From an uncultured Verrucomicrobiota bacterium (GTDB lineage Bacteria; Verrucomicrobiota; Verrucomicrobiia; Limisphaerales; UBA9464): a DNA stretch of 64,000 nucleotides. The first letter of the stretch is position 1. Each line of letters begins with the position of its first letter. Of the stretch, positions 1-64,000 are shown one piece after another. The position numbers and the translations under genes are program-made. The notes beneath the pieces were generated by a model, which did not search any database, was not told the origin of the DNA, and worked only from the letters and a program-made list of their open reading frames with translations. Location of the stretch: assembly GCA_903939515.1 (NCBI GenBank), contig CAJAHH010000077.1:1-64000 (forward strand). The letters run 5' to 3'.

Positions 1-427
1 CAACGACGGACGAGGATATTTTTGCGGCGATTCGACCGAACGGTGAGTCTGCACAGGGTTGGACGCGACAGGCCTGTAGGCCAGACGCGAACCAAAGCTC
101 TTCGAACTGAATGAACACCGGACGGAACTGACGACTTTCTGGATCCCGTGGTAAAGCGGGGTTGGGCATGGGATGTGGTGCGAAAGCATCGTGTCCACGA
201 GAACGGGGCGAAGCTCCGGGAAACGAAGCGTGCTAGAGCCAGATGGGTGACTGAGCGGATCGCCCACGCCAAGGCGTGGAGATCCAGATTCAACGACCGA
301 TTGAGCAGGATCGAATACCAACCGCAAAGGGGCCTTGGCCCGAGAGAAAAGCACCTAAAGAAGAAAATTTGGGGACGGAGACGTTTTATCGTTTGACGGT
401 GTGCACTAATGGGTGACCCCGAGATCG
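1..427. other. no supported gene
   Basis: No open frame here looks like a real protein. A short frame runs off the left edge and stops near position 110; it could be the tail of a gene outside the window, but it matches nothing I recognise. The stretch leads into a transposase remnant, so it may be decayed mobile DNA as well. Confidence 0.4.
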
Positions 428-610
428 GTGCTGGAGAGACTTGGGCAGATGGTGGATGTCCACGGACCGAAGAGCGACGGGCGTGAGTTGCTGATGTCGC
501 GCTACACGGAGCCGTCTGCCAGCAACCGTTGCTGATGGACCGACTGCGGTTGGTTTTACCGGAGCAACCCAGCAGGCCGACCAGTCGCCAAATCACATGT
601 AGTGCAGACC
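428..610 (+). pseudogene. IS1634-like transposase C-terminal remnant
   Basis: From 428 the plus strand reads VLERLGQMVDVHGPKSDGRE followed by LLMSRYTEPSA, then after a one-base frame change at about 527-532 LLMDRLRLVLPEQP. This resembles the C-terminal end of IS1634/IS4-type transposases, which finish with a TDGRELxLxRYTxP segment and a LPxQPPP segment. That family match is from memory of the motif, not from a search. There is no start, no upstream catalytic region and a frameshift, so this is a fragment. It sits directly before a methyltransferase of the polysaccharide region. Confidence 0.45.
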
Positions 611-700
611 TTTACCCCAAGAAGCCGCCTTTTGCTGGGGTTTTCACTTTTAAAGTGCCCGGTAACGAAAGTTCGGCTAGCGTCGCGAAGAGTGAAACCG

Positions 701-1255
701 ATGTGGTTGCGTCGATTAAGGGCGCTCTTTCAGCCGCAGGGCGAATGGAAGAAACAGGAGTTCTTCGACGAGCGCTGGAAGGCGCGGATCGAGGACATGC
801 AGCGTTTCATCCAGCCCGGTCAGTCAGTCCTTGACATCGGCTGCGGCAAAATGTGGCTTAAAGACATGCTCCCCGCAGGCTGCCGGTATTTCGGTTGCGA
901 TTATCAGGATCGTGGGCCCGGCACGCTCATCTGCGATTTAAACAAGAAGGAGTTTCCCGCCGAAAAGACGGACATTACGTTTATCAGCGGCTGCCTGGAG
1001 TACGTGGAAGATGTGGGCTGGTTTCTCTCAAAGGTCGCCGGAGCCGCTCCACGCTGCATTATAGCCTATTGCATTATGACTCCTGAATCGGATCCGGCGA
1101 AGCGCAAAAAAAACGCCTGGATGAATCACCTCACCGAACTCGATCTCGACGCGGCATTCGCCAAGGTTGGAATGGAGCGCCGAGCTGCCGGCGGAAAGTT
1201 CATGTCGTCCTGCGTCTATTACTACGAGGCGGCACCCTTGATCGCCAGGTTGTAG
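701..1255 (+). CDS. class I SAM-dependent methyltransferase
   Basis: A 184-residue protein, probably a soluble methyltransferase acting on a sugar or lipid of the surface-polysaccharide pathway; the substrate cannot be read from the sequence. Motif I is VLDIGCGKMWL around residue 47, followed by the acidic-loop region YFGCDYQD and motif IV-like DITFISGCLEYV. The frame is open upstream to 602, but I choose ATG 701 because the residues before it do not look like a methyltransferase and an AAGAG-like sequence precedes it. The 3' end overlaps the tail of the convergent glycosyltransferase by 34 bp. At about 185 residues it is short, and the C-terminal half of the fold may be reduced. Confidence 0.7.
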   Translation: MWLRRLRALFQPQGEWKKQEFFDERWKARIEDMQRFIQPGQSVLDIGCGKMWLKDMLPAGCRYFGCDYQDRGPGTLICDLNKKEFPAEKTDITFISGCLEYVEDVGWFLSKVAGAAPRCIIAYCIMTPESDPAKRKKNAWMNHLTELDLDAAFAKVGMERRAAGGKFMSSCVYYYEAAPLIARL

Positions 1256-2331
1256 ATCTTCCGCAATTTTACGGCGTAGTCTTGCAGGGCAGGTTGTTGC
1301 GACAATGTTTTCTGCTGGTGGGCAAGCAAGCGTTCCCTGAACGAAGTTTCCGTGGCCAGCTTCTGAACGGTGTTAGCGTAGTCGTCGGGCTTGTCCAGAT
1401 CGAACAATCCCAGATGGTCCGCGCCGAGCACCGCGATGTTTCCCTCGATACGACTGGCGATCACCGGTGTCCCGCAGGCAAGGGCCTGGAGCAGGATTAA
1501 GGGCTGTCCTTCCCACGTCGAGGGGAGCAATAGGGCGTCGAAGCATTGGAGCCACGGGTGGATCGGACGCTGGTTCCCGGCGAGACGCAGGACGGATCCG
1601 ACATCCAGAGCGGAGATCTCCTTTTCCAAATCACCGCGCAGCTTTCCTTCGCCGCAGATGATAGCGTGAAGATCCACACACCGGTCCCGCAAGGTCCGGC
1701 ACATCTTCACGGTGGCGGCGTGGTTCTTCTGAGGATTCAGCGAAGCGACGCCGCCCATCAGGAATCCTGCTTCCGGAAGACCAAGTTCGCGACGGATTTT
1801 CCGCTTGTCCGTCGCCGCTTTGAAGATGCTACTGTCGACTGCATTGGAAATGGCAAAAACGTTGTCCGGCTCCAGCGACAGGGCAGAAAGGAGGTCGAGA
1901 CGCGTCTGTTCCGACAGCGTTATCTGGACAGCGGTCAATTTGGACAGGGCTCTCAATGTCAGCCAGCGGCGTTTTCGGTCGCGATTAAACGTCTTGTGGT
2001 GGTGCATGACGCACGGCAGTCCCGCGAGCTTTGCGGCCAGCACGGCATAGACGTGGGCATTGTAGACGTGCGAATGCACCAAATCGAACTTCTCCCGCCT
2101 CAGCCATCGGGACAACCGCCAGATGCCGAGCGGGTTCATCTGGCGGCTGAGGGCCACAGGCAGGAAATGTATGGGGAATTTTGCGGCGGCGGCCTCGGTT
2201 CCGGAGGCGCCTAGTTCACGAAGGCAGACGGCCTGGAGATCGATGTCGGGCTTGCACATGCGCATCAGCGACAGCACCAGATCCTCGGCACCGCCGACAG
2301 GCATAGTGATGAAGACATGCGCGGCTTTCAT
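1222..2331 (-). CDS. GT4-family glycosyltransferase
   Basis: A 369-residue GT-B fold retaining glycosyltransferase that moves a sugar from a nucleotide donor onto a glycan or lipid acceptor at the inner membrane face. The N-terminal acceptor domain has the glycine-rich MPVGGAEDLVL loop and HSHVYNAHVYA. The C-terminal donor domain has the GT4 signature PSTWEGQPLILLQALACGTP, with the EGQPL glutamate in place of the usual EGFGL. Its ATG overlaps the stop codon of the upstream pyruvyl transferase by 4 bp (ATGA), so the two are translated as a coupled pair. The acceptor is unknown; capsule or O-antigen is likely from the neighbour. Confidence 0.85.
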   Translation of the reverse strand: MKAAHVFITMPVGGAEDLVLSLMRMCKPDIDLQAVCLRELGASGTEAAAAKFPIHFLPVALSRQMNPLGIWRLSRWLRREKFDLVHSHVYNAHVYAVLAAKLAGLPCVMHHHKTFNRDRKRRWLTLRALSKLTAVQITLSEQTRLDLLSALSLEPDNVFAISNAVDSSIFKAATDKRKIRRELGLPEAGFLMGGVASLNPQKNHAATVKMCRTLRDRCVDLHAIICGEGKLRGDLEKEISALDVGSVLRLAGNQRPIHPWLQCFDALLLPSTWEGQPLILLQALACGTPVIASRIEGNIAVLGADHLGLFDLDKPDDYANTVQKLATETSFRERLLAHQQKTLSQQPALQDYAVKLRKIYNLAIKGAAS

Positions 2332-3410
2332 GGGGCCGTACCCAGACGGGAGACAAGCCCCTGATAGAATGCACAGGTCACAGACCAGTACTTCTCACGC
2401 TTCCCGTACATCCCCTCAAGCTGTTGCCGCTCGGGGGCCAAAGGAAAGCTTTTGATTGATCCGACCGCTCGTTTAAGCCGCCGTGAATCGGTCAGGCTGA
2501 AGGCGTCGAAGGACAATTCACCAATACCGTAGGTGTCCCGGAATGCCTCGGTACGGAGATCGAAATTGATGAGCCAGAACGGGACTCCCCAGCCCAGGCA
2601 GGAAATGCCCATGTGCAAACGGTAGCAGACCGCGACGTCTGCCCTCTTGAACTCCTCGTAAAACGGCGCTGGGTCGTTGCCGAAGTACAGCGGCTTCTTT
2701 CCAAAAATCTCCATCATCGGCATGAGGAACGCGATGTCACGGTCATCATGGGCGATTACCTCCCAAGTCACCGACTGCTCCGACAGCGACTGCAGGACCT
2801 TGGTAAAGGTGGATATCATCACCTTGCTGCGGAAGTAACCCCGATGGCCCCATTTCGGGAGGAAACGGGCCGGAGGCGCGCTGACCACGACATGCTTCGG
2901 CTTCCGGATGCGCATCGGATTACGTCCAACGAACGTCGCAGGACAGGCCGTCATGGTGCCTTGGAGACCCAGTTCCTCGAGAAACTCAACCGACGCCTCG
3001 TCCCGGACGGCGACACCGATCGCCTTCTTGTGCGATGCGCGAATCTCGGCTTTGGACTTCTCCGTCAGGGGACGGACGCGATCGCCACGCACGGAGCCCA
3101 CACCCAACCCGATGAATGCCAGCGGGACATTGATGGCATTGATGGCGTCGATGCTTGTCATCAGCCTCCACTCGGGCCCTTCGTACATGTTGCTGCCGCC
3201 CACGATGACCAGTTGCGCCTCGGCGTTGGTCAATTCGAGGTTGGCACCGATCAGGCCGACGGGTTTCTGACTTCGCCTATGTGGGTCGTTGGCGGGTAAC
3301 TCTTTGATCACCGCGCCAGGAAATTGTTCACGGAGCCGCGCGTGGATGCCGTCCCTGACGAATAGATCGCCGACGTTTGACGTAAAGGGGACATAGTGGT
3401 GTATCACCAT
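2328..3410 (-). CDS. polysaccharide pyruvyl transferase family protein
   Basis: A 360-residue member of the PS_pyruv_trans family, which adds a pyruvyl ketal from phosphoenolpyruvate to sugars of exopolysaccharide, or acts in related surface-glycan steps. The N-terminus has the family's N-x-GD element (SNVGDLFVRDGI), the middle has LVIVGGSNMYEGPEW, and the C-terminal half has CYRLHMGISCLGWGVP, the RxHxxI-type motif of the family. The frame is open to ATG 3452, but ATG 3410 starts directly at the first predicted strand and is preferred. The gene is first in a two-gene operon with the GT4 enzyme. Upstream lies the edge of an ISKra4 element, so the original promoter region may have been replaced. 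Confidence 0.8.
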   Translation of the reverse strand: MVIHHYVPFTSNVGDLFVRDGIHARLREQFPGAVIKELPANDPHRRSQKPVGLIGANLELTNAEAQLVIVGGSNMYEGPEWRLMTSIDAINAINVPLAFIGLGVGSVRGDRVRPLTEKSKAEIRASHKKAIGVAVRDEASVEFLEELGLQGTMTACPATFVGRNPMRIRKPKHVVVSAPPARFLPKWGHRGYFRSKVMISTFTKVLQSLSEQSVTWEVIAHDDRDIAFLMPMMEIFGKKPLYFGNDPAPFYEEFKRADVAVCYRLHMGISCLGWGVPFWLINFDLRTEAFRDTYGIGELSFDAFSLTDSRRLKRAVGSIKSFPLAPERQQLEGMYGKREKYWSVTCAFYQGLVSRLGTAP

Positions 3411-3482
3411 ACTTACTGGGGATTTAAACCGTGCTGGCAGCCCCATGTCCACACATGGCTACTGCACGCCTCGGCGTAGAGA

Positions 3483-5248
3483 GGGTGTACAACAGGAAAC
3501 TTCATTCAACCGTCAGGCGGCTAGGTGAAGTGAGTCGTTTCGGGAGGCATGGGTATCGAGGCGGTGTTTCCAAAACTCCTCGAGGCGACGGCTACTGTGA
3601 ATGCAGCGCAAGGCCAGGATGTTCTCGGCTCCTGGCTTGGACCACCGCATGCCGGACTGTTTACAGCGTCCGCCGATGACCGTCTTGCAGCCGGCCTCGA
3701 CAACGCCTGAGCCAATGAAATACCCGGCCGCTCGGAAGGTTCCGTACTGCATCCGGAGGATGTTGCGCTCGAAGTATCCTAGACGCTCCTCAACCGTGGT
3801 CTCAGCCGACGTTCCCTTGGCCTGTCGGCGTGCCTTTTGGATGAGCCCCTCCACCTGATCCTTGAGCAACCGCTTGGCCCATTTTCGAAGCCGGCCCTTG
3901 TACTCGGGATGGTCCTTGCCGATCAGCGCCTCAAGCACAGCTGCGCCATGTTCCATGGCGTGGTAGAAGTCCACGATCTGCACCGCGTCCTTGAAGCACT
4001 TTGTGCCCATGGCCTCGAGTCCTGCGGCTCCGTCAATGAGAAGCACTACTTTGCCCGCGGTCCCCATGCCTCGGCGCAAGGCTTCGCGTCGCAGCGAGGG
4101 TCCGAACCCATCGATGGGCTGAAAGCTGGAGATATAGCTCGTTGAGTCCCAGTCCCGGACCGGACGTCCCTGCTCGTCCCGATGGTGCTGGGTGAAGACG
4201 CATCCAAGGTACACCTGCCGTGTCTTGGCCGTCCCATCAGCCTGCTTGCCACGCCGACCCTTCAGTTCCTCTGTGCGCATCGGCACTCCAGTCCCGTCGG
4301 CGCTAACGTAGAGTATCGGGGCATCGGTGCTTCCAGCCATGCCTTCTCGCTGCTGCCAGTCTTGGGCGCCCGCTCCAACCCGCTGAACCATCCGTTGTAT
4401 TTGGCGGGACGACACAAGGATGCCGCCAGTTTCGGCAAGATGCCGCTCGGCCTTGTCGAAGCCGGGTTCGTCAGCCCCCTCCAAACAGACCAAACGGGCC
4501 AATGCCGGAGTTTAGCGGCCCTCCAGACCGAGTCCGGCATCAGCGGGAAAGTGACCCTGATGCTTGCCCGGATGATGGTAATAGTCGCGCTGCAGACGGA
4601 GGGTTCCAAAGAGGCACTGGAACTCCATCCAAGCCCGACCTTTGCGGTGTTCACCGGGACGGGGTTGATAGGCGGCATCCAACCTGTCGGCTGCATGCTG
4701 GAGGAGCAGCCCGACGATACCGGCTGCGGGCTTGAAAATGGCAGCCCGCAGCAGCACCTCCATTTGCTGCACGGCCGGACCGGCAGGGGATTCGCTGGAG
4801 AAGCGGTGGATCAGTTCGGCGACTTCCGCTTCTTGAGAGAGCAGACAGCGGGTGGCGTTTTTTTTGAGCGGAGACCGACTGACCAGCCCGGGTCAGGCGC
4901 ACGGTCAGTTCGATGAACTCGTTGGCGAGGGTTTCGAACTTCTGGCGATTGGCTATGGCAACTTCCAGCGACGGCGCCTCGTCAGCCGGGATACGGCGGC
5001 TGGCATTGGCGCCGTGCTCCCAGACCTGATGCTTGAAGTAGGGGCCCACCGGCTGACCTGAGGGGTTCTGACGATACTCAGCCTTGAGGCTACCGAGTTC
5101 CATGGTGTCGAGGCTGGCCATCTGGTGAAGGAGCTCAGCCCGACGTGCGATAATATCGTAGTTCACGGCTAACACTGTCTAGCAGCTAGACATGTTGCAA
5201 GCAACCCCCCCCCTTTTTTGCCTCCTTTCAGAAATTGGTCTTACACCG
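3483..5248 (-). mobile_element. ISKra4-family insertion sequence, copy 1 (inactive)
   Basis: The element carries two overlapping minus-strand frames: an upstream DUF6788-like reading frame and an ISKra4 transposase. The outer limits are my proposal. GGGTGTA at 3483-3489 and, in inverted orientation, CGGTGTAA at 5241-5248 would be the imperfect termini. I could not find a convincing target duplication. The transposase is interrupted by a stop codon. A second, more decayed copy lies at about 8002-9119 in the same orientation. A run of nine C followed by six T near the right end (5205-5219) is unusual. Confidence 0.6.
3513..5175 (-). pseudogene. ISKra4-family transposase with upstream DUF6788-like frame, disrupted
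   Basis: Reading on the minus strand, the first frame (from 5175) gives a DUF6788-like domain with QPVGPYFKHQVWEHG and EAPSLEVAIANRQKFE. The reading moves to the next frame at a run of eight A (4858-4865) and continues as QEAEVAELIHRFSS, then QQMEVLLRAA. The main transposase frame has ALARLVCLEGADEPG, the catalytic-region segments VSADGTGVPM and IDGAAGLEAMGTK, and the C-terminal GSGVVEAGCKTVIGGRCKQS. An in-frame TAA at 4512-4514 breaks the transposase where copy 2 has TAC (Tyr). So this copy cannot make a complete transposase unless the stop is read through. Confidence 0.75.
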
Positions 5249-5258
5249 CACTAGAGGA

Positions 5259-6083
5259 TCATTTTATACGCTTGGCCCGGCTAGCCTCCCAGCGCCCAAG
5301 CAGGGCTCTGCGCTCGAGTGCAAGGTGTGCCAGTAGAGGGAAAGTGGTGCCGGTGACCGGTGGCTCGAGTGCGGCAAAAGTAGGGCCGTAGCTGTCGCCA
5401 CAGGCCTCGACAAAGCTTTGCGCCTCCTTCTCACCGCTGGGGTTTCCCAACACTTGCCAGCAAATTTCATCGAGATGGCGATAAGTGGCTACGAAGTCCG
5501 CCTGGTCGCTATAGGTGCTTGTCGGTGCATATTTCTCCAAGAAAGCCCGCTCTGGGATACCACGGTGCACGTCGTGAACAAAGACCAGATGAGTGTGGTT
5601 ATGATTCAAAAGCCGCATTGCCAGTCGCAATGCACGGAAGTGCTTAGGGCCGTCGATTAGCACCACATCCCCCGCGCGTACGATTTTCGGCAGTATCTGC
5701 GACGAGTCGCCGAAGCGCAGCTCCACATTAGCGCAGTCTTTCAGTCTCTCCGCCGCGATGACTGTGTCAGGTGAGTTCGGGTCGTATTCGATGCTGACCA
5801 CTGGCAGTTCCGGAAACAGCCTGGCGAGCGTCAGAGTGCTCTGTGCTCGCGCACGGCCGGACTCGATGATGCGTAGCGGCTTCGTTGGCTTCGAGCGTAC
5901 CAGCGCCACGAAAAACAGCATCTCGCTAAACAAGATACCTTTTTTCTCATATTGCACTGTTCTAGCAAACTCCTGGAAAACAGGAACTAGGGCTTGCGCA
6001 TGTTTATAGAAAGCGGAAGTCAGCATTTGGCGAGGCAGAGCAGGAAAGAGGCGGGATATGGTGGAGGTGCGTTTTTTGATCAA
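5259..6083 (-). CDS. class I methyltransferase-like protein (Methyltransf_24 type)
   Basis: A 274-residue protein with a Rossmann methyltransferase pattern: RIIESGRARAQSTLTLAR as motif I (ExGRxRGxS type), VVSIEYDP as motif II, ELRFGDSSQILPKI, and VVLIDGPKH as motif IV. The IDGPKH form is typical of the Methyltransf_24/cephalosporin-hydroxylase-like group, which often sits in glycan clusters. The gene is boxed in between ISKra4 copy 1 (11 bp away) and the IS630-disrupted DUF4338 gene. It may be cargo, or an original polysaccharide gene cut off from its cluster. The real substrate is unknown. Base composition is lower in GC than its neighbours, which fits transfer. Confidence 0.65.
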   Translation of the reverse strand: MIKKRTSTISRLFPALPRQMLTSAFYKHAQALVPVFQEFARTVQYEKKGILFSEMLFFVALVRSKPTKPLRIIESGRARAQSTLTLARLFPELPVVSIEYDPNSPDTVIAAERLKDCANVELRFGDSSQILPKIVRAGDVVLIDGPKHFRALRLAMRLLNHNHTHLVFVHDVHRGIPERAFLEKYAPTSTYSDQADFVATYRHLDEICWQVLGNPSGEKEAQSFVEACGDSYGPTFAALEPPVTGTTFPLLAHLALERRALLGRWEASRAKRIK

Positions 6084-6411
6084 TGACCTCAGACCGCGGT
6101 TGGTTACGCTAGAGGGTGCTTTTGAGTCAATGCTTCTTGGTTCTTGTTTTTGCCAGAGCCTTTTGTTTTGAGAACCACCGCGGTAGCGTACAATAGGCGG
6201 GTTTTATTTTTGTACACCAACGTTCCCTCTTTGAGCTCCATTGATGCGGGATGAAGCGCCCGCACAGATCTTCATCAGGTTAAACTTCCGCAACCTCACT
6301 CCGTTCGCTTGGCATCTTCCGAGGAAGGCAAGCTTAGTTCGATGCCCAACTGAATTCTTTCCTCGATCTGGGCTCCACGAGGCCCATCGGCGATTTTCTC
6401 CTCCAGATCAT

Positions 6412-7625
6412 CTAGTGTAGTGTCCCGCAAATAACTATCCACTTTGGGGCGGTGTTGGTCGTGGGCGCTTGAGGGCTGCGCATCCGGGTTCGATTTGGTC
6501 CAAGCGGCGGCGGCAACGTTCCACCTTCTCCAAGATCTTTTCGACGCTGGCCGTCCAGACGAAGGGGGGTGGATTGGCGTTCCAAGCATCCAGAAATGCG
6601 GTGATGGCTTGTTCCAAGTCATCCACGCTGTGAAAGGAGCCACGTCGCACCGACTTTTGAGTCAGTTCGGCAAACCACCGTTCGACCAGATTCAACCAAC
6701 TGGAACTCGTTGGAATAAAGTGCAGGACAAAACGAGGATGTCGGGCGAGCCACTCCCGCACCTTCGGGTGTCCATGAGTGCCGTAGTTATCGAGAATCAG
6801 GTGCAGCGCTTTGCCCGACGGCAACTCCCTGTCCAACCGCTTGAGGAATCTTAGGGACTCCTGGTGCCGGTGCTGCTGGTAGCATTCCCCGATCACCCGA
6901 CCCTCGGCCACCTGTAGGGCGGCAAAGAGGGTGGTGGTGCCGTGGCGCTTGTAGTCGTGGGTAAAAGTTCCGCAACGCCCAGGCTTCAGGGGCAGACCCG
7001 GTTGGGTGCGATCCAAAGCCTGAATCTGGCTCTTTTCATCCACACAGAGGACGATCGCGTTCTGCGGAGGCGTCAAATAGACGCCGATGATGTCGGTGAG
7101 TTTTTCAACGAAGTGGGGATCCCTCGAGAGTTTGAAGCTGCGCGTCAGATGGGGCTTGAGCTGATGGTCGTCCCAGCTGCGTTGCACCGTGCTCTTGCTG
7201 ATGCCTTGGGCTTTGGCCATGACGCGAGTGCTCCAATGGGTCGATCCCTGGGGCTTGTCTTGGAGGGTCGATTTGATCAGGCGCGCAATCCGCGACTTTC
7301 CGTACGACGGTTTGCGTCCACGGCCCGGTGCAATATCCCACACTGCATCAATGCCTTCCTTGGCAACTCGGTCGCGCCACAACCTGACAGTGGGTCGCTG
7401 AACATCGAGCCTGCGAGCAATCTGGGCGACGGGTTCTCCGCGGTTGGTCAGTAAGACGATTCGGCACCTCAGGGCGACTTGCTGAGGAGTGGATCCGGCG
7501 GCAGCCCATTGCTCGAGCCGCTGAACTTGAGAAGACTCGAGGTCCGCAGACGACTCGGCATGAGGCATGCAGCCATGGTAGCCCCCAAGAACGGGTGGAT
7601 AGCTATTTCTGGGACACTACACTAG
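6412..7625 (-). mobile_element. IS630-family insertion sequence in a CTAG target
   Basis: Imperfect terminal inverted repeats of 31 bp (6412-6442 and 7595-7625, three mismatches) include the CTAG target at each outer edge. IS630/Tc1-mariner elements insert at TA and duplicate it; here the TA pairs are 6413-6414 and 7623-7624, inside CTAG, the classic IS630 site. The element proper is 6415-7622. It encodes one full-length transposase on the minus strand and looks like the youngest insertion in this region, because its gene is open while everything around it is decayed. Confidence 0.9.
6435..7568 (-). CDS. IS630-family transposase
   Basis: A 377-residue DDE transposase. The N-terminus has helix-turn-helix modules (QQVALRCRIVLLTNRGEPVA, then IARRLDVQRPTVRLWRDR, plus a second one around KSTVQRSWDDHQL). 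The catalytic aspartates and glutamate lie in IVLCVDEKSQIQALDRTQPG, LILDNYGTHGHPKV and SSWLNLVERWFAELTQK, in the normal IS630 order and spacing. The length fits single-frame members of the family, and I see no frameshift or stop, so it may be active. The start is ATG 7568, placing the gene 27 bp inside the right inverted repeat. It is transcribed opposite to the DUF4338 remnant it interrupts. Confidence 0.92.
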   Translation of the reverse strand: MPHAESSADLESSQVQRLEQWAAAGSTPQQVALRCRIVLLTNRGEPVAQIARRLDVQRPTVRLWRDRVAKEGIDAVWDIAPGRGRKPSYGKSRIARLIKSTLQDKPQGSTHWSTRVMAKAQGISKSTVQRSWDDHQLKPHLTRSFKLSRDPHFVEKLTDIIGVYLTPPQNAIVLCVDEKSQIQALDRTQPGLPLKPGRCGTFTHDYKRHGTTTLFAALQVAEGRVIGECYQQHRHQESLRFLKRLDRELPSGKALHLILDNYGTHGHPKVREWLARHPRFVLHFIPTSSSWLNLVERWFAELTQKSVRRGSFHSVDDLEQAITAFLDAWNANPPPFVWTASVEKILEKVERCRRRLDQIEPGCAALKRPRPTPPQSG

Positions 7626-8001
7626 ATTGACTCGACGTCGGCGACCCTTCTGACCTGAGGCCCCGCCAATTATGCACTCAAGGATCGCGATCTTTGGATT
7701 CGTTGGATCGCTCCCCAACGGGTTGCACGCCTCAAACTCATCGTCCAGAACCGCCGACTGCTGATCCTTTCAACCCAGAGGGGCTTCTTCCAATCCGGCT
7801 TCACAAGCCATGGGCGTGCCCCTCCGGGCCCTTCCAACCCAATAGTTGTAGGTATTCCGCGATCAACCGCTCCTGGCCGAGAGTTTTACCGATCCGGAGG
7901 GCTACACCGATACCATCTAAAAGGCCACCAATTGGCAACTCCTCGGCACCACCCAAGGCTACGCCAAAAGCCGCTTCGACTTCTACACGTCCCATACAAA
8001 A

Positions 8002-9119
8002 GCCCTGAAGCGCTTCGTGCCCATGACCTCGAGTCCTGCAGCTCCGTCGATACCTTTCCCGCGGCACCCGTGCCTCGGCGCAAGGCCTCGCGTCGTAGCG
8101 AAGGGCCAAACTCATCGATGGGCTGGAAGCTAGAGATATAGCTCGTCGAGTCCCTGTCCCGAACCGGATGTTTCTGCTCTTACCGATGGTGCTGAGTGAA
8201 AACGCATCCAAGGTACGCCTGCCGTGTCTTAGCTGACCCATCTGCTTGCCACGTGACCCCTTCAGTTCCTCTCCGCGCATCGGTATGCCGGTTCCATCGG
8301 TACTGAGGTAGAGGATTGGCGCTCGCTTCCAGCCGTACCTTCACTCTGCTGCTTATCTTGGGCAGCCACTCCAACCCGCTGCACCATCCATTGTATCTGG
8401 CAAGCCGACACAAGAATACCACCAGTTTCCCCTAAGGACCGTTCGGCCTTGCCCAAACCAGCTTCATCGGCGCCCTCCAGGAAAACCAAACGGGCCAATG
8501 CCGGAATGTAGTGCCCCTCTAACCTGACTCCGGCATCGGCAGGAAATTAGCCCTGATGCTTATCCAGATGATGGTTGTAGTCGCGCTCCAGGCGGAAGGT
8601 GCCGAAGAGGCACTGACACTGCATCCAAGCCCGACCATTACGGTGTTCACCGGTACAAGTTTGATAAGCATCATCCAACCTGTCAGCCGCATGCTGGAGA
8701 AGTAACCCGATGATACCGGCTGTTGGCTTCAACATGGCAGCCCGTAGCAGCACCTCCATTTGCTGCACGGCAGGTCCAGTAAGCGATTCGCTGGAGAAGT
8801 AGTTAATTAGTTCGGCGACTTCCGCCTCTTGAGAGAGCAGACAGCGGGTGGCGTTTTTTTTGAGCGGAGCCCGACTGACCAGCCCCGGGGCCTCGTCGGA
8901 AGGGACACGGCGACTGGTATTGGCAAAATACCCTCAGACCTGGTGCTTGAAGTAGGGTCCCACGGGCTGGCCTGAGAGGTTCTGACGGTACTCGGTCTTG
9001 AGGCTGCCCATCTGACGGATGGAGTTTGGCCCACCATGAAATAAGATCGTAGTTTAAGACTGATCTCGTCTTGTTCACCAGGCAGGATGCAAGTAAAGCG
9101 CGCCTCTTGTCAGAAATTG
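8002..9119 (-). pseudogene. ISKra4-family element, decayed copy 2
   Basis: Homologous to copy 1 in the same orientation. Recognisable pieces are the DUF6788-like start (to 9078), the same A8 run at 8854-8861 with the same frame change, QQMEVLLRAAMLKPTAG (8717-8768), ALARLVFLEGADEAG (about 8450-8490) and the GSAKTRQAYLGCVFTQHHR region (about 8180-8240). It has an in-frame TAA near 8549 and several indels, so the transposase is broken at least four times. The C-terminal third is missing: homology to copy 1 stops at about 8002 where the DUF4338 remnant begins. Homology at the right end stops after CAGAAATTG at 9119. Confidence 0.75.
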
Positions 9120-9269
9120 AACTAGGTAAGCTCAGGTCGACCCGAGGCCTGATAGTCCGGCCGCCCGGTTGATCGGCACCGAACCGACCTGAACAGATGG
9201 GATCCGATCCTGTGGGCCCTCCGTGGAAACGATTGTGGACCGACCGGAAACGAACGAGTCTCGGCTTTA

Positions 9270-10048
9270 ATGAAAGACGCTCCCATCCGTTCAGGATCCC
9301 ACCGGGTGACCAACGATGTTATTTACAGGCTCATCACCTCGCGTATTACCCCGGACGCCAGGGTCGTCGATTTCGGGGCCGGGCGGGGTCACATGAGCCA
9401 GCTGGTTGGGCGCCTTCTTCAAGGCGGCGGGACGGCAACCCCGCGAGCACATAACTCCCTGCGAGATCGTCCCCGAGATCTTCTCTTACGGCGAAGTTGG
9501 CTGCCGGAAGATCGACATCCATTCCGAGATCCCGGTCGACGACGCGAGCCAGGACATGATCTACGCCATCGAGGTTCTAGAACACATTCCCCGGCCCTAC
9601 GACTTCTTTCAAGAGGCCCGGTCCAAAGCTTATGCCCGGCGGCCACCTGATCTTCTCGGTCCCCAACGCTCTTCACCTCAAGTCGCGGCTCCAGTTCTTG
9701 TTCACAGGATCCGCTGACATGTTCGGACCGCCGTCGAGCCTCGACAAGAACGCTGGACGGATCTGCGGGCACATCATGCCGCTGAGTTACGCACATTTCG
9801 TTTACGGGTTGAGGCGAGCGGGGTTCACGGAGATCGAGTTCCACACCGACCGCCTAAAGCGCAGTTCTCTATTTCTCTCGATCGTGTCCTACCCGCTGCT
9901 CTGGATCGGGGCCTGGCTCAACGACCGGAACTTGCGGCGCTACGATCCGGAGGTCTGGCGTGAGAACCGATCCCTCGTCTGGCGGGTCAATCGCCTCGAT
10001 GTGCTAGCCTCGCGCAGTTGTATCATCGTGGCCCGCAAGCCTGCGTAG
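9270..10048 (+). pseudogene. class I SAM methyltransferase, frameshifted
   Basis: Three overlapping plus-strand frames add up to one methyltransferase of about 255 residues. Frame one (from 9270) has the SAM-binding motif DARVVDFGAGRGHMSQLVG. Frame two takes over at about 9425-9435 and has SQDMIYAIEVLEHIPRPYDF. Frame three takes over at about 9620-9632 and has MPGGHLIFSVPNALHLKSR and a C-terminal region with a hydrophobic LFLSIVSYPLLWIGAWL stretch. The order FGAGRG, EVLEHI, PGGHLIFSVPN is that of the Methyltransf_11/23 families used in glycan and quinone modification. Two indels make it a pseudogene unless they are assembly errors. It lies at the 3' end of the LPS operon, convergent to it. 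Confidence 0.75.
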
Positions 10049-10095
10049 GATCCGACCATCATGTCGCGGCGGACGATTCAGCCATAGGACGGCCA

Positions 10096-10851
10096 TCAGA
10101 GCTTCGAACCCAGCGCGCGCAGCAACGAGTACTTAAGATGGGTCTCCCAGGCGCAAATGCGAGCGACCCGCCAACCTTGAACCCCGTCGAGGAAACCCGC
10201 TTTGAGGAGGTATCCTCGGAGCCACCGGAATGCGCCGTGGAGGAACGGCGCCAAGGCGCCACAGCGATTCCCCGCCTCCCACCGCGACTCTGCCCACAAC
10301 CGTGCGTAATGCCGGGCACGGGAACGGTGGTCCGCTTCGTCGCAAAAGGAATAGTGGTGAAGGTCCCCCTCTAGAGGGATCACCCGACCGGTGAAGTCCA
10401 AGCGTTCATGGACCTTGGCGCCGGTGTATCGGGCGGAGCCGGAACGGAACAGCCGGATCAGGCGATCCGGATACCAATCCCCATGACGGATCCATCGACC
10501 GTCGTACCTCACACATCGCGGCATGGAGAATCCGCGAATATCAGGAGGCGGGCCGTTGGTCCGGAGCCGGAGGATCTCGTCCCGAAGTCGAGGCGAGAGC
10601 TCCTCGTCGGCGTCAAGTACGAGAATCCAATCATGCCGCGCCTCGGCAATCGCGAGGTTTCGCTGACCGACATAGCCCAGCCAGTCCTGGTGGATCCACC
10701 GGGCCCCGAAGTGTTCGGCGATCGCGGCGGTCCCATCCCGGCTCCCGGAATCAACGATGACGATCTCGTCAACCAAGCCGGACGTGCTGCCAAGGCACCG
10801 AGCCAGGTTGACCTCCTCGTTCATCGTGATGAGGATGCAGGAGATCTTCAT
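10096..10851 (-). CDS. GT2 glycosyltransferase, WaaE/KdtX-like
   Basis: A 251-residue GT-A inverting glycosyltransferase. It starts with MKISCILITMNEEVNLARCL, has EIVIVDSGSRDGTAAIAE and the DxD-type metal site VLDADEELSP, and later the family segment VHERLDF. This is the pattern of the lipopolysaccharide-core beta-glucosyltransferase WaaE/KdtX group, which adds a hexose to the heptose of the inner core. Start ATG 10851 is chosen because it begins right at the first strand and overlaps the stop of the upstream GT4 gene by 4 bp (ATGA). It is the last gene of the exporter/glycosyltransferase operon. The acceptor in this organism is inferred only. Confidence 0.85.
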   Translation of the reverse strand: MKISCILITMNEEVNLARCLGSTSGLVDEIVIVDSGSRDGTAAIAEHFGARWIHQDWLGYVGQRNLAIAEARHDWILVLDADEELSPRLRDEILRLRTNGPPPDIRGFSMPRCVRYDGRWIRHGDWYPDRLIRLFRSGSARYTGAKVHERLDFTGRVIPLEGDLHHYSFCDEADHRSRARHYARLWAESRWEAGNRCGALAPFLHGAFRWLRGYLLKAGFLDGVQGWRVARICAWETHLKYSLLRALGSKL

Positions 10852-11930
10852 ACTTGCTGAGAGGATGCCAACTGCAGGATACGCACCGTCTCGGCGACGT
10901 TGCCGTCGAGGTCGATGGTCTCGCCCGCAAAGACGATGCGGCTCGGCTTTGCGCGCCATTCGATGATGGCGCGTTCGAACGCGTCCGCGTCGGAAGGATT
11001 GGCTAGGACCGTGCCGTCCACGCCCGGGGTAAGCACCTCGCTGGCACCGTTGTATGCGGTGGTAACGACTGGAAGCCCACTCGCGAGAGCCTCGAAGACG
11101 ACGTTTGAGGACGGCTCGTAGATCGGCGGGAAGGCAAGCAGGTCCGCCGCGGCGTAGTAGTCCTCCACTGAATCGCTGGTCCCTGCAAAGATTACGTTAG
11201 GCGGGGCACCTTGGAACCGACCTTTGCCGACGACAACCAGCCGGACCGGGTCGCGCCGGACATGGAAGCGCCGCATTACCTCTACCAGCGCCGGCAACCC
11301 CTTGCGGACCCAACCGCTCCCGACAAACAGCAAGGCGTGCTCCCCGGGGCGTAGCCCGAGGCTAGCCCGGGTGGAATCCCGGCGGCCGGATCGGAATCGG
11401 GCAACGTCGACGCCGTTGCGGACCAGGTGGATCCGATCGGCAGGGAAACCGAAGCACCGGACGATCTCGTCCCGGACCATCAGGGAATTAACAATGACGT
11501 GGCGCGTGACCGTCGGATCGAAGCAGCCGGCCTCTAGACGGAGGAGGTTCCGGTGGAAGGCTCCCCGGCCCACAAAGGGACGTCGCCACCAGGGGGAGGA
11601 GTGGCGGAGCCGTTCGAGCCAGACGCGATGGACACCGTCGCCGGCCCGATACACATGCTGGCAGGCCGTACGCTCGAGGCTCAGAACACACTCAAAACGG
11701 TGGCGGGCGACGACGGCGCCGGCGGCGGCGGCAAGGCGCACCAGGCGACGGGCGCGAGAGCCCCCGAACTCCAGCAGGTGAAGACGGACACCCGGAGGCG
11801 GATCATCCCATCGCTCCGCCAACAGGTGCACCTCGTGCCCCCCCGCAACCAAGGCGGCCATGAGGCGCCCGGCGTACAGCTCAGCACCACCGGTGGATGA
11901 ACCTCGGTATCTTATCAGGGCGATCTGCAT
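10848..11930 (-). CDS. GT4 glycosyltransferase, WaaG-like
   Basis: A 360-residue GT-B retaining glycosyltransferase. The N-terminal domain has IRYRGSSTGGAELYAGRLM and the C-terminal donor domain has LLFVGSGWVRKGLPALVE and PPIYEPSSNVVFEALASGLP (E-x7-E type). The YEPxSNVxxEAL form is characteristic of the LPS core glucosyltransferase WaaG/RfaG group. It sits 161 bp after the preceding GT4 gene and overlaps the GT2 gene by 4 bp. Together the three enzymes would build a core-like oligosaccharide on the lipid that the neighbouring ABC exporter flips. Confidence 0.85.
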   Translation of the reverse strand: MQIALIRYRGSSTGGAELYAGRLMAALVAGGHEVHLLAERWDDPPPGVRLHLLEFGGSRARRLVRLAAAAGAVVARHRFECVLSLERTACQHVYRAGDGVHRVWLERLRHSSPWWRRPFVGRGAFHRNLLRLEAGCFDPTVTRHVIVNSLMVRDEIVRCFGFPADRIHLVRNGVDVARFRSGRRDSTRASLGLRPGEHALLFVGSGWVRKGLPALVEVMRRFHVRRDPVRLVVVGKGRFQGAPPNVIFAGTSDSVEDYYAAADLLAFPPIYEPSSNVVFEALASGLPVVTTAYNGASEVLTPGVDGTVLANPSDADAFERAIIEWRAKPSRIVFAGETIDLDGNVAETVRILQLASSQQV

Positions 11931-12091
11931 CGGCGACCTCGATTTCGAACTACTTTAAGGCTAAAGGCTGATTGGCTACTCGCCAAGAACCGGTTTCACC
12001 GGTTGCCTTCGTCCTTTATTGGTCCTCCCGGCGGTCTTCCGCCGAAAAGTCAGATGAACCAGAGATCTGCGAAGAGGTCGGCGGCCTGGGC

Positions 12092-13252
12092 CTAGGCGGC
12101 CGCGCGGAGCCGCTTGCGTTCGAGGAGACGCCAATAGAACTCCTCGGTTCTCCGCGCCATAATATCGTCGGTGTAGCTGGCAAGGATGTGTTCGCGGGCA
12201 GCATTGCCGAGAGAGGAACGGAGCACGGGATCGGCAGCCAGGCGGGCGATCTGTTGGGCGAAAGAGTCAGCGTTGCCAGCCTCGGCAATCAGGCCGGTGC
12301 GCTGGTTAATGACCAGCTCGGGGATCCCGCCGACGGCGGCGGCCACCACCGGGCGAGCCATGGCCATTGCCTGGGAGAGCGACTGGGGCACTCCCTCGAG
12401 ATCGGACGTCAGGACGACAATGTCGGAGGCGGCCAACAAGTCGGGCACGTCATCGCGATGACCTGTAAGGATGCAGTTATCCACCAGCCCGGAAGACCGG
12501 ATGACCTGTTCGATACCGGCGCGGCCCGACCCCTCCCCGACCAACAGGAACCGGATCCAGGGAAACTCCCGCACGAGCCGCACCGCGGCCTGGAGCAGCA
12601 GATCATGACGCTTCATCGCGCGGAACACGGCAACCATGGAGACGACGATCGCCCCAGGCGCGATCCCAAACTCGGTGCGGATCCGAGAGCCGTCGACCCG
12701 GGACGGATCGAAACGGCCGAGGGAGACGCCGGTCGGAATGGACAGAATCTTCCCCGGGTCCATGCCGTTGCGGCGGATCATCATGTCCCGGACCGCCTCG
12801 CCGGTGGTGATGATGCCGTTGGTCATCCGGTAGACGAAATTCAGCGGGTTGTTGGAAATTGGCAGGGCGATGTGCCGGGACCGGACCAGCAGGTCGGCAC
12901 CAGCCAGCTTGGCGGCGAAGCCGCCCGCCCAGCTATCCTTTCCACTGTGTGTGTTAACGACCTGGATCTGTTCGCGGCGGATGATACGTCGCAGGGCGAG
13001 GATGGCGCGGGGGTCGAAGCTGCCTCGGATGACGACTTCCTCGGTGCGGAGACCGCAAGCTCGAGCCCTCCCCAGAATCCCGCTCCCCGGCTGGCAAGCG
13101 ATGAGCATCCGGTGGCCACGCTCCTCCATTTTCTGGCATTCGAGGAGAATCCTCTGCTCCTGACCACCCCACCCCGTCGACCACTCGGTGTGCAGGATGC
13201 GGAACGGGGACTGCTGTCCACTCGCGGACTTTGGTTCATTCACCGGGTTCAT
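12092..13252 (-). CDS. GT4-family glycosyltransferase
   Basis: A 386-residue GT-B glycosyltransferase. The N-terminal domain shows ILHTEWSTGWGGQEQRILLE, and the C-terminal domain shows FLLVGEGSGRAGIEQVI and VVLTSDLEGVPQSLSQAMAM, with the E-G-x-P-x-S-L-x-E/Q-A donor-site motif of family 4 (here a Gln replaces the usual second Glu). Its start lies 9 bp after the stop of the ABC exporter gene, so it is second in the operon. The N-terminal EWSTGWGGQE pattern is common in glycosyltransferases of LPS-core or capsule clusters. The sugar added is unknown. Confidence 0.85.
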   Translation of the reverse strand: MNPVNEPKSASGQQSPFRILHTEWSTGWGGQEQRILLECQKMEERGHRMLIACQPGSGILGRARACGLRTEEVVIRGSFDPRAILALRRIIRREQIQVVNTHSGKDSWAGGFAAKLAGADLLVRSRHIALPISNNPLNFVYRMTNGIITTGEAVRDMMIRRNGMDPGKILSIPTGVSLGRFDPSRVDGSRIRTEFGIAPGAIVVSMVAVFRAMKRHDLLLQAAVRLVREFPWIRFLLVGEGSGRAGIEQVIRSSGLVDNCILTGHRDDVPDLLAASDIVVLTSDLEGVPQSLSQAMAMARPVVAAAVGGIPELVINQRTGLIAEAGNADSFAQQIARLAADPVLRSSLGNAAREHILASYTDDIMARRTEEFYWRLLERKRLRAAA

Positions 13253-13261
13253 TCGGTCAAA

Positions 13262-15130
13262 TCAGATGGCGATACCCTGCCGGCTGGCCATATCCGCGAA
13301 GAGCCCGCCGCCGCGGACTAGGCCGGTAAAGGTACCGTCCTCGACGACCCGGCCGGCCGAGAGGACAATAATGCGGTCCATGTTTCGGAGGGTGGACAGA
13401 CGGTGGGCAACACAAATTACAGTACGGTTCTCCTCGAGGCGCTCGATGGCCACCTGAACCTCGGCCTCGGACTGGGCATCGAGGGATGCAGTAGCCTCAT
13501 CTAGGACGAGGATCGGGGCGTCCCGGATGAAGGCGCGCGCGATGGCTAGCCGCTGGCGCTGGCCGCCTGACAGGTTCAACCCGCGCTCGGCCACACGAGT
13601 TTGATAACCCTGGGGTAGGCGCAGAATAAAGTCATGGGCGAAGGCCGCCCGGGCCGCTTCCTCGATCTCGTTTTGGGTAGCGCCGGAACGGCCGCAGCCG
13701 ATGTTCTCGGCGACCGTCATATCAAAGAGGACGACCTCCTGGCCGACTAGGGCCATGCGCTCCCTTAGATCCCGAATGGACACGTCTCGAAAATCCTTCC
13801 CGTCAATCCGGATGCATCCAGAAACGGGATCGTAGAAGCGAAAGAGAAGGTTGACCAACGTACTCTTTCCAGAACCGCTCTCGCCGGCGATCCCGAGCTT
13901 GGTGCCGCGAGGTATCTCGATGGAAACGTCGGCGAGCACGTTCCCATGCCCATAGCCGAAACCCACGCGGTCGAGACTCAGCGCTGATCGGAAGTCCGGT
14001 AGAGACAGGGGTCGGGCAGCCTCCTCGACGGTTGGCCGCTCGCCGAGAACCTGTACGAGGCGTTCAATGCCGGCCTGGGTCTGCTGGATCAGGTTGTGGA
14101 CTCCCGCAAGCTTCTTAATGGGCGTGTAGATGAAGGCGACTCCGGTTAGCAAAGTAACCATGTCCTCAATCTTCACCTGCCGCAGGACAATGACGACGAG
14201 CAAAAGGCCGAAGCCGAGGGTGCCGATCGTCTCGATGATCGGGTTGGTGATCTCCTTGGCGCGGATCGTCCGCATCGAGTGGGCCACGAGGTCCTTCGAC
14301 ATACGACGGAAGCGCTCAACCTGGTGGTCCTCGAGGTTGAAGGCCTTAACTACGCGGATGCCGGACAGGATCTCCACGATTAGGCTGGCCTGGGTTATCG
14401 TGGTGTTCAGACCGGCCTTGGCCGAACGGCGGACCTTCTTCCCGAGGACGACGATCGGAATAACAAGGAGAGGGAAGAACACGAGGACCATTAACGTGAG
14501 CCTCCAGTCGATCGCGAAGAGCATCGCGACCAGTCCGATGACGGTGACCGGCTCCTTCACTAGGTCCGACAAGCCGCCGCCGAGGCAGCGCTGCAGCATA
14601 GCGGTGTCGCCGTTCACCCTAGTGATCAGATCGCCGATGGTCGCCCGGTTGAAGTAGTCGAGGGAGAGCGACCCCAGCTTGCGGAGGACCTCGACGCGAA
14701 GGTCGTTGACCACCCGTTCGCTCACCCACGCGAGGCAGTAGCTGCTGCCATAGCCGACAAATCCCCGGATTGCGGCCAACAAGGGGAAGAGTAGGAGACC
14801 TCCAGCGATCTGCCGCCAATCGGCCGGCCGGCCGGCACGTGGCAGCCAGGTATCAACCATGGTGGCGGTCCACGCCTGGAACTCTGTCCGCCACCGTTCG
14901 ACAGGGCCGATCCCAGTGAGAAATGTCCCGACGACCTCGCCGTGGGGGGCGGGAGACCCAGGAGACATCCGCAACAGGATAGTGTTAATAGCCCAAAGCA
15001 AGATAGCGTTGGTGAGTCCAAAGAGGACCGCGAGCATCACCCCGGAGGCGAACCTCCCCGAATAGCGCCTAAGGTAAGGCCACCCGAAGCGGAGCACTTG
15101 GACGACATCTTGCATCTTTAATAAATCCAC
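13262..15130 (-). CDS. MsbA-like lipid/LPS exporter, fused ABC transporter
   Basis: A 622-residue ABC exporter half-transporter: six-helix membrane domain (about residues 20-340) followed by an ATPase domain (about 370-610). The ATPase has Walker A GESGSGKS, Q-loop VGQEVVLFDMTVAENI, signature LSGGQRQR, Walker B ILVLDEATASLD and the switch His in CVAHRLSTL. The layout and length match MsbA, which flips lipid A-core across the inner membrane, and the gene heads a run of LPS-type glycosyltransferases, which supports that role. MsbA-like exporters of other lipids or peptides cannot be excluded. The membrane domain has a long periplasmic insert (about residues 50-110) compared with E. coli MsbA. 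Confidence 0.85.
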   Translation of the reverse strand: MDLLKMQDVVQVLRFGWPYLRRYSGRFASGVMLAVLFGLTNAILLWAINTILLRMSPGSPAPHGEVVGTFLTGIGPVERWRTEFQAWTATMVDTWLPRAGRPADWRQIAGGLLLFPLLAAIRGFVGYGSSYCLAWVSERVVNDLRVEVLRKLGSLSLDYFNRATIGDLITRVNGDTAMLQRCLGGGLSDLVKEPVTVIGLVAMLFAIDWRLTLMVLVFFPLLVIPIVVLGKKVRRSAKAGLNTTITQASLIVEILSGIRVVKAFNLEDHQVERFRRMSKDLVAHSMRTIRAKEITNPIIETIGTLGFGLLLVVIVLRQVKIEDMVTLLTGVAFIYTPIKKLAGVHNLIQQTQAGIERLVQVLGERPTVEEAARPLSLPDFRSALSLDRVGFGYGHGNVLADVSIEIPRGTKLGIAGESGSGKSTLVNLLFRFYDPVSGCIRIDGKDFRDVSIRDLRERMALVGQEVVLFDMTVAENIGCGRSGATQNEIEEAARAAFAHDFILRLPQGYQTRVAERGLNLSGGQRQRLAIARAFIRDAPILVLDEATASLDAQSEAEVQVAIERLEENRTVICVAHRLSTLRNMDRIIVLSAGRVVEDGTFTGLVRGGGLFADMASRQGIAI

Positions 15131-15183
15131 GGTCTAGGGACGACCGCAACTTGTCACTAACTAGCGTATTCGAAAACCCCAAC

Positions 15184-15209
15184 GGGTCCACGACAGGAAA
15201 CTTTATTCA
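15184..15209 (+). repeat. solo copy of a possible ISKra4 terminal sequence
   Basis: This 26-bp stretch matches 3484-3509, the proposed left edge of ISKra4 copy 1, at 22 of 26 positions, including a 17-mer with one mismatch starting ACAGGAAACTT. It lies in the 166-bp gap between msbA and thrC with no transposase nearby. It may be the scar of a lost element or a chance match. Confidence 0.3.
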
Positions 15210-15296
15210 GCAAATTTCGAATGGAGCCCCTCCAGTCCAAGGGTAAAATTTGCTCGATTATCCGTAACTCTGGAACTCGATCGAGGCTCGAAGAAC

Positions 15297-16382
15297 TTAG
15301 GCCAGACCGACGGCCGCCATCACGGCTTGCATGGTGGCCTTGACCACGATGGGCTCGAAGCCGGCGACGCGAATGGCGGTGTCCGGATCTTTGAGGCCAT
15401 GGCCGGTCATGGTGGCCGTCACCAGTGAACCATCGGGGATCTCGCCGGCGCGAATGGCTTTGATCAAGCCGGCCAATGGGGCGGCACACGCGGGCTCGAC
15501 CATCACACCCTCGGTGCGAGCCAGGAGCTTGTAGGCGTGGAGAATTTCTTCGTCGGTCACCGAGCGGATGGAGCCTGAGGATTCGCGCGCGGCGTCCATC
15601 GCACCCTGCCAACTGGCCGGGTTGCCAATACGGATGGCCGTGGCCACGGTCTCGGGATGGGCCACTGGATGACCCAGCACCAGCGGTGCGGCGCCCGCAG
15701 CCTGCCAACCCATCATGCGAGGCAAGGTATCCGAAAGACCGGCCTCGGCATATTCGCGGAAACCGCGCCAGTAGGCCGTGATGTTGCCGGCATTGCCCAC
15801 CGGCAAGAAATGAAAGTCGGGCGCGTCACCTAAGGCGTCGCAAATTTCAAAGGCGGCCGTCTTCTGGCCTTCGATACGCACCGGATTGACCGAGTTAACA
15901 ACCTCAACCAACCCAGTCTCACCGAGCTCACGGACGATATTCAGCGCGTCATCGAAATTACCCTCGATGCTCACGGTGGTGGCCCCGTACAGCAGGGCCT
16001 GAGACATCTTGCCGTGGGCGATTTTTCCCTGAGGCAAGATAACCACGCACTTGAGGCCGGCCCGCGCGGCGTAGGCCGCAGCACTGGCCGAGGTGTTTCC
16101 CGTGCTGGCGCAGACGACGATCTTAGCACCCCGCTCCTTGGCCTTGGTGATGGCCATGGTCATGCCCCGATCCTTAAAGGAGCAGGTCGGGTTCATGGCC
16201 TCATACTTGAGGCGCAGGTCGAAATTGGCACCGATGGCCGCCACGAAGTTGGGCACCGGGATCAACGGGGTATTGCCCTCCAGAAGGGTGACGATGGGGG
16301 TCTCCGCCGTCACCGGTAGGAAGCGGGCGTAACGTCGAATAACTCCGGGCCAGGCAGCCGCTGGGGCGGGATTGGAACTCAT
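15297..16382 (-). CDS. thrC: threonine synthase
   Basis: A 361-residue PLP enzyme (fold type II) that converts O-phosphohomoserine to threonine, the last step of threonine synthesis. It has TPLIPVPNF near the N-terminus, the PLP lysine in [18 protein letters not shown], the phosphate-binding loop [19 protein letters not shown], and the later [15 protein letters not shown]. This matches the short bacterial/archaeal ThrC class of about 350 residues. The frame is open to 16475, which would overlap purL; ATG 16382 gives the normal family length and a clean 59-bp gap, so I prefer it. It is transcribed in the same direction as purL, probably as one unit. Confidence 0.9.
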
Positions 16383-16441
16383 GGGATTCTGGGTGAGATC
16401 GTTGTTGGAGTAGGTCCGCGTGAAAAGCGTGGAATCCGAAC

Positions 16442-18793
16442 TCAGGCCATAACGCGGGCAATGGAGTTCCACCATCCGTCGTGGAGTTCGGCCACTGGGG
16501 CAGAAAACTCAGCGGCCGGAGTTTTCAGGGACAGAACCTCGCCGCCCACGGTACCGATCTGGAACACCGGCACCCCCATAGTCCGAACCTGCTTGAGAAC
16601 GCGACCGGCATCAATGGCCGCCACGGAAATCACCACGCGGTTTTGGGTCTCACCAAAGAGGAGGGCATCGAGGCGGGCTCCTGCGGCGCACGCGCTCAGG
16701 TCCACGGTGGCTCCCAGGAAACGGTGGCTTTCGCGGGCCACCTGCTGGCTGAAGCACGATTCAGCCAAGGTCACAGCCAAACCGCCCTCGCTGCAATCGT
16801 GGGCGCTCTTCACCACGCCCTCGCGGATCAATCCGAGCAACGTGGTGTGCAAGGTCTGGGCGGCCACCAAATCGACTCGGGGCGGCAGGCCGTTTTTCTG
16901 ACCGTGCACGCTCTTCAAATAAACACTGCCACCGATACCCTGCAATGGGTCGGCCAAGTCCACGGGCGTACCGAGGAGCAAAATCACATCCCCGGCCGCC
17001 TTGAACCACTGGGTGGTAATGTGCTCGGGCTTTTCGATGATTCCTACCACCGCCACCGTGGGCGTCGGATCGATGGATCCCAAGGCACCGCGCTGATTGT
17101 AGAGGGAAACATTACCCCCGGTGACCGGTGCGTTGAAGGCGCGGCAACCTTCTGCCAGACCCCGGACCGATTCCTTGAGCTGCCAGAAGATCTCCGGATT
17201 GTGCGGGTTACCGAAATTGAGATTGTCGGTCGAGCCCACGGGGACCGCTCCGGAACAGGCCAAATTACGGCAAGCCTCGGTGACGGCGGCTTTTCCGCCC
17301 TCGTAGGGGTCGAGATACACGTAGCCCCCGTTGCAATCGACGGTGAAGGCCACGTACTTGTCGGCCAAGGGGGCCGGCAACTCGAACCCATCGGTCGCAC
17401 CCGACTTGGCGGCAGCGTACTCGGCCTTGGTGATCGGGAGGCTATCAGCCTTAATGCGAATCACGGCCGCATCGCTGCCCGGGCAAACCACCGAGCCATC
17501 CCGAACCATGTGGTCGTACTGGCCATAAACCCAGTTCTTGGAGGCGATGGTGTGATTGGAAAGAAGGCTCTTGAGATCGCCCACCGGGTTCTGGGTGTCA
17601 GCGATCCCATCGAGACGGAAGGCGCGGACCCCCACCATATAGGCCGCCTCACGGGACTCGCGCTGATACACCGGGGCTTCGTCTGCCAAGGGCTTGGCCG
17701 GCAGATCCACGACGACCTGGCCTCCATGACGGACGACCATGCGCCCGGTGTCGGTCACCACGCCAATCTCGGCCCAGGGCAGGTCCCACTTATCGAAGAC
17801 CGCCTTCACCTCGGCCTCGCGGCCTTTGTGGACGACAATGAGCATCCGCTCCTGAGACTCGGAGAGCATGATCTCGTAGCTGGTCATGTTCGGAGCCCGT
17901 TGAGGCACCTTATCCAACTCGATCTCGATGCCGGTTCCGGCGCGGGCGGCTGTCTCGCACGTTGAGCAGGTCAGACCCGCCGCACCCATGTCCTGCATAC
18001 CGGCGACACATCCGGTGGCCAGCAACTCTAGGCAGGCCTCGCAGACGAGCTTCTCCATGAACGGATCGCCCACCTGCACCGCGCCGCGCTGCTGCTCGGC
18101 CGATTCCTCGGTCAGATCTTGCGAGGCGAAAGCCGCACCGGCCAGGCCATCGCGACCGGTCGCCGGCCCAACGTAAAACACCGGGTTGCCAATACCGTGG
18201 GCGGCGCCGCGGGTAATTTGGTCATGCCGCAAGACACCCAAGGCAAAGGCATTAACCAGCGGGTTGCCCTCGTAGCTCTTGTCGAAATACACCTCGCCCG
18301 CGACCGTCGGAATACCGAAGCAATTGCCATAGTGGGCGATGCCTCCCACGACACCGGTGAAAAGACGGCGGACCTCCGGATTAGAGAGTTCTCCGAAGCG
18401 CAGCGAATTGAGCGCAGCGATCGGACGGGCGCCCATGGTGAAGATGTCGCGAATGATGCCACCCACGCCCGTCGCCGCTCCTTGGAAGGGCTCAACGGCG
18501 CTCGGATGGTTATGCGATTCGATCTTGAAGGCGATGGCCACGCCGTCACCCACATCGATGATGCCGGCATTCTCTTCGCCCGCGCCGACGAGGATCTTGT
18601 CGCCCTTCGTCGGGAAGGTCTTCAGCACCGGTCGGGTGTTCTTGTAGGAGCAGTGCTCCGACCACATCACTGAAAAGATGCCCAGCTCGGTGTACGAGGG
18701 AGCGCGTCCAAGGATCCCTAAGATCTTTTGGTACTCCTCTGGAGTGAGGTTGTGCTTCGCGACCAATTCCGGGGTGATGGCAGGCTCGTGCAT
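16442..18793 (-). CDS. purL: phosphoribosylformylglycinamidine synthase, small-type PurL
   Basis: A 783-residue protein that makes FGAM from FGAR, ATP and glutamine-derived ammonia in purine synthesis. The start [20 protein letters not shown] and [19 protein letters not shown] are hallmark PurL motifs; [37 protein letters not shown] and [19 protein letters not shown] follow in family order. The length is that of the small PurL, which needs separate PurS and PurQ subunits; neither gene is in this window. The gene lies divergent from the HNH nuclease and 59 bp upstream of thrC. Confidence 0.95.
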
Positions 18794-18984
18794 CGAAAGG
18801 GGCTACCATACGGAAATGGTTCCGGGGGACAAGTACGGGGAAAATCCCGTTACGCTACCCGGCTAACACCGCCTCCGGTCGAGAACCCCTCTTCAAGGGT
18901 CCACCCACCGGCTGAGACTTCCAAGACGACGCTCTCAAAGTCCATGGGTTGGCACACTGTTCACCGAATGTTCACCGGGGCGCG

Positions 18985-19013
18985 TTGACAGCGTCTTAGA
19001 CGGCGGTTAGTAG
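18985..19013 (+). promoter_or_regulatory. possible sigma-70 promoter for the HNH nuclease gene
   Basis: TTGACA at 18985-18990 matches the -35 consensus exactly. After a 17-bp spacer comes TAGTAG (19008-19013), a weak -10. Transcription would start near 19020, about 20 bp before the ATG of the HNH gene. The -10 box is poor, so this is only a candidate. Confidence 0.4.
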
Positions 19014-19039
19014 GGAGGACAGTTATTCGAAAGCGTCCG

Positions 19040-19663
19040 ATGAGCACTGTCTTGAACGATCAGGTTCTCGTCCTCAACCGGCTCTGGCAGGCGGTCAACG
19101 TCTGTTCAGTCCGTCGGGCGCTCACGCTTCTCTTTGAAGGCAACGCCCAGGTGGTGTTCGGTGATGGTGAGGGCGACTACCGGACGCTGAATTTCCAGCA
19201 GTGGCGCGATCTTTCTGCGGCCGATCCCGAAGCCGACGGCACGGTCAGCACGATCTCCTTCCGCATCCGTGTGCCTAGGGTCATTCTGCTCATGAGCTTC
19301 GACCGCTTCCCAAAGAAGGAGGTCAAGTTTACACGGCACAACCTCTTCGAGCGGGATCGGAACACCTGCCAGTACTGCGGCCGAGTCTTTGAGCGGCACG
19401 ACCTCAACTTGGACCACGTGATCCCACGGGATCGAGGAGGGCCGACGACGTGGGAAAACATCGTCTGCTCCTGTATCCCCTGCAACACGCGCAAGGCCAA
19501 CCGAACTCCGGCCGAGGCCCGCATGGGTTTGGTGCGTAAGCCCAAGCGACCCAAGTGGAGACCCTTCGTGCAGGTGAGCTTTGGTGCAACCATGCCCGAC
19601 AGTTGGCGGCATTTCCTGGATGTCGCTTATTGGAATGTCGAACTGGGTTCCGAAGTCGGCTAA
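19040..19663 (+). CDS. HNH endonuclease family protein
   Basis: A 207-residue protein with a central HNH domain. The zinc-binding cysteines are in NTCQYCGRVF and VCSCIPCNTRKANRTP; the catalytic-type motif is DLNLDHVIPRDRGG and ENIVCSCIPCNTRKA (D-H ... N ... C-x2-C). The N-terminus VLNDQVLVLNRLWQAVNVC resembles the widespread single-gene HNH family (McrA-like group) that is common in Verrucomicrobiota, Planctomycetota and cyanobacteria. That family's cellular job is not settled; restriction or DNA repair are both possible. Its stop codon is 3 bp before a tandem repeat block. Confidence 0.85.
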   Translation: MSTVLNDQVLVLNRLWQAVNVCSVRRALTLLFEGNAQVVFGDGEGDYRTLNFQQWRDLSAADPEADGTVSTISFRIRVPRVILLMSFDRFPKKEVKFTRHNLFERDRNTCQYCGRVFERHDLNLDHVIPRDRGGPTTWENIVCSCIPCNTRKANRTPAEARMGLVRKPKRPKWRPFVQVSFGATMPDSWRHFLDVAYWNVELGSEVG

Positions 19664-19666
19664 GCC

Positions 19667-19955
19667 GGACCGCTCGGAGACCGGTCCCTACCTCGGAGGC
19701 CTTCGGGCTACATCACTGGGTCCTTCCGCCAACTCAGCCTCACCTGAGCACCTCCGAGGTAAGGCGATTTCTCCGAAAGAGCCAGGCCGGCAGAGACGGA
19801 ACGCTCGGAGATCCGTCCCTACCTCGGAGGCCTTCGGGCTACATCCCTGGGTCCTTCCGCCAACTCAGCCTCACCTGAGCACCTCCGAGGTAAGGCGATT
19901 TCTCCGAAAGCGCCAGGTCGGCAGAGGCGGACCGCTCAGAGATCGGTCCTTACCT
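19667..19955. repeat. tandem repeat, 131-bp unit, two full copies plus a partial third
   Basis: Units start at 19667, 19798 and 19929, so the period is exactly 131 bp; the third unit breaks off after about 25 bp. The two full units are nearly identical. Each contains inverted arms TACCTCGGAGG (19689-19699 in unit 1) and CCTCCGAGGTA (19751-19761), which could form a long-loop hairpin. A related 164-bp repeat is found at 23.7-24.0 kb. Open frames read through the repeats in several phases, but none looks like a protein. Confidence 0.85.
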
Positions 19956-20026
19956 GGGGAGCGTATTCGGACAGCCTTCGGAGGCGTACCACTGCCTTAA
20001 TCGAAACGCTTCCAGTGGATCTCGGT

Positions 20027-20548
20027 TCAGCGCCGCCACAAGGCCATCAGCGTGAACAACGCCACGGCAGCGGCATAAGCCGTAATACCCATGCCCACGG
20101 CCTGGGCCACCCCGTTGGATTCGGCAAAGACCAACAGCGCCAGCCCCGGCATGAGCGTGAGCAACGATTCGGCCAGGAAACACAGAGCGGGCAATGGCCT
20201 CGACGTCTGGTCGAGCCGCTCGGACATCCAGAGCCGATACTGCCATTCCCCCATCGACCTCATGATCCAGGCGTTCTGAAAATTTCGAGCCGCGACCAAG
20301 GCGCTCGTGGTGGCCACGGCGATCGCCAAACTCGGAAAACACCCAATCCCCAAGGAAGCCAGCGCATTAATAGGGATACCCCAGCGCCAGCCCAGACGCC
20401 GAGCCAAGGGGTTGCCCTCTAGCGCCAAATTGGGCGTGGCGATGTAGGTGGAGATCAAATCTGCCGACCGGCCCGCTAGCGCTAGGCCAGCAAATAGCCA
20501 CCAGGGCCCTGAGCCCGGCACAACGAACTCGGCGACGGTCAGAGTCAC
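20027..20548 (-). CDS. integral membrane protein, unknown
   Basis: A 173-residue protein with about four hydrophobic segments: [55 protein letters not shown] and [18 protein letters not shown] conserved-looking loop after the first helix has [20 protein letters not shown], the D-x3-T-x8-E-x-NP pattern of DUF5658-like small membrane proteins. Its ATG overlaps the stop of hisI by 4 bp, so it is translationally coupled to histidine biosynthesis, perhaps only by chance of genome compaction. I do not know its function. Confidence 0.65.
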
Positions 20549-20934
20549 TGCTTGCCGTAGATGGCATCCGGGGTCTGGAGCTGCGCTTCAGTCACCGTCC
20601 AAGTGGTCGCGCCGCCCTCGATGCTCCGGAAGAAGCAGGATTGGTAGCCCTCATGACAGGCTGCACCAGTCTGCTCCACTTGGATCAACAAGGTGTCGCC
20701 ATCACAGTCGAAGGCGATGTCCTTGACCACCTGGACATGCCCGCTGGACTCGCCCTTCATCCAAAACTTCTGACGCGACCGGCTCCAAAAAAAGGTCCGA
20801 CCCGTCTCGATCGTCTTCTCAAGAGAGGCCCGATTCATCCACGCCATCATCAGGACGCGACCGGTGGACTGCTCTTGGATGATGGCCGGGATTAGTCCAT
20901 CCGCGGTCCATTTAAGTCGGTCGTAAAAGCTCAT
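20545..20934 (-). CDS. hisI: phosphoribosyl-AMP cyclohydrolase
   Basis: A 129-residue zinc enzyme opening the purine ring of phosphoribosyl-AMP in histidine synthesis, here without the HisE domain. Visible motifs are [39 protein letters not shown], the metal-binding [13 protein letters not shown] and [12 protein letters not shown] with the zinc cysteines. The frame is open to 21192, but the extra residues match nothing; ATG 20934 gives the standard HisI length. It overlaps the following membrane-protein gene by 4 bp. No other his genes are in the window, so histidine genes are dispersed in this genome. Confidence 0.93.
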
Positions 20935-21030
20935 GCCGTGAGCCGAGGATGGAAAGGACCGCCCGGATTGTAAACCGGCCGAACAGTCGATTTTGGCCCG
21001 AGTCGATCCGCCAGGCCCGATCCGGTTTAG

Positions 21031-21206
21031 CCGGAACGATTCCGTTGGGAGGAAAGTGATGGCGTGGCGGATTCTTTCGCAAGACGAGGCGAGAGTGAGG
21101 CGCGGGCCGATTGAAGGCCCATCGTTAAGACCCGGATCGAGCGAACAACGAAGCTCTTGCCGAAGAAGGCGCAGCCAGCACGACCGATCCAATGGAATCG
21201 TTCCGG
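21031..21206. repeat. small inverted-repeat (MITE-like) element
   Basis: 18-bp terminal arms CCGGAACGATTCCGTTGG (21031-21048) and its inverse at 21189-21206 differ at one base and enclose about 140 bp with no gene. The left part, including GGGAGGAAAGTGATGGCGTGG and TTCTTTCGCAAGACGAGGCG, recurs at 23621-23689. The right arm reaches to 1 bp before the trpS stop codon. This looks like a non-autonomous, mobile or hairpin-forming genomic repeat. Confidence 0.75.
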
Positions 21207-21207
21207 T

Positions 21208-22188
21208 TTAATCCAGGCCGCAGGCCTGCTTAGCTCGGGCCAGGGTCTTTTGCGCCTTGGCGCGGGCCTTCACCGCCCCGGCCCTCAGAATGTCACGAAC
21301 CTCATCGGGGCGTTGTGCCAATTCTGCCCGACGCTCCCGAAAGGCCGCAAAGTGCTTCCAGTACTCCTCGAAGAGGCCTTTCTTGAGATCCCCGTAGCCC
21401 ACGCCGCCGGCCCGCAGGCGATTTTCCCAATCGGCGGCTATCTCTGGCGGGGCGACCAAGCGCAACAGTTGGATGGCGATATTCTTATCGGCATCGGGCT
21501 TGGGCTCAGCCGGAGAACGGCTGTCCATCTGGATGGACATGACCCGCTTACGCAACGCCTTCTCGTCGCCACTGAGCTCCAGAGTGTTGCCGTAGCTCTT
21601 GCTCATCTTCTGGCCATCGGTGCCCGGTACCACGGCGACCGATTCTTGGATGCGGGGCTCCGGGATGACGAAGGTGTCGCCGTAGATGTGGTTGAACTTA
21701 ATGGCGATGTCCCGGGTGACTTCGAGGTGCTGCTTCTGGTCCTTGCCCACCGGCACCACCTGCGTGTCATAAAGAAGGATGTCGGCGGCCATGAGTACCG
21801 GGTAGGCAAACAGGCCATGGTTCACCGCGCCGACGTCCCCGTCGGCAAGTTTGGCCACCTTGTCCTTGTAACTGTGGCAGCGCTCCAGCAAGCCCATGGG
21901 CGTCACTGTGCTCAGGAGCCAGGCCAACTCGGTGTGCTCGGGCGTGTCGGACTGTTTCCAAAACACGCAGCGATCGGGATTGAGCCCGGCCGCCAACCAA
22001 TCGAGAGCCACATCCAACGTGTACTGCCGACGCTTCGCGGCGTCGGTCAGCGATGTCATGGAGTGGTAGTCGGCGATGAAGTAGTAGGCCTCGCCCTGCT
22101 CCTGAAGGCCGATGGCCGGGAGCATGGCTCCGAAATAATTGCCCAGGTGCAGGGCGCCGCTCGGCTGGATGCCAGTGAGAACGCGCAT
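21208..22188 (-). CDS. trpS: tryptophanyl-tRNA synthetase
   Basis: A 326-residue class Ic synthetase that charges tRNA-Trp. The N-terminal LTGIQPSGALHLGNYFGAM holds the HIGH-type motif (HLGN), and GQKMSKSYGN holds KMSKS. SDTPEHTELAWLLSTVTPMG and HGLFAYPVLMAADILLYDT are further TrpRS hallmarks. ATG 22188 (MRVLTGIQPSG) is the usual family start; the frame is open 8 codons further. The stop codon lies at the edge of the inverted-repeat element. A tRNA-Trp gene is in the window at 32.3 kb but not linked. Confidence 0.95.
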   Translation of the reverse strand: MRVLTGIQPSGALHLGNYFGAMLPAIGLQEQGEAYYFIADYHSMTSLTDAAKRRQYTLDVALDWLAAGLNPDRCVFWKQSDTPEHTELAWLLSTVTPMGLLERCHSYKDKVAKLADGDVGAVNHGLFAYPVLMAADILLYDTQVVPVGKDQKQHLEVTRDIAIKFNHIYGDTFVIPEPRIQESVAVVPGTDGQKMSKSYGNTLELSGDEKALRKRVMSIQMDSRSPAEPKPDADKNIAIQLLRLVAPPEIAADWENRLRAGGVGYGDLKKGLFEEYWKHFAAFRERRAELAQRPDEVRDILRAGAVKARAKAQKTLARAKQACGLD

Positions 22189-22391
22189 GAGTTCTAAGGT
22201 TGCGGAAGCCACGCCTCAAAAGGCAAAAGGCAAAATGCCAGAAACACCTCGGACTCCTGTGATGCACCCGAAACTCAGCTGCGCTAACCCTCACCCGAAG
22301 AGTCTGCCGCGGGAAGGTTGCGGACTCCGGGTGGCTTCGGGCACTGTCGCCACCACGTTCCCCGTAAGGCTTGCCAACTCCGCATTATTTC

Positions 22392-22619
22392 ATGCCCGCA
22401 CCCTGGATCTATTGCACCGGAGACACGGTCCGAATCGGCGATGTCGTGAGACTGGGCCAGTGGCCGGGCGTGGTGGTGGAGCTCGTCACCGAGACTCATC
22501 CAGACTGGAACCCAGCCACGGGTGAGGGGGTGCTCTTTGAAGGGCCCGATTTTGGCCGGCTCCTCACCCAAGACCTGGGAAAGGATGTCCGATTAATCCG
22601 CCGAGCCCCAGTCATCTGA
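22392..22619 (+). CDS. small conserved-looking protein, SH3-like
   Basis: A 75-residue protein beginning MPAPWIYCTGDTVRIGDVVR. The pattern GDxVRIGDVVRLGQWPGVVVELV, then EGVLFEGPDFGRLL and KDVRLIRR resembles a scattered family of 70-100 residue all-beta proteins with a G-D-x-V-x-I-G-D-x-V start, sometimes found as immunity-like or orphan genes. I cannot assign a function. ATG 22392 is chosen because the residues before it do not fit the pattern. It is divergent from trpS and convergent with radC. Confidence 0.5.
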   Translation: MPAPWIYCTGDTVRIGDVVRLGQWPGVVVELVTETHPDWNPATGEGVLFEGPDFGRLLTQDLGKDVRLIRRAPVI

Positions 22620-22690
22620 GCCTGTTTAAGCACCGCTGAGCTTGAACGGTTTGAGAAGTAACCGGACCCCAGAACTTCGTAGAGCCGCTG

Positions 22691-23608
22691 TCAGGACGGC
22701 CGCAAATGCCCCAACTCTCGCAATGAGCTGTAGCCCTTCATCCAGTTGTCGGAGGGCCTCCCGAGAATGACGTGGTCGAGCACTTCGATACGTAACAAAA
22801 ACCCAGCCCTCAGGATCTCGCGAGTAATGCGAATGTCCGCATCGGACGGGCTGGGATCCCCGCTCGGATGGTTGTGAACCAGAACGATGGAGTGAGCGCC
22901 GGCGGCAATGGCCGGTCGGAAAATCTCCCTAGGGTGCACCAGCACCTGATCAATCAAACCCTCGGTGACCGTTTCCATGCGGATCAAGCGACATCGGGTA
23001 TTGAGCAAGAGCACCACCATCCGCTCGGCATTCCAACCCGCCGCCGTGTCCGCCAGCAGGGCTGCGATGCGCGCCGGAGTATCCAGGAGAGGGGCTGTAT
23101 TCATCGACTCCCGAGACACCCGACGACCGAGTTCTAGGGCCGCCATGAGAATGGCCGCCTTTCCGGGGCCCACGCCCCGGAAGCGAGCCAACTCGCCATG
23201 CGAGGCCCGGTTTAGGGTGGCCAAACAGCCGAAGTGACGATGCAGCGATTCGCCAATGGCCACGGCATTGGCCCCCGGCAACCCAGTCCTGAGGAGCAGC
23301 CCAATCAGTTCGCCCGTCTGCAAAATTTCTGGCCCGTTCTGGATGAGCCGCTCTCGGGGCCGCTCTGACGATGGGATATCGTTGAGACTGACAGACCGCA
23401 CTCCCGGTGATTTGGGTGGCACTGAGTGCACCGAAGAAGGACTGGTGGAGGCAGCCACCGGCGGCGGGATGAGGATGGCAGGCACTGCGAACGGACTCGG
23501 ATGATCTTGGAGCGGATTCATTCCCCACAGATTCGTTGGGTCCGGGGCATATCTTTCAAAACTTCGATCGAAAGTAGTGTCCTCGCTCACCGTCCCATCC
23601 GAAGTCAT
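22691..23608 (-). CDS. radC: RadC family JAB-domain protein
   Basis: A 305-residue protein. After an N-terminal extension of about 75 residues without clear fold, it has the RadC helical part (ERPRERLIQNGPEILQTGEL, LLLRTGLPG, FRGVGPGKAAILMAALELG) and a C-terminal JAB/MPN domain with the JAMM metal site VLVHNHPSGDPSPSDAD (HxH-x7-SxxD). The HNHPSG motif is invariant in RadC. The biological role is still debated (recombination or plasmid/phage-related metalloprotease/nuclease). The Pro/Ser-rich extension is unusual; ATG at 23521, or another internal start, is possible. Confidence 0.88.
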   Translation of the reverse strand: MTSDGTVSEDTTFDRSFERYAPDPTNLWGMNPLQDHPSPFAVPAILIPPPVAASTSPSSVHSVPPKSPGVRSVSLNDIPSSERPRERLIQNGPEILQTGELIGLLLRTGLPGANAVAIGESLHRHFGCLATLNRASHGELARFRGVGPGKAAILMAALELGRRVSRESMNTAPLLDTPARIAALLADTAAGWNAERMVVLLLNTRCRLIRMETVTEGLIDQVLVHPREIFRPAIAAGAHSIVLVHNHPSGDPSPSDADIRITREILRAGFLLRIEVLDHVILGRPSDNWMKGYSSLRELGHLRPS

Positions 23609-23620
23609 GGACCTCTCTTA

Positions 23621-24040
23621 GCTAGAACGCTTCTGTTGGGAGGAAAGTGATGGCGTGGCTAGTTCTTTCGCAAGACGAGGCGACAGCGTTGCAGGGTGGG
23701 CCCTACCTAGGAAGCCTTTGGGCGACACCCCAGAGTTCTTCCGCAAACTCAGCCTCACCCAGGCACCTCCGAGGTGGGGCGATGTCTTCGAAAGCGCCAA
23801 TGTCTGCGGGCATGGAACACCGCAGAGCAGGCCCGCCACAGCACCGGACCGCTCGGATATTGGTCCCTACCTAGGAAGCCTTTGGGCGACACCCCAGAGT
23901 TCTTCCGCAAACTCAGCCTCACCCACGCACTTCCGAGGTGGGGCGATTTCTCCGAAAGCGCCAGGTCCGCAGGCATGGAACACCGCAGAGCAGGCCCGCC
24001 GCAGCACCGGACCGCTCAGCGATCGATCCCAATCTAGGAG
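23621..24040. repeat. compound repeat: partial inverted-repeat element plus 164-bp tandem repeat
   Basis: 23621-23689 repeats the left part of the element at 21031. From 23701 a 164-bp unit follows, with a second unit at 23865 and the start of a third at about 24028. The units share a core with the 131-bp repeat at 19.7 kb: CTTCCGCAAACTCAGCCTCACC corresponds to a near-identical stretch there, as does the CTCCGAGGT arm and CGATTTCTCCGAAAGCGCCAG. The 164-bp form has an extra segment including GGCATGGAACACCGCAGAGC. The third unit's start supplies the AGGAGGG sequence that acts as the ribosome site of the next gene. Confidence 0.8.
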
Positions 24041-24046
24041 GGCCCC

Positions 24047-24472
24047 TTGACTTCGCTGGAGGTCGGTCGTTCCCTGAGCCTTATGCTCCGCAGTGGTATT
24101 CTCAATCCCCACCTGCTGTCCCTCTTGGCTCGGGTCCGGCACACCAACCGCCTGGTCATCGCCGACTCCATGTTCCCGGCTTGGCCCGGGATCGAGACGG
24201 TGGACTTGTCGTTGGTGTACGGTATCCCAACCGTGCCGCAAGTGGTCGAAGCCATCGTCGCAAGCTGGAAAGCAGGCCCCATTTGGATGGCCTCGGAATT
24301 CCACGACCACAACGACCCCGTAGTACGCGCCGAGTTCCAGTCGGCCTTCGGTGACACCCCCGTGATTTGGGAACCCCACCTCGCCCTCAAGGCCCGCGTG
24401 CCCGGTGCCGTCGGTTTGATCCGCACGGGCGAACGGCGCATCTACACCAACGTGGTGCTCGAATCGACCTAG
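24047..24472 (+). CDS. RbsD/FucU-family sugar pyranase/mutarotase
   Basis: A 141-residue member of the RbsD/FucU fold, which interconverts anomeric or ring forms of ribose, fucose or similar sugars. Visible family segments are SGILNPHLLSLLARVRHTN, LVIADSMFPAWPGIETVDL (H-x5-D of the active site), SLVYGIPTVPQVVEAI and the C-terminal IRTGERRIYTNVVLES, equivalent to the xTGExxPYxNxIL end. The start is TTG 24047, supported by a strong AGGAGGG 4-5 bp upstream; ATG 24083 lacks such a site and would lose the family N-terminus. No sugar kinase or transporter is adjacent. Confidence 0.8.
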   Translation: MTSLEVGRSLSLMLRSGILNPHLLSLLARVRHTNRLVIADSMFPAWPGIETVDLSLVYGIPTVPQVVEAIVASWKAGPIWMASEFHDHNDPVVRAEFQSAFGDTPVIWEPHLALKARVPGAVGLIRTGERRIYTNVVLEST

Positions 24473-24474
24473 AC

Positions 24475-25605
24475 CTAGGCCGCTTTCACACCCATTTCAC
24501 GCAGGGTCTCAGCGATGGCGTTGACCACGGCGCGCATGTCCTTTTCGAAGAGGCGGCCGATGTTGCCGATGCGGAAGGTGTCGGCTTGGCTGATCTTGCC
24601 CGGATACAGCAAAAAACCCTTCTCGGCCACGAGCCGGTAGAACTCGGTCCAAACGAAGGCCGAATCCTTCGGGTACACAAAACTCGTGATGATGTGGCTT
24701 TGCACCGCCGGCGGCAGGTACGACTTCAGGCCGATACCTTGCATGGCCGCAATGAGGGCAGCGTTGTTGGCCTGATATCGCGCGGCACGGGCGGCGATGC
24801 CGCCTTCGAGTTCCAGCTCCTTCAGCGCCTGAGCGAAAGCCAGAATGCTGTGGGTGGGCGGCGTGTAGCGGAATTGGCCGTTCTTCTCGAAGCCCTTCAA
24901 CTGGTCCAAGAGGTTCAGGCTCAGGCTGCGCGCCCAACCCTCGGTGGCCAAGAGCACCGCACGGCGGCAGAGCACGAAGCTGAAGCCCGGCACGCTCTCC
25001 ACGCACTTATTGGCCGACGAAATGATGAAGTCGATGCCCGCGGCCTCCAAGTCGATGGGGTAGCCGCCGAAGCTGCTCATGGCATCCACGATATACACCT
25101 TGCCATGGCGCTTGGCCACCGGGCCCAACGTTTCGATGGGGTTGAGTACGCCCGTGGTGGTCTCGCAGTGGACCGCCGCCACATGAGTGATGGCCGGATC
25201 GGAGGCCAACAGCGCGTCCAACGCCTCCGGGGTCGGCGGGGTATCCTCGGCCGTGCGCAGCACCGTGTGGGCAATCCGGGCCTGCTGGAGCATGAGGAGG
25301 ATGCGCTCGCCATAGGCGCCGTTGGACAGCACGGCCACTTTGCCTTCGGGCGGGATGGCGCTCTGGAACACCGCTTCCACGCCAAAGGTGCCACTGCCCT
25401 GCATCAAAATAGCCTCCCAACCGGTTTCCCGCGAAACCCCGCCAAGTCCGAGAAGGGCCTGCCGCACCTCGGCTACCAAGTTGTTGAACTCCCAGTGCCA
25501 AGAACCGGCGTCGTGGAGCATGGCCTGCTTGACCGCGAGCGAAGTCGTCAGCGGTCCAGGAGTGAACAGCAAGGCGTCTTGGGAAGTGGGTAATTTCGGC
25601 GTCAT
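24475..25605 (-). CDS. phnW: 2-aminoethylphosphonate-pyruvate transaminase-like enzyme
   Basis: A 376-residue class V PLP aminotransferase. It aligns by eye along its whole length with PhnW, which converts 2-aminoethylphosphonate and pyruvate to phosphonoacetaldehyde and alanine: LLFTPGPLTTSLAVKQAML, ILMQGSGTFGVEAVFQSA, VHCETTTGVLNPIE, IVDAMSSFGGYP, the PLP lysine in SSANKCVESVPGFSFV, and the C-terminal LLYPGKISQADTFRIGNIGR. ATG 25605 gives the usual length; the frame is open 24 codons more. No phosphonoacetaldehyde hydrolase (phnX), phnA or phnY is nearby, so it may act with distant partners or on another amine. It converges with the RbsD/FucU gene, 2 bp apart. Confidence 0.85.
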   Translation of the reverse strand: MTPKLPTSQDALLFTPGPLTTSLAVKQAMLHDAGSWHWEFNNLVAEVRQALLGLGGVSRETGWEAILMQGSGTFGVEAVFQSAIPPEGKVAVLSNGAYGERILLMLQQARIAHTVLRTAEDTPPTPEALDALLASDPAITHVAAVHCETTTGVLNPIETLGPVAKRHGKVYIVDAMSSFGGYPIDLEAAGIDFIISSANKCVESVPGFSFVLCRRAVLLATEGWARSLSLNLLDQLKGFEKNGQFRYTPPTHSILAFAQALKELELEGGIAARAARYQANNAALIAAMQGIGLKSYLPPAVQSHIITSFVYPKDSAFVWTEFYRLVAEKGFLLYPGKISQADTFRIGNIGRLFEKDMRAVVNAIAETLREMGVKAA

Positions 25606-25849
25606 GGTGATCGAGTGGCGCTTTGGGGATTCTCCCGCGGCGGGTCGAGATTTTACAAATGCGGGGCGTTTAATCAATTCCCACGCGCTCCTCGATGGGC
25701 ACCGGAGTCGATCGAATCAAGGGGGCCTCGGCACCCTCGGCTGTTGAGTCCTGGCGCAGTCCTCGATTGAAAGCCAGCGGAGAGGTTCCTAGCCTGTCCA
25801 CACAGAGATACCCAGAGCCAGCCCTCGATCCCTCGATCACGACCTCACC

Positions 25850-27031
25850 ATGAACCCCGCCCAACCCCGCCGCGCCTTCCTCGCCACTGTTGCCGCCGCT
25901 ACCGCCGCCACGGTCTTGCCGTGGACCGGTTGTAAACCCTCAGAGGGCGGCGCTGCCGGAGCCGCTGGAGCCGACACCATTAAGGTGGGCGAGTTCTGCT
26001 CCCTCACCGGCACGGAGGCCACCTTTGGTGTGTCTTCCCATGAAGGCACAGTCTTGGCCATCGAAGAGATCAACAAGGCCGGCGGCGTGCTCGGCAAGCA
26101 GTTGCAATTGCTGCACGAAGACAACCGCTCCACGGCCGGCGAGTCGGTGACCATCGTCAAAAAATTCATTAGCCGCGACAAGGTCGTGGCGGTGCTGGGC
26201 GAGGTGGCCTCGGGGCGCTCACTCGAGGCCGGTCCGGTGTGCCAGGCAGCGGGCATTCCCATGATCTCGCCTTCGTCCACCAATCCCAAGGTCACTGAGG
26301 TGGGCGACTGCGTCTTCCGGGTGTGCTTCACCGATCCCTTCCAGGGCCGGCTCATCGCGGAGTTCGCCCGCAAGTCGCTCAAGCTCTCCCGGGTGGCGGT
26401 GTTCTCGGACGTGTCTTCGGCTTATGGCGATGGGCTGCGCCAGTATTTTAGCGACGCCTTCACGGCAGCCGGCGGCCAAATCGTGGTGCAGCAAAAGTAC
26501 TCCTCGAAGGACAAGGATTTCAAAGCACAGCTCACAGCCATCAAGGGGACTAATCCCGAGGGCATTTGTGTGCCGGGCTACTACAACGAGGTCGGACTCA
26601 TCATAAAGCAGGCCCGCGAGCTGGGCATCACCGTGCCGATGTTCGGCGGTGACGGCTGGGAGGCCCCGGAGCTTATCCAAATCGCCGGCGGCGAGGCGCT
26701 CAAGAACACTTACTACTCCACACACTTTTCACCCATCCAAGACACCCCAGAAGCCAAGCTTTTTGTGGCCGCCTACAAGGCGCGCTATCAAGGCAAGACG
26801 CCCGATGCGATGGCGGCCCTCGGCTACGACTCCGCCAAGGTTCTGGCCGACGCCATCCGGCGCGCCGGCTCAGCCGAACCGGCCAAGATCAAGGCAGCGT
26901 TGGTCACCACAGACTTGGTCGCCGCCAGCGGCCGCACCCGCATGGATGCACAACGCAACGCTCCGAAGGCGGCGGTGATCATCACGGTTGAGAACGGTCA
27001 GTTCAAATTCGTGCAAACCGTCGAGCCTTGA
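25850..27031 (+). CDS. branched-chain amino acid-type ABC substrate-binding lipoprotein
   Basis: A 393-residue periplasmic binding protein of the LivJ/LivK (Peripla_BP_6) group. The N-terminus has an RR-containing signal (QPRRAFLATVAAATAATVLP) ending in a lipobox-like PWTGC, so it is likely an exported lipoprotein. The mature part starts IKVGEFCSLTGTEATFG, then VLAIEEINKAGGVLGKQLQL, VVAVLGEVASGRS and IPMISPSSTNPKVTE, all standard for the family. Ligands are usually leucine-type or other amino acids, amides or urea. No permease or ATPase genes adjoin; downstream the next gene is convergent. So the transporter genes must be elsewhere, or this is an orphan sensor-type binding protein. Confidence 0.88.
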   Translation: MNPAQPRRAFLATVAAATAATVLPWTGCKPSEGGAAGAAGADTIKVGEFCSLTGTEATFGVSSHEGTVLAIEEINKAGGVLGKQLQLLHEDNRSTAGESVTIVKKFISRDKVVAVLGEVASGRSLEAGPVCQAAGIPMISPSSTNPKVTEVGDCVFRVCFTDPFQGRLIAEFARKSLKLSRVAVFSDVSSAYGDGLRQYFSDAFTAAGGQIVVQQKYSSKDKDFKAQLTAIKGTNPEGICVPGYYNEVGLIIKQARELGITVPMFGGDGWEAPELIQIAGGEALKNTYYSTHFSPIQDTPEAKLFVAAYKARYQGKTPDAMAALGYDSAKVLADAIRRAGSAEPAKIKAALVTTDLVAASGRTRMDAQRNAPKAAVIITVENGQFKFVQTVEP

Positions 27032-27074
27032 TCGCCGGCTTGAATTTTCAGCGGGTGGGAATCCGGGGCGGTCA

Positions 27075-28511
27075 CTACTCCGCCTTGGGTACCAAACGAT
27101 AACGAAGGTAGTCGCGGGACACGCCCAATCGCCGGCCGGCCGCCGACACATTGCCGCCGGACTGTTCCAGGGCCGCTCGGATGATGTGCAGGATGGCTTC
27201 CTCCAGGTCGAAGCCTTGCTCCGGAAACTCGAAGCCGGGGTTCCACCAAGAATCCATTCCCGCGTGAGCCCCGCCCAGACCGGGGGCGGTCGCTGTGGCT
27301 GGATTTTCCGGAGACCCTCCGCCCGCACCCAAAAGCGAATCGAAGTTCAGCGCCTCGCCCTCTTCGAATACGAGGGCCCGCTCCAATTCGTGGGCCAGTT
27401 CTCGGACATTGCCCGGCCAGCCATAGCCCAGAAGACGACGGCGTCCCGTCTCGGAAATGGCCCGAACCGGCAGACGGTGACGCGCAGCGATGCCCTCCAT
27501 GAGAGAGGCAGCCAGCGGCAAGAGGTCGACTCCCCGATCCCGCAACGGCGGAATCGACAGGCGGAAGAGGTCCAGGCGATGGAGGAGGTCGGAACGGAAG
27601 CTTCCCTGGGCGACGAGTTGGCGAAGGCCTTGGTTGGTGGCCGCTATCACCCGGACGTCCACGGCAATGTTCTTTGAGCCACCGACCCGACGAATCCGGT
27701 GGTCTTCGAGCACCGTCAATAACTTGGCTTGGATGGAGAGTGAGAGGCTGCCCAATTCATCGAGGAAGAGCGTGCCGCCATGAGCAGCCTCGAAAAGTCC
27801 GATACGGGTGGTGCGCGCATCGGTGAAGGCCCCCTTCTCGTGGCCGAAAAGTTCCGATTCAGCCAGGTGCTCCGGGATCGCTGAACAATTGATTTCCACC
27901 CAGGGTCCCTCGACCCGGGGTCCTTCGCGATGGATCCGACGAGCCAAGGAGGTCTTACCGGTACCGGTCTCACCTTCGATGAGAACCGGTGCCAGATGGG
28001 TCTCCATCCGTCGATCGGCAGCGATGATCCGTTCGATCTGAATCTTGAGACCGGCCAGAGCGTTCCCGAAAAAGTAGCTGGGGCTTTCAGCGCGTTGCTG
28101 CTCGGCCACGCGGCGGCCTGCCTGGGTGGACCGGGCACGGCGAAGAGTCAGCGCCAGCGCCTCCGGCTCGAAGGGCTTGGTGAGGTAATCGAGAGCGCCC
28201 AATCGGATGGCCTCCACCGCCCCAGAAATCCCGCCCTCGGCCGTCATGATCACCACGCCCGTGTGAGCCGGGACGGACTTATCGCGAAGCAGGTCCGGCC
28301 CCAGACCATCGGGCAAGTTCACGTCCATTAAGGCGAAATCGAAATTCGCCGAGCCCAGCGCCTTGCGGGCCCCGGCCACCGAGTCGGTGGCGGTGACCTC
28401 GGCGCCCCACCGCTCCAAACTCGCGACCAGATGCCGTCGCCAAAGCGGTTCATCTTCGAGGACCAGAACCGAAAGACCCGTGAGCACCTCGGACGTCATG
28501 GTGCTCATCAA
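27075..28511 (-). CDS. NtrC-type sigma-54-dependent response regulator
   Basis: A 478-residue regulator: receiver domain (residues 13-125, phospho-acceptor Asp in FALMDVNLPDG, the Lys in DYLTKPFEPEA), AAA+ ATPase (about 155-390) and a C-terminal Fis-type helix-turn-helix (GNVSAAGRRLGVSRDYLRYR). The ATPase has Walker A GETGTGKT, ELFGHEKGAFTDA (the sigma-54 contact loop, GAFTDA instead of GAFTGA), Walker B GGTLFLDELG and the arginine-finger region. No histidine kinase lies next to it, so its signal is unknown. It converges with the LivJ-type gene. The window holds one strong sigma-54 promoter candidate at 53.07 kb, far away. Confidence 0.9.
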   Translation of the reverse strand: MMSTMTSEVLTGLSVLVLEDEPLWRRHLVASLERWGAEVTATDSVAGARKALGSANFDFALMDVNLPDGLGPDLLRDKSVPAHTGVVIMTAEGGISGAVEAIRLGALDYLTKPFEPEALALTLRRARSTQAGRRVAEQQRAESPSYFFGNALAGLKIQIERIIAADRRMETHLAPVLIEGETGTGKTSLARRIHREGPRVEGPWVEINCSAIPEHLAESELFGHEKGAFTDARTTRIGLFEAAHGGTLFLDELGSLSLSIQAKLLTVLEDHRIRRVGGSKNIAVDVRVIAATNQGLRQLVAQGSFRSDLLHRLDLFRLSIPPLRDRGVDLLPLAASLMEGIAARHRLPVRAISETGRRRLLGYGWPGNVRELAHELERALVFEEGEALNFDSLLGAGGGSPENPATATAPGLGGAHAGMDSWWNPGFEFPEQGFDLEEAILHIIRAALEQSGGNVSAAGRRLGVSRDYLRYRLVPKAE

Positions 28512-28765
28512 AGCCCCAAGGAACCCTGAAGCCCAAGCCTGAAGCGACCAATTTTTTGGGGCTCACTAAAAACACGATCCGACCGAACCGTCGCAACCTG
28601 AGGGCTGGCATGGATTGGTGTTCGGCGTCTTCAGGATGAGCAGCACCCAACCAACAGAGGTGCTCATCCAGAGAGCGACTCTTTGTCCATTCCTGACCTT
28701 GGACCGATCACCGAACGAAAACTCGGCAACCGCCGTGAGGAAGGCAGTGAATGACCGGAGCAGGT

Positions 28766-29401
28766 TTAAGGGTGTCGTACTTTTGGCCCCTCACCCGGCG
28801 CAGTATTGGACCGGATGTCATGGGCAAACTGAGACTCATAGTGTCGACGACGCTCCAGGATTTGCTCCACATACTGTCGAGTACCAGGATAGGTCATCGC
28901 AGCCAGAAACTGGGCACTGTTGGTGCGGGCCTGGGGCGCGTTGGTGGCCGACATCCAGCGCAGGACATTCCGTCGGCCGGCATTGTAATCGGCGAGCGCA
29001 TAGGCGGTGGGATTGTCCGTGGCCGCATACCGCTGGAGCACCTTTGACAAGTAGAAGGATCCCGCGTGCAAATTGGTGGATGGATTCAGAAGTTGCTCAT
29101 GAGAGTAGCGGGTCAGTTTTAGGGCATCCGCCCATTCTTGAGCGGCGACCGCCGTCACCTGCATGAGGCCGATTTCGCCGGCTCGCCCTCGGACCGATGG
29201 GTCGAAGCGGCTTTCCTTCCAGACCACGGCCTTCACCAACGAGGGCGGCAATCGATAGTGTTGGGCGACTCGTCGGATTTGCGGATCAAACCGATCTTCA
29301 TAACGCGACAGCCAGAACCAGAGGATGGCTCCACCGCCGACCAGGAACAACAGGATGATAGACCACCGTTTCAAGGTTTGGTTCGGCCCGACGATAGCCA
29401 T
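28766..29401 (-). CDS. membrane-anchored lytic transglycosylase (SLT domain)
   Basis: A 211-residue protein with one N-terminal membrane helix (WSIILLFLVGGGAILWFWL) and a soluble-lytic-transglycosylase-type domain that cuts peptidoglycan glycan strands. The catalytic Glu is in KAVVWKESRFDPSVRGRAGE, followed by EIGLMQVTAVAAQEWA (the GLMQ motif), NPSTNLHAGSFYLSKVL and ALADYNAGRRNVLRW (the AYNAG motif). These are the four signature motifs of family 1 lytic transglycosylases (MltC/Slt type). It is divergent from the molybdoenzyme gene, with 120 bp between them. Confidence 0.9.
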   Translation of the reverse strand: MAIVGPNQTLKRWSIILLFLVGGGAILWFWLSRYEDRFDPQIRRVAQHYRLPPSLVKAVVWKESRFDPSVRGRAGEIGLMQVTAVAAQEWADALKLTRYSHEQLLNPSTNLHAGSFYLSKVLQRYAATDNPTAYALADYNAGRRNVLRWMSATNAPQARTNSAQFLAAMTYPGTRQYVEQILERRRHYESQFAHDIRSNTAPGEGPKVRHP

Positions 29402-29520
29402 TGGGTCGGAAACCGAAAGACGTGGTTACGATGCAGGCAATATTTCCACCGTTCACCGGATTATGTCTGAGAGTTGCTTCAACGGTTGATCATTCAGAAT
29501 ACGGCACGAGAATCAGACGC

Positions 29521-30171
29521 ATGAAGGAAGCGTACATCGCAGCCAAAGAACGGTGGGCTCGCAAAATGGCTGGTACGGCGCTGCCCGAGGTCCGCTCTGT
29601 GGACCGGCTGCCTCCCGGGCAACGCCAGGTCCACAACTTTCCGGTCTTGGATCTAGGGGTGAAGCCCGAGATACCCTTGGATCAGTGGCAATTGAAGATT
29701 GGGGGGCATGTCGAGAATCCGTTAATCCTCGATTGGAAGGCATTCTTAGCTCTGCCTCAGTTCACCGACACAAGCGACTTTCATTGCGTCACCACCTGGA
29801 GCCAGTTCGACATGATTTGGCAGGGAGTAGCCTTTCTCTCACTGGCGGATCTCGTCCGTCCCAAGGCCAGCGTCACCCATGTGTTCTTCAAGAGTTACGA
29901 CGGATACTCGACCAATAATCCGATCGAAGCTTGCCTCGATGATGATGTGCTCATTGCTCATCAATGGAATGGTCAACCCCTCGCCGTGGAACATGGTGGA
30001 CCGGCTCGGGTGATTTTGCCTAAGCGTTATGCCTGGAAGGGAGCCAAGTGGATCCGGGAGATCACCTTCATGGATCAAGATATCTTGGGGTTCTGGGAAC
30101 TCCGCGGATATTCCAACACGGCCGATCCCTGGACGGACGACCGCTTTTCGGGCGGAAATCCCGCGGATTAA
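29521..30171 (+). CDS. sulfite oxidase/YedY-family molybdopterin oxidoreductase
   Basis: A 216-residue protein of the oxidoreductase molybdopterin-binding family. The conserved molybdenum-ligand cysteine is in DFHCVTTWSQFDMIWQGV, and the segments HNFPVLDLGVKPEIPLDQWQ, LEHGGPARVILPKRYAWKGA-type (here VEHGGPARVILPKRYAWKG) and IREITFMDQDILGFWELRGY are typical of the short cytosolic sulfite-oxidase-like group. No signal peptide or dimerisation domain is seen, so unlike MsrP/YedY it seems to stay in the cytoplasm. The substrate is unknown. The frame is open upstream to 29401; ATG 29521 fits the domain start. Confidence 0.82.
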   Translation: MKEAYIAAKERWARKMAGTALPEVRSVDRLPPGQRQVHNFPVLDLGVKPEIPLDQWQLKIGGHVENPLILDWKAFLALPQFTDTSDFHCVTTWSQFDMIWQGVAFLSLADLVRPKASVTHVFFKSYDGYSTNNPIEACLDDDVLIAHQWNGQPLAVEHGGPARVILPKRYAWKGAKWIREITFMDQDILGFWELRGYSNTADPWTDDRFSGGNPAD

Positions 30172-30244
30172 AATCGGCGGATCAAAGTTCTAAATTTTGG
30201 GTTTGCTTCTTCTGTGACGTTTTTGTTACGAACAAAAAACGTTT

Positions 30245-30448
30245 ATGAAACGGCTCTCCCAATCCTTAGACAAAGTGGCCCTCAATTGCCTGATGGGTGG
30301 TCTGCTGGCCTTGTTAGTGGGCTTAACCGCCGTCGGTGGCGGTATCTGGTTCGGGGGTGCCCACTATGCAACTCTAGGGATGGCATTGGCTGCCGGCGGC
30401 TTGCTGACGGCATTCCTATCTGCCTGCTGGGTCCATCGGGATTTTTGA
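30245..30448 (+). CDS. small putative membrane protein
   Basis: A 67-residue frame with two hydrophobic stretches, CLMGGLLALLVGLTAVGGGIW and ATLGMALAAGGLLTAFLSACW, flanked by positive residues at the N-terminus (MKRLSQSLDK). The codon pattern and hydrophobic layout look protein-like, but no ribosome-binding site is visible and I know no family. It follows the molybdoenzyme gene by 73 bp. Confidence 0.4.
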   Translation: MKRLSQSLDKVALNCLMGGLLALLVGLTAVGGGIWFGGAHYATLGMALAAGGLLTAFLSACWVHRDF

Positions 30449-30770
30449 TCAGCGGCCTCCCGATTTTCTAGAGAAGATTCGCTCCGAGAAACTCGGCGCG
30501 GTTCTAGAATGCTTCCGGGCAGAGTTGCTCACGAGGCCTGACACTTCCACGCCATCCCCTTTCAACGCGGACTGGTGTCCGTGACGGTGTGAAAACGCTC
30601 ATCCTAGAAGAAATTGGAATCGAGGATCCGGCAGAACCTCGGATTTCAAACCGGCAACTTTCCGTGGATTTCGAAACGTTGCTAAGAGACGGGGTCTCTT
30701 GGGGGGGAAGTAATTCTACCAGGAGAGGTTTATGGGACCGGTTCGTTTGGAGAAGTACTGAGCTGATAAG
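30449..30770. other. intergenic, no feature seen
   Basis: No convincing coding frame, RNA or repeat is visible in this 322-bp stretch between the small membrane protein and the rplK terminator. Confidence 0.5.
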
Positions 30771-30800
30771 AAAAACGCCGCCCCTCAGGGCGGCGTTTTT
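30771..30800 (-). terminator. rho-independent terminator after rplK
   Basis: AAAAACGCCGCCC / GGGCGGCGTTTTT forms a near-perfect GC-rich hairpin with a 4-base loop and A/T tails on both sides, so it could stop transcription from either direction. It begins 27 bp after the rplK stop codon and closes the translation operon. Confidence 0.93.
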
Positions 30801-30826
30801 GATAAAATTGAAAATCGCAGCTTCGG

Positions 30827-31252
<426 letters not shown>

Positions 31253-31302
31253 GTTCTATCCAGTTTGTTTGCGGCGGGGTGTACGACGTCGCTTGAGAGG
31301 CA

Positions 31303-31851
31303 TCACGACTTCTCTACCTGCCAGTATTCAAGTTCGACGGGCGTTTTCCGCCCGAAGATATCTACGGTCACCTTGAGCTTGCCCTTTTCAGGCTCCAACT
31401 CTTCGATGACGCCAGTGAAGTTGAGGAATGGACCGTCGTTGATCTTGACGGTCTCGCCGATGTCGAAGTTGACCTTCGGACGCTCGGTGTCTTCACTGTC
31501 AGAAATTTGCTCCTTGATGGTGGCGATCTCATCATCAGTGACGGTCATGGGGCGCTCGCCGCCCACGAAACCGATCACACCTTGGATATCCTTAATGAAG
31601 TACCAAGGCTTTTCCATCGGGCGCTTGCCTTCGTCGAGCAATGCCATGTCGACGTAGACGTAACCCGGATGAAGTTTGCGATTGGTGATGGTTTTTTTGC
31701 CACCACGAACCTCAACCACCTTCTCCATCGGGAGAAGAACCTCACGGATATACTCTTCCATCTCGTCGCTCTTGATTCGACGGTTGATGGTGTCCCGGAC
31801 CTTCTGCTCCTGACCGGCTAGGGTGTGCAGGACAAACCACTGGGTGTTCAT
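31303..31851 (-). CDS. nusG: transcription termination/antitermination factor NusG
   Basis: A 182-residue protein that binds RNA polymerase and couples it to Rho or the ribosome. The NGN domain starts with TQWFVLHTLAGQEQKVRDTI and includes HPGYVYVDMALLDEGKRPME and FVGGERPMTVTDDEI; the KOW domain has IGETVKINDGPFLNFTGVIE and KLKVTVDIFGRKTPVELEY. Length and both domains fit canonical NusG. It lies between secE (44 bp gap) and rplK. Confidence 0.96.
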   Translation of the reverse strand: MNTQWFVLHTLAGQEQKVRDTINRRIKSDEMEEYIREVLLPMEKVVEVRGGKKTITNRKLHPGYVYVDMALLDEGKRPMEKPWYFIKDIQGVIGFVGGERPMTVTDDEIATIKEQISDSEDTERPKVNFDIGETVKINDGPFLNFTGVIEELEPEKGKLKVTVDIFGRKTPVELEYWQVEKS

Positions 31852-31895
31852 GGGCAGAATCGGGATCGAAAGGGGTTTGGACGAAAACGTTTAAC

Positions 31896-32162
31896 TCAGG
31901 AGACCTTGATGAGCGCCTTCACGAAGCTCAGCACGACAAAATCGGAGGCCATCGTAAAGAACCCCAGAAGACCAATGACGACGAAGATCAGCACCGTGGA
32001 CTGAATCAACTCATCGCGAGAAGGCCAGTTGCACTTCTTAAGTTCCTGCTGTGTGGCCGACACATAAGCGGTGAGCCGCGCCAAATGCCCCTGCTTCCAA
32101 GCAAAGGCGAAGATCGCGCCCATCACGGCGAACCAGATGAGGAACGGAAGATATTCTTTCAC
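31896..32162 (-). CDS. secE: preprotein translocase subunit SecE
   Basis: An 88-residue protein with an N-terminal hydrophobic stretch (LPFLIWFAVMGAIFAFAW), the conserved amphipathic segment TQQELKKCNWPSRDELIQST (the ELxKVxWPSRxE motif) and the essential C-terminal helix VLIFVVIGLLGFFTMASDFV. It is part of the SecYEG channel. The extra N-terminal helix, seen in several phyla, makes it longer than the one-helix form. It follows the tRNA-Ser gene. Confidence 0.93.
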   Translation of the reverse strand: MKEYLPFLIWFAVMGAIFAFAWKQGHLARLTAYVSATQQELKKCNWPSRDELIQSTVLIFVVIGLLGFFTMASDFVVLSFVKALIKVS

Positions 32163-32174
32163 GGTATTTTATAT

Positions 32175-32264
32175 TGGCGGAGGGGGAGGGATTCGAACCC
32201 CCGGTGAGCGTCAGCCCACAGCGGTTTTCAAGACCGCCGCATTAGACCACTCTGCCACCCCTCC
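32175..32264 (-). tRNA. tRNA-Ser (anticodon TGA), CCA encoded
   Basis: Minus strand. The acceptor stem is GGAGGGG (from 32264) paired with CCCCTCC, then discriminator G (32178) and an encoded CCA (32177-32175). The anticodon loop is CTTGAAA with anticodon TGA, and the long variable arm is that of a class II tRNA. It lies between secE and tRNA-Trp. Confidence 0.95.
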
Positions 32265-32271
32265 GGGAGAC

Positions 32272-32347
32272 TGGCAGGGCGTGAAGGACTTGAACCTTCA
32301 ACCAACGGTTTTGGAGACCGCTACTCTACCAATTGAGCTAACGCCCT
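32272..32347 (-). tRNA. tRNA-Trp (anticodon CCA), CCA encoded
   Basis: Minus strand. Acceptor AGGGCGT (from 32347) pairs with ACGCCCT, followed by discriminator G (32275) and encoded CCA. The anticodon loop is CTCCAAA, anticodon CCA. The T arm GGTTCAAGTCC is standard. A tRNA-Trp between tuf and secE is a conserved arrangement in many bacteria. Confidence 0.96.
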
Positions 32348-32437
32348 GTTCACCGACACCGACTACTATTACAGAAGAGAAAGCGGAAGGGAAGGATCAA
32401 ACACCAAGGATTGATCCTTCCCTCACCGTTGAAAACC

Positions 32438-33628
32438 TTAGGCAGCCAACACTTCAGCGACGCGGCCGGCACCGATGGTGCGACCACCTTCGCGGATGGC
32501 GAAACGGAGACCCTTCTCCATGGCGACCGGTGCGAACAACTCGACATCAACCGACACGTTGTCACCCGGCATGACCATCTCAACACCTTCAGGCAACGTG
32601 ATAGAACCGGTCACGTCGGAGGTGCGGAAGTAAAACTGCGGGCGGTACTTGGTGAAGAACGGGGTATGGCGACCACCCTCGTCCTTGGTGAGGACGTACA
32701 CCTCGGCCTTGAACTTAGTGTGGGCCTTGATAGAGCCCGGCTTGGCGAGAACCATGCCGCGCTCGACGTCTTCTTTCTTGGTGCCGCGGAGCAGCACGCC
32801 GACGTTGTCGCCGGCTTGGGCGCTGTCCAGCAGCTTGCGGAACATTTCGATGTCGGTCGCCGTGGTCTTGCGGGTATCCTTGAGGCCCACGATTTCGACT
32901 TCGGACATCTTGTTGATGACACCGCGCTCCACACGACCGGTCACGACAGTGCCGCGACCTTCAATGTTGAACACGTCTTCGATGCACATCAAGAAGGGCT
33001 TGTCCTGCTCGCGCGGGGGCTCCGGGATGAAGGTATCCAGAGCGTTGAGCAAGTTGGCGATGGCGGCTTCGCCTTCCGGAGTTCCGGCGATGGCGGCGGT
33101 GGCAGATCCACGAATGATCGGGGTCTTGTCGCCAGGGAAGCTATACTTGTTGAGGAGGTCGACGATTTCCATCTCGATGAGCTCGAGGAGATCGGCGTCA
33201 GCCAAGTCAACCTTGTTCAAGAACACCACGATGCTCGGAACACCCACCTGGCGGGCCAAGAGGATGTGCTCGCGGGTCTGGGGCATCGGACCGTCGGCAG
33301 CGCTAACCACCAGGATTGCACCGTCCATCTGGGCGGCACCGGTGATCATGTTCTTCACGTAGTCAGCGTGTCCAGGGCAGTCCACGTGAGCGTAGTGACG
33401 GTTCGGGCTCTCGTACTCGACGTGCGACACAGCGATGGTCACGGTCTTGGTATCATCACGGACGGTGCCGCCCTTGGTGATGTCTTTGTACTCGATCATA
33501 GGGGCCAACCCCTTGCGATGCTGTACTGCGACGATTGCGGCGGTGAGGGTGGACTTGCCGTGGTCGACGTGACCGATGGTACCCACGTTCATGTGGGGCT
33601 TCGTCCGGTTGAAGGTTTCTTTAGCCAT
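32438..33628 (-). CDS. tuf: elongation factor Tu
   Basis: A 396-residue GTPase that brings aminoacyl-tRNA to the ribosome. G1 is [10 protein letters not shown]3 is [16 protein letters not shown]4 is NKVDL(A)DAD (NKxD). The GTPase domain is followed by two beta-barrel domains with [13 protein letters not shown] and [20 protein letters not shown]. Length is canonical. It begins a long way (349 bp) after tRNA-Thr; the leader is very purine-rich. One tuf copy is seen here; the str-operon copy, if any, is outside. Confidence 0.98.
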
Positions 33629-33689
33629 GTGTCGTATCGTTTTCTATTCTTCGTTTCTGAAAGCCGTATCTAAAAGTGTGTCCTAAAAG

Positions 33690-33800
33690 TCGTGTCGGAT
33701 TTTTGTCTCGTTCGCGACTTTTGTCTTTTTTGCCTTTTCTGTCTTCTTTGCCGTCTCTGTCTTTTCGTCTTTTGAACGCGTTTTTTAAAAACGAGCCCTC
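33690..33800 (-). promoter_or_regulatory. polypurine leader upstream of tuf
   Basis: On the coding strand this stretch is almost all purine, with many AAAGAC/AAAAGAC-like repeats (the plus strand reads TTTTGTCTT, TTTGCC, TTCTGTCTTC and similar). It lies in the transcribed leader between tRNA-Thr and tuf. An open frame through it is low-complexity Lys/Asp/Arg and is not taken as a gene. The role is unknown: a ribosome standby, an RNase landing site, or a transcription pause region are possible. Confidence 0.4.
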
Positions 33801-33977
33801 TTCTTTCGAGCGATCGAATCTGTTCTCGAGTCCGTTCTGAACCTCAGTTGGATCCGCTGCGGTCGGAGTCACTGGGATTTAGCCAGAACTTCAAACCAGC
33901 AAGCCAGCAAACCAAAAGAACTTCTTCCTGAACCCTACTAACCAAACTCTGACTCCAAAACAAACTTCGACTCCGAA

Positions 33978-34053
33978 TGGAGCCCGCGATCGGGCTTGAA
34001 CCGATGACCTCGTCCTTACCAAGGACGTGCTCTGCCAACTGAGCTACGCGGGC
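33978..34053 (-). tRNA. tRNA-Thr (anticodon GGT), CCA encoded
   Basis: Minus strand. Acceptor GCCCGCG (from 34053) pairs with CGCGGGC, followed by discriminator T (33981) and encoded CCA (33980-33978). The anticodon loop TTGGTAA carries anticodon GGT inside a CGTCC/GGACG stem. D arm GCTCAGTTGGC and T arm GGTTCAAGCCC are normal. It is the first gene of the translation operon. Confidence 0.96.
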
Positions 34054-34224
34054 CCTATTCGTTTGCCAACTCCTCCAACCCAGTGACGCGGCAATGACCC
34101 CTTTCGGGTTCCTCGCTTCGTCTATCGGCTGGCTGCCATCTTCCGACGGCAAAAAGTCCGATCTCCAGTCCGACACGGACCGGAAACCGAACACGGTGCA
34201 TGCAACGCTTCGATTGAGCCGGAA

Positions 34225-34253
34225 TAGATAGAAACGCTGATGGAGGGTGTCAA
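34225..34253 (-). promoter_or_regulatory. sigma-70-type promoter of the tRNA-Thr/tuf/secE/nusG/rplK operon
   Basis: Minus strand TTGACA (34253-34248), exact consensus, a 17-bp spacer, then TATCTA (34230-34225), a good -10. The start would lie near 34218, about 165 bp before tRNA-Thr. No other strong promoter is evident upstream of tuf, secE or rplK, so this probably drives the whole unit. Confidence 0.75.
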
Positions 34254-34523
34254 CAGTGTTCTGCAAAAATTCGATCTCAAAACGTGCTTGTCCGGATCGA
34301 GGAACAGACTTTTAGCAGCACTTTGGAGGCATGTTTGATTCGGAGGCCTACCTTGGCCCAACGGATGTCTCCGGAGGGTTCCTGCATCGATTTTTACTGA
34401 CAGGCGAAGGCGAATTGCTCGGTCTTGCCCGGATCATCCAATCCCCGGCCATCGTTGAAGACGACGGGGAAAGAACTTCGATGGACTTCTGCGGCAGGAC
34501 GGCGGGCAAAGGAGCCCTACAGC

Positions 34524-35147
34524 TCAAACGCTGTAGATCGTGCTCCCGTCACTGACGGCCGGCTTAGGAATCTGGACGATCACTTTGAGAATGTCTGCGA
34601 GGACAAGGATCGGTTCCTGGGTCGAATCAATTTGGTGAATCAACGAGTCCGGATAGCATTCCAAAACGGCTCGAGTCTCCCGCTTGTAGGTTTCCAGACG
34701 GCTGCGGATGGTCTCCACATTGGCGTCGTCGAGCCGGTTCTCCTTCAAGGCGCGTCGCTGGAGGCGAACAATCAACTTGTCCATCACCGGACAGAACAAA
34801 TTGAAGATGGCCTTCACGTCGATCATGTCGCGCATGATTTCAGCTTGTCGCGGGTTCCGCGGAATCCCGTCGAGCAGGAGCGTGTCGGCCTCCGGGTTGA
34901 ACCGACCGGTCGCAGCAAGTCCGTCCATGGATTGCTTCCAGAGCTGGATGGTGGGCTCGTCAGGAACCAGTCGGCCGTTCGACGCGTATTCTACAAACAC
35001 TCGGCCGAGGGGAGAATCTACCCGGAGATTACGGAAGGCATCTCCGCAGGAAAAATGCACGAAATTCGGTATCTGACCGAGAATCTTGCCCTGGGTTCCT
35101 TTGCCTGCACCCGGTGCCCCAAAGAGGAGAATGGCTCGATATTTCAT
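34524..35147 (-). CDS. adenylate kinase family protein
   Basis: A 207-residue nucleoside monophosphate kinase. It has the P-loop LLFGAPGAGKGTQGKIL, the NMP-binding region FVHFSCGDAFRNLRVDSPLG and the conserved LLLDGIPRNPRQAEIM (DGFPR motif with Ile for Phe). The LID looks short, with RLDDANVETIRSRLETYKRET, and no zinc cysteines. ATG 35147 is chosen since it sits right before the P-loop strand; the frame runs further upstream. This divergent type is widespread in Verrucomicrobiota and Planctomycetota and may be the cell's Adk or a second NMP kinase. Confidence 0.85.
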   Translation of the reverse strand: MKYRAILLFGAPGAGKGTQGKILGQIPNFVHFSCGDAFRNLRVDSPLGRVFVEYASNGRLVPDEPTIQLWKQSMDGLAATGRFNPEADTLLLDGIPRNPRQAEIMRDMIDVKAIFNLFCPVMDKLIVRLQRRALKENRLDDANVETIRSRLETYKRETRAVLECYPDSLIHQIDSTQEPILVLADILKVIVQIPKPAVSDGSTIYSV

Positions 35148-35163
35148 CGAAACAATTTCGACT

Positions 35164-36096
35164 TCAGGCGTTTTTGTTGCGGAGTTTAACCTCGAGAACC
35201 TGGGCAAATTCGATGGTGCTTTCAGCTCCATCCGAGGATTTCAGCGCCAGGTCGCTGCCACTAATGCGGCTAATCCGGGTGGCCACAATGACGCCGGCCG
35301 CCGTGCTAATATCCAGCACCAGATCCTTGTCAGCCTCAGAAGCCACAACCTTGAAGAGCGAGGGGAACTGGGTCTCGAAGAAGCGGCGATTGAAGGTTGT
35401 TTCACCACGACGAAAGTGTTTGGGCAAGCCCTCGTTCGAACCCGCTGCGCTCCGGGCAGCCGGGCCCGCGGAGCTGGAAGCGGCCGCAGCAGCCACCGGT
35501 TGAGCAGGCACGCTGAGGGACTGGGCAGCAACCGCCTCATCCGTCGCACTCACCACGACCTCCTCTTCGCGTCGAGGCAGCGCTAAGAAGATAATCGGAC
35601 CGATCACGGGTAATACGGCCGACACTCCGCAAACCAACGGCACCGGGCGCCAGCGGAAACGGGCGATCTCGTAGGCGGCGTACAAGTTGGCCAAGTAGAG
35701 AAATCCGAGGAGGATCATTCCGTTGGGCGTGGTTAGCGCGGCGTAAACTCCCTTGCCAGCAATGTCGGCAGCGGGTCGAGAGGCCCGCTCGGGCTGGCGG
35801 ACATCAATTTTTCGAGCTTCAACGCGAGCAATATCTTCGGCCGGGGGTTCCAACATCGGTTCGACAAAGCGGCCAGCACGGGGATGGCCTGCCAAAGACT
35901 TAAGTGTCGCTTCGTCCAGTTTGGCCCAGTCAACGCGGGGAGAAAAAATTCCGGACTGTTGCCGGACGATAAGCCCGTCGGCATCTGCGGCGGACACTTC
36001 GCCCACGTAGACGTCACCGGTGATGGTGCGGAACTCTCCACCGATGACCCGCGACACCAGGCAAAACAACAATGTCCACCAACGAAGAAGGCGCAT
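35164..36096 (-). CDS. exported membrane protein, unknown
   Basis: A 310-residue protein. It has an N-terminal signal (MRLLRWWTLLFCLVSRVIGG), a small beta-rich segment FRTITGDVYVGEVSAADADG of the kind found in proteins that describe a 'property applied to' tag, and two or so membrane helices (MILLGFLYLANLYAAYEIA, VPLVCGVSAVLPVIGPIIFLAL). After an Ala/Ser-rich linker comes a C-terminal domain FNRRFFETQFPSLF to LEVKLRNK, which looks like a small beta domain. I cannot name it. Start ATG 36096 is chosen for the signal peptide. It is 16 bp upstream of the adenylate kinase gene, probably in one operon. Confidence 0.7.
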   Translation of the reverse strand: MRLLRWWTLLFCLVSRVIGGEFRTITGDVYVGEVSAADADGLIVRQQSGIFSPRVDWAKLDEATLKSLAGHPRAGRFVEPMLEPPAEDIARVEARKIDVRQPERASRPAADIAGKGVYAALTTPNGMILLGFLYLANLYAAYEIARFRWRPVPLVCGVSAVLPVIGPIIFLALPRREEEVVVSATDEAVAAQSLSVPAQPVAAAAASSSAGPAARSAAGSNEGLPKHFRRGETTFNRRFFETQFPSLFKVVASEADKDLVLDISTAAGVIVATRISRISGSDLALKSSDGAESTIEFAQVLEVKLRNKNA

Positions 36097-36214
36097 GATC
36101 CTGATAGCGTTGGCAAACCAACCGGGCCGGTAAACCAAATTTCTTGGCCACTCGCAAAGCCGAGGAGGGCGATACGAGGCACCGCTTCGATGAGCTTGAA
36201 CCCGTAGAGACGGT

Positions 36215-37510
36215 TCAATCTCCAGTGTGGAACGAGATAAGGTAAGGCTCGAACTCATGCCGGAGATAGGGCGGGAGACGAACCCGGAAGCAGGCCTCTT
36301 CGCCGGAGTAGTCCTGCTCGACAACCTGCGCCACCGAGTGGAGGCGGCTCATGACCTTCTGCTCATGGTGGGGGATGCGAATCTCTACGAATTCCCGGAT
36401 CGGCTTGAGCATGGCCCCCAACTCTGCAAAGAGGCTCTCGAACCCTTGCTTTTTACGGGCAGAGACCGCCACAGCTTTGGGAAATTGCTGACAACACATC
36501 GCGGCCATTTCAGTAGCCCCGGGTTTATCGATCTTATTGAAAACCATGAGCATGGGTTTTTCTTGGGCTCCGATATCGGCGAGCACTGCATTCACCGCTT
36601 CCATCTGCTGGGCAGCGTTGGGATGGCTAGTGTCCACCACGTGGATGAGCAGGTCTGCCTCGACAACTTCCTCCAAGGTCGCCTTGAAGGCCTCTACCAA
36701 TCCATGCGGCAACTTGCGGATGAATCCTACCGTATCGCTCAAGAGCACGTTCTGGTTGGAAGGCAGGCGAAGCCGGCGCGTGGTCGGATCGAGGGTGGCG
36801 AAGAGCATGTCTTCGGCGAGCACCTCGGATCCGGTGAGGGCGTTGAGCAACGTGGATTTGCCAGCGTTGGTGTAGCCCACGATGGAGGCCAAAGGCCACT
36901 GGTGGCGCTGACGACCTTCTCGCTGGGTGGATCGCTGGCGCCGAACCGTGGTGAGCTCGGTGCGGATCTTATCGATGCGCTCCTGCGTCTTGCGGCGATC
37001 GGCCTCGAGCTGAGATTCGCCCTCGCCCCCGATCGACCCGGTAGATCCCCGCTGGCGGGAAAGGTGGGTCCAGTAGCGGGTGAGCCTCGGCATGAGGTAC
37101 TGCAGTTGAGCCAACTCGACCTGCAGCTTGCCTTCCCGGGTACGGGCCCGCTGAGCGAAGATATCGAGGATGAGCGCTGTGCGGTCGATGACCTTCGCTC
37201 CGAAAATCTCCTCCAGATTGCGGGCCTGGGCCCCGGAGAGTTCTTCGTCGAAGAGGACGGTGTCGGCATTGGCCTCCTTGGCGGCCTTGGCGAACTCCTC
37301 GGCCTTGCCCGCCCCTATGAACGTGCCCGAGTGCGGTGCCTCCAAGCGCTGGGTTCCTTGCCCCACCACCGCCACCCCGGCCGTGTTGGCTAGTTCAGCC
37401 AATTCATCGAGGGAGTCCGAGACATCCCATGCTGTTTGGCTTTTGAGTTCGACGCCCACGAGGAAGGCGCGTTCGGATTTCTTGTCCGCGGTATCAATGA
37501 GGGCTTTCAC
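36215..37510 (-). CDS. hflX: ribosome-associated GTPase HflX
   Basis: A 431-residue GTPase that splits or rescues stalled ribosomes. The N-terminal HflX domain has VGQGTQRLEAPHSGTFIGAG and LFDEELSGAQARNLEEIFG; the glycine-rich linker has LSRQRGSTGSIGGEGESQLE; the G domain has G1 GYTNAGKST, G3 DTVGFIRKLPHGLVEAF and G4 NKIDKPG. Order and length fit the family. The window also has rsgA, another ribosome GTPase. It lies 118 bp upstream of the exported membrane protein gene, same strand. Confidence 0.96.
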   Translation of the reverse strand: MKALIDTADKKSERAFLVGVELKSQTAWDVSDSLDELAELANTAGVAVVGQGTQRLEAPHSGTFIGAGKAEEFAKAAKEANADTVLFDEELSGAQARNLEEIFGAKVIDRTALILDIFAQRARTREGKLQVELAQLQYLMPRLTRYWTHLSRQRGSTGSIGGEGESQLEADRRKTQERIDKIRTELTTVRRQRSTQREGRQRHQWPLASIVGYTNAGKSTLLNALTGSEVLAEDMLFATLDPTTRRLRLPSNQNVLLSDTVGFIRKLPHGLVEAFKATLEEVVEADLLIHVVDTSHPNAAQQMEAVNAVLADIGAQEKPMLMVFNKIDKPGATEMAAMCCQQFPKAVAVSARKKQGFESLFAELGAMLKPIREFVEIRIPHHEQKVMSRLHSVAQVVEQDYSGEEACFRVRLPPYLRHEFEPYLISFHTGD

Positions 37511-37650
37511 AGGGGATGGCTGACGGTGGAGGAACGATAGCAGTAAAACAGATTTCTGGCCATTCTTGGGATGCTTCTCAAAACCCGAGTCTTTTCACTC
37601 GAAAGACTTCGGCCTTGTTCGCTCCATAGGGTGCGCGAAAGACTCTAGCC

Positions 37651-39105
37651 ATGCACGTGCTGCTGGCGACCAGTGAGCTGAATCCCTATTCAAAGACCGG
37701 GGGTCTGGCCGACATGGTATCGGCCCTGGCCAGGGCATTGGCGGGGACGGGTCTGCAAGTCTCGGTGGTGACGCCGCTTTATCGCGGAATAACCAAGACC
37801 TTTCCGGGCATTGAAGCAACCTCCTGGCGCTGGGATATCCCGATGGGAGACAGCCTGGTAGAAGGGCGCTTCCATTGCCAAAAGCCCTCACCCAACCTCA
37901 CGCTTTGGTTTGTGGAGCAGGCCGGATTCTTTGATCGGCCTGGTCTCTATGGCGAAGTCGGTCGGGACTACGCAGACAATTCGGCTCGGTTCATCTTCCT
38001 GAGTCGTGCGGCGTTGATCTTGGCCCGCCATCTGCCGGAGCCTCCGAAGGTTGTGCATTGCCACGATTGGCAAACGGGGCTGATCCCGATCCTAGCCCGA
38101 CATGCCCAACTGCAGACCGGGTGGACACAGCCGCCTCGGACGATTTTCACCGTCCACAATTTGGCTTTTCAGGGATCGTTCCCGGCGGCCAGTTGGGGGC
38201 TGACGGGGCTTCCTAGCGATTGGCTTCACTTGGAGAGCGCCCTGCATTTTGAACGGGTGAACTTCTTGAAGGCCGGTCTCACCCAAGCCCAGGCCATCAC
38301 CACGGTGAGCCCGAACTATGCGCGGGAGATCCTGACCCCCGAATATGGCTGCGGCCTCGAAGGCTTGCTGCTTAAGCGCTACAACGATCTAGGCGGTATT
38401 CTCAACGGGGTCGATTATGAGGAGTGGAACAGCGCCTCCGACCCGGCCCTTCCAGCGAGCTTCTCGGCGCAGGACCTTTCGGGAAAAGCGACGTGCAAAG
38501 CCGCGTTACAGCGGGAGATGGGTCTGCCGGAGGATTCGGGAGTCCCACTTTTCGCCAACATCTCCCGACTCACAGACCAGAAGGGCTCAGCGTTAATTAT
38601 TCAGACGCTTCGATCACTCATCGATGCTGGCGAGTCTTTGCAGTTTGCTCTCTTAGGCAGTGGTGATCGGGCATTGGAAAATGCCTTTGGCGATTTGGCT
38701 AAACGCTTTCCGACTCAGGTGGCTGCACGCATTGGTTTTGATCCAGCCTTGTCGCACCGCATCGAAGCCGGTGCCGATTTCTATCTGATGCCCTCGCGCT
38801 TTGAGCCGTGCGGTCTCAATCAGTTGTATTCGCTACGCTATGGAGCCATTCCCATCGTTCGAGCCACCGGAGGCCTTCAAGACTCGGTGGTAGATCCCCG
38901 AGACAACGCGGCACAGGCCACTGGCATCAAGTTCACCACGTATTCGGCGGCGGCACTGCATAAAGCCGTCCTGAAGGCGCTGGCCCTCTGGAACGAACCC
39001 GCGTGGCTACAGCACATTCGCCACAATGGCATGACGGCGGATTTCTCCTGGGAAAAACAATCGGCCGAGTACGTCGCACTCTACGAATCGGTATGCCGAG
39101 AGTAA
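37651..39105 (+). CDS. glgA: glycogen synthase (ADP-glucose type)
   Basis: A 484-residue GT5 enzyme adding glucose from ADP-glucose to glycogen. The N-terminal SELNPYSKTGGLADMVSALA holds the K-T-G-G-L ADP-glucose site, then VVHCHDWQTGLIPILA and TIFTVHNLAFQG follow. The C-terminal domain has ISRLTDQKGSALIIQTL, LMPSRFEPCGLNQLYSLRYG and PIVRATGGLQDSVVDP, all standard for bacterial GlgA. No other glg gene adjoins. It converges with the FO synthase gene, 38 bp apart. Confidence 0.96.
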   Translation: MHVLLATSELNPYSKTGGLADMVSALARALAGTGLQVSVVTPLYRGITKTFPGIEATSWRWDIPMGDSLVEGRFHCQKPSPNLTLWFVEQAGFFDRPGLYGEVGRDYADNSARFIFLSRAALILARHLPEPPKVVHCHDWQTGLIPILARHAQLQTGWTQPPRTIFTVHNLAFQGSFPAASWGLTGLPSDWLHLESALHFERVNFLKAGLTQAQAITTVSPNYAREILTPEYGCGLEGLLLKRYNDLGGILNGVDYEEWNSASDPALPASFSAQDLSGKATCKAALQREMGLPEDSGVPLFANISRLTDQKGSALIIQTLRSLIDAGESLQFALLGSGDRALENAFGDLAKRFPTQVAARIGFDPALSHRIEAGADFYLMPSRFEPCGLNQLYSLRYGAIPIVRATGGLQDSVVDPRDNAAQATGIKFTTYSAAALHKAVLKALALWNEPAWLQHIRHNGMTADFSWEKQSAEYVALYESVCRE

Positions 39106-39143
39106 ACGGGAAGGGCCCGGATTTTAACCCATCAGAGCGACAC

Positions 39144-41267
39144 TCAGGCCGGCACACCATACAAGGTCGTCCGGCGGTGCGGAATCCGACCGACCGACCG
39201 GATCGCAGCCTCGATCTCGACCGGGGTGAGGCATTCGCCAAAACGCCCACCGCTCTCACGGGTGATGCTTTCTTCATAGAGCGTGCCGCCGAAATCGTTG
39301 CAGCCGGAACGGAGCATGGCCGCCGCGCGCTCGGGCCCCAGCTTCACCCAACTGGTCTGAAGGTTGGGAATTTCCTCCCCTAAGAACAAACGGGCGATGG
39401 GATACAGTTGCTCTACTCGGCCAACTCCCGCATCGGCCAACGCCTCCGGACTCACGCCTGCCTCTCGCGCCAATTCGCCGCCTAAGCGATTGCGATACGG
39501 CACGAAGGCCAAGGGCACAAACTCTGTAAACCCGCCGGTGCGCCGCTGGAGGGAGCGGATGCGGTCGAGGTGACGGATGAGGTCTTCCCACGATTCCCGG
39601 TGGCCGAAGAGCACGGTGGCAGTCGAGCGAAGTCCGATCTGATGAGCCGCCTCGATGATGGCTTCCCACTCGGCGGCCCGGAGCTTGTCGGGCGAAAGCT
39701 GATCACGCATGGCGTCATCGAGGATTTCCGCGGCTGTGCCGGGAACCGATCCCAGGCCGGCATCGCGCAGGCGGCTGAGCACCGTGCGGGGATCCAGACC
39801 GCTCTTGCGGCACAGCGAGTGGATCTCCATGGGCGAATAGGCGTGGAGATGAACGCCGGGCAAGGCGCGCTTCAGGGCGCGGAGCAGCTCTTCATAATAC
39901 TCCAGCCCGAGGTCCGGATGGATACCGCCTTGCAGGCAAACCTCGCTGACCCAAGGCGTTTGCAAGACCCGCTCGACCACGGCCCCGACAGTCCGGGTGT
40001 AGGCTTCGGGATGGCCCGGCGGACGATAGAACCCGCAGAAGGAACAGTTTGTGGTGCAGACGTTGGTGAAGTTGGCGTTGCGGTTGACCACATACGTCAC
40101 GACCTCGCCATGGAGACGTCGGTTCAACGCATCGGCCGCCTCGCGAATTTCCTCGCGCGCCGCGCCATCGGCCTGGGCCAACGTCAAGGTTTCGTCCACC
40201 GACAACGCCTCACCGCGCAAGGCCTTGGTCAGTGGTTCAGGCGGTCCATGGGGGCGGTGAGTTTCGGGCATGGGGTTGCGAGGTCTGTCCGCAGTGAGCT
40301 TAGTCCGTTCGTCCCGGGCTTGGATCACTGCGGCGACTCGGGCGGAAATCCACCCTTTCTCGACATACGCGTCATACACCGGCCACCGGTGGCGCAGTTC
40401 GGCTCCCTGACGCTGACAGGCCTGGGCGTACCGTTCGGGAGGCGCCCAGGGATTGAGGGGATTGACCCAATCGCCGTCGGTGCTAATGCCGCCCAGGTCG
40501 TCGGTCCACGGCAGCAAGGCCTCCCAGTGCGGATTGATATTGGGCGGAATCTGAATGGCTACCCCAGGAGCTACGCGCCGCCAGTGCTCGATGAGCTCCA
40601 GATACTCTTCCAGCGCCGGAGCTTCGGGCACGGAGCTGAGCCGCGATCCCTCATTGGGGATAAAATTCTGGAGGATGATTTCCTGCAAGTGCCCGTGGCC
40701 CGCGTGGATTTCGGCCAGGGCATCGAGTGAGCGCAGCCGGGACTCCCGCGATTCACCCAGTCCGATGAGGATGCCGCTGGTGTACGGCACACGGGCGCGA
40801 CCAGCGGCCTCCAATGTCTGCAAGCGGCCCTTGGCGGATTTCTGCGGAGCGAGGGTCCGATTGAAGGCGTCGTCGATGTTTTCGAGCATCAGCCCCATGG
40901 AGGCATTCACTTCGGCCAACCGCTCGAAGTCGCGCGGAGACATGGCTCCAATGTTGGTGTGCGGCAGGAAGCCGGCTTCCAGAGCGCGCTCGCAGGCCCA
41001 GCGAACGTGTGCGACAAAATCATCAAAGCCCCGGGCCTTCAACTCGGCCCGCAAATGCGGCATGGCATCCGAAGCCTCGCCTGCCAGGAACAAGATCTCC
41101 GTGGCTCCGCCCTTCCGTGCGGTGACCAGAAGTTCCTCGAAGCGCGCCTCGGGCATGAGCCCCTCCCGATCCCGCCGGTACCCGCAGTAAGCACAGTTCC
41201 ACGGACAATCCCGCGTCAGCGGAATCGTCAGCGACGGGGAAAACGTGATGACCCGTGGTGCATTCAA
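39144..41267 (-). CDS. fused CofG-CofH FO (deazaflavin) synthase
   Basis: A 707-residue protein with two radical-SAM domains. The first (about 1-320, CofG-like) has the cluster motif RDCPWNCAYCGYRR (Cx3Cx2C) and NIGAMSPRDFERLAEVNASM. The second (about 335-700, CofH-like) has NRNANFTNVCTTNCSFCGFY (Cx3Cx2C), LQGGIHPDLGLEYYEELLRA and HRRTTLYGVP at the end. Together they make FO from tyrosine and a riboflavin precursor, as FbiC does in actinobacteria. FO is the core of F420 and also the antenna pigment of some photolyases. No cofC, cofD or cofE is in the window, whereas two photolyase-like genes are 3 kb away, so an antenna role is a reasonable inference. Confidence 0.92.
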   Translation of the reverse strand: MNAPRVITFSPSLTIPLTRDCPWNCAYCGYRRDREGLMPEARFEELLVTARKGGATEILFLAGEASDAMPHLRAELKARGFDDFVAHVRWACERALEAGFLPHTNIGAMSPRDFERLAEVNASMGLMLENIDDAFNRTLAPQKSAKGRLQTLEAAGRARVPYTSGILIGLGESRESRLRSLDALAEIHAGHGHLQEIILQNFIPNEGSRLSSVPEAPALEEYLELIEHWRRVAPGVAIQIPPNINPHWEALLPWTDDLGGISTDGDWVNPLNPWAPPERYAQACQRQGAELRHRWPVYDAYVEKGWISARVAAVIQARDERTKLTADRPRNPMPETHRPHGPPEPLTKALRGEALSVDETLTLAQADGAAREEIREAADALNRRLHGEVVTYVVNRNANFTNVCTTNCSFCGFYRPPGHPEAYTRTVGAVVERVLQTPWVSEVCLQGGIHPDLGLEYYEELLRALKRALPGVHLHAYSPMEIHSLCRKSGLDPRTVLSRLRDAGLGSVPGTAAEILDDAMRDQLSPDKLRAAEWEAIIEAAHQIGLRSTATVLFGHRESWEDLIRHLDRIRSLQRRTGGFTEFVPLAFVPYRNRLGGELAREAGVSPEALADAGVGRVEQLYPIARLFLGEEIPNLQTSWVKLGPERAAAMLRSGCNDFGGTLYEESITRESGGRFGECLTPVEIEAAIRSVGRIPHRRTTLYGVPA

Positions 41268-41763
41268 GGCCGCAACGCTACCCCGCCAACCCCCCGACGC
41301 AACACACGCGGCGGGGTCGGTCCCACCTATTTACACGAAACGGGTCTGTCTCACATATTTTTGGAGTGGTGGGATGACGGGGTGACGGAGCTGGCGCCTG
41401 GGGCTTGTTGGCGGTGAGGGCTCCGCGGGATCAGTCCTGCGCTCGCAGGGAACGTTGGGGCCGGTTGGGCTTTCGCGCGGCCGCGCGATGGGGGGTCAGG
41501 GTGTCGACGTTCCTATGCTCGCTGCGGCCCGATCCCGCTGCCGCCCGGGGCGCCCTCCGGGATCCGTTACGTTGCCAAAAGCAGATTCTTCTCAACGGGT
41601 TGGGACTGGGTTCCTTGCTGCGTTCTTGTCTGCACGAGGGTTCGTGGGGATCGGCGACTTGGACCCGCAACTCGGATCCGCATCCTGACAACGAACCCTG
41701 GACCACGACAGGGCCACGGATTTTGTGTAACCTTAAGCGGTAGAAACCTCATGGAGGGAGTGA
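41268..41763. other. intergenic, promoter region of kinase gene
   Basis: This 496-bp stretch separates the divergent FO synthase and kinase genes. Open frames in it are GC-driven and show no protein features. GGAGGG at about 41752-41758 is the ribosome site of the kinase gene. No clear sigma-70 or sigma-54 box stands out. Confidence 0.5.
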
Positions 41764-43461
41764 ATGAACATGGAATCCACGCCGGCCCCTTCATCGGCTC
41801 TCCCGTCGCAGGCCTGTCCGCGATGTCTGTCCCCCATTCCTGAACGGGCCCCGGGTGGTTTGTGCCCGCGCTGTCTCTTAGACGGGGCGAATGCACCGAC
41901 GGACGCCGGTCTCGGAACTCAATCGTGGAAGACGCCGACCTTGGCTGAGATCGCCTCGGCCTTTCCAGAACTGGAGGTGCTGGGACACTTGGGCACGGGC
42001 GGGATGGGCTGCGTGTACCGGGTGCGGGAACGGGATTCAGGCAGGATCTCGGCGCTCAAGGTGTTGCCCCGTGAATTGGCCACCGATCCGGCCTTCGTAG
42101 AACGATTCGAGCGCGAGGCGCGTACGCTCTCGCGGTTGCGGCATCCCCACATCGTGGGCGTCCATGGGTTTGGGCAGGCGGGTGGGTTCTGCTTCCTGCT
42201 CATGGAGTTCGTGGACGGGGCCAACCTCCGCCAGGCGCTACGATCCGGACGCTTCACGCCGCAACAGGCGCTGGCGCTCATCCCGCCGATTTGTGAGGCG
42301 TTGCAGGCCGCGCACTCACAGGGGGTGCTGCATCGGGATATCAAGCCGGAGAACTTGCTGCTGGATGCCGAGGGCCGCGTGAAAATTGCCGATTTCGGCA
42401 TCGCGAAGCTGCTTGAGGGTCCGGGTGCCTCGGCGGGCGAGGCGTACACGCTCACCCGCACCGGGGCCCGGATCGGCACACCGCATTACATGGCCCCGGA
42501 ACAAGTAGAGACGCCCGACCAGGTGGACCACCGGGCCGACATCTATTCACTGGGGGTGGTCTTCTACGAGCTGCTCACCGGGGAGCTTCCGCTCGGCCGC
42601 TTCCCGGCCCCGTCGATCAAGGCCGGCCTCGATGCCCGCGTGGACGACATCGTCTTCCGAGCGCTGGCCAAGGAACGGGAACTGCGCCAGCAAACCGCCG
42701 ATCAGGTGAAGGCCGAGGTCGAAGGGTTGGGTGGAACCGAAAGCGAGGAGAGGGACAAGCCCGCGAAGCGAGTTTCGATCTGGAGACGCTTCGGGCCATG
42801 GACGAGATTCCGGGTGGCCGGGGCGGTCGCGGTCGCGCTCCTCGCGGCTTGGGCTCTACTGACCGTCACCGTCCGTTTCCTTCAGCAAAACAAGACCCAC
42901 GCGGACCGGATCGCCGGTGTCAATCGGCTCAAGAATATCGGGTTGGCGGTCAAAACCATTGAGGTTGATGGTCTGATCTCAAATATCAATACCCTCACCG
43001 GCCAACCCGTCGTGATCTTTGGACCGGAACTCACGGACACATCCCCCGACTCGATTCTCGCCGTGGCGCCCGGGGGATCGGACCTAAAAAACCCAACGGT
43101 TCTATTTGCCGACGGGTCGGTCGAGCAGCTGTCTGAAGCGAGATTCCAGGAACGCCTGAGCCGGGCCAGCCCGTCGTATCGCGCCGCCTGGGAACACTTC
43201 CAGCGTCTAGAAATCTTCGACCTGATGACAGACCCCCGAACCGGCAAACCCTACCTGTTCTTCCTGGCAACCAGCGGGACGAACCCGTCGCCCGACGAGA
43301 TGATCGCCGTGTCGCCCCCGGATCCGGACACGCAGGGCCGATCGGTCCTGCTGGGGGACGGGTCGGTCCAGCAGCTGTCCAAAGCGCAATTCCGGGACCG
43401 CCTGAGCCGAGCCAGCCCGTCGGTCCGGGCCTTCTGGCGATTTGTGCACGGGGAGCCATAG
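41764..43461 (+). CDS. membrane Ser/Thr protein kinase with zinc-ribbon N-terminus
   Basis: A 565-residue kinase. Residues 18-37 hold a C-x2-C-x12-C-x2-C zinc ribbon. The Hanks-type kinase domain (about 70-330) has the glycine loop HLGTGGMGCVYRV, the ATP lysine in ALKVLP, the catalytic loop VLHRDIKPENLLLD, DFG in IADFGIAKLLEG and MAPEQVETPDQVDHRADIYS. A membrane helix follows (VAGAVAVALLAAWALLTVTV). The outside part has a pilin-like NRLKNIGLAVKTIEVDG and two repeats with FADGSVEQLSEARFQERLSR and GDGSVQQLSKAQFRDRLSR. A strong GGAGGG precedes the ATG. It is followed 27 bp later by a sigma factor gene. Confidence 0.92.
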   Translation: MNMESTPAPSSALPSQACPRCLSPIPERAPGGLCPRCLLDGANAPTDAGLGTQSWKTPTLAEIASAFPELEVLGHLGTGGMGCVYRVRERDSGRISALKVLPRELATDPAFVERFEREARTLSRLRHPHIVGVHGFGQAGGFCFLLMEFVDGANLRQALRSGRFTPQQALALIPPICEALQAAHSQGVLHRDIKPENLLLDAEGRVKIADFGIAKLLEGPGASAGEAYTLTRTGARIGTPHYMAPEQVETPDQVDHRADIYSLGVVFYELLTGELPLGRFPAPSIKAGLDARVDDIVFRALAKERELRQQTADQVKAEVEGLGGTESEERDKPAKRVSIWRRFGPWTRFRVAGAVAVALLAAWALLTVTVRFLQQNKTHADRIAGVNRLKNIGLAVKTIEVDGLISNINTLTGQPVVIFGPELTDTSPDSILAVAPGGSDLKNPTVLFADGSVEQLSEARFQERLSRASPSYRAAWEHFQRLEIFDLMTDPRTGKPYLFFLATSGTNPSPDEMIAVSPPDPDTQGRSVLLGDGSVQQLSKAQFRDRLSRASPSVRAFWRFVHGEP

Positions 43462-43488
43462 GGACCGACGGCCCAACAGAGCCCCCCC

Positions 43489-44208
43489 ATGACCACACCC
43501 CGATGGCCCATCGCCGGCTTTGCTCCTACGCGCTGGTCGCTGGTGGCGCGGGCGCGGGGCACGACGCCGGAGGCCCGGGCGGCCTTGTCGGAATTGTGCG
43601 AGGCGTATTGGCGACCGGTGTTCGAGACGTTGCGGCGGTGGCATGGCACCGACGACGAGGCGCGCGAATCGGCCCAAGAGTTCTTCGCCCACGTGCTGGC
43701 CGGCGGCCGCATCGAGGGGGCCGACCCAGCCCGCGGGCGATTCCGCTCCTACTTGCTCGGCGCACTCCGGCATTTCGAGTCGGACTTGCGCGAGCGGGCC
43801 CGCCGACTCAAGCGCGGCGGCGGCGTTCCAACCGCGTCGTTTTCCGAAGATGGGATCGCCGAACCGGCCACCGCAGGCCTCGATGCGAGCCGCTTCGACC
43901 GCGAGTGGGCCTTCACCCTGCTTGAGCGAGCTCTGGCGACGGTCGAGAGCGACTTGCGATCGGCGGGCAAGTCGGCCCACTTCGAGCGCCTCAAGCCCGC
44001 TCTGGTCGGCGACGCTCTTCCGTCGCCCACAGACCTCGCCCGGGAACTCGGACTCACCGAAGGCGCGTTGAAGGTGGCCGTCCACCGCTTGCGTCGGCGA
44101 TTCAGGGAGGCTGTGCGGGCCGAGATATCCCAGACCCTGACGGACGGCGACGATGTGCAAGAAGAACTGCGCTACCTCATCGAGGTGTTGGCCTCACCGG
44201 GAGGCTGA
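43489..44208 (+). CDS. ECF-like RNA polymerase sigma factor
   Basis: A 239-residue member of the sigma-70 family with region 2 (SELCEAYWRPVFETLRRWHG, then DEARESAQEFFAHVLAGGRI) and region 4 with a helix-turn-helix (TDLARELGLTEGALKVAVHR, LRRRF). The N-terminus FAPTRWSLVARAR and the DEAxDxxQEFF pattern are those of the sigma factors paired with zinc-ribbon Ser/Thr kinases in Planctomycetota and Verrucomicrobiota. Region 3 and the N-terminal sigma domains are missing, as in ECF sigmas. It is co-transcribed with the kinase, and no anti-sigma factor is seen, so the kinase is the likely regulator. Confidence 0.88.
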   Translation: MTTPRWPIAGFAPTRWSLVARARGTTPEARAALSELCEAYWRPVFETLRRWHGTDDEARESAQEFFAHVLAGGRIEGADPARGRFRSYLLGALRHFESDLRERARRLKRGGGVPTASFSEDGIAEPATAGLDASRFDREWAFTLLERALATVESDLRSAGKSAHFERLKPALVGDALPSPTDLARELGLTEGALKVAVHRLRRRFREAVRAEISQTLTDGDDVQEELRYLIEVLASPGG

Positions 44209-44232
44209 CACCGCGTCCCGGTGCCTCAGGGT

Positions 44233-45936
44233 CTATCCGAAGAGCTCTTGCTGAACCGGGCCGATGGGGCACTCCGGAGCGGGGTCGGACAACCCGCCCA
44301 GCAACCCTTGTCGATATCGGGCTTCGGCCTCGGCCCCGCGGAAGGTGTGGCCCTTGCGGCTGCCGTGGCGGAGGTACACGCGACGGGAGGCCTCACGAGC
44401 GGCGACGCTAGATCGAACACGGGCAATCCGCTCCTTGGCCTCGGTGACCGACCGACGGGGGTCGACCCTCGGGGCAGGATAATCGACACCGATCACGCAT
44501 CGGGCGGCCTCCTGCTGCGAGCGCGTCATGCGCCACGGCTCGGCCAGAAAGACGTCGGGCACGCCGGCCAGTTCGGGCACCCAGCGACGAATGAACACGC
44601 CCTTCGGGTCCTGCTCGATGGCCTGAAGTGTCGGGGAATAAATGCGCACGGTGTTAATGCCCGTTGTCCCGCTCTGCATTTGGGCCTGGCTGAAATGGAT
44701 CCCCGGCTCGAAGTCGAGGAAGCACCGGGCCAGGTGGATCGCCGTCGGACGCCAGTGGAGCCAGAGGTGGTAAGAGGCCACGCTCATCACCAAGGCGCGC
44801 ATGCGAAAGTTGAGCCAGCCCGTGGCCCGCACCGCCCGCAGGCAGGCATCGACCATCGGAAAGCCGATCCGTCCCTGACGCCAGGCCTCAAGGCGCAGCT
44901 GACCTTCTTCGGACTCGGTGAAGGCCTCGCGCAACCCATCGTAGACCGGGTTGAAGTTCTCGAACTCGATGCGCGGCTCGTCCTCGAGCTTTTGCATGAA
45001 GTGACAATGCCACCGCAGGCGCGCCTGAAAGCTCGCGAGCGCGCCGGACCAGCGGCGGTCCACCGGTTCTCCGGCGCTGAGCATCGCCCGCAAGGTCTCC
45101 TGCCGGTGCAAGGCCGCTTGATGCACCCGGCGCATGGAGACACAACCCCATGCGAGGTGGGCGCTGAGACGGGAGCAAGCCGTCCAGGCGGTGAGCGGGC
45201 TCGACATTTCCGCACGGTAGCCGACGCCGCGCTCCTCAAGGAAACTCCCCAGCCCTTCCCGCGCCGCCGTCTCGCCGCCGCGTTGGAGTTCGATCGGAAT
45301 CACCGGATCCAAGCCCAGTTGCTCCGGACCCAAAACACCGTCGGAGACGAGCCCGGTCGGACGACCCGATCCGAGCACCTCCGGGGACGACTCGATGCGG
45401 CCCGACATGCTCCTAGCCCAGCGTTCGGCCCAACCGTCGCGGGATCGCAGCCGACGCACCACGCCGTCCTGACGCCGCTCTTGCCAGTCGATCCCGCGGT
45501 CACGGCACCAGCGGGCGACGCGGAGATCGCGGTCGAAGGTCTGCCGGTTGCCCGTTTCCTCATGCGACCAAAGCCGGACAAAACCCGTCTCGCGATGCAG
45601 GCGTTCGAGTTGCTCCACGGCCTCGCCGCGCCGCAACAGCAGACACCCCCCGCGCCGCGTCCACTCCGACTCCAAGTCCCGGAGCGCTTCGGCGATGAAG
45701 CGGGAGTGCGACGCATCCCACTCGGGCGACTCAAGGAGCTCGGTCTCGTAGAGGTAGAGCCCAAGAACGGGACCCTGCTGCAAGGCCTCGATCAACGGTG
45801 CGTGGTCGCAGACCCGTAAGTCGCGCTTGAACCACACCACTTGCCAGTCGGCACGCCTCGCGAAAATTGGGCCCCGCGCGGAACGATCGGTCGGTGGCCC
45901 CGCGTGGGTCGAACCGGTGGGTCGGGTCGGGTTCAT
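44233..45936 (-). CDS. cryptochrome/DNA photolyase family protein
   Basis: A 567-residue flavoprotein. The N-terminal photolyase alpha/beta domain (about 25-170) starts QVVWFKRDLRVCDHAPLIEA, and the C-terminal FAD-binding helical domain has CHFMQKLEDEPRIEFENFNP, GRIGFPMVDACLRAVRATGW, NFRMRALVMSVASYHLWLHW and GINTVRIYSPTLQAIEQDP. It should repair UV dimers with blue light or act as a light sensor; substrate type (CPD or 6-4) is not clear. ATG 45936 overlaps the stop of the upstream photolyase-like gene by 1 bp (TGATG), showing coupling. No iron-sulfur cysteine set is evident. It ends in QQELFG, which resembles a sliding-clamp-binding tail. Confidence 0.9.
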   Translation of the reverse strand: MNPTRPTGSTHAGPPTDRSARGPIFARRADWQVVWFKRDLRVCDHAPLIEALQQGPVLGLYLYETELLESPEWDASHSRFIAEALRDLESEWTRRGGCLLLRRGEAVEQLERLHRETGFVRLWSHEETGNRQTFDRDLRVARWCRDRGIDWQERRQDGVVRRLRSRDGWAERWARSMSGRIESSPEVLGSGRPTGLVSDGVLGPEQLGLDPVIPIELQRGGETAAREGLGSFLEERGVGYRAEMSSPLTAWTACSRLSAHLAWGCVSMRRVHQAALHRQETLRAMLSAGEPVDRRWSGALASFQARLRWHCHFMQKLEDEPRIEFENFNPVYDGLREAFTESEEGQLRLEAWRQGRIGFPMVDACLRAVRATGWLNFRMRALVMSVASYHLWLHWRPTAIHLARCFLDFEPGIHFSQAQMQSGTTGINTVRIYSPTLQAIEQDPKGVFIRRWVPELAGVPDVFLAEPWRMTRSQQEAARCVIGVDYPAPRVDPRRSVTEAKERIARVRSSVAAREASRRVYLRHGSRKGHTFRGAEAEARYRQGLLGGLSDPAPECPIGPVQQELFG

Positions 45937-47243
45937 CAGAATAGCAGCTCTGGTTGCTGAGGGTCCCGGCTCTGGGCACGGGCGGCGGCTTGGGTCGCCA
46001 GGCGTCGCTGGGCTTTCTCCCAGAACCCGAAGAACCCCGCCGAGGCTTGAGGCCACAAGTGCTCATCCCACCGGCGACGGCACCAAATCACCTTTCGGCC
46101 GTCGCGGGCCAAGGCGGCCTCGATCGCCGGAATCGCATCACCGAGCGGACCCACCGAGGGACGCATCGCCACCCATCCGGCCAGGCCGCGTTCCTGGGCC
46201 ACCCTCGCAAGGGCCTCGGCCAGACCTTCGCCCGTTTCGCACGATTCGATGGGGCACTTGAAAAAATGACCCGCCCGAGCCAGTCCGTCGGCCAGGGCCG
46301 TTTTCAAATAGGCGATGCGGCGCGGTGCCATGCCAAGAGCCGCGACCCGCTGCGCATCAAACACGCTCAGCAGCACGTCGGGCCGCATCCGTCCCAAGCC
46401 GGATTCTTCAACGCTCAAATCTTCGCCGTGCACCCACAGGCCCCACCGTCCGGGCAGGTTTGCGGAACCTTCGGTGAGGCCGGGAGCGTCGGGCAACGGT
46501 TTCCATGCTACGCGTTCCGCCGGCCGTTCGTCGGGCAGCGGAACCGCCGCCACAACCGAGTCGTCGATGCGCTCCAGGCCGGTGGGATCGGCCAGGAAAT
46601 TTGCAGCGCAATACTTCTCTAAATTGGAGCGGCGTGGCAGGTAGGCCTTGCCCCGGGTTTGCAGGCCGGCGACCCAACGCCATCCTAGCGTGTTGCTGGC
46701 AGGATCGGCGTCGAGGAGATGCCGGTAGAAAAAGTCGGCCCCCAAGGCCCAGGGCAGGCGCTCGACATGGATCCAATACCCGGCCCACCACATGCGGGCG
46801 TGGTTGTGCAAATACCCGGTCGCGATGAGTTCGCGGGTGAACCCATCGAGCACCGCGATGCCGCCTTGGCCTGCCATGACCGCCTCGGCCCGTCGGAGCA
46901 GCGCCGGATCGGCCTGTCGGCGGAGGCGATCCACCTCGGCGCGGTAGTCGGACCAAACGCTGGGCCGCAACTCGAGCCAACCCTTCCAGTAATCGCGCCA
47001 CACCAACTCCTGCACCAATTTCTCCACGGCCTCGAAGCGGCAAGTCTCGAGCAGCGAGCCCACCAACTCTTCGGTGGTCACCAGTCGAGCCCGCAGGGCC
47101 GGAGACAACCGCGTCACATGCGGATGTCCGGGAACGACCTGGTTGCGCAACGCCCCGTAGCGCGTCGCTTGGGGCAAAAATGCCTGCCAACGAGCCAGAG
47201 CGGCCGCACGCGTGCCGGGAAATGTGCCTTCGGAATCCAACAT
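45936..47243 (-). CDS. short photolyase-like FAD-binding protein
   Basis: A 435-residue protein with the photolyase FAD-binding core placed near the N-terminus: EKLVQELVWRDYWKGWLELR, then (about 143-212) GYLHNHARMWWAGYWIHVER, DADPASNTLGWRWVAGLQTR, GKAYLPRRSNLEKYC. The usual N-terminal antenna domain is absent. Instead residues of about 265-408 form an alpha/beta-looking segment (WGLWVHGEDLSVEE, PDVLLSVFDAQRV, PRRIAYLKTALADGL, VAMRPSVGPLGDAIPAIE). ATG 47243 is chosen since the upstream open frame looks non-coding; a GTG start slightly upstream is possible. It overlaps the photolyase gene by 1 bp. The tail is QPELLF. Related proteins occur in proteobacteria; the role here is probably DNA repair or light sensing. 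Confidence 0.8.
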   Translation of the reverse strand: MLDSEGTFPGTRAAALARWQAFLPQATRYGALRNQVVPGHPHVTRLSPALRARLVTTEELVGSLLETCRFEAVEKLVQELVWRDYWKGWLELRPSVWSDYRAEVDRLRRQADPALLRRAEAVMAGQGGIAVLDGFTRELIATGYLHNHARMWWAGYWIHVERLPWALGADFFYRHLLDADPASNTLGWRWVAGLQTRGKAYLPRRSNLEKYCAANFLADPTGLERIDDSVVAAVPLPDERPAERVAWKPLPDAPGLTEGSANLPGRWGLWVHGEDLSVEESGLGRMRPDVLLSVFDAQRVAALGMAPRRIAYLKTALADGLARAGHFFKCPIESCETGEGLAEALARVAQERGLAGWVAMRPSVGPLGDAIPAIEAALARDGRKVIWCRRRWDEHLWPQASAGFFGFWEKAQRRLATQAAARAQSRDPQQPELLF

Positions 47244-47397
47244 CGCGGTCAAGGTGGTCTGGAACTCCAATTCCTCAACGCCAGCGCTTCGGCTCCGACT
47301 GGTCGAACTTGCGGAGATCCAAGTTCCAGTTTCCGACCGACAGTTAAACAGCGTTGCCGAACCTTGATCCGATGACCCCAATCCCACCCATCGAGCC

Positions 47398-48723
47398 TCA
47401 GTACTTGGGAAAGATGGCCGGGCTCGGGAAGCGCTCCTCCGTGCTGGAGGACCCATCGTTGAGGTATTCCTCCCGAGGCACCTGAACCTGAGGCCAGTGG
47501 CCAGGACGAACCTTCACCGTCTTGCCGGGGCGGATGCCCTCGATGATCAGGTCGGTCTCGAAACGGATTTGGGTGCCACTGCTGCCCATCGGCGCCGGGT
47601 CGGGAGATTTGGTGGCATCCAGAATAGATCCGCGTGAGGCCATATGTCCGGGTCCGTAGGCTCCGTGGGTGTGCTTCAACGTATTCTCGACGGCATTCAT
47701 CATGGCGGAGCCGCCTTTTTTGAAATCGGCGTAAAGCGAATCGTCCATGCCGCCAAACAAGGTCGCGGTCACAGTGGCGCGGCCGAACTTGCCATACTCG
47801 ACGGCGTCGATCCACGCAGGCATCCAACGGCTCCGGATGAACGCCTTGTGGGTTTCTGTTTGATTCAGAGCGGCTCGTTGCATCGCTGCGTCATCCAGCC
47901 AGAGGTCCGAAATGTAAAAGCGCGTGAACACGCCATCCGGTGTGGGTTTCCAGGAGATGCCGAGCAAGACCTCTTGGCCTGCGAGGGATTTCTTCCCATC
48001 GGCAGGCCATACTCCTTCGGCAATCAGCTCCGTGATCGCGAGGCATTCGCGGCCACGCCAGACGCGGGTGGCGGCATCGAAGGACATTTTTTCTTCGGCG
48101 GCCTTACTGCCTCCTCCGTGTTTCGTTTCAAGGGTGGCGACGATCATCCCTTCGTTGTTCTTGAGTTCCACTTCCTTAAGTTTCCAGACCCGTCCTTCGC
48201 GCTGGCAGTGACTGGGTTCATCTTCGAGCAGGAGGACGTGGTTTTCGGCGGGCAGGATACCGGCACCGCGATTGTGATTGGCGTCCCTCGTCTTGTTGTC
48301 GACGGGCAACACTGGCACGGCCGAAATCTTCGGATCGGGCGGAAGATAGGCGAGGACGTGCAGCACGGTGCCGAGCGGGATGTCGCGCAAATCGGCCGGT
48401 GCACCATGATAGCGCACGAGGCCGTAGGGCAGCAGGGCGAAGGGGTGTGGGTCGTTGCGAAAAAACATGCCGGATCCCTGCACCCGGATGCTGCCGCGGC
48501 GGTTCGCATGGTCGACGAACACGAGTTCACCCCGGTAGGAATAGGCTTTTTCCAACGGGGGAAATTTTCCCGCTTCGGGCCGGAAAATCTCGGATTGTTG
48601 TTCTTGGTTCTTTGTTTTGGGTTCTTCGCAGAAGGCGGTGGCTTGCACGAGAAAACACGCAACCAGCAATAACCACGAACGCGGCACCACGAACCACCAA
48701 CGAGGAAACCGGAGCCAGCTCAT
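47398..48723 (-). CDS. secreted protein of unknown function in a PSD1/DUF1552 operon
   Basis: A 441-residue protein with an N-terminal signal ([26 protein letters not shown]). The mature part contains an OB/beta-like stretch [40 protein letters not shown] and, in the C-terminal half, the Gly/His-rich [20 protein letters not shown], then [21 protein letters not shown] recognise no family or catalytic motif. It overlaps the stop of the DUF1552 gene by 4 bp (ATGA), so it is the third gene of that operon and probably works outside the cytoplasm with those proteins. The [11 protein letters not shown] segment could bind metal. Confidence 0.7.
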
Positions 48724-50096
48724 AGCCCAATCACCTTGTTGCTGTCGCCAAACTGGTCGGTCTCTACACCCATGCGCTGAGCCATCAGGAGGAGGAGATT
48801 GCTCATGTGGGCCTCCGAGTTCGCGGGGCGGCTACACAACTGGTAATGCGCAGGACTGAGCGCCCCGTCAGCACCGGTGGCATAGCCTTGGAAGCCCGAA
48901 GCCTCCTTGTTGAAGTCGATGTGACTGCCGTGCTTCAGGCGGAGGTCGGAACCCCCGGCGAGCACGAGCGGAAGGTTCGCATTGCCATGGCTGTGGCCGT
49001 AACACATGCCGCTGCCAAATAATGCCATCGTGGAGCCGAGGAGCGGCTTGCCGCCAAGGTCCTTGGTCTCCGCGAGCCGTGTAAGAAAGTAGCTAAACTG
49101 CTCAATGGCGAAGGTGTCGTATTTGGTGAGCTTCTCCATGTAGCCAGCATCGCCACCGTGGTGACTGAGTTGATGGCGCGACTCAGTGATTCCGATCTCA
49201 GGAATAGCGAAGGCATCCCCTTCTCCGCCCAGGCTGAAGGTGGCCACGCGCGTCACATCTGTTTGGAAGGCGAGCACCATGAGGTCGTAGACAGTGCGGA
49301 AATAGTCTCCTGCCAGGGTAGGGGCGATGTCGCGGTTGGTGCGTTTGCGATCGGCATCGGAGATAGCCGGCAGCGGCGTGTCAATCCAGGCATCCGCCCG
49401 ACGCGTGCGGATTTCAGCCTCACGCACCGAGGTGAGGTATTGCTCCATGCGTCCCTTGTCTGCGGTGCCCATCTTCTTCTCGAGCTGGCGCACCTCTGCG
49501 AGGTTGGCATCCAGCACACTGCCTTTGCGGCGCAAGGATCTGCGCTGGGCCATTTTGCCGCCCTTCGGTTCCTCGAACAGGGATGCGAAAATCTCACTGC
49601 AACGACGCATCGCTGGCAACCGCACGCCATCGGCGGTGCAGGCGAGAGAGTCCCCTGTGAGCGCTACCTCCATCGAAGCAACTCGTGTGTGTTGCGCGGT
49701 GATCTCGGCCATCTTTTGGTCGAGTGAGATAGTGTTGCGGTCGGACGGGCCGAGCTTTCCACCCGTCAGCCAAACATTAATGCAGTTGTGGTGGTGACTC
49801 AGGGCTCCCGGGTGATGCAGCCCGCTGATAGGCGTAATGACATCGCGGTGTTTCTCTAGGGGTTTCAGCGACCGGGAGAACGGGTAGTCCTTGCCCGACT
49901 TGAGGATCTGGTAGTTGAGCGAATGGACGCCGTTGGCGAGGTAGATGAAGGCGCTGCGCCGAGGCGTGGCGGTGGATTTTTCTGCTGCGCTCAGCGGGAC
50001 CATGCTGTCGAGCAGAGGCAGGGATATGAAACTGCCCAGCGCGCGAAGAGCATGGCGGCGGTTGATCAACCATGATTGGGATAGGTAGTTGCTCAC
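48720..50096 (-). CDS. DUF1552-family exported protein
   Basis: A 458-residue protein with a twin-arginine-like signal ([20 protein letters not shown]). Family segments include [70 protein letters not shown] and [20 protein letters not shown], and [23 protein letters not shown]1552 proteins are almost always encoded beside DUF1592-type cytochrome proteins, as here (23 bp downstream of that gene), and are distant relatives of the DUF1501/sulfatase-like fold. Their function has not been settled; degradation of polysaccharides or an extracellular redox role have been suggested from context. Confidence 0.88.
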
Positions 50097-50119
50097 AGAA
50101 ATTCTCTTTCGTGGGTGGG

Positions 50120-52612
50120 TTAGCGTTTGCGCATCAAGTCGGACAAAGCCACGGCGCGGACGATGTCCTTGATCCGATATTGGTTTTTCTTCGCGGCGGC
50201 TTGGATGACCGCGAGATGAGCCTGGTCGTCAAAGGTCATCGGGCGACGAAGGCCGTAGATGCAAAGATGCTCGATGAAGGCGCGAGCCAGCGGATCGCGG
50301 TCGTCGAGCAGCAATCCTTTGAAATCGCTCGCATCCTTGAACGGACGCCCATCGGGCATCACGCCGGCGGGATTGATCAAAGGATCCTCGCCAACTCCCG
50401 CTGCGACGTTCTCTCGTGTCCGCCATCGACCGATGGCGTCGTAGTTGTCCCAGGCGAGTCCCAATGGGTCGATCTTGGCATGGCAAGCCGCACAGTTCGC
50501 GTCGTTGCGGTGCGCTTCTAGTTTGTCGCGGAGCGTTGCTTTGGGGCTTTTCGGTGGATTGGGTTCGATGGCCGGCACATTGGCTGGCGGCGGCGGCGGC
50601 GTCTTGCCGAGGAGCACCTGGCTGAGCCAAACACCGCGATGAACCGGACGGTGGCGGGTGCCGTCGGAGGTCAACCCGAGCACGGCGCCCATCGTCAGCA
50701 AACCGCCGCGATGATCCTCAGGTTTGAGTGATACGCGTTGAAAGCCGCCCGCCTTCATCTCCGGATATCCATAGAAATCAGCGAGCCGGGCGTTGGCCAT
50801 GGTCCAGTCGGAATCAATGAAGCTGTCGATGGTCACGTTCTTGGTGAACATCTCGCGAAAATACTCGATGGGCTCGGCGCGCATGCTCGTCTCGAGCCAT
50901 GCGTCGTAGTTCGGATAGAGCTTCTTGTCCGGCGGGAACATGCCCAGGCGGTGTAGCTGCAGCCACTGCCGCGCAAAATCGTCGATGAAGCCGCCCACTT
51001 TGCGGTCCATGAGCATCCGGTCCACTTCCTGACTCAGACCTTCGTCGTGGAGCTTGCCGCCTTGGGCCGTGGCGACGAGTCCGGCATCGGGCATCGAACT
51101 CCAGAGAAAATACGAGAGTCGGGAGGCCAGTTCCCATTCGCTAACACGGTCACGGGCCTCTGGCGCGCCCTCGACGAGGTAAATGAAATGCCTGGAAGTC
51201 ATTACGCCCTGCATGGCAACTCGGTAGGCGTCGACGGTCTTTTCTCCCGCCTCGCGCTCAGCGCGGTAAGACTTCAGAAACTCCACCAACTCCTCATTTT
51301 TCACCGGCCTTCGCCAAGCGCGTTCGGCAAAGCGTTGCAAATACCCGGCCACCACCTCGGGCGTCGCCTCATTGGGCGGCACCAAGCCTACGGACCGGGA
51401 CCGTTCTTCTTCAGACACCAGCGGTCCTTCCCATTCAATCCAATCGAGCAGCACTGTGGAGAAAAGTCCGTTGCCCCGGTCGTCGAACATCTGCGGCGCA
51501 TTGGCATTCAGGAGCAAGGTCTGGCTGCTGTGCGTGAACATGTAGCCGGGGCTCGTCAGTGCGTTGCGGAAGGCCGCGCCTTGTCTCCGGTCCACCACAT
51601 CCGTCGCCACCACGCAGAAATCGAGCGTCGCTGGCATCTCGAGAAACAACTCGAACTCATAAATCTGCGGACTGTCCTCTGGAGCCGTGAGATCAAACTC
51701 GATGAGTCCTGCCACCGTCTCCTCTCCGGTCCGCTTGCCAATGCTCAGGTGGGCCGGTTGCCCTCCGGGCGGACGGATGCCGCTGGCCTGGATCCGAACT
51801 TTGTAGAGACCACTGTGCTCCGGCCCTGTCTTGCCCAACCAGTTCGGCGAGAGCGCGGTTTGGACCTGCCCTGGAAAGAGGAGATAACGCAGCGGCCGTT
51901 GGATGCCGAAGCGCTCCAACACCGCCCGCTGTTCTTTGCCCCCTCCATAACGCAATTCGGCGGCGTCCTTGCGGACTTTGCGAGCCTGGCCGGACACCGT
52001 CGGAAACGCGCGATCGAGGACTAGTTCTGCGGCGCGGTAATAGCGGTCGACATGCGACGGCGACAGCGACAGCTCCGATCCGATGCGTTCAAACCCATGC
52101 CAGAGCGTGTCTTCGTTCAGCTCGCCGGGCTTCGCCGGATCATAACGCACGCCCAGCAGATCATAGACCGTGTTTTGATACTCCTTCCGGCTCAGCCGAT
52201 AATGCGCTACCGCCGGCCGCGCCGCCATCCGCGCGGCACGGCCCTCCTTGATCCGCGAATCCAAACTCGTCACAAACACCGAGATTTCCTCCTGCGTCGG
52301 CCGTTTTTCCTTCTTCGGCGGCATCTCACCCGAATTGACCTGCTCCATCATCTCAGCCCAGTGGTGCGTGTCTGCGCCGAGTTTAAAATCACGAGAGAGC
52401 CGGTCGATCCGCAAGTCACCCTTCTCTTTCTCCGGGCCATGGCAGCGAATGCAATGGTTCTCAAGGAAGGCGTCCAACGGCTCTGCGGCACGAGCGGCCC
52501 CCGCCCAACCCAGGCAGGTCGCCAAGAGAAGCGCGGCCGCGAACCACGAGCAAAGTCGACGACAGGAGGGCCTGCCTGAGCGTTGGTGTGCCTGTTGCGA
52601 GTTGGCGTTCAT
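50120..52612 (-). CDS. PSD1/DUF1592-family cytochrome-domain protein
   Basis: An 830-residue exported protein: signal ([20 protein letters not shown]), an N-terminal Planctomycete-type cytochrome segment with the haem motif [23 protein letters not shown]1587 ([20 protein letters not shown]), DUF1595/DUF1592 ([32 protein letters not shown]), DUF1588 ([20 protein letters not shown]) and DUF1585. A second Cxx[14 protein letters not shown], lies in the C-terminal part. So it likely binds one or two haems in the periplasm. These multi-domain proteins are expanded in Planctomycetota and Verrucomicrobiota and are paired with DUF1552, as here. Function unknown; oxidation of complex carbon substrates is inferred by others from co-occurrence. 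Confidence 0.92.
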
Positions 52613-53070
52613 ACCGGTTACCGAAGAGTCTTGGGGGTTAGGGCATCGTTGTGGCCTAGCGTTGGATTGTCCATCCTCAGCGCAGGATTGGAGAGTCAGC
52701 CAACGGTTCTTGACCGTATTTCTGAGAGGGTTGACTCAAGTTTCCTGCAAACTCGGGCCGTTTTTATCTTCAAGCTCCGAGAGTCCCGCTGTGTGAACTG
52801 CCGGTGGATCCTCGGAAGGCCCGACCCCGTGGCATCGGTCCGATTCAGACATCCCAGAGACCCGGGGAAGGGGAGTGCCGTGGCCCGACCGCATCATGAT
52901 TCTGGGCAGGGTGGCTATTTAAAGGCAGTTCGACGACGGAATCCTAGGAGGGATGGAGGCCGCCCGCCAAGGGCTCGGAATCCCCGAAGGATGAGTAAAG
53001 TTAATAGTTTTCGGCTAAAAGACCCCTGTAGTCCCCTCCTTTAGCCCTCTCCTGCCTGAGGCAAAACTGA
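52613..53070. other. intergenic between divergent operons
   Basis: No gene is seen in this 458-bp stretch. GTTGACTCAAGTTTC near 52730 has a -35-like TTGACT but no matching -10. The short open frames are not protein-like. The right end leads into the sigma-54 promoter. Confidence 0.5.
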
Positions 53071-53086
53071 TGGCACGACCTATGCT
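53071..53086 (+). promoter_or_regulatory. sigma-54 promoter of the ATP-grasp/transglutaminase operon
   Basis: TGGCACGACCTATGCT matches the -24/-12 consensus TGGCACG-N4-TTGCW at all but one core position (A for the first T of TTGC). The invariant GG (53072-53073) and GC (53084-53085) have the correct spacing. Transcription would start at about 53097, 25-43 bp before the possible start codons. Operons with such promoters need an NtrC-type activator. Confidence 0.75.
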
Positions 53087-53139
53087 TTTGACCCGACGTA
53101 ATCTAACGCCCAACCCGCGTTGTGCCTATTGCCAGTGCC

Positions 53140-54723
53140 ATGAACTTTTCCCGATACGAACGGGGGGATTTCTACGATGAGATGATCTCGTCGTCGGGAG
53201 AACCTCACCCCGCTTCACGCCTGCTAGCCCGCGAGATCGAGGGACTGCCGCCCGGCGAACTCAAGATGCGGCAGAAGGCAGCCGAGCGAGCGCTCATGGA
53301 GGCCGGTATTACGTTCAACGTCTACAGCGACAATCGCGGCGTCGAGAAGACCCTCCCCTTCGACCTCATCCCGCGCATCGTCTCGGGCACTGAGTGGAAC
53401 CGCCTCGAGAAGGGTCTCCAGCAGCGCATTCTCGCCCTCAACCTCTTCCTCGACGACCTCTACCACGACCAGAAGATCCTGAAGGATGGCATTATTCCGA
53501 GGGAGGTCATCGCCTCCTCCACGGGCTTCCGGCAGCAGTGCGTGGGTCTCAAGCCGCCTCAGGGCATCTGGTGCCACGTCACGGGTACTGACTTGGTGCG
53601 GGACCAGACCGGCCAGATCTTGGTTCTCGAGGACAACATCCGCTGCCCGTCGGGCGTCTCCTACGTGATTGAGAACCGGCGCCTGATGAAGAGCCTCTTC
53701 CCCGAGGTCTTCTCGGGCGCGCGCATCCAACCTGTCTCAAATTACGCGGCACGCCTGCGCGACATGCTCGAGTTTATCACGCCCGACGGCGGGACCCAAC
53801 CCCGGGTGGTGGTGCTCACGCCCGGGCGCTACAACTCGGCCTACTTCGAGCACTCCTTTCTGGCTCAGCAAATGGGCGTAGAACTCGTCGAGGGCAGTGA
53901 CTTGGTGGTCCACGAAGGGTTTGTCTGGATGCGCACAACCAGTGGCTTCGAGCGCGTAGACGTAATTTACCGGCGCATCGATGACGACTTCCTCGACCCG
54001 AGGGCATTTCGCTCGGACTCGACACTGGGAGTCCCAGGCCTCATGGAGGTTTACAAGGCGGGTAACGTCGCCCTAGCCAACGCGCCGGGCACTGGCGTGG
54101 CCGACGACAAGGCGGTCTACGCCTACATCCCCCGAGTAATCCAATATTACCTCGGTGAGGAGGCGATTATTCCCAACGTTCCGACTTACATTTGCTCGGA
54201 GGAGCAGGACCAACGTTACGTACTAGAGCACCTGGGCGAGTTGGTGGTTAAGGCTGCCAACGAGTCTGGCGGCTACGGCATGCTCATAGGGCCGCACGCG
54301 TCGCGCGAGCAAATCGAGGAATTCCGCCGGCTGGTCATCGCCAACCCGCGGAACTACATCGCCCAGCCCACCTTGTCGCTCTCGAGGGTGCCCACGATCT
54401 GCGAGACCAACCTCGAGGGACGGCATGTCGACCTGCGCCCCTACATTCTCTACGGCCGCGATATCTTCGTGCTGCCGGGCGGCCTCACCCGAGTAGCGCT
54501 GCGCAAGGGATCTCTCGTGGTGAACTCGTCGCAGGGCGGCGGCACCAAAGATACCTGGGTGCTAGCAGAGACCGACGATTCGCCGGTGCCCTCCACCGCC
54601 GCCGGTGGACGCCCCCCCTCGATGGTCCTGGCATCGCCCCTTATCCCGCATGGACCCCCACTCGACGACGAACCCGAACCGTTGAAGACCCAACGCACCC
54701 CGCACCCTAAAAAGCCATGCTGA
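53140..54723 (+). CDS. circularly permuted ATP-grasp protein (amidoligase-type)
   Basis: A 527-residue protein of the circularly permuted ATP-grasp family (DUF404/DUF407), predicted to join carboxyl and amino groups with ATP, making a peptide-like or amide bond. Segments include [80 protein letters not shown] and [20 protein letters not shown]. The frame is open from GTG 53122; ATG 53140 is more likely. A proline-rich tail (residues 490-527) overlaps the next gene by 7 bp. This family has been described, with alpha-E and transglutaminase partners, as peptide-modifying systems of unknown product. The same layout recurs, fused, at 59.2 kb. Confidence 0.88.
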
Positions 54724-55703
54724 GCCGCGTCGCCGATTCGCTGTACTGGATGAGCCGCTATGTCGAGCGGGCCGAGAACGTGGCCCGCATCATCGACGTC
54801 AACCTCAACCTGATGCTCGACAACCCGGTCGGTGGAGAGCAGCGATGGCAACCGCTGATTGAAACCCTCGCCGACCACAAGGCCTTCGCGGGCCACGGCA
54901 CGGTGGCCGACTCAGAGAACACCATCCGGTTCCTGAGCTTCGACCCCGGCAACGGCAACTCCATCCTCTCCTGCCTCGGCACGGCCCGCGAGAACGCCCG
55001 CTCCATCCGCGAGATCATCTCGTCGGAGATGTGGGAGCAGCTCAATAGCTTCTACCTGCGCCTTCAGGACCAAGCGGCCCAGGGCACCGTCGGCCAGGAG
55101 ACGTCGCAGGCCTTCTACGCTGAGGTCAAACAGGCCTGCCACCTTTTCAGCGGAATCACCGGCGCAACCATGACCCGCAACGAGGCGTGGTACTTCATCG
55201 AACTCGGCCGACTCATCGAGCGGGCCGATAAGACCTCCCGCATCCTCGACGTAAAGTACTACATCCCGACCGGGTCGGGCGCCGACGCCGCCGGCCTCGA
55301 CGACATCCACTGGGCCGCGGTACTCCGCAGCGCCAGCGCGTTCGAAATGTACCGCAAGCGCCACGGCCGAATCCGCCCCGACGGGATCATCGAGTTCTTG
55401 CTGCTCGACGCCGACTTCCCGCGCAGCGTCCGGCACTGCCTGGATGGGGTGCGTAGCTCCCTGCACCACATTACTGGCACGCCACTGGGCAGCTTCCGCA
55501 ACCCGTCGGAGAAATTGCTCGGACAGCTCTGCTCCGACCTAGCCTTCACGCAGGTGGATGAGATCGAGGACGAGGGGCTTCACGAGTATCTCGACAGCCT
55601 GCAGACCAAAATCAACCAGGTCGGCTCGGGGATCTACGACACTTTCTTCGCATTCCGCACGCCCACATTGAGTCGGCGCAGCCGCTACAACGAGGCGCAT
55701 TGA
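54717..55703 (+). CDS. alpha-E domain protein
   Basis: A 328-residue all-helical protein of the alpha-E (DUF403) family. It begins [20 protein letters not shown], the hallmark start, followed by [17 protein letters not shown]; later come [20 protein letters not shown] and [20 protein letters not shown]. The family always accompanies circularly permuted ATP-grasp proteins and probably serves as a partner or substrate-holding unit. It overlaps the preceding gene by 7 bp and is 16 bp before the transglutaminase gene. Confidence 0.9.
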
Positions 55704-55719
55704 GCCTCCGCACCACGCT

Positions 55720-58700
55720 ATGGCCATCCACATTGCCCTCCACCACCTCACCCATTACCGCTACGAGAAGCCAGTCTCGCATGGGTCCCACGTCATCCGG
55801 TTGCGTCCAGCCCCACACAGCCAGACCCGCATCTTGAGCCATTCGTTGCGCATCAACGGGGGTGTTCATTTCATCCACTGGCAGCAAGACCCGTTCTCGA
55901 ACTGGAACGCCCGGCTGACCTTCCCGGACCCTATGTCTGAGCTGCGGATTGAGGTCGACCTCGTGGCCGAGATGTCGGTACTCAACCCGTTTGACTTTTT
56001 CCTCGAGCCCGATGCGAGCGGGTTTCCCTTCGACTACGAGCCGACGCTCGCTCAGAATCTCGAACCCTTCCTCAAAGTCACGCCCCCCGACGGACCAATC
56101 CTCGAATTTCTCCACCTCCTGTGTCGCGACTTGCTGGGCGCCGGTGGCTGGCCGCATTCCGGGACGAGCGGAAAACAAATTCCGACCGTGGACTTCGTCG
56201 TCGGGCTCAACCGTCGCGTGCAGGAGGCCGTAAAGTACCTCATCCGCCTTGAGCCCGGGGTCCAGTCACCCGCAGAGACGCTTCGTCTAGGCACCGGATC
56301 TTGCCGCGACTCGGCTTGGCTGCTCGTCCATTTGATGCGTCACCTGGGCTTGGCTGCGCGGTTCGTCAGCGGCTACCTCATCCAGCTGACCCACGACATT
56401 AAGGCGCTGGATGGTCCATCAGGTACGGAGAATGATTTCACCGACCTGCACGCTTGGTGCGAGGTTTACCTTCCCGGAGCGGGATGGATCGGACTCGACC
56501 CCACCTCCGGGATGCTGGCCGGCGAAGGTCACATCCCCCTGTCCTGCACCCCCGAACCCGGCTCGGCGGCTCCGGTTACCGGGGCCGTCGACCCCTGCAA
56601 ATCCGAGTTCGTGCACGAGATGCGGGTCACCCGGATCCACGAGAGCTCGAGGGTGACCCGACCCTACTCCGAAGAACAGTGGCAGCGGATCCTGCAAGTA
56701 GGCCAACAGGTCGATGGCGACCTCGCGGCCGGCGATGTCCGGTTGACCTTCGGCGGAGAGCCTACTTTCGTCTCCATCGACGATCCTCAGGGCCCGGAAT
56801 GGAACACGACGGCGGTGTCGGTCCGCAAACGGGAGCTCTCCGGAGATTTGCTGCGCCGACTGAAGCACCGGTTCGCCCCGGGCGCTTTGCTCCACCATGG
56901 GCTGGGGAAGTGGTATCCGGGAGAGCAGCTCCCCCGATGGGCGCTCTCGGCATTCTGGCGCAAAGACGGCGTGCCCATCTGGCGGGACGAATCGCTCATC
57001 GCCGACGAATCAAAAGACTACGGCCACGGTGCGACCGAAGCCCGGGCGCTCACCGCCGGCATCGCCCGACGCCTGGGCGTAGACGAGGACCGCATCCTAC
57101 CAGGTTTCGAAGACATCTTCTACCTCACTTGGCGGGAACACCGACTCCCGAGCAACGTCACTGCCGAGGCCTCGAGCCTCAAGAACCGCCTCGAGCGGGA
57201 GCGACTGGCTCGAATCTTCCAGCAGGGCCTCGGTTCAGTGGTTGGCTACGCCCTTCCACTTGCGGCCGACGGTCCGAGCGCTTGGCGGAGCGGCCCGTGG
57301 TTCCTGCGTGACGACGACACGCTGTGGCTAATCCCAGGCGACTCTCCGATGGGCCTGCGGCTGCCCCTGGACTCCATTCCCTGGGTCTCCGACCGCGACC
57401 ACCCGCATGTGATTGCGCCCGACCCCACCGCTCCCCAGCCACCGCTGCCCCGGGAGTTCCGGATGGCCATGGAGGCCCGGGTGGTGCGGTCAATGGAGGC
57501 CGTCGACGGCCCGGCCGGTGCGTTTTCTGAGTCCGCTGCCGGACGGCCCCAACCACAAGCCGCTGGGGACCGCCGACCCGCGCCTGGCGAGTCGGCCGAC
57601 TGGATCGTCCGGGCGGCCCTCTGCGTGGAACCGCGCCAGGGACGGCTCCATGTGTTCATGCCGCCCATGCCCTCGACCGAACGCTACCTCGATCTGGTCG
57701 CGGCCATCGAGGACACCGCCCGAAGCCTCTCGACGCCGGTGCTCATCGAGGGCGAACCGCCGCCCCGTGATGCGCGAATTGAACGGTTGTCCGTGACACC
57801 CGACCCCGGAGTGATCGAGGTGAACATCCACCCGAGCCAGAGCTGGGACGACCTGGTCGACCGCACGACGGTTCTTTACGACGAGGCCCGGAAGATGCGG
57901 TTGTGTGCCGAGAAGTTCATGGTGGACGGGCGTCACACCGGGACGGGCGGTGGAAACCACATCGTCCTCGGGGGCGACACTCCGGGCGATTCGCCCTTCC
58001 TCCGGCGCCCCGACTTATTGAGGTCGTTCCTGGCCTACTGGCAGAACCACCCGTCTCTCAGTTGGGTTTTCAGCGGCCTCTTCATCGGACCCACCAGCCA
58101 AGCCCCGCGCATCGACGAGGCCCGCCATGACGCGCTCCATGAGCTGGAGGTGGCCTTCCGCCAGGTGCCGCCGCCCGGCGCCCCGGTGCCGCCCTGGATG
58201 GTCGACCGCCTGTTCCGCAACCTCCTCATCGACTCGAGTGGTAACACCCACCGCGCCGAGTTCAGCGTCGACAAACTCTACTCGCCCGACACGTCCTCCG
58301 GCCGGCTGGGCCTCGTCGAAATGCGGGGCTTTGAAATGCCCCCGGATCCGCGCATGAGCTTGGCCCAGCAGCTTCTTATCCGGGCGCTCGTTAGCCGGTT
58401 CTGGCAAGAACCCTACTCCAACGGGCTGGTCCGCTGGGGTAGCGACTTGCACGACCGATGGATGCTGCCGCATTTCTGCCGCACCGACTTCAATGAGGTG
58501 CTGCGAGATTTGCGGGACGCCGGCTATCCGTTTGAGCCCGAGTGGTTTGATCCGCATTTCGAATTCCGCTTTCCGAGACTCGGCGACTTCGCCCAGCGGG
58601 ACATCCACGTGGAACTGCGAACGGCGCTCGAGCCCTGGCATGTCCTCGGCGAGGAACCGGCCGGCGGCAGCACCGTCCGCTACGTGGACAGTTCCCTCGA

Positions 58701-59109
58701 ACGGCTTCAGGTCTTCGCAAAGGGCATGGTCAGCAGTCGTTTCGTGTTAACGTGCAACGGCCGGCGGGTCCCCCTGCATCCGACGGGCACCCCGGGCGAT
58801 CAAGTGGGCGGGGTCCGCTACCGGGCCTGGCAGCCGGCTCAGTGTTTGCAGCCCACCATCGGCGTGCATGCGCCGCTCGTCTTCGATCTGGTGGATACCT
58901 GGAACCGCCGGTCGCTCGGTGGATGCACCTACCACGTGGCCCACCCGGGCGGACGCAATCACGAGTCTCTCCCCGTCAACGCCTACGAAGCCGAGAGCCG
59001 ACGGTTGGCGCGCTTCATGACCCACGGCCACACTCCCGGTGTCATTGAGGTCCCGCCCTCGGTGCGCCCCGAGGATTTTCCCTTCACCCTCGATCTGCGT
59101 TGCGCCTAA
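55720..59109 (+). CDS. transglutaminase-like/DUF2126 fusion protein
   Basis: An 1129-residue cytoplasmic-looking protein. The N-terminal third is a bacterial transglutaminase-type protease/ligase domain: N-domain (ALHHLTHYRYEKPVSHGSHV), catalytic Cys near 195 (GTGSCRDSAWLLVHLMRHLG), His near 244 (DLHAWCEVYLPGAGWIGLD) and Asp near 260. The remaining two thirds match DUF2126 (LRLTFGGEPTFVSIDD-like VRLTFGGEPTFVSIDDPQG, KFMVDGRHTGTGGGNHIVLG, DSSGNTHRAEFSVDKLYSP), a domain related to the COOH-NH2 ligases of the glutamine-synthetase fold. So the chain may both cut or exchange amide bonds and form new ones. It is third in the sigma-54 operon. Confidence 0.9.
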   Translation: MAIHIALHHLTHYRYEKPVSHGSHVIRLRPAPHSQTRILSHSLRINGGVHFIHWQQDPFSNWNARLTFPDPMSELRIEVDLVAEMSVLNPFDFFLEPDASGFPFDYEPTLAQNLEPFLKVTPPDGPILEFLHLLCRDLLGAGGWPHSGTSGKQIPTVDFVVGLNRRVQEAVKYLIRLEPGVQSPAETLRLGTGSCRDSAWLLVHLMRHLGLAARFVSGYLIQLTHDIKALDGPSGTENDFTDLHAWCEVYLPGAGWIGLDPTSGMLAGEGHIPLSCTPEPGSAAPVTGAVDPCKSEFVHEMRVTRIHESSRVTRPYSEEQWQRILQVGQQVDGDLAAGDVRLTFGGEPTFVSIDDPQGPEWNTTAVSVRKRELSGDLLRRLKHRFAPGALLHHGLGKWYPGEQLPRWALSAFWRKDGVPIWRDESLIADESKDYGHGATEARALTAGIARRLGVDEDRILPGFEDIFYLTWREHRLPSNVTAEASSLKNRLERERLARIFQQGLGSVVGYALPLAADGPSAWRSGPWFLRDDDTLWLIPGDSPMGLRLPLDSIPWVSDRDHPHVIAPDPTAPQPPLPREFRMAMEARVVRSMEAVDGPAGAFSESAAGRPQPQAAGDRRPAPGESADWIVRAALCVEPRQGRLHVFMPPMPSTERYLDLVAAIEDTARSLSTPVLIEGEPPPRDARIERLSVTPDPGVIEVNIHPSQSWDDLVDRTTVLYDEARKMRLCAEKFMVDGRHTGTGGGNHIVLGGDTPGDSPFLRRPDLLRSFLAYWQNHPSLSWVFSGLFIGPTSQAPRIDEARHDALHELEVAFRQVPPPGAPVPPWMVDRLFRNLLIDSSGNTHRAEFSVDKLYSPDTSSGRLGLVEMRGFEMPPDPRMSLAQQLLIRALVSRFWQEPYSNGLVRWGSDLHDRWMLPHFCRTDFNEVLRDLRDAGYPFEPEWFDPHFEFRFPRLGDFAQRDIHVELRTALEPWHVLGEEPAGGSTVRYVDSSLERLQVFAKGMVSSRFVLTCNGRRVPLHPTGTPGDQVGGVRYRAWQPAQCLQPTIGVHAPLVFDLVDTWNRRSLGGCTYHVAHPGGRNHESLPVNAYEAESRRLARFMTHGHTPGVIEVPPSVRPEDFPFTLDLRCA

Positions 59110-59176
59110 CCATTCTGGCGGCCCGCGGGACGGACTCGAACCGCGAGAAGACCCGTCGGGATAGCCCATCGACACG

Positions 59177-61723
59177 ATGCTCGAAAAACACCACGGGACC
59201 GCATTGATCGAGGCTGCCGGCCTCCGCCGGACGGCCAGCGGGATGGCGGCGCCGCATGACGAATGCTTCGGTCAAGGAGGCCTGCCGAGGCCCCAATGGA
59301 CCGGGATGATCGAGGCAATAGAGCGACTCGGTGCCGCACGACTCAACGCCCGTTGGGACGAGGGACTACGGATCATCCGTGAGCATGGGGTGACTTACAA
59401 CGTGTACGGCGATCCTCAGGGGCGCGACCGCCCCTGGTCGTTGGACCCGGTGCCTTTGATCCTATCAGCCCCGGAGTGGCGAGGCCTCGAGGCGGGCCTC
59501 ATCCAGCGATCACGGCTCTTAAATTGGGTGCTCAGGGACCTGTACCTGGGAACGCAACGACTCATCGTCGACGGGTTCATCCCACCCGAGCTTGTCTACT
59601 CCAACCCCGGCTTCCTGCGCCCCTGCCGCGGCCTGCCGGTGGCCGGCCAGGTGATGCTTCACCTCTATGGGGCGGATCTCGTCCGGTCGGCCTCGGGCCA
59701 GTGGATGACCTTCGCCGACCGGACCCAGTCCGCCAGCGGCACCGGTTACGCCCACGAGAACCGCAAGGTCGTCTCGCGGGTGCTTCCGGACGAGATTCGT
59801 GAGGTTTCCGTGCGCAGCCTCGCGCCCTTCTTCCGGAGCCTTCGATCCTTCCTCGAGACACTGGCGCCGGGCCGACGGGAGAACCCGGTGATGGTGCTCA
59901 TGACCCCGGGTCCGCTCAACGCAACCTACTTCGAGCATGCCTACCTCGCCCGCCACCTGGGTATTCCGCTAGTCGAGGGAGCCGACCTGACGGTGCGCGA
60001 CTTACGGGTCTGCCTGAAGACCCTCGAAGGCCTCCAGCCAGTCGATGTCATCCTGCGGCGGGTGGACGACAGCTTTTGCGACCCGCTGGAACTCCGGACG
60101 GAGTCCGTACTCGGTGTTCCAGGACTCGTGCAGGCGGCCCGCGCCGGCCATGTAACCATCGCCAACGCCCTGGGCTCGGGCCTGGTCGAGAGCCCAGCGT
60201 TCCTGACGTTCCTTCCAGCTCTGTGCCGCCACCTGCTCGACGAGGACCTCCTGTTGCCGTCGGTTCCCACTTGGTGGTGCGGGGAAGCCGAGGGGCTGCG
60301 ATACGTCACGAGCCATCTCGACCGGCTGGTAGTCAAACCTGCCTTCGGGCGTCGCCGGGGCCACAGCTGGTTCGGGCACCAGCTCGCCGCCGCCGATAAG
60401 ACCCACTTGCTGGAACTCATCGCCTCCCGACCCCAGGACTTCGTCGCCCAAGAGTGCGTGCTCCCCTCGTCGGCCCCAGTGTGGACCCCCGGAGGCTTCG
60501 AGCGGCGCTCGGTATTGCTCCGGGCCTATGTGGCGACTGACGGCTCCGAGCATGCCGTACTCCCCGGTGGGCTCACGCGGGTGGCGGCCTCGGTGGAAGA
60601 CCCACTGGTCTCGATGCAGGGCGGTGCCGGAAGCAAAGACACCTGGATCCTGCGCTCGGGCCAGGATGACGACGAAGAATCGGCGACGGCGATACCGGAC
60701 CATGCGTCCACCGACCGCCGTCTGACCGGGCTGCCGAGCCGGGCCGCCGACAGCCTCTTCTGGCTGGGACGCTACACCGAGCGGTTCGAGCAGTATTTGC
60801 GCGTGCTCCGCTGCGTGCTCGGGCAACTGGCTTCAGACACCTCGCCCGAGTCCTCCGATCGCGACAACAGGCTAGGACACCTGATGGCCGGAATCGGGTT
60901 CCTCCTCACGACGGATCCCGACGACGGGCCGGCAGACCTCACCGGGAGAATTCTTGACTGGATCTACCGCTTCGATGGCCCTGGTTCGATCCCCGACCTA
61001 ATGAACCGGATCCGCGAAAATGCGGCCGCCGTTCGGGACCGCTTGTCGGGCGACACCTGGCAGATTCTCGACCGACTGGTACCCCAACCCAAGGTCCCAA
61101 CGACCCGGCGCTCCATCGCTCATGCGCACGGCATGATGCAGGGCCTCATCTTGAACCTCGCGGCGTTCAACGGCCTGGCGATGGAGAACATGACCCGCGG
61201 ACCCGGATGGCGATTCCTCGACTCGGGCCGCCGCCTCGAGCGGGGGTTCTCAATGACCACCCTCATAACCGCGGCGGCGTTCGTTTCGGGATCACCGACG
61301 CCGCTGCTCGAGATGATTCTCGACATCGCCGACAGCGGCATGACCCACCGCCAGCGCTACTTTGCCCGAGCGCGTTGGCCGGAGGTGGTCGAGATGCTGG
61401 TGCGCGACGTATCGAACCCGCGGGCCCTGGCTTTTCAGTTGTCCGCTCTTAGGACCCATCTCGAGGCCCTGCAAAGCGAGTTTCGAGTGGGGGTCGATGA
61501 CCGGTGGTCAGCGCTAATCGAGGGCATCCAGGGCAGGCTGCTGTCGGCCGAATTCGCCCGCGAGATCCCGAAGCAAGAGGGGTTCGACGTGCATACGCTC
61601 ATCGCCCTGATGGAGACCTGCACTCAAGGACTGGCCGGGCTCTCCGACGACCTAACCCAGCGCTACTTCAGCCACACGCATCCTCAGGGTCCGTTAACTC
61701 ACCCGCACCCTCCCGAGGCATAG
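59177..61723 (+). CDS. fused circularly permuted ATP-grasp and alpha-E protein
   Basis: An 848-residue fusion. Residues 40-490 are circularly permuted ATP-grasp ([120 protein letters not shown]). Residues 515-830 are alpha-E (LPSRAADSLFWLGRYTERFE, GPGWRFLDSGRRLERGFSMT). It corresponds to the two separate genes at 53.1 and 54.7 kb joined in one chain, so the operon has two paralogous ligase units. The gap to the previous gene is 67 bp. The family function is predicted, not proven. Confidence 0.88.
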   Translation: MLEKHHGTALIEAAGLRRTASGMAAPHDECFGQGGLPRPQWTGMIEAIERLGAARLNARWDEGLRIIREHGVTYNVYGDPQGRDRPWSLDPVPLILSAPEWRGLEAGLIQRSRLLNWVLRDLYLGTQRLIVDGFIPPELVYSNPGFLRPCRGLPVAGQVMLHLYGADLVRSASGQWMTFADRTQSASGTGYAHENRKVVSRVLPDEIREVSVRSLAPFFRSLRSFLETLAPGRRENPVMVLMTPGPLNATYFEHAYLARHLGIPLVEGADLTVRDLRVCLKTLEGLQPVDVILRRVDDSFCDPLELRTESVLGVPGLVQAARAGHVTIANALGSGLVESPAFLTFLPALCRHLLDEDLLLPSVPTWWCGEAEGLRYVTSHLDRLVVKPAFGRRRGHSWFGHQLAAADKTHLLELIASRPQDFVAQECVLPSSAPVWTPGGFERRSVLLRAYVATDGSEHAVLPGGLTRVAASVEDPLVSMQGGAGSKDTWILRSGQDDDEESATAIPDHASTDRRLTGLPSRAADSLFWLGRYTERFEQYLRVLRCVLGQLASDTSPESSDRDNRLGHLMAGIGFLLTTDPDDGPADLTGRILDWIYRFDGPGSIPDLMNRIRENAAAVRDRLSGDTWQILDRLVPQPKVPTTRRSIAHAHGMMQGLILNLAAFNGLAMENMTRGPGWRFLDSGRRLERGFSMTTLITAAAFVSGSPTPLLEMILDIADSGMTHRQRYFARARWPEVVEMLVRDVSNPRALAFQLSALRTHLEALQSEFRVGVDDRWSALIEGIQGRLLSAEFAREIPKQEGFDVHTLIALMETCTQGLAGLSDDLTQRYFSHTHPQGPLTHPHPPEA

Positions 61724-61726
61724 CCC

Positions 61727-62722
61727 ATGCAGCACCTGCTCTACGACATCGTCCACGTCACCGAGTACGACTACCAGCGAGCCGTGTCCGTGTCTCACCA
61801 CTTGTTGCGGCTGGAGCCCCGGAGGACACCCCGGCAGCTATGCCTCAACCACGAATTCCGGATCTTCCCCGAGCCCTCGGTCGTCACCTCCCACGGCGAC
61901 TACTTCGGCAATCGAGCTCACTTCATCGCGGTTGAGCACCCGCACAGCTCGCTGTCCATCACCTCGAAGGCTCGAGTGGCTGTGTCGCCGGCCTTCCTGC
62001 CCGACACCTCCGAGACACCCGCCTGGGAGACCGTACGATCGCGGTGCCGCGTCGACCGAACCTGGGGGGCGCTTGAGGCCAACGAGTACACCCATCCCTC
62101 GCCGCTGGTGCACACCTCGCCAGAATTCGCCGACTACGCGCTGGAGTCATTCACCCGGTCACGGCCGATCTTCGAGGCCCTGTCAGACCTCATGGCGCGC
62201 CTGCAGTCCGACTTTCGGTTCGACCCCACGGCAACCACCGTCTCGACGCCCCTGGCCGACTTCCACAGGAACCGGAGGGGTGTCTGCCAAGACTTCGCCC
62301 ACTTCTTCATCGCCTGCCTAAGATCCATCGGCCTGCCGGCGCGCTACGTGAGCGGCTATCTCGAGACCGACCCGCCACCGGGCTTTTCCAAGCTACGCGG
62401 GGTCGATGCGTCGCACGCCTGGGTGTCTCTGTTCTGCCCGGGAATTGGCTGGATCGACGCCGACCCCACCAACAACTGCTACGCCTCGCTGAGGCACATT
62501 TCTATCGGCTGGGGACGTGACTACGGCGATATCTCTCCGGTCCGCGGCGTGCTCATCGGTGGCACCCAACAAATCCTCCGCGTGTCCGTCGACGTCAGTG
62601 CCCTATCACCGGAGGCCAGTGCCGATATTTCCCTGGTCACCCAAGTTTTGGCAGCCTCAGAAGCCGGCAACAACGAACCTTCTACCGGAGGCTCAAACAC
62701 GCCTGCACCGCGGAATAGCTAG
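61727..62722 (+). CDS. transglutaminase-like protein
   Basis: A 331-residue protein of the bacterial transglutaminase-like superfamily. The N-terminal beta domain starts LLYDIVHVTEYDYQRAVSVS HHLLRLEPRR (two adjoining parts). The core has Cys187 in RRGVCQDFAHFFIACLRSIG, His230 in DASHAWVSLFCPGIGWIDAD and Asp246 in DADPTNNCY. The family includes proteases and amide-bond-exchanging enzymes that are coupled with ATP-grasp/alpha-E proteins. It begins 3 bp after the stop of the fusion gene and ends the operon. No signal peptide is seen. Confidence 0.9.
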   Translation: MQHLLYDIVHVTEYDYQRAVSVSHHLLRLEPRRTPRQLCLNHEFRIFPEPSVVTSHGDYFGNRAHFIAVEHPHSSLSITSKARVAVSPAFLPDTSETPAWETVRSRCRVDRTWGALEANEYTHPSPLVHTSPEFADYALESFTRSRPIFEALSDLMARLQSDFRFDPTATTVSTPLADFHRNRRGVCQDFAHFFIACLRSIGLPARYVSGYLETDPPPGFSKLRGVDASHAWVSLFCPGIGWIDADPTNNCYASLRHISIGWGRDYGDISPVRGVLIGGTQQILRVSVDVSALSPEASADISLVTQVLAASEAGNNEPSTGGSNTPAPRNS

Positions 62723-62784
62723 GGAACAGTGCGGTCCCGGGTGATGGTTTCGATGTAAAATCCGTCCTCAACCCCAATCCTGCC

Positions 62785-63882
62785 TCACTCCTGGCCTTCA
62801 CCCTCACCGTCGCCGTCGCCGTCACCGTCGTCGAGAGGGAGGGCGTGACGCGAGGAGGGCTTGGGCCGGGACGATCGGACCCGGCGCTCCTGCTCGACGC
62901 GACCGCGATCCACCTCGACCAACTCGGCCTGGAGCTTGCGGAAGCTCTCGTAACGGCCACCCGCGAGGGCACCGGCCTCGAGCGCAGACCTCACGGCGCA
63001 TCCGGGCTCCGCGCCATGGGTGCAGTCGCGGAAGCGGCAACCCACGGCCAGTTCAGTAATGTCCGGGAACGCCGTGTCGAGACCGAGGTCGGCCGACCAC
63101 AGGTGAAACTCGCGCATGCCCGGCGTGTCGATAACCAACCCGCCCTGGGGCACCGGGATGATCTCGCGCCAGGTCGTGGCATGCCGTCCCTTGGAATCAG
63201 AATCACGCACCTCCAAGGTGGGCTGCAATGTGCCTCCCACCAGTCGATTGATCAGGCTCGACTTGCCCACGCCCGACGTTCCGATAAAAACCGCCGTCAA
63301 TCCCGGCCCAAGGATCTCCCGTAAGCGTCCGGTGCCCTTGGCCGTCTTCGCGCACACCGGCAGGACAAGCGCGCCCCCAGAGACGGCTTCGGCCTCCGAA
63401 ATCATCCGACGCGGGGCCTTGCACAAATCTAACTTATTGAGAACGAGCACCGGCCGCACACCGCCTTCGAGCACCATGACCAAGAAGCGCTCTAGCCGGC
63501 GGGCGTTGAAGGTGGAGTCCATCGCCTGCACGACAAAGGCCACGTCGATGTTGCTCACCACGATTTGCGCCCCGGTACCCCGGCCGTTGATCTTGCGGGC
63601 GATTTGCGAACGCCGCGGCAAGATGGCCTCAATGACCCCTTTGGATTCACCAGGAACCGGCCGAACCGCCACCCAATCGCCGACCTTGGGCAGGTCTTGA
63701 TCCCGCGGACAAAGGTGCCTCAAGCGGCCAGTAATAATCGCAGGACGGTCGCCGGAGGCTCCGACCACATTGTAGGAAAGCTTGTCTTCGTGGACGACCC
63801 GCGCGGGCTCAAGGCCGCCTTGGCGATGAGCGGTGAAGTCGCTTTCCCAAACCGCATCCCAACCCAATTCAGCCAAGTCCAT
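62785..63882 (-). CDS. rsgA: ribosome small-subunit GTPase RsgA
   Basis: A 365-residue circularly permuted GTPase that checks 30S subunit maturation. N-terminal OB domain (PRDQDLPKVGDWVAVRPVPG), G domain in permuted order: G4 LVLNKLDLC, G1 IGTSGVGKSSLINRL, G3 IDTPGMREF, then the zinc finger GCRFRDCTHGAEPGCAVRSA (C-x4-C-x1-H-x5-C). Length is near normal, but the C-terminus carries an extra basic-then-acidic tail ending in DGDGDGDGEGEGQE encoded by a GAC/GGT-type repeat. It is 6 bp after the stop of the probable fumarase gene, same strand. Confidence 0.95.
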   Translation of the reverse strand: MDLAELGWDAVWESDFTAHRQGGLEPARVVHEDKLSYNVVGASGDRPAIITGRLRHLCPRDQDLPKVGDWVAVRPVPGESKGVIEAILPRRSQIARKINGRGTGAQIVVSNIDVAFVVQAMDSTFNARRLERFLVMVLEGGVRPVLVLNKLDLCKAPRRMISEAEAVSGGALVLPVCAKTAKGTGRLREILGPGLTAVFIGTSGVGKSSLINRLVGGTLQPTLEVRDSDSKGRHATTWREIIPVPQGGLVIDTPGMREFHLWSADLGLDTAFPDITELAVGCRFRDCTHGAEPGCAVRSALEAGALAGGRYESFRKLQAELVEVDRGRVEQERRVRSSRPKPSSRHALPLDDGDGDGDGEGEGQE

Positions 63883-63888
63883 GCGGGT

Positions 63889-64000
63889 TCAGACCCGTTC
63901 CTGGAGGGCGGCCGCGCTGGCGGCGTACACCTCACGGTGGAGCGAACGACCGTGGGAATCCATGGTCACCACGGCGGGGAAATCACGCACCTCCAACTCC
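63889..64000 (-). CDS. C-terminal end of a probable class I fumarate hydratase (partial)
   Basis: Only 37 codons are in the window; the gene continues beyond the right edge. The end reads ELEVRDFPAVVTMDSHGRSL followed by HREVYAASAAALQERV. The E-V-x-DFPAxVxxDxxG pattern is the C-terminus of class I (iron-sulfur) fumarases and L-tartrate dehydratases. With so little sequence this is tentative. Its stop is 6 bp before rsgA, so the two may be co-transcribed. Confidence 0.45.
   Translation of the reverse strand, partial: ELEVRDFPAVVTMDSHGRSLHREVYAASAAALQERV

Follow-up and report, generated by a model that had tools for sequence, protein, structure and literature searches.

The window, a stretch of 64,000 nucleotides from an uncultured Verrucomicrobiota bacterium, encodes on its minus strand a 435-residue protein (45936..47243) in which an FAD-binding photolyase core is followed by a second domain predicted to be of the photolyase alpha/beta type. 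This inverted protein is very probably a photolyase of the NewPHL class that is coupled to a family member with an altered active site. The analysis behind this explanation covered the order and predicted fold of the domains, the conservation of residues, the overlap and co-occurrence of the two genes and the motifs at the protein ends. The complete coding sequence, assigned from the open reading frame, its relatives and Pfam, starts with ATG at 47243 and stops with TGA at 45938-45936. Fourteen relatives from genome contigs were 51-96% identical to the protein in alignments spanning its length, and the closest named records were Verrucomicrobia MAGs, in several cases of lake origin. The original prediction had expected similar proteins in other phyla, and relatives were indeed found beyond Verrucomicrobiota. 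A scan of viral contigs returned none, and a promoter and terminator scan gave no signal exceeding that of shuffled sequences. MAG records titled Akkermansia muciniphila (L005, L013 and L019) carried genes of the same lineage, two of which were >95% identical to the gene in the window; the species label looks wrong. Alphaproteobacterial homologs (L050, L052 and L055) adjoined AarF/UbiB kinase or DUF3429 genes, with no photolyase alongside.

The downstream gene (44233..45936, minus strand) encodes a 567-residue member of the photolyase/cryptochrome family with PF00875 and PF03441 in the normal order and a non-canonical active site. Translational coupling of the two genes had been predicted, and they do overlap, in a TGATG sequence (45934..45938, minus strand) whose single A belongs both to the TGA that ends the inverted gene and to the ATG that opens the partner gene. 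The neighbour had also been called a normal photolyase, a description that held for its domain order but not for its active site. In E. coli numbering, the substitutions E274R, N341F, M345A, D374E, A377I, N378H and W384M, as well as loss of W382, were present in 11/11 members of the partner family, drawn from Verrucomicrobiota, Deinococcus, Alpha- and Gammaproteobacteria. As the residues used for cyclobutane pyrimidine dimer (CPD) repair are absent, the partner is not a normal CPD photolyase, and the set E274R, N341F, M345A, N378H and W384M distinguishes it from class I enzymes. The partner, which has the normal domain order and was 39.8% identical to a Vibrio homolog, may be of the Phr1-like or Vibrio cholerae cryptochrome type. 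The partner family is broad in distribution. In Deinococcus, photolyases of the partner type were fused to uracil-DNA glycosylase (L161 3953-6274, L162 3614-6238 and L171 1441-3756); these fusions are annotated merely as ung or uracil-DNA glycosylase.

The two families were then counted in 387 Verrucomicrobiota genomes, using thresholds of >200 bits for the partner type and >100 bits for the inverted type. The partner type was present in 23 genomes, the inverted type in 32 and both in 19, giving a Fisher p of 3e-20 with relatedness partly controlled. The association was also observed within the 119 photolyase-bearing genomes (p 3.7e-10) and when counted by genus (p 6.6e-6). Adjacent or overlapping pairs recurred in distant Verrucomicrobiota (G223, G310, G194, G211 and G317) and on two Persicobacter plasmids (Bacteroidota; L159 and L160), where the inverted protein forms a separate branch of the FAD-core tree. 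Because overlap, co-occurrence and repeated adjacency coincide, these sequence comparisons support a functional link between the two families, and the altered-site protein, translated in overlap with the inverted protein, probably acts as its functional partner. A stronger proposal is an obligate heteromeric repair complex, which would combine the CPD site of the inverted protein with a second flavin or antenna function contributed by its neighbour. The short overlap of stop and start codons (one or four bases) in the majority of close relatives, the repeated pairing in distant Verrucomicrobiota and Persicobacter, the genomes with both types and the complementary active sites of the two proteins are all consistent with such a complex. 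However, the two genes are unlinked in most genomes, 13 of the 32 genomes with the inverted type have no partner type, and the partner neighbour is missing even in the close relatives L013, L015 and L016. We therefore regard an obligate complex as possible but doubtful. In Persicobacter JZB09 a third open reading frame (L160 6540-8078) directly follows the pair, and by eye its start resembles a (6-4) photolyase of the FeS-BCP type.

Both proteins end in sequences resembling a beta-clamp-binding motif. Bacterial proteins of DNA replication and repair dock on the beta clamp through the motif QL[SD]LF or a longer form of it. The inverted protein ends in QPELLF (residues 430-435; 45939..45956, minus strand), and its closest homologs carry a motif of the same form after a variable linker. 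The partner carries QQELF (44239..44253, minus strand), a candidate motif that was assessed by enrichment among partner-type proteins. A loose form of the motif was found within the last 14 residues of 22 of 39 partner-type proteins and in 0 of 31 control photolyases (22 class I and 9 FeS-BCP; background rate 0.6%), with a pattern that was set after some tails had been seen; as 11 of the 22 belong to the clade of the window, the count of independent motifs is about 11. Partner-type tails included QLDLF in Duffyella and QLSLPF in Tritonibacter, as well as QLDLPL and QLELDL, and two more, QLGLF (Pseudoalteromonas THAF3) and QLVLDL (Pseudorhodobacter), were seen after the count. Near-consensus clamp-like C-termini occurred in the partner-type proteins L166, L167, L163, L168, L091 and L105, which come from Verrucomicrobiota, Alpha- and Gammaproteobacteria. 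Among inverted proteins the motif was confined to the clade of the window (10 related sequences), and two other loose matches look like chance.

Taken as clamp-binding motifs, these tails suggest photorepair at replication forks. The fullest version of this idea is a replication-fork module in which both tails would dock on the beta clamp, light would reverse CPDs in the single-stranded DNA template, with the chemistry carried out by the inverted protein, and the partner would add a second flavin function; we consider this version rather unlikely. If true, clamp-like tails on a widespread, co-occurring relative that has lost the CPD site would connect repair by light with the machinery of replication. 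A literature search on photolyases and the sliding clamp, at the level of titles and abstracts, yielded nothing beyond general reviews and a single unrelated paper. The coupling to an active-site-altered relative, combined with clamp-like tails, is possibly the new part of this system, and it is the partner and the tails that merit follow-up.

The C-terminal domain of the inverted protein (residues 264-410, with a model match over 264-400; 46014..46454, minus strand) was assigned from AlphaFold, structure alignment and profile comparison. AlphaFold, run with an alignment of 15 sequences, predicted a five-stranded alpha/beta domain with a pLDDT of ~85-95 over most of residues 265-385. In VIA-align, residues 264-400 were co-linear with photolyase residues 1-140 at Z 11-12.4. 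The best match of the full-length model was 8IJY (Z 12.3, 2.2 A over 119 residues), and the domain also aligned with E. coli photolyase 1DNP (Z 12.1) and CryB 3ZXS (Z 11.9, 24% identity). A profile of the C-terminal domain matched photolyases (E 1.8e-4) and FeS-BCP proteins (E 2.2e-4) over 95-116 columns, and no match was obtained with the reversed control. Pfam, in contrast, found no match to DNA_photolyase (PF00875) in the inverted protein or to any family in its C-terminal part, and no Pfam or NCBIfam model covers this domain or the NewPHL class.

A short photolyase joined to an unrelated C-terminal domain, such as that of a universal stress protein, is an improbable reading. The best non-photolyase in VIA-align was a universal stress protein (Z 11.1 with the full-length model; Z 11.2 compared to 12.4 for photolyase when the domain was modelled alone), and one such protein topped the Foldseek list by E-value for the isolated domain. 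Foldseek by itself did not distinguish the two folds. However, photolyases occupied the top VIA-align rows, and the profile matched universal stress proteins weakly (E 8e-3), over 23 columns only. Fold scores alone do not separate a universal stress protein from a photolyase origin of the domain; the profiles and VIA-align together disfavour the former. From these predictions we conclude that the original reading of the domain order, with the FAD core first and the photolyase-type alpha/beta domain last, is confirmed, and the proposed comparison with the photolyase N-terminal domain did not turn up an unrelated fold.

A circular permutation had also been suggested. The order is reversed as suggested, but the protein is not a clean permutation, since the canonical FAD domain also lacks a counterpart for its last third: FAD_binding_7 profile positions 127-203 had no Pfam match, and this segment is replaced by a linker (residues 202-263; 46455..46640, minus strand) that lacks an Fe-S cysteine pattern. 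A search for literature linking circular permutation to photolyases found nothing relevant. As the C-terminal domain is predicted to have an ordinary photolyase alpha/beta fold, the protein looks rearranged rather than primitive, a point of relevance to the proposed ancestral status of short photolyases.

The N-terminal helical core (residues 1-201; 46641..47243, minus strand) was defined from Pfam, alignment with E. coli photolyase and invariant residues. The only Pfam match was FAD_binding_7, which aligned profile positions 2-126 of 203 with residues 77-201 (E 1.1e-21), and phmmer aligned residues 8-201 with E. coli photolyase residues 200-395 (E 1.8e-15); the core aligned with residues 198-395 of the same enzyme. 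Eleven residues, E79, W82, N147, R150, M151, W165, D178, D180, N184, W188 and W190, were invariant in 49/49 relatives; they correspond to E. coli E274, W277, N341, R344, M345, W359, D372, D374, N378, W382 and W384. The asparagine facing N5 was thus retained (N184), as were W382 and W359 (W188 and W165), and the distal tryptophan W306 was replaced by R109. The core was modelled poorly in the full-length AlphaFold prediction, with a pLDDT <50 across much of residues 128-247, because the alignment of 15 sequences was shallow. The invariant residues and the loss of W306 indicate that, as judged by residue conservation, the protein has the CPD pocket and the FAD site of a functional photolyase and a dyad of tryptophans. 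A cryptochrome-like light sensor with no repair function would have precedent among superfamily members that are sensors, and the partner lacks canonical repair residues. Yet all of the CPD-contacting residues tested in the inverted protein were invariant across phyla, as expected for repair and unlike sensors, which makes the sensor very improbable.

A photolyase mechanism can be proposed for the inverted protein. The N-terminal core would bind FAD, which would be photoreduced via the tryptophan dyad W188 and W165. Excited FADH- would then give an electron to a CPD held by E79, W82, N147, M151 and W190, and the dimer would be split. The C-terminal alpha/beta domain may pack on or seal the core from the opposite end of the chain, and by analogy with its class the enzyme would act on single-stranded DNA.

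In 2020 Emmerich reportedly described NewPHL as an inverted-topology class of CPD photolyases specific for single-stranded DNA. The abstract is said to state that the C-terminal domain seals the FAD site and to suggest that NewPHLs replace DASH enzymes. When compared with the DASH cryptochrome model TIGR02765, the inverted protein scored 63.2 bits and failed the cut-off of 317. No DASH cryptochrome above the cut-off was found in the 387 genomes of the phylum, which leaves the role of a single-stranded DNA photolyase free. Two papers (PMC13274461, PMC9426592) refer to inverted-topology photolyases as the NewPHL class, with examples from D. shibae and M. mesophilicum and Phr7 of Prochlorococcus (PMC9426592). 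The inverted architecture is therefore already known, in agreement with the suspicion that the family might not be new. The D. shibae NewPHL uses a Trp dyad (PMC8948257), the N5 asparagine is conserved in NewPHL (PMC12083526), and Prochlorococcus Phr7/NewPHL is described as lacking Fe-S cysteines (PMC9426592). The inverted protein shares with this class the N-terminal FAD catalytic domain, the C-terminal second domain, the CPD active site, the Trp dyad, the N5 Asn and the absence of Fe-S. The presence of R109 in place of W306, with W382 and W359 kept, fits the dyad of the D. shibae enzyme (PMC8948257). The clade of the window appears to differ from NewPHL as described in its translational coupling to a second family member and its clamp-motif-like tail. 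The catalytic core residues are also those of class I CPD photolyase (E. coli, 1DNP), from which the inverted protein differs in domain order, the distal Trp W306 and the C-terminal third of the FAD domain.

The maximum-likelihood tree built from FAD cores, which lacks the D. shibae NewPHL sequence and in which the miscut row L103 (branch length 8.57) was disregarded, grouped the inverted protein with Alphaproteobacteria, among them the roseobacter Ruegeria, in a clade of 41 rows (99/97). The Fe-S Deinococcus form and Bacteroidota-type proteins fell outside this clade. Short photolyase-like proteins (SPL; Xu et al. 2021) are described with an Fe-S cluster (PMC9649867), which the inverted protein does not have; the alpha/beta domain lost in SPL is moved but still present in the inverted protein. 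Synechococcus Phr4/Phr5 and Cyanobium Phr6, encoded by one or two genes, combine reversed domain order with Fe-S cysteines and were proposed as (6-4) photolyases (PMC9426592). The inverted protein has the same order of FAD and photolyase domains as Phr4/5/6, and the Fe-S cysteines are found only in the latter. An Fe-S-bearing reversed or short photolyase of the SPL or Phr4/5/6 kind is the least probable identity, as the similar N-terminal FAD domain and the equally reversed order of Phr6 (PMC9426592) are outweighed by the lack of an Fe-S cysteine set in the inverted protein and its clade and by the separation in the tree of the one relative that has it; this identity was rejected. That sole carrier, from Deinococcus AJ005 (L053 5812-7182), has C131, C217, C220 and C228 in the numbering of the window protein, and its C-terminal extension looks alpha/beta-like. 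In one contig (L043 1420-2686; G108) the inverted protein is split, with the core and C-terminal domain in two overlapping open reading frames, which recalls the phr4/phr5 split of Synechococcus.

The genes surrounding the pair include one that bears on a photolyase antenna. A fused FO synthase, CofG-CofH (707 residues; 39144-41267, minus strand), is encoded 3 kb from the photolyase pair, and neither CofD nor CofE had a match in the genome. From this combination it follows that the organism probably makes FO (8-HDF) as a photolyase antenna rather than F420. A Ser/Thr kinase gene (565 residues) followed by a gene for a divergent ECF-like sigma factor (239 residues) occupies 41764-44208 on the plus strand. 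This kinase/sigma pair is convergent with the photolyase pair and lies in the same place in L005, L006, L008 and L009.
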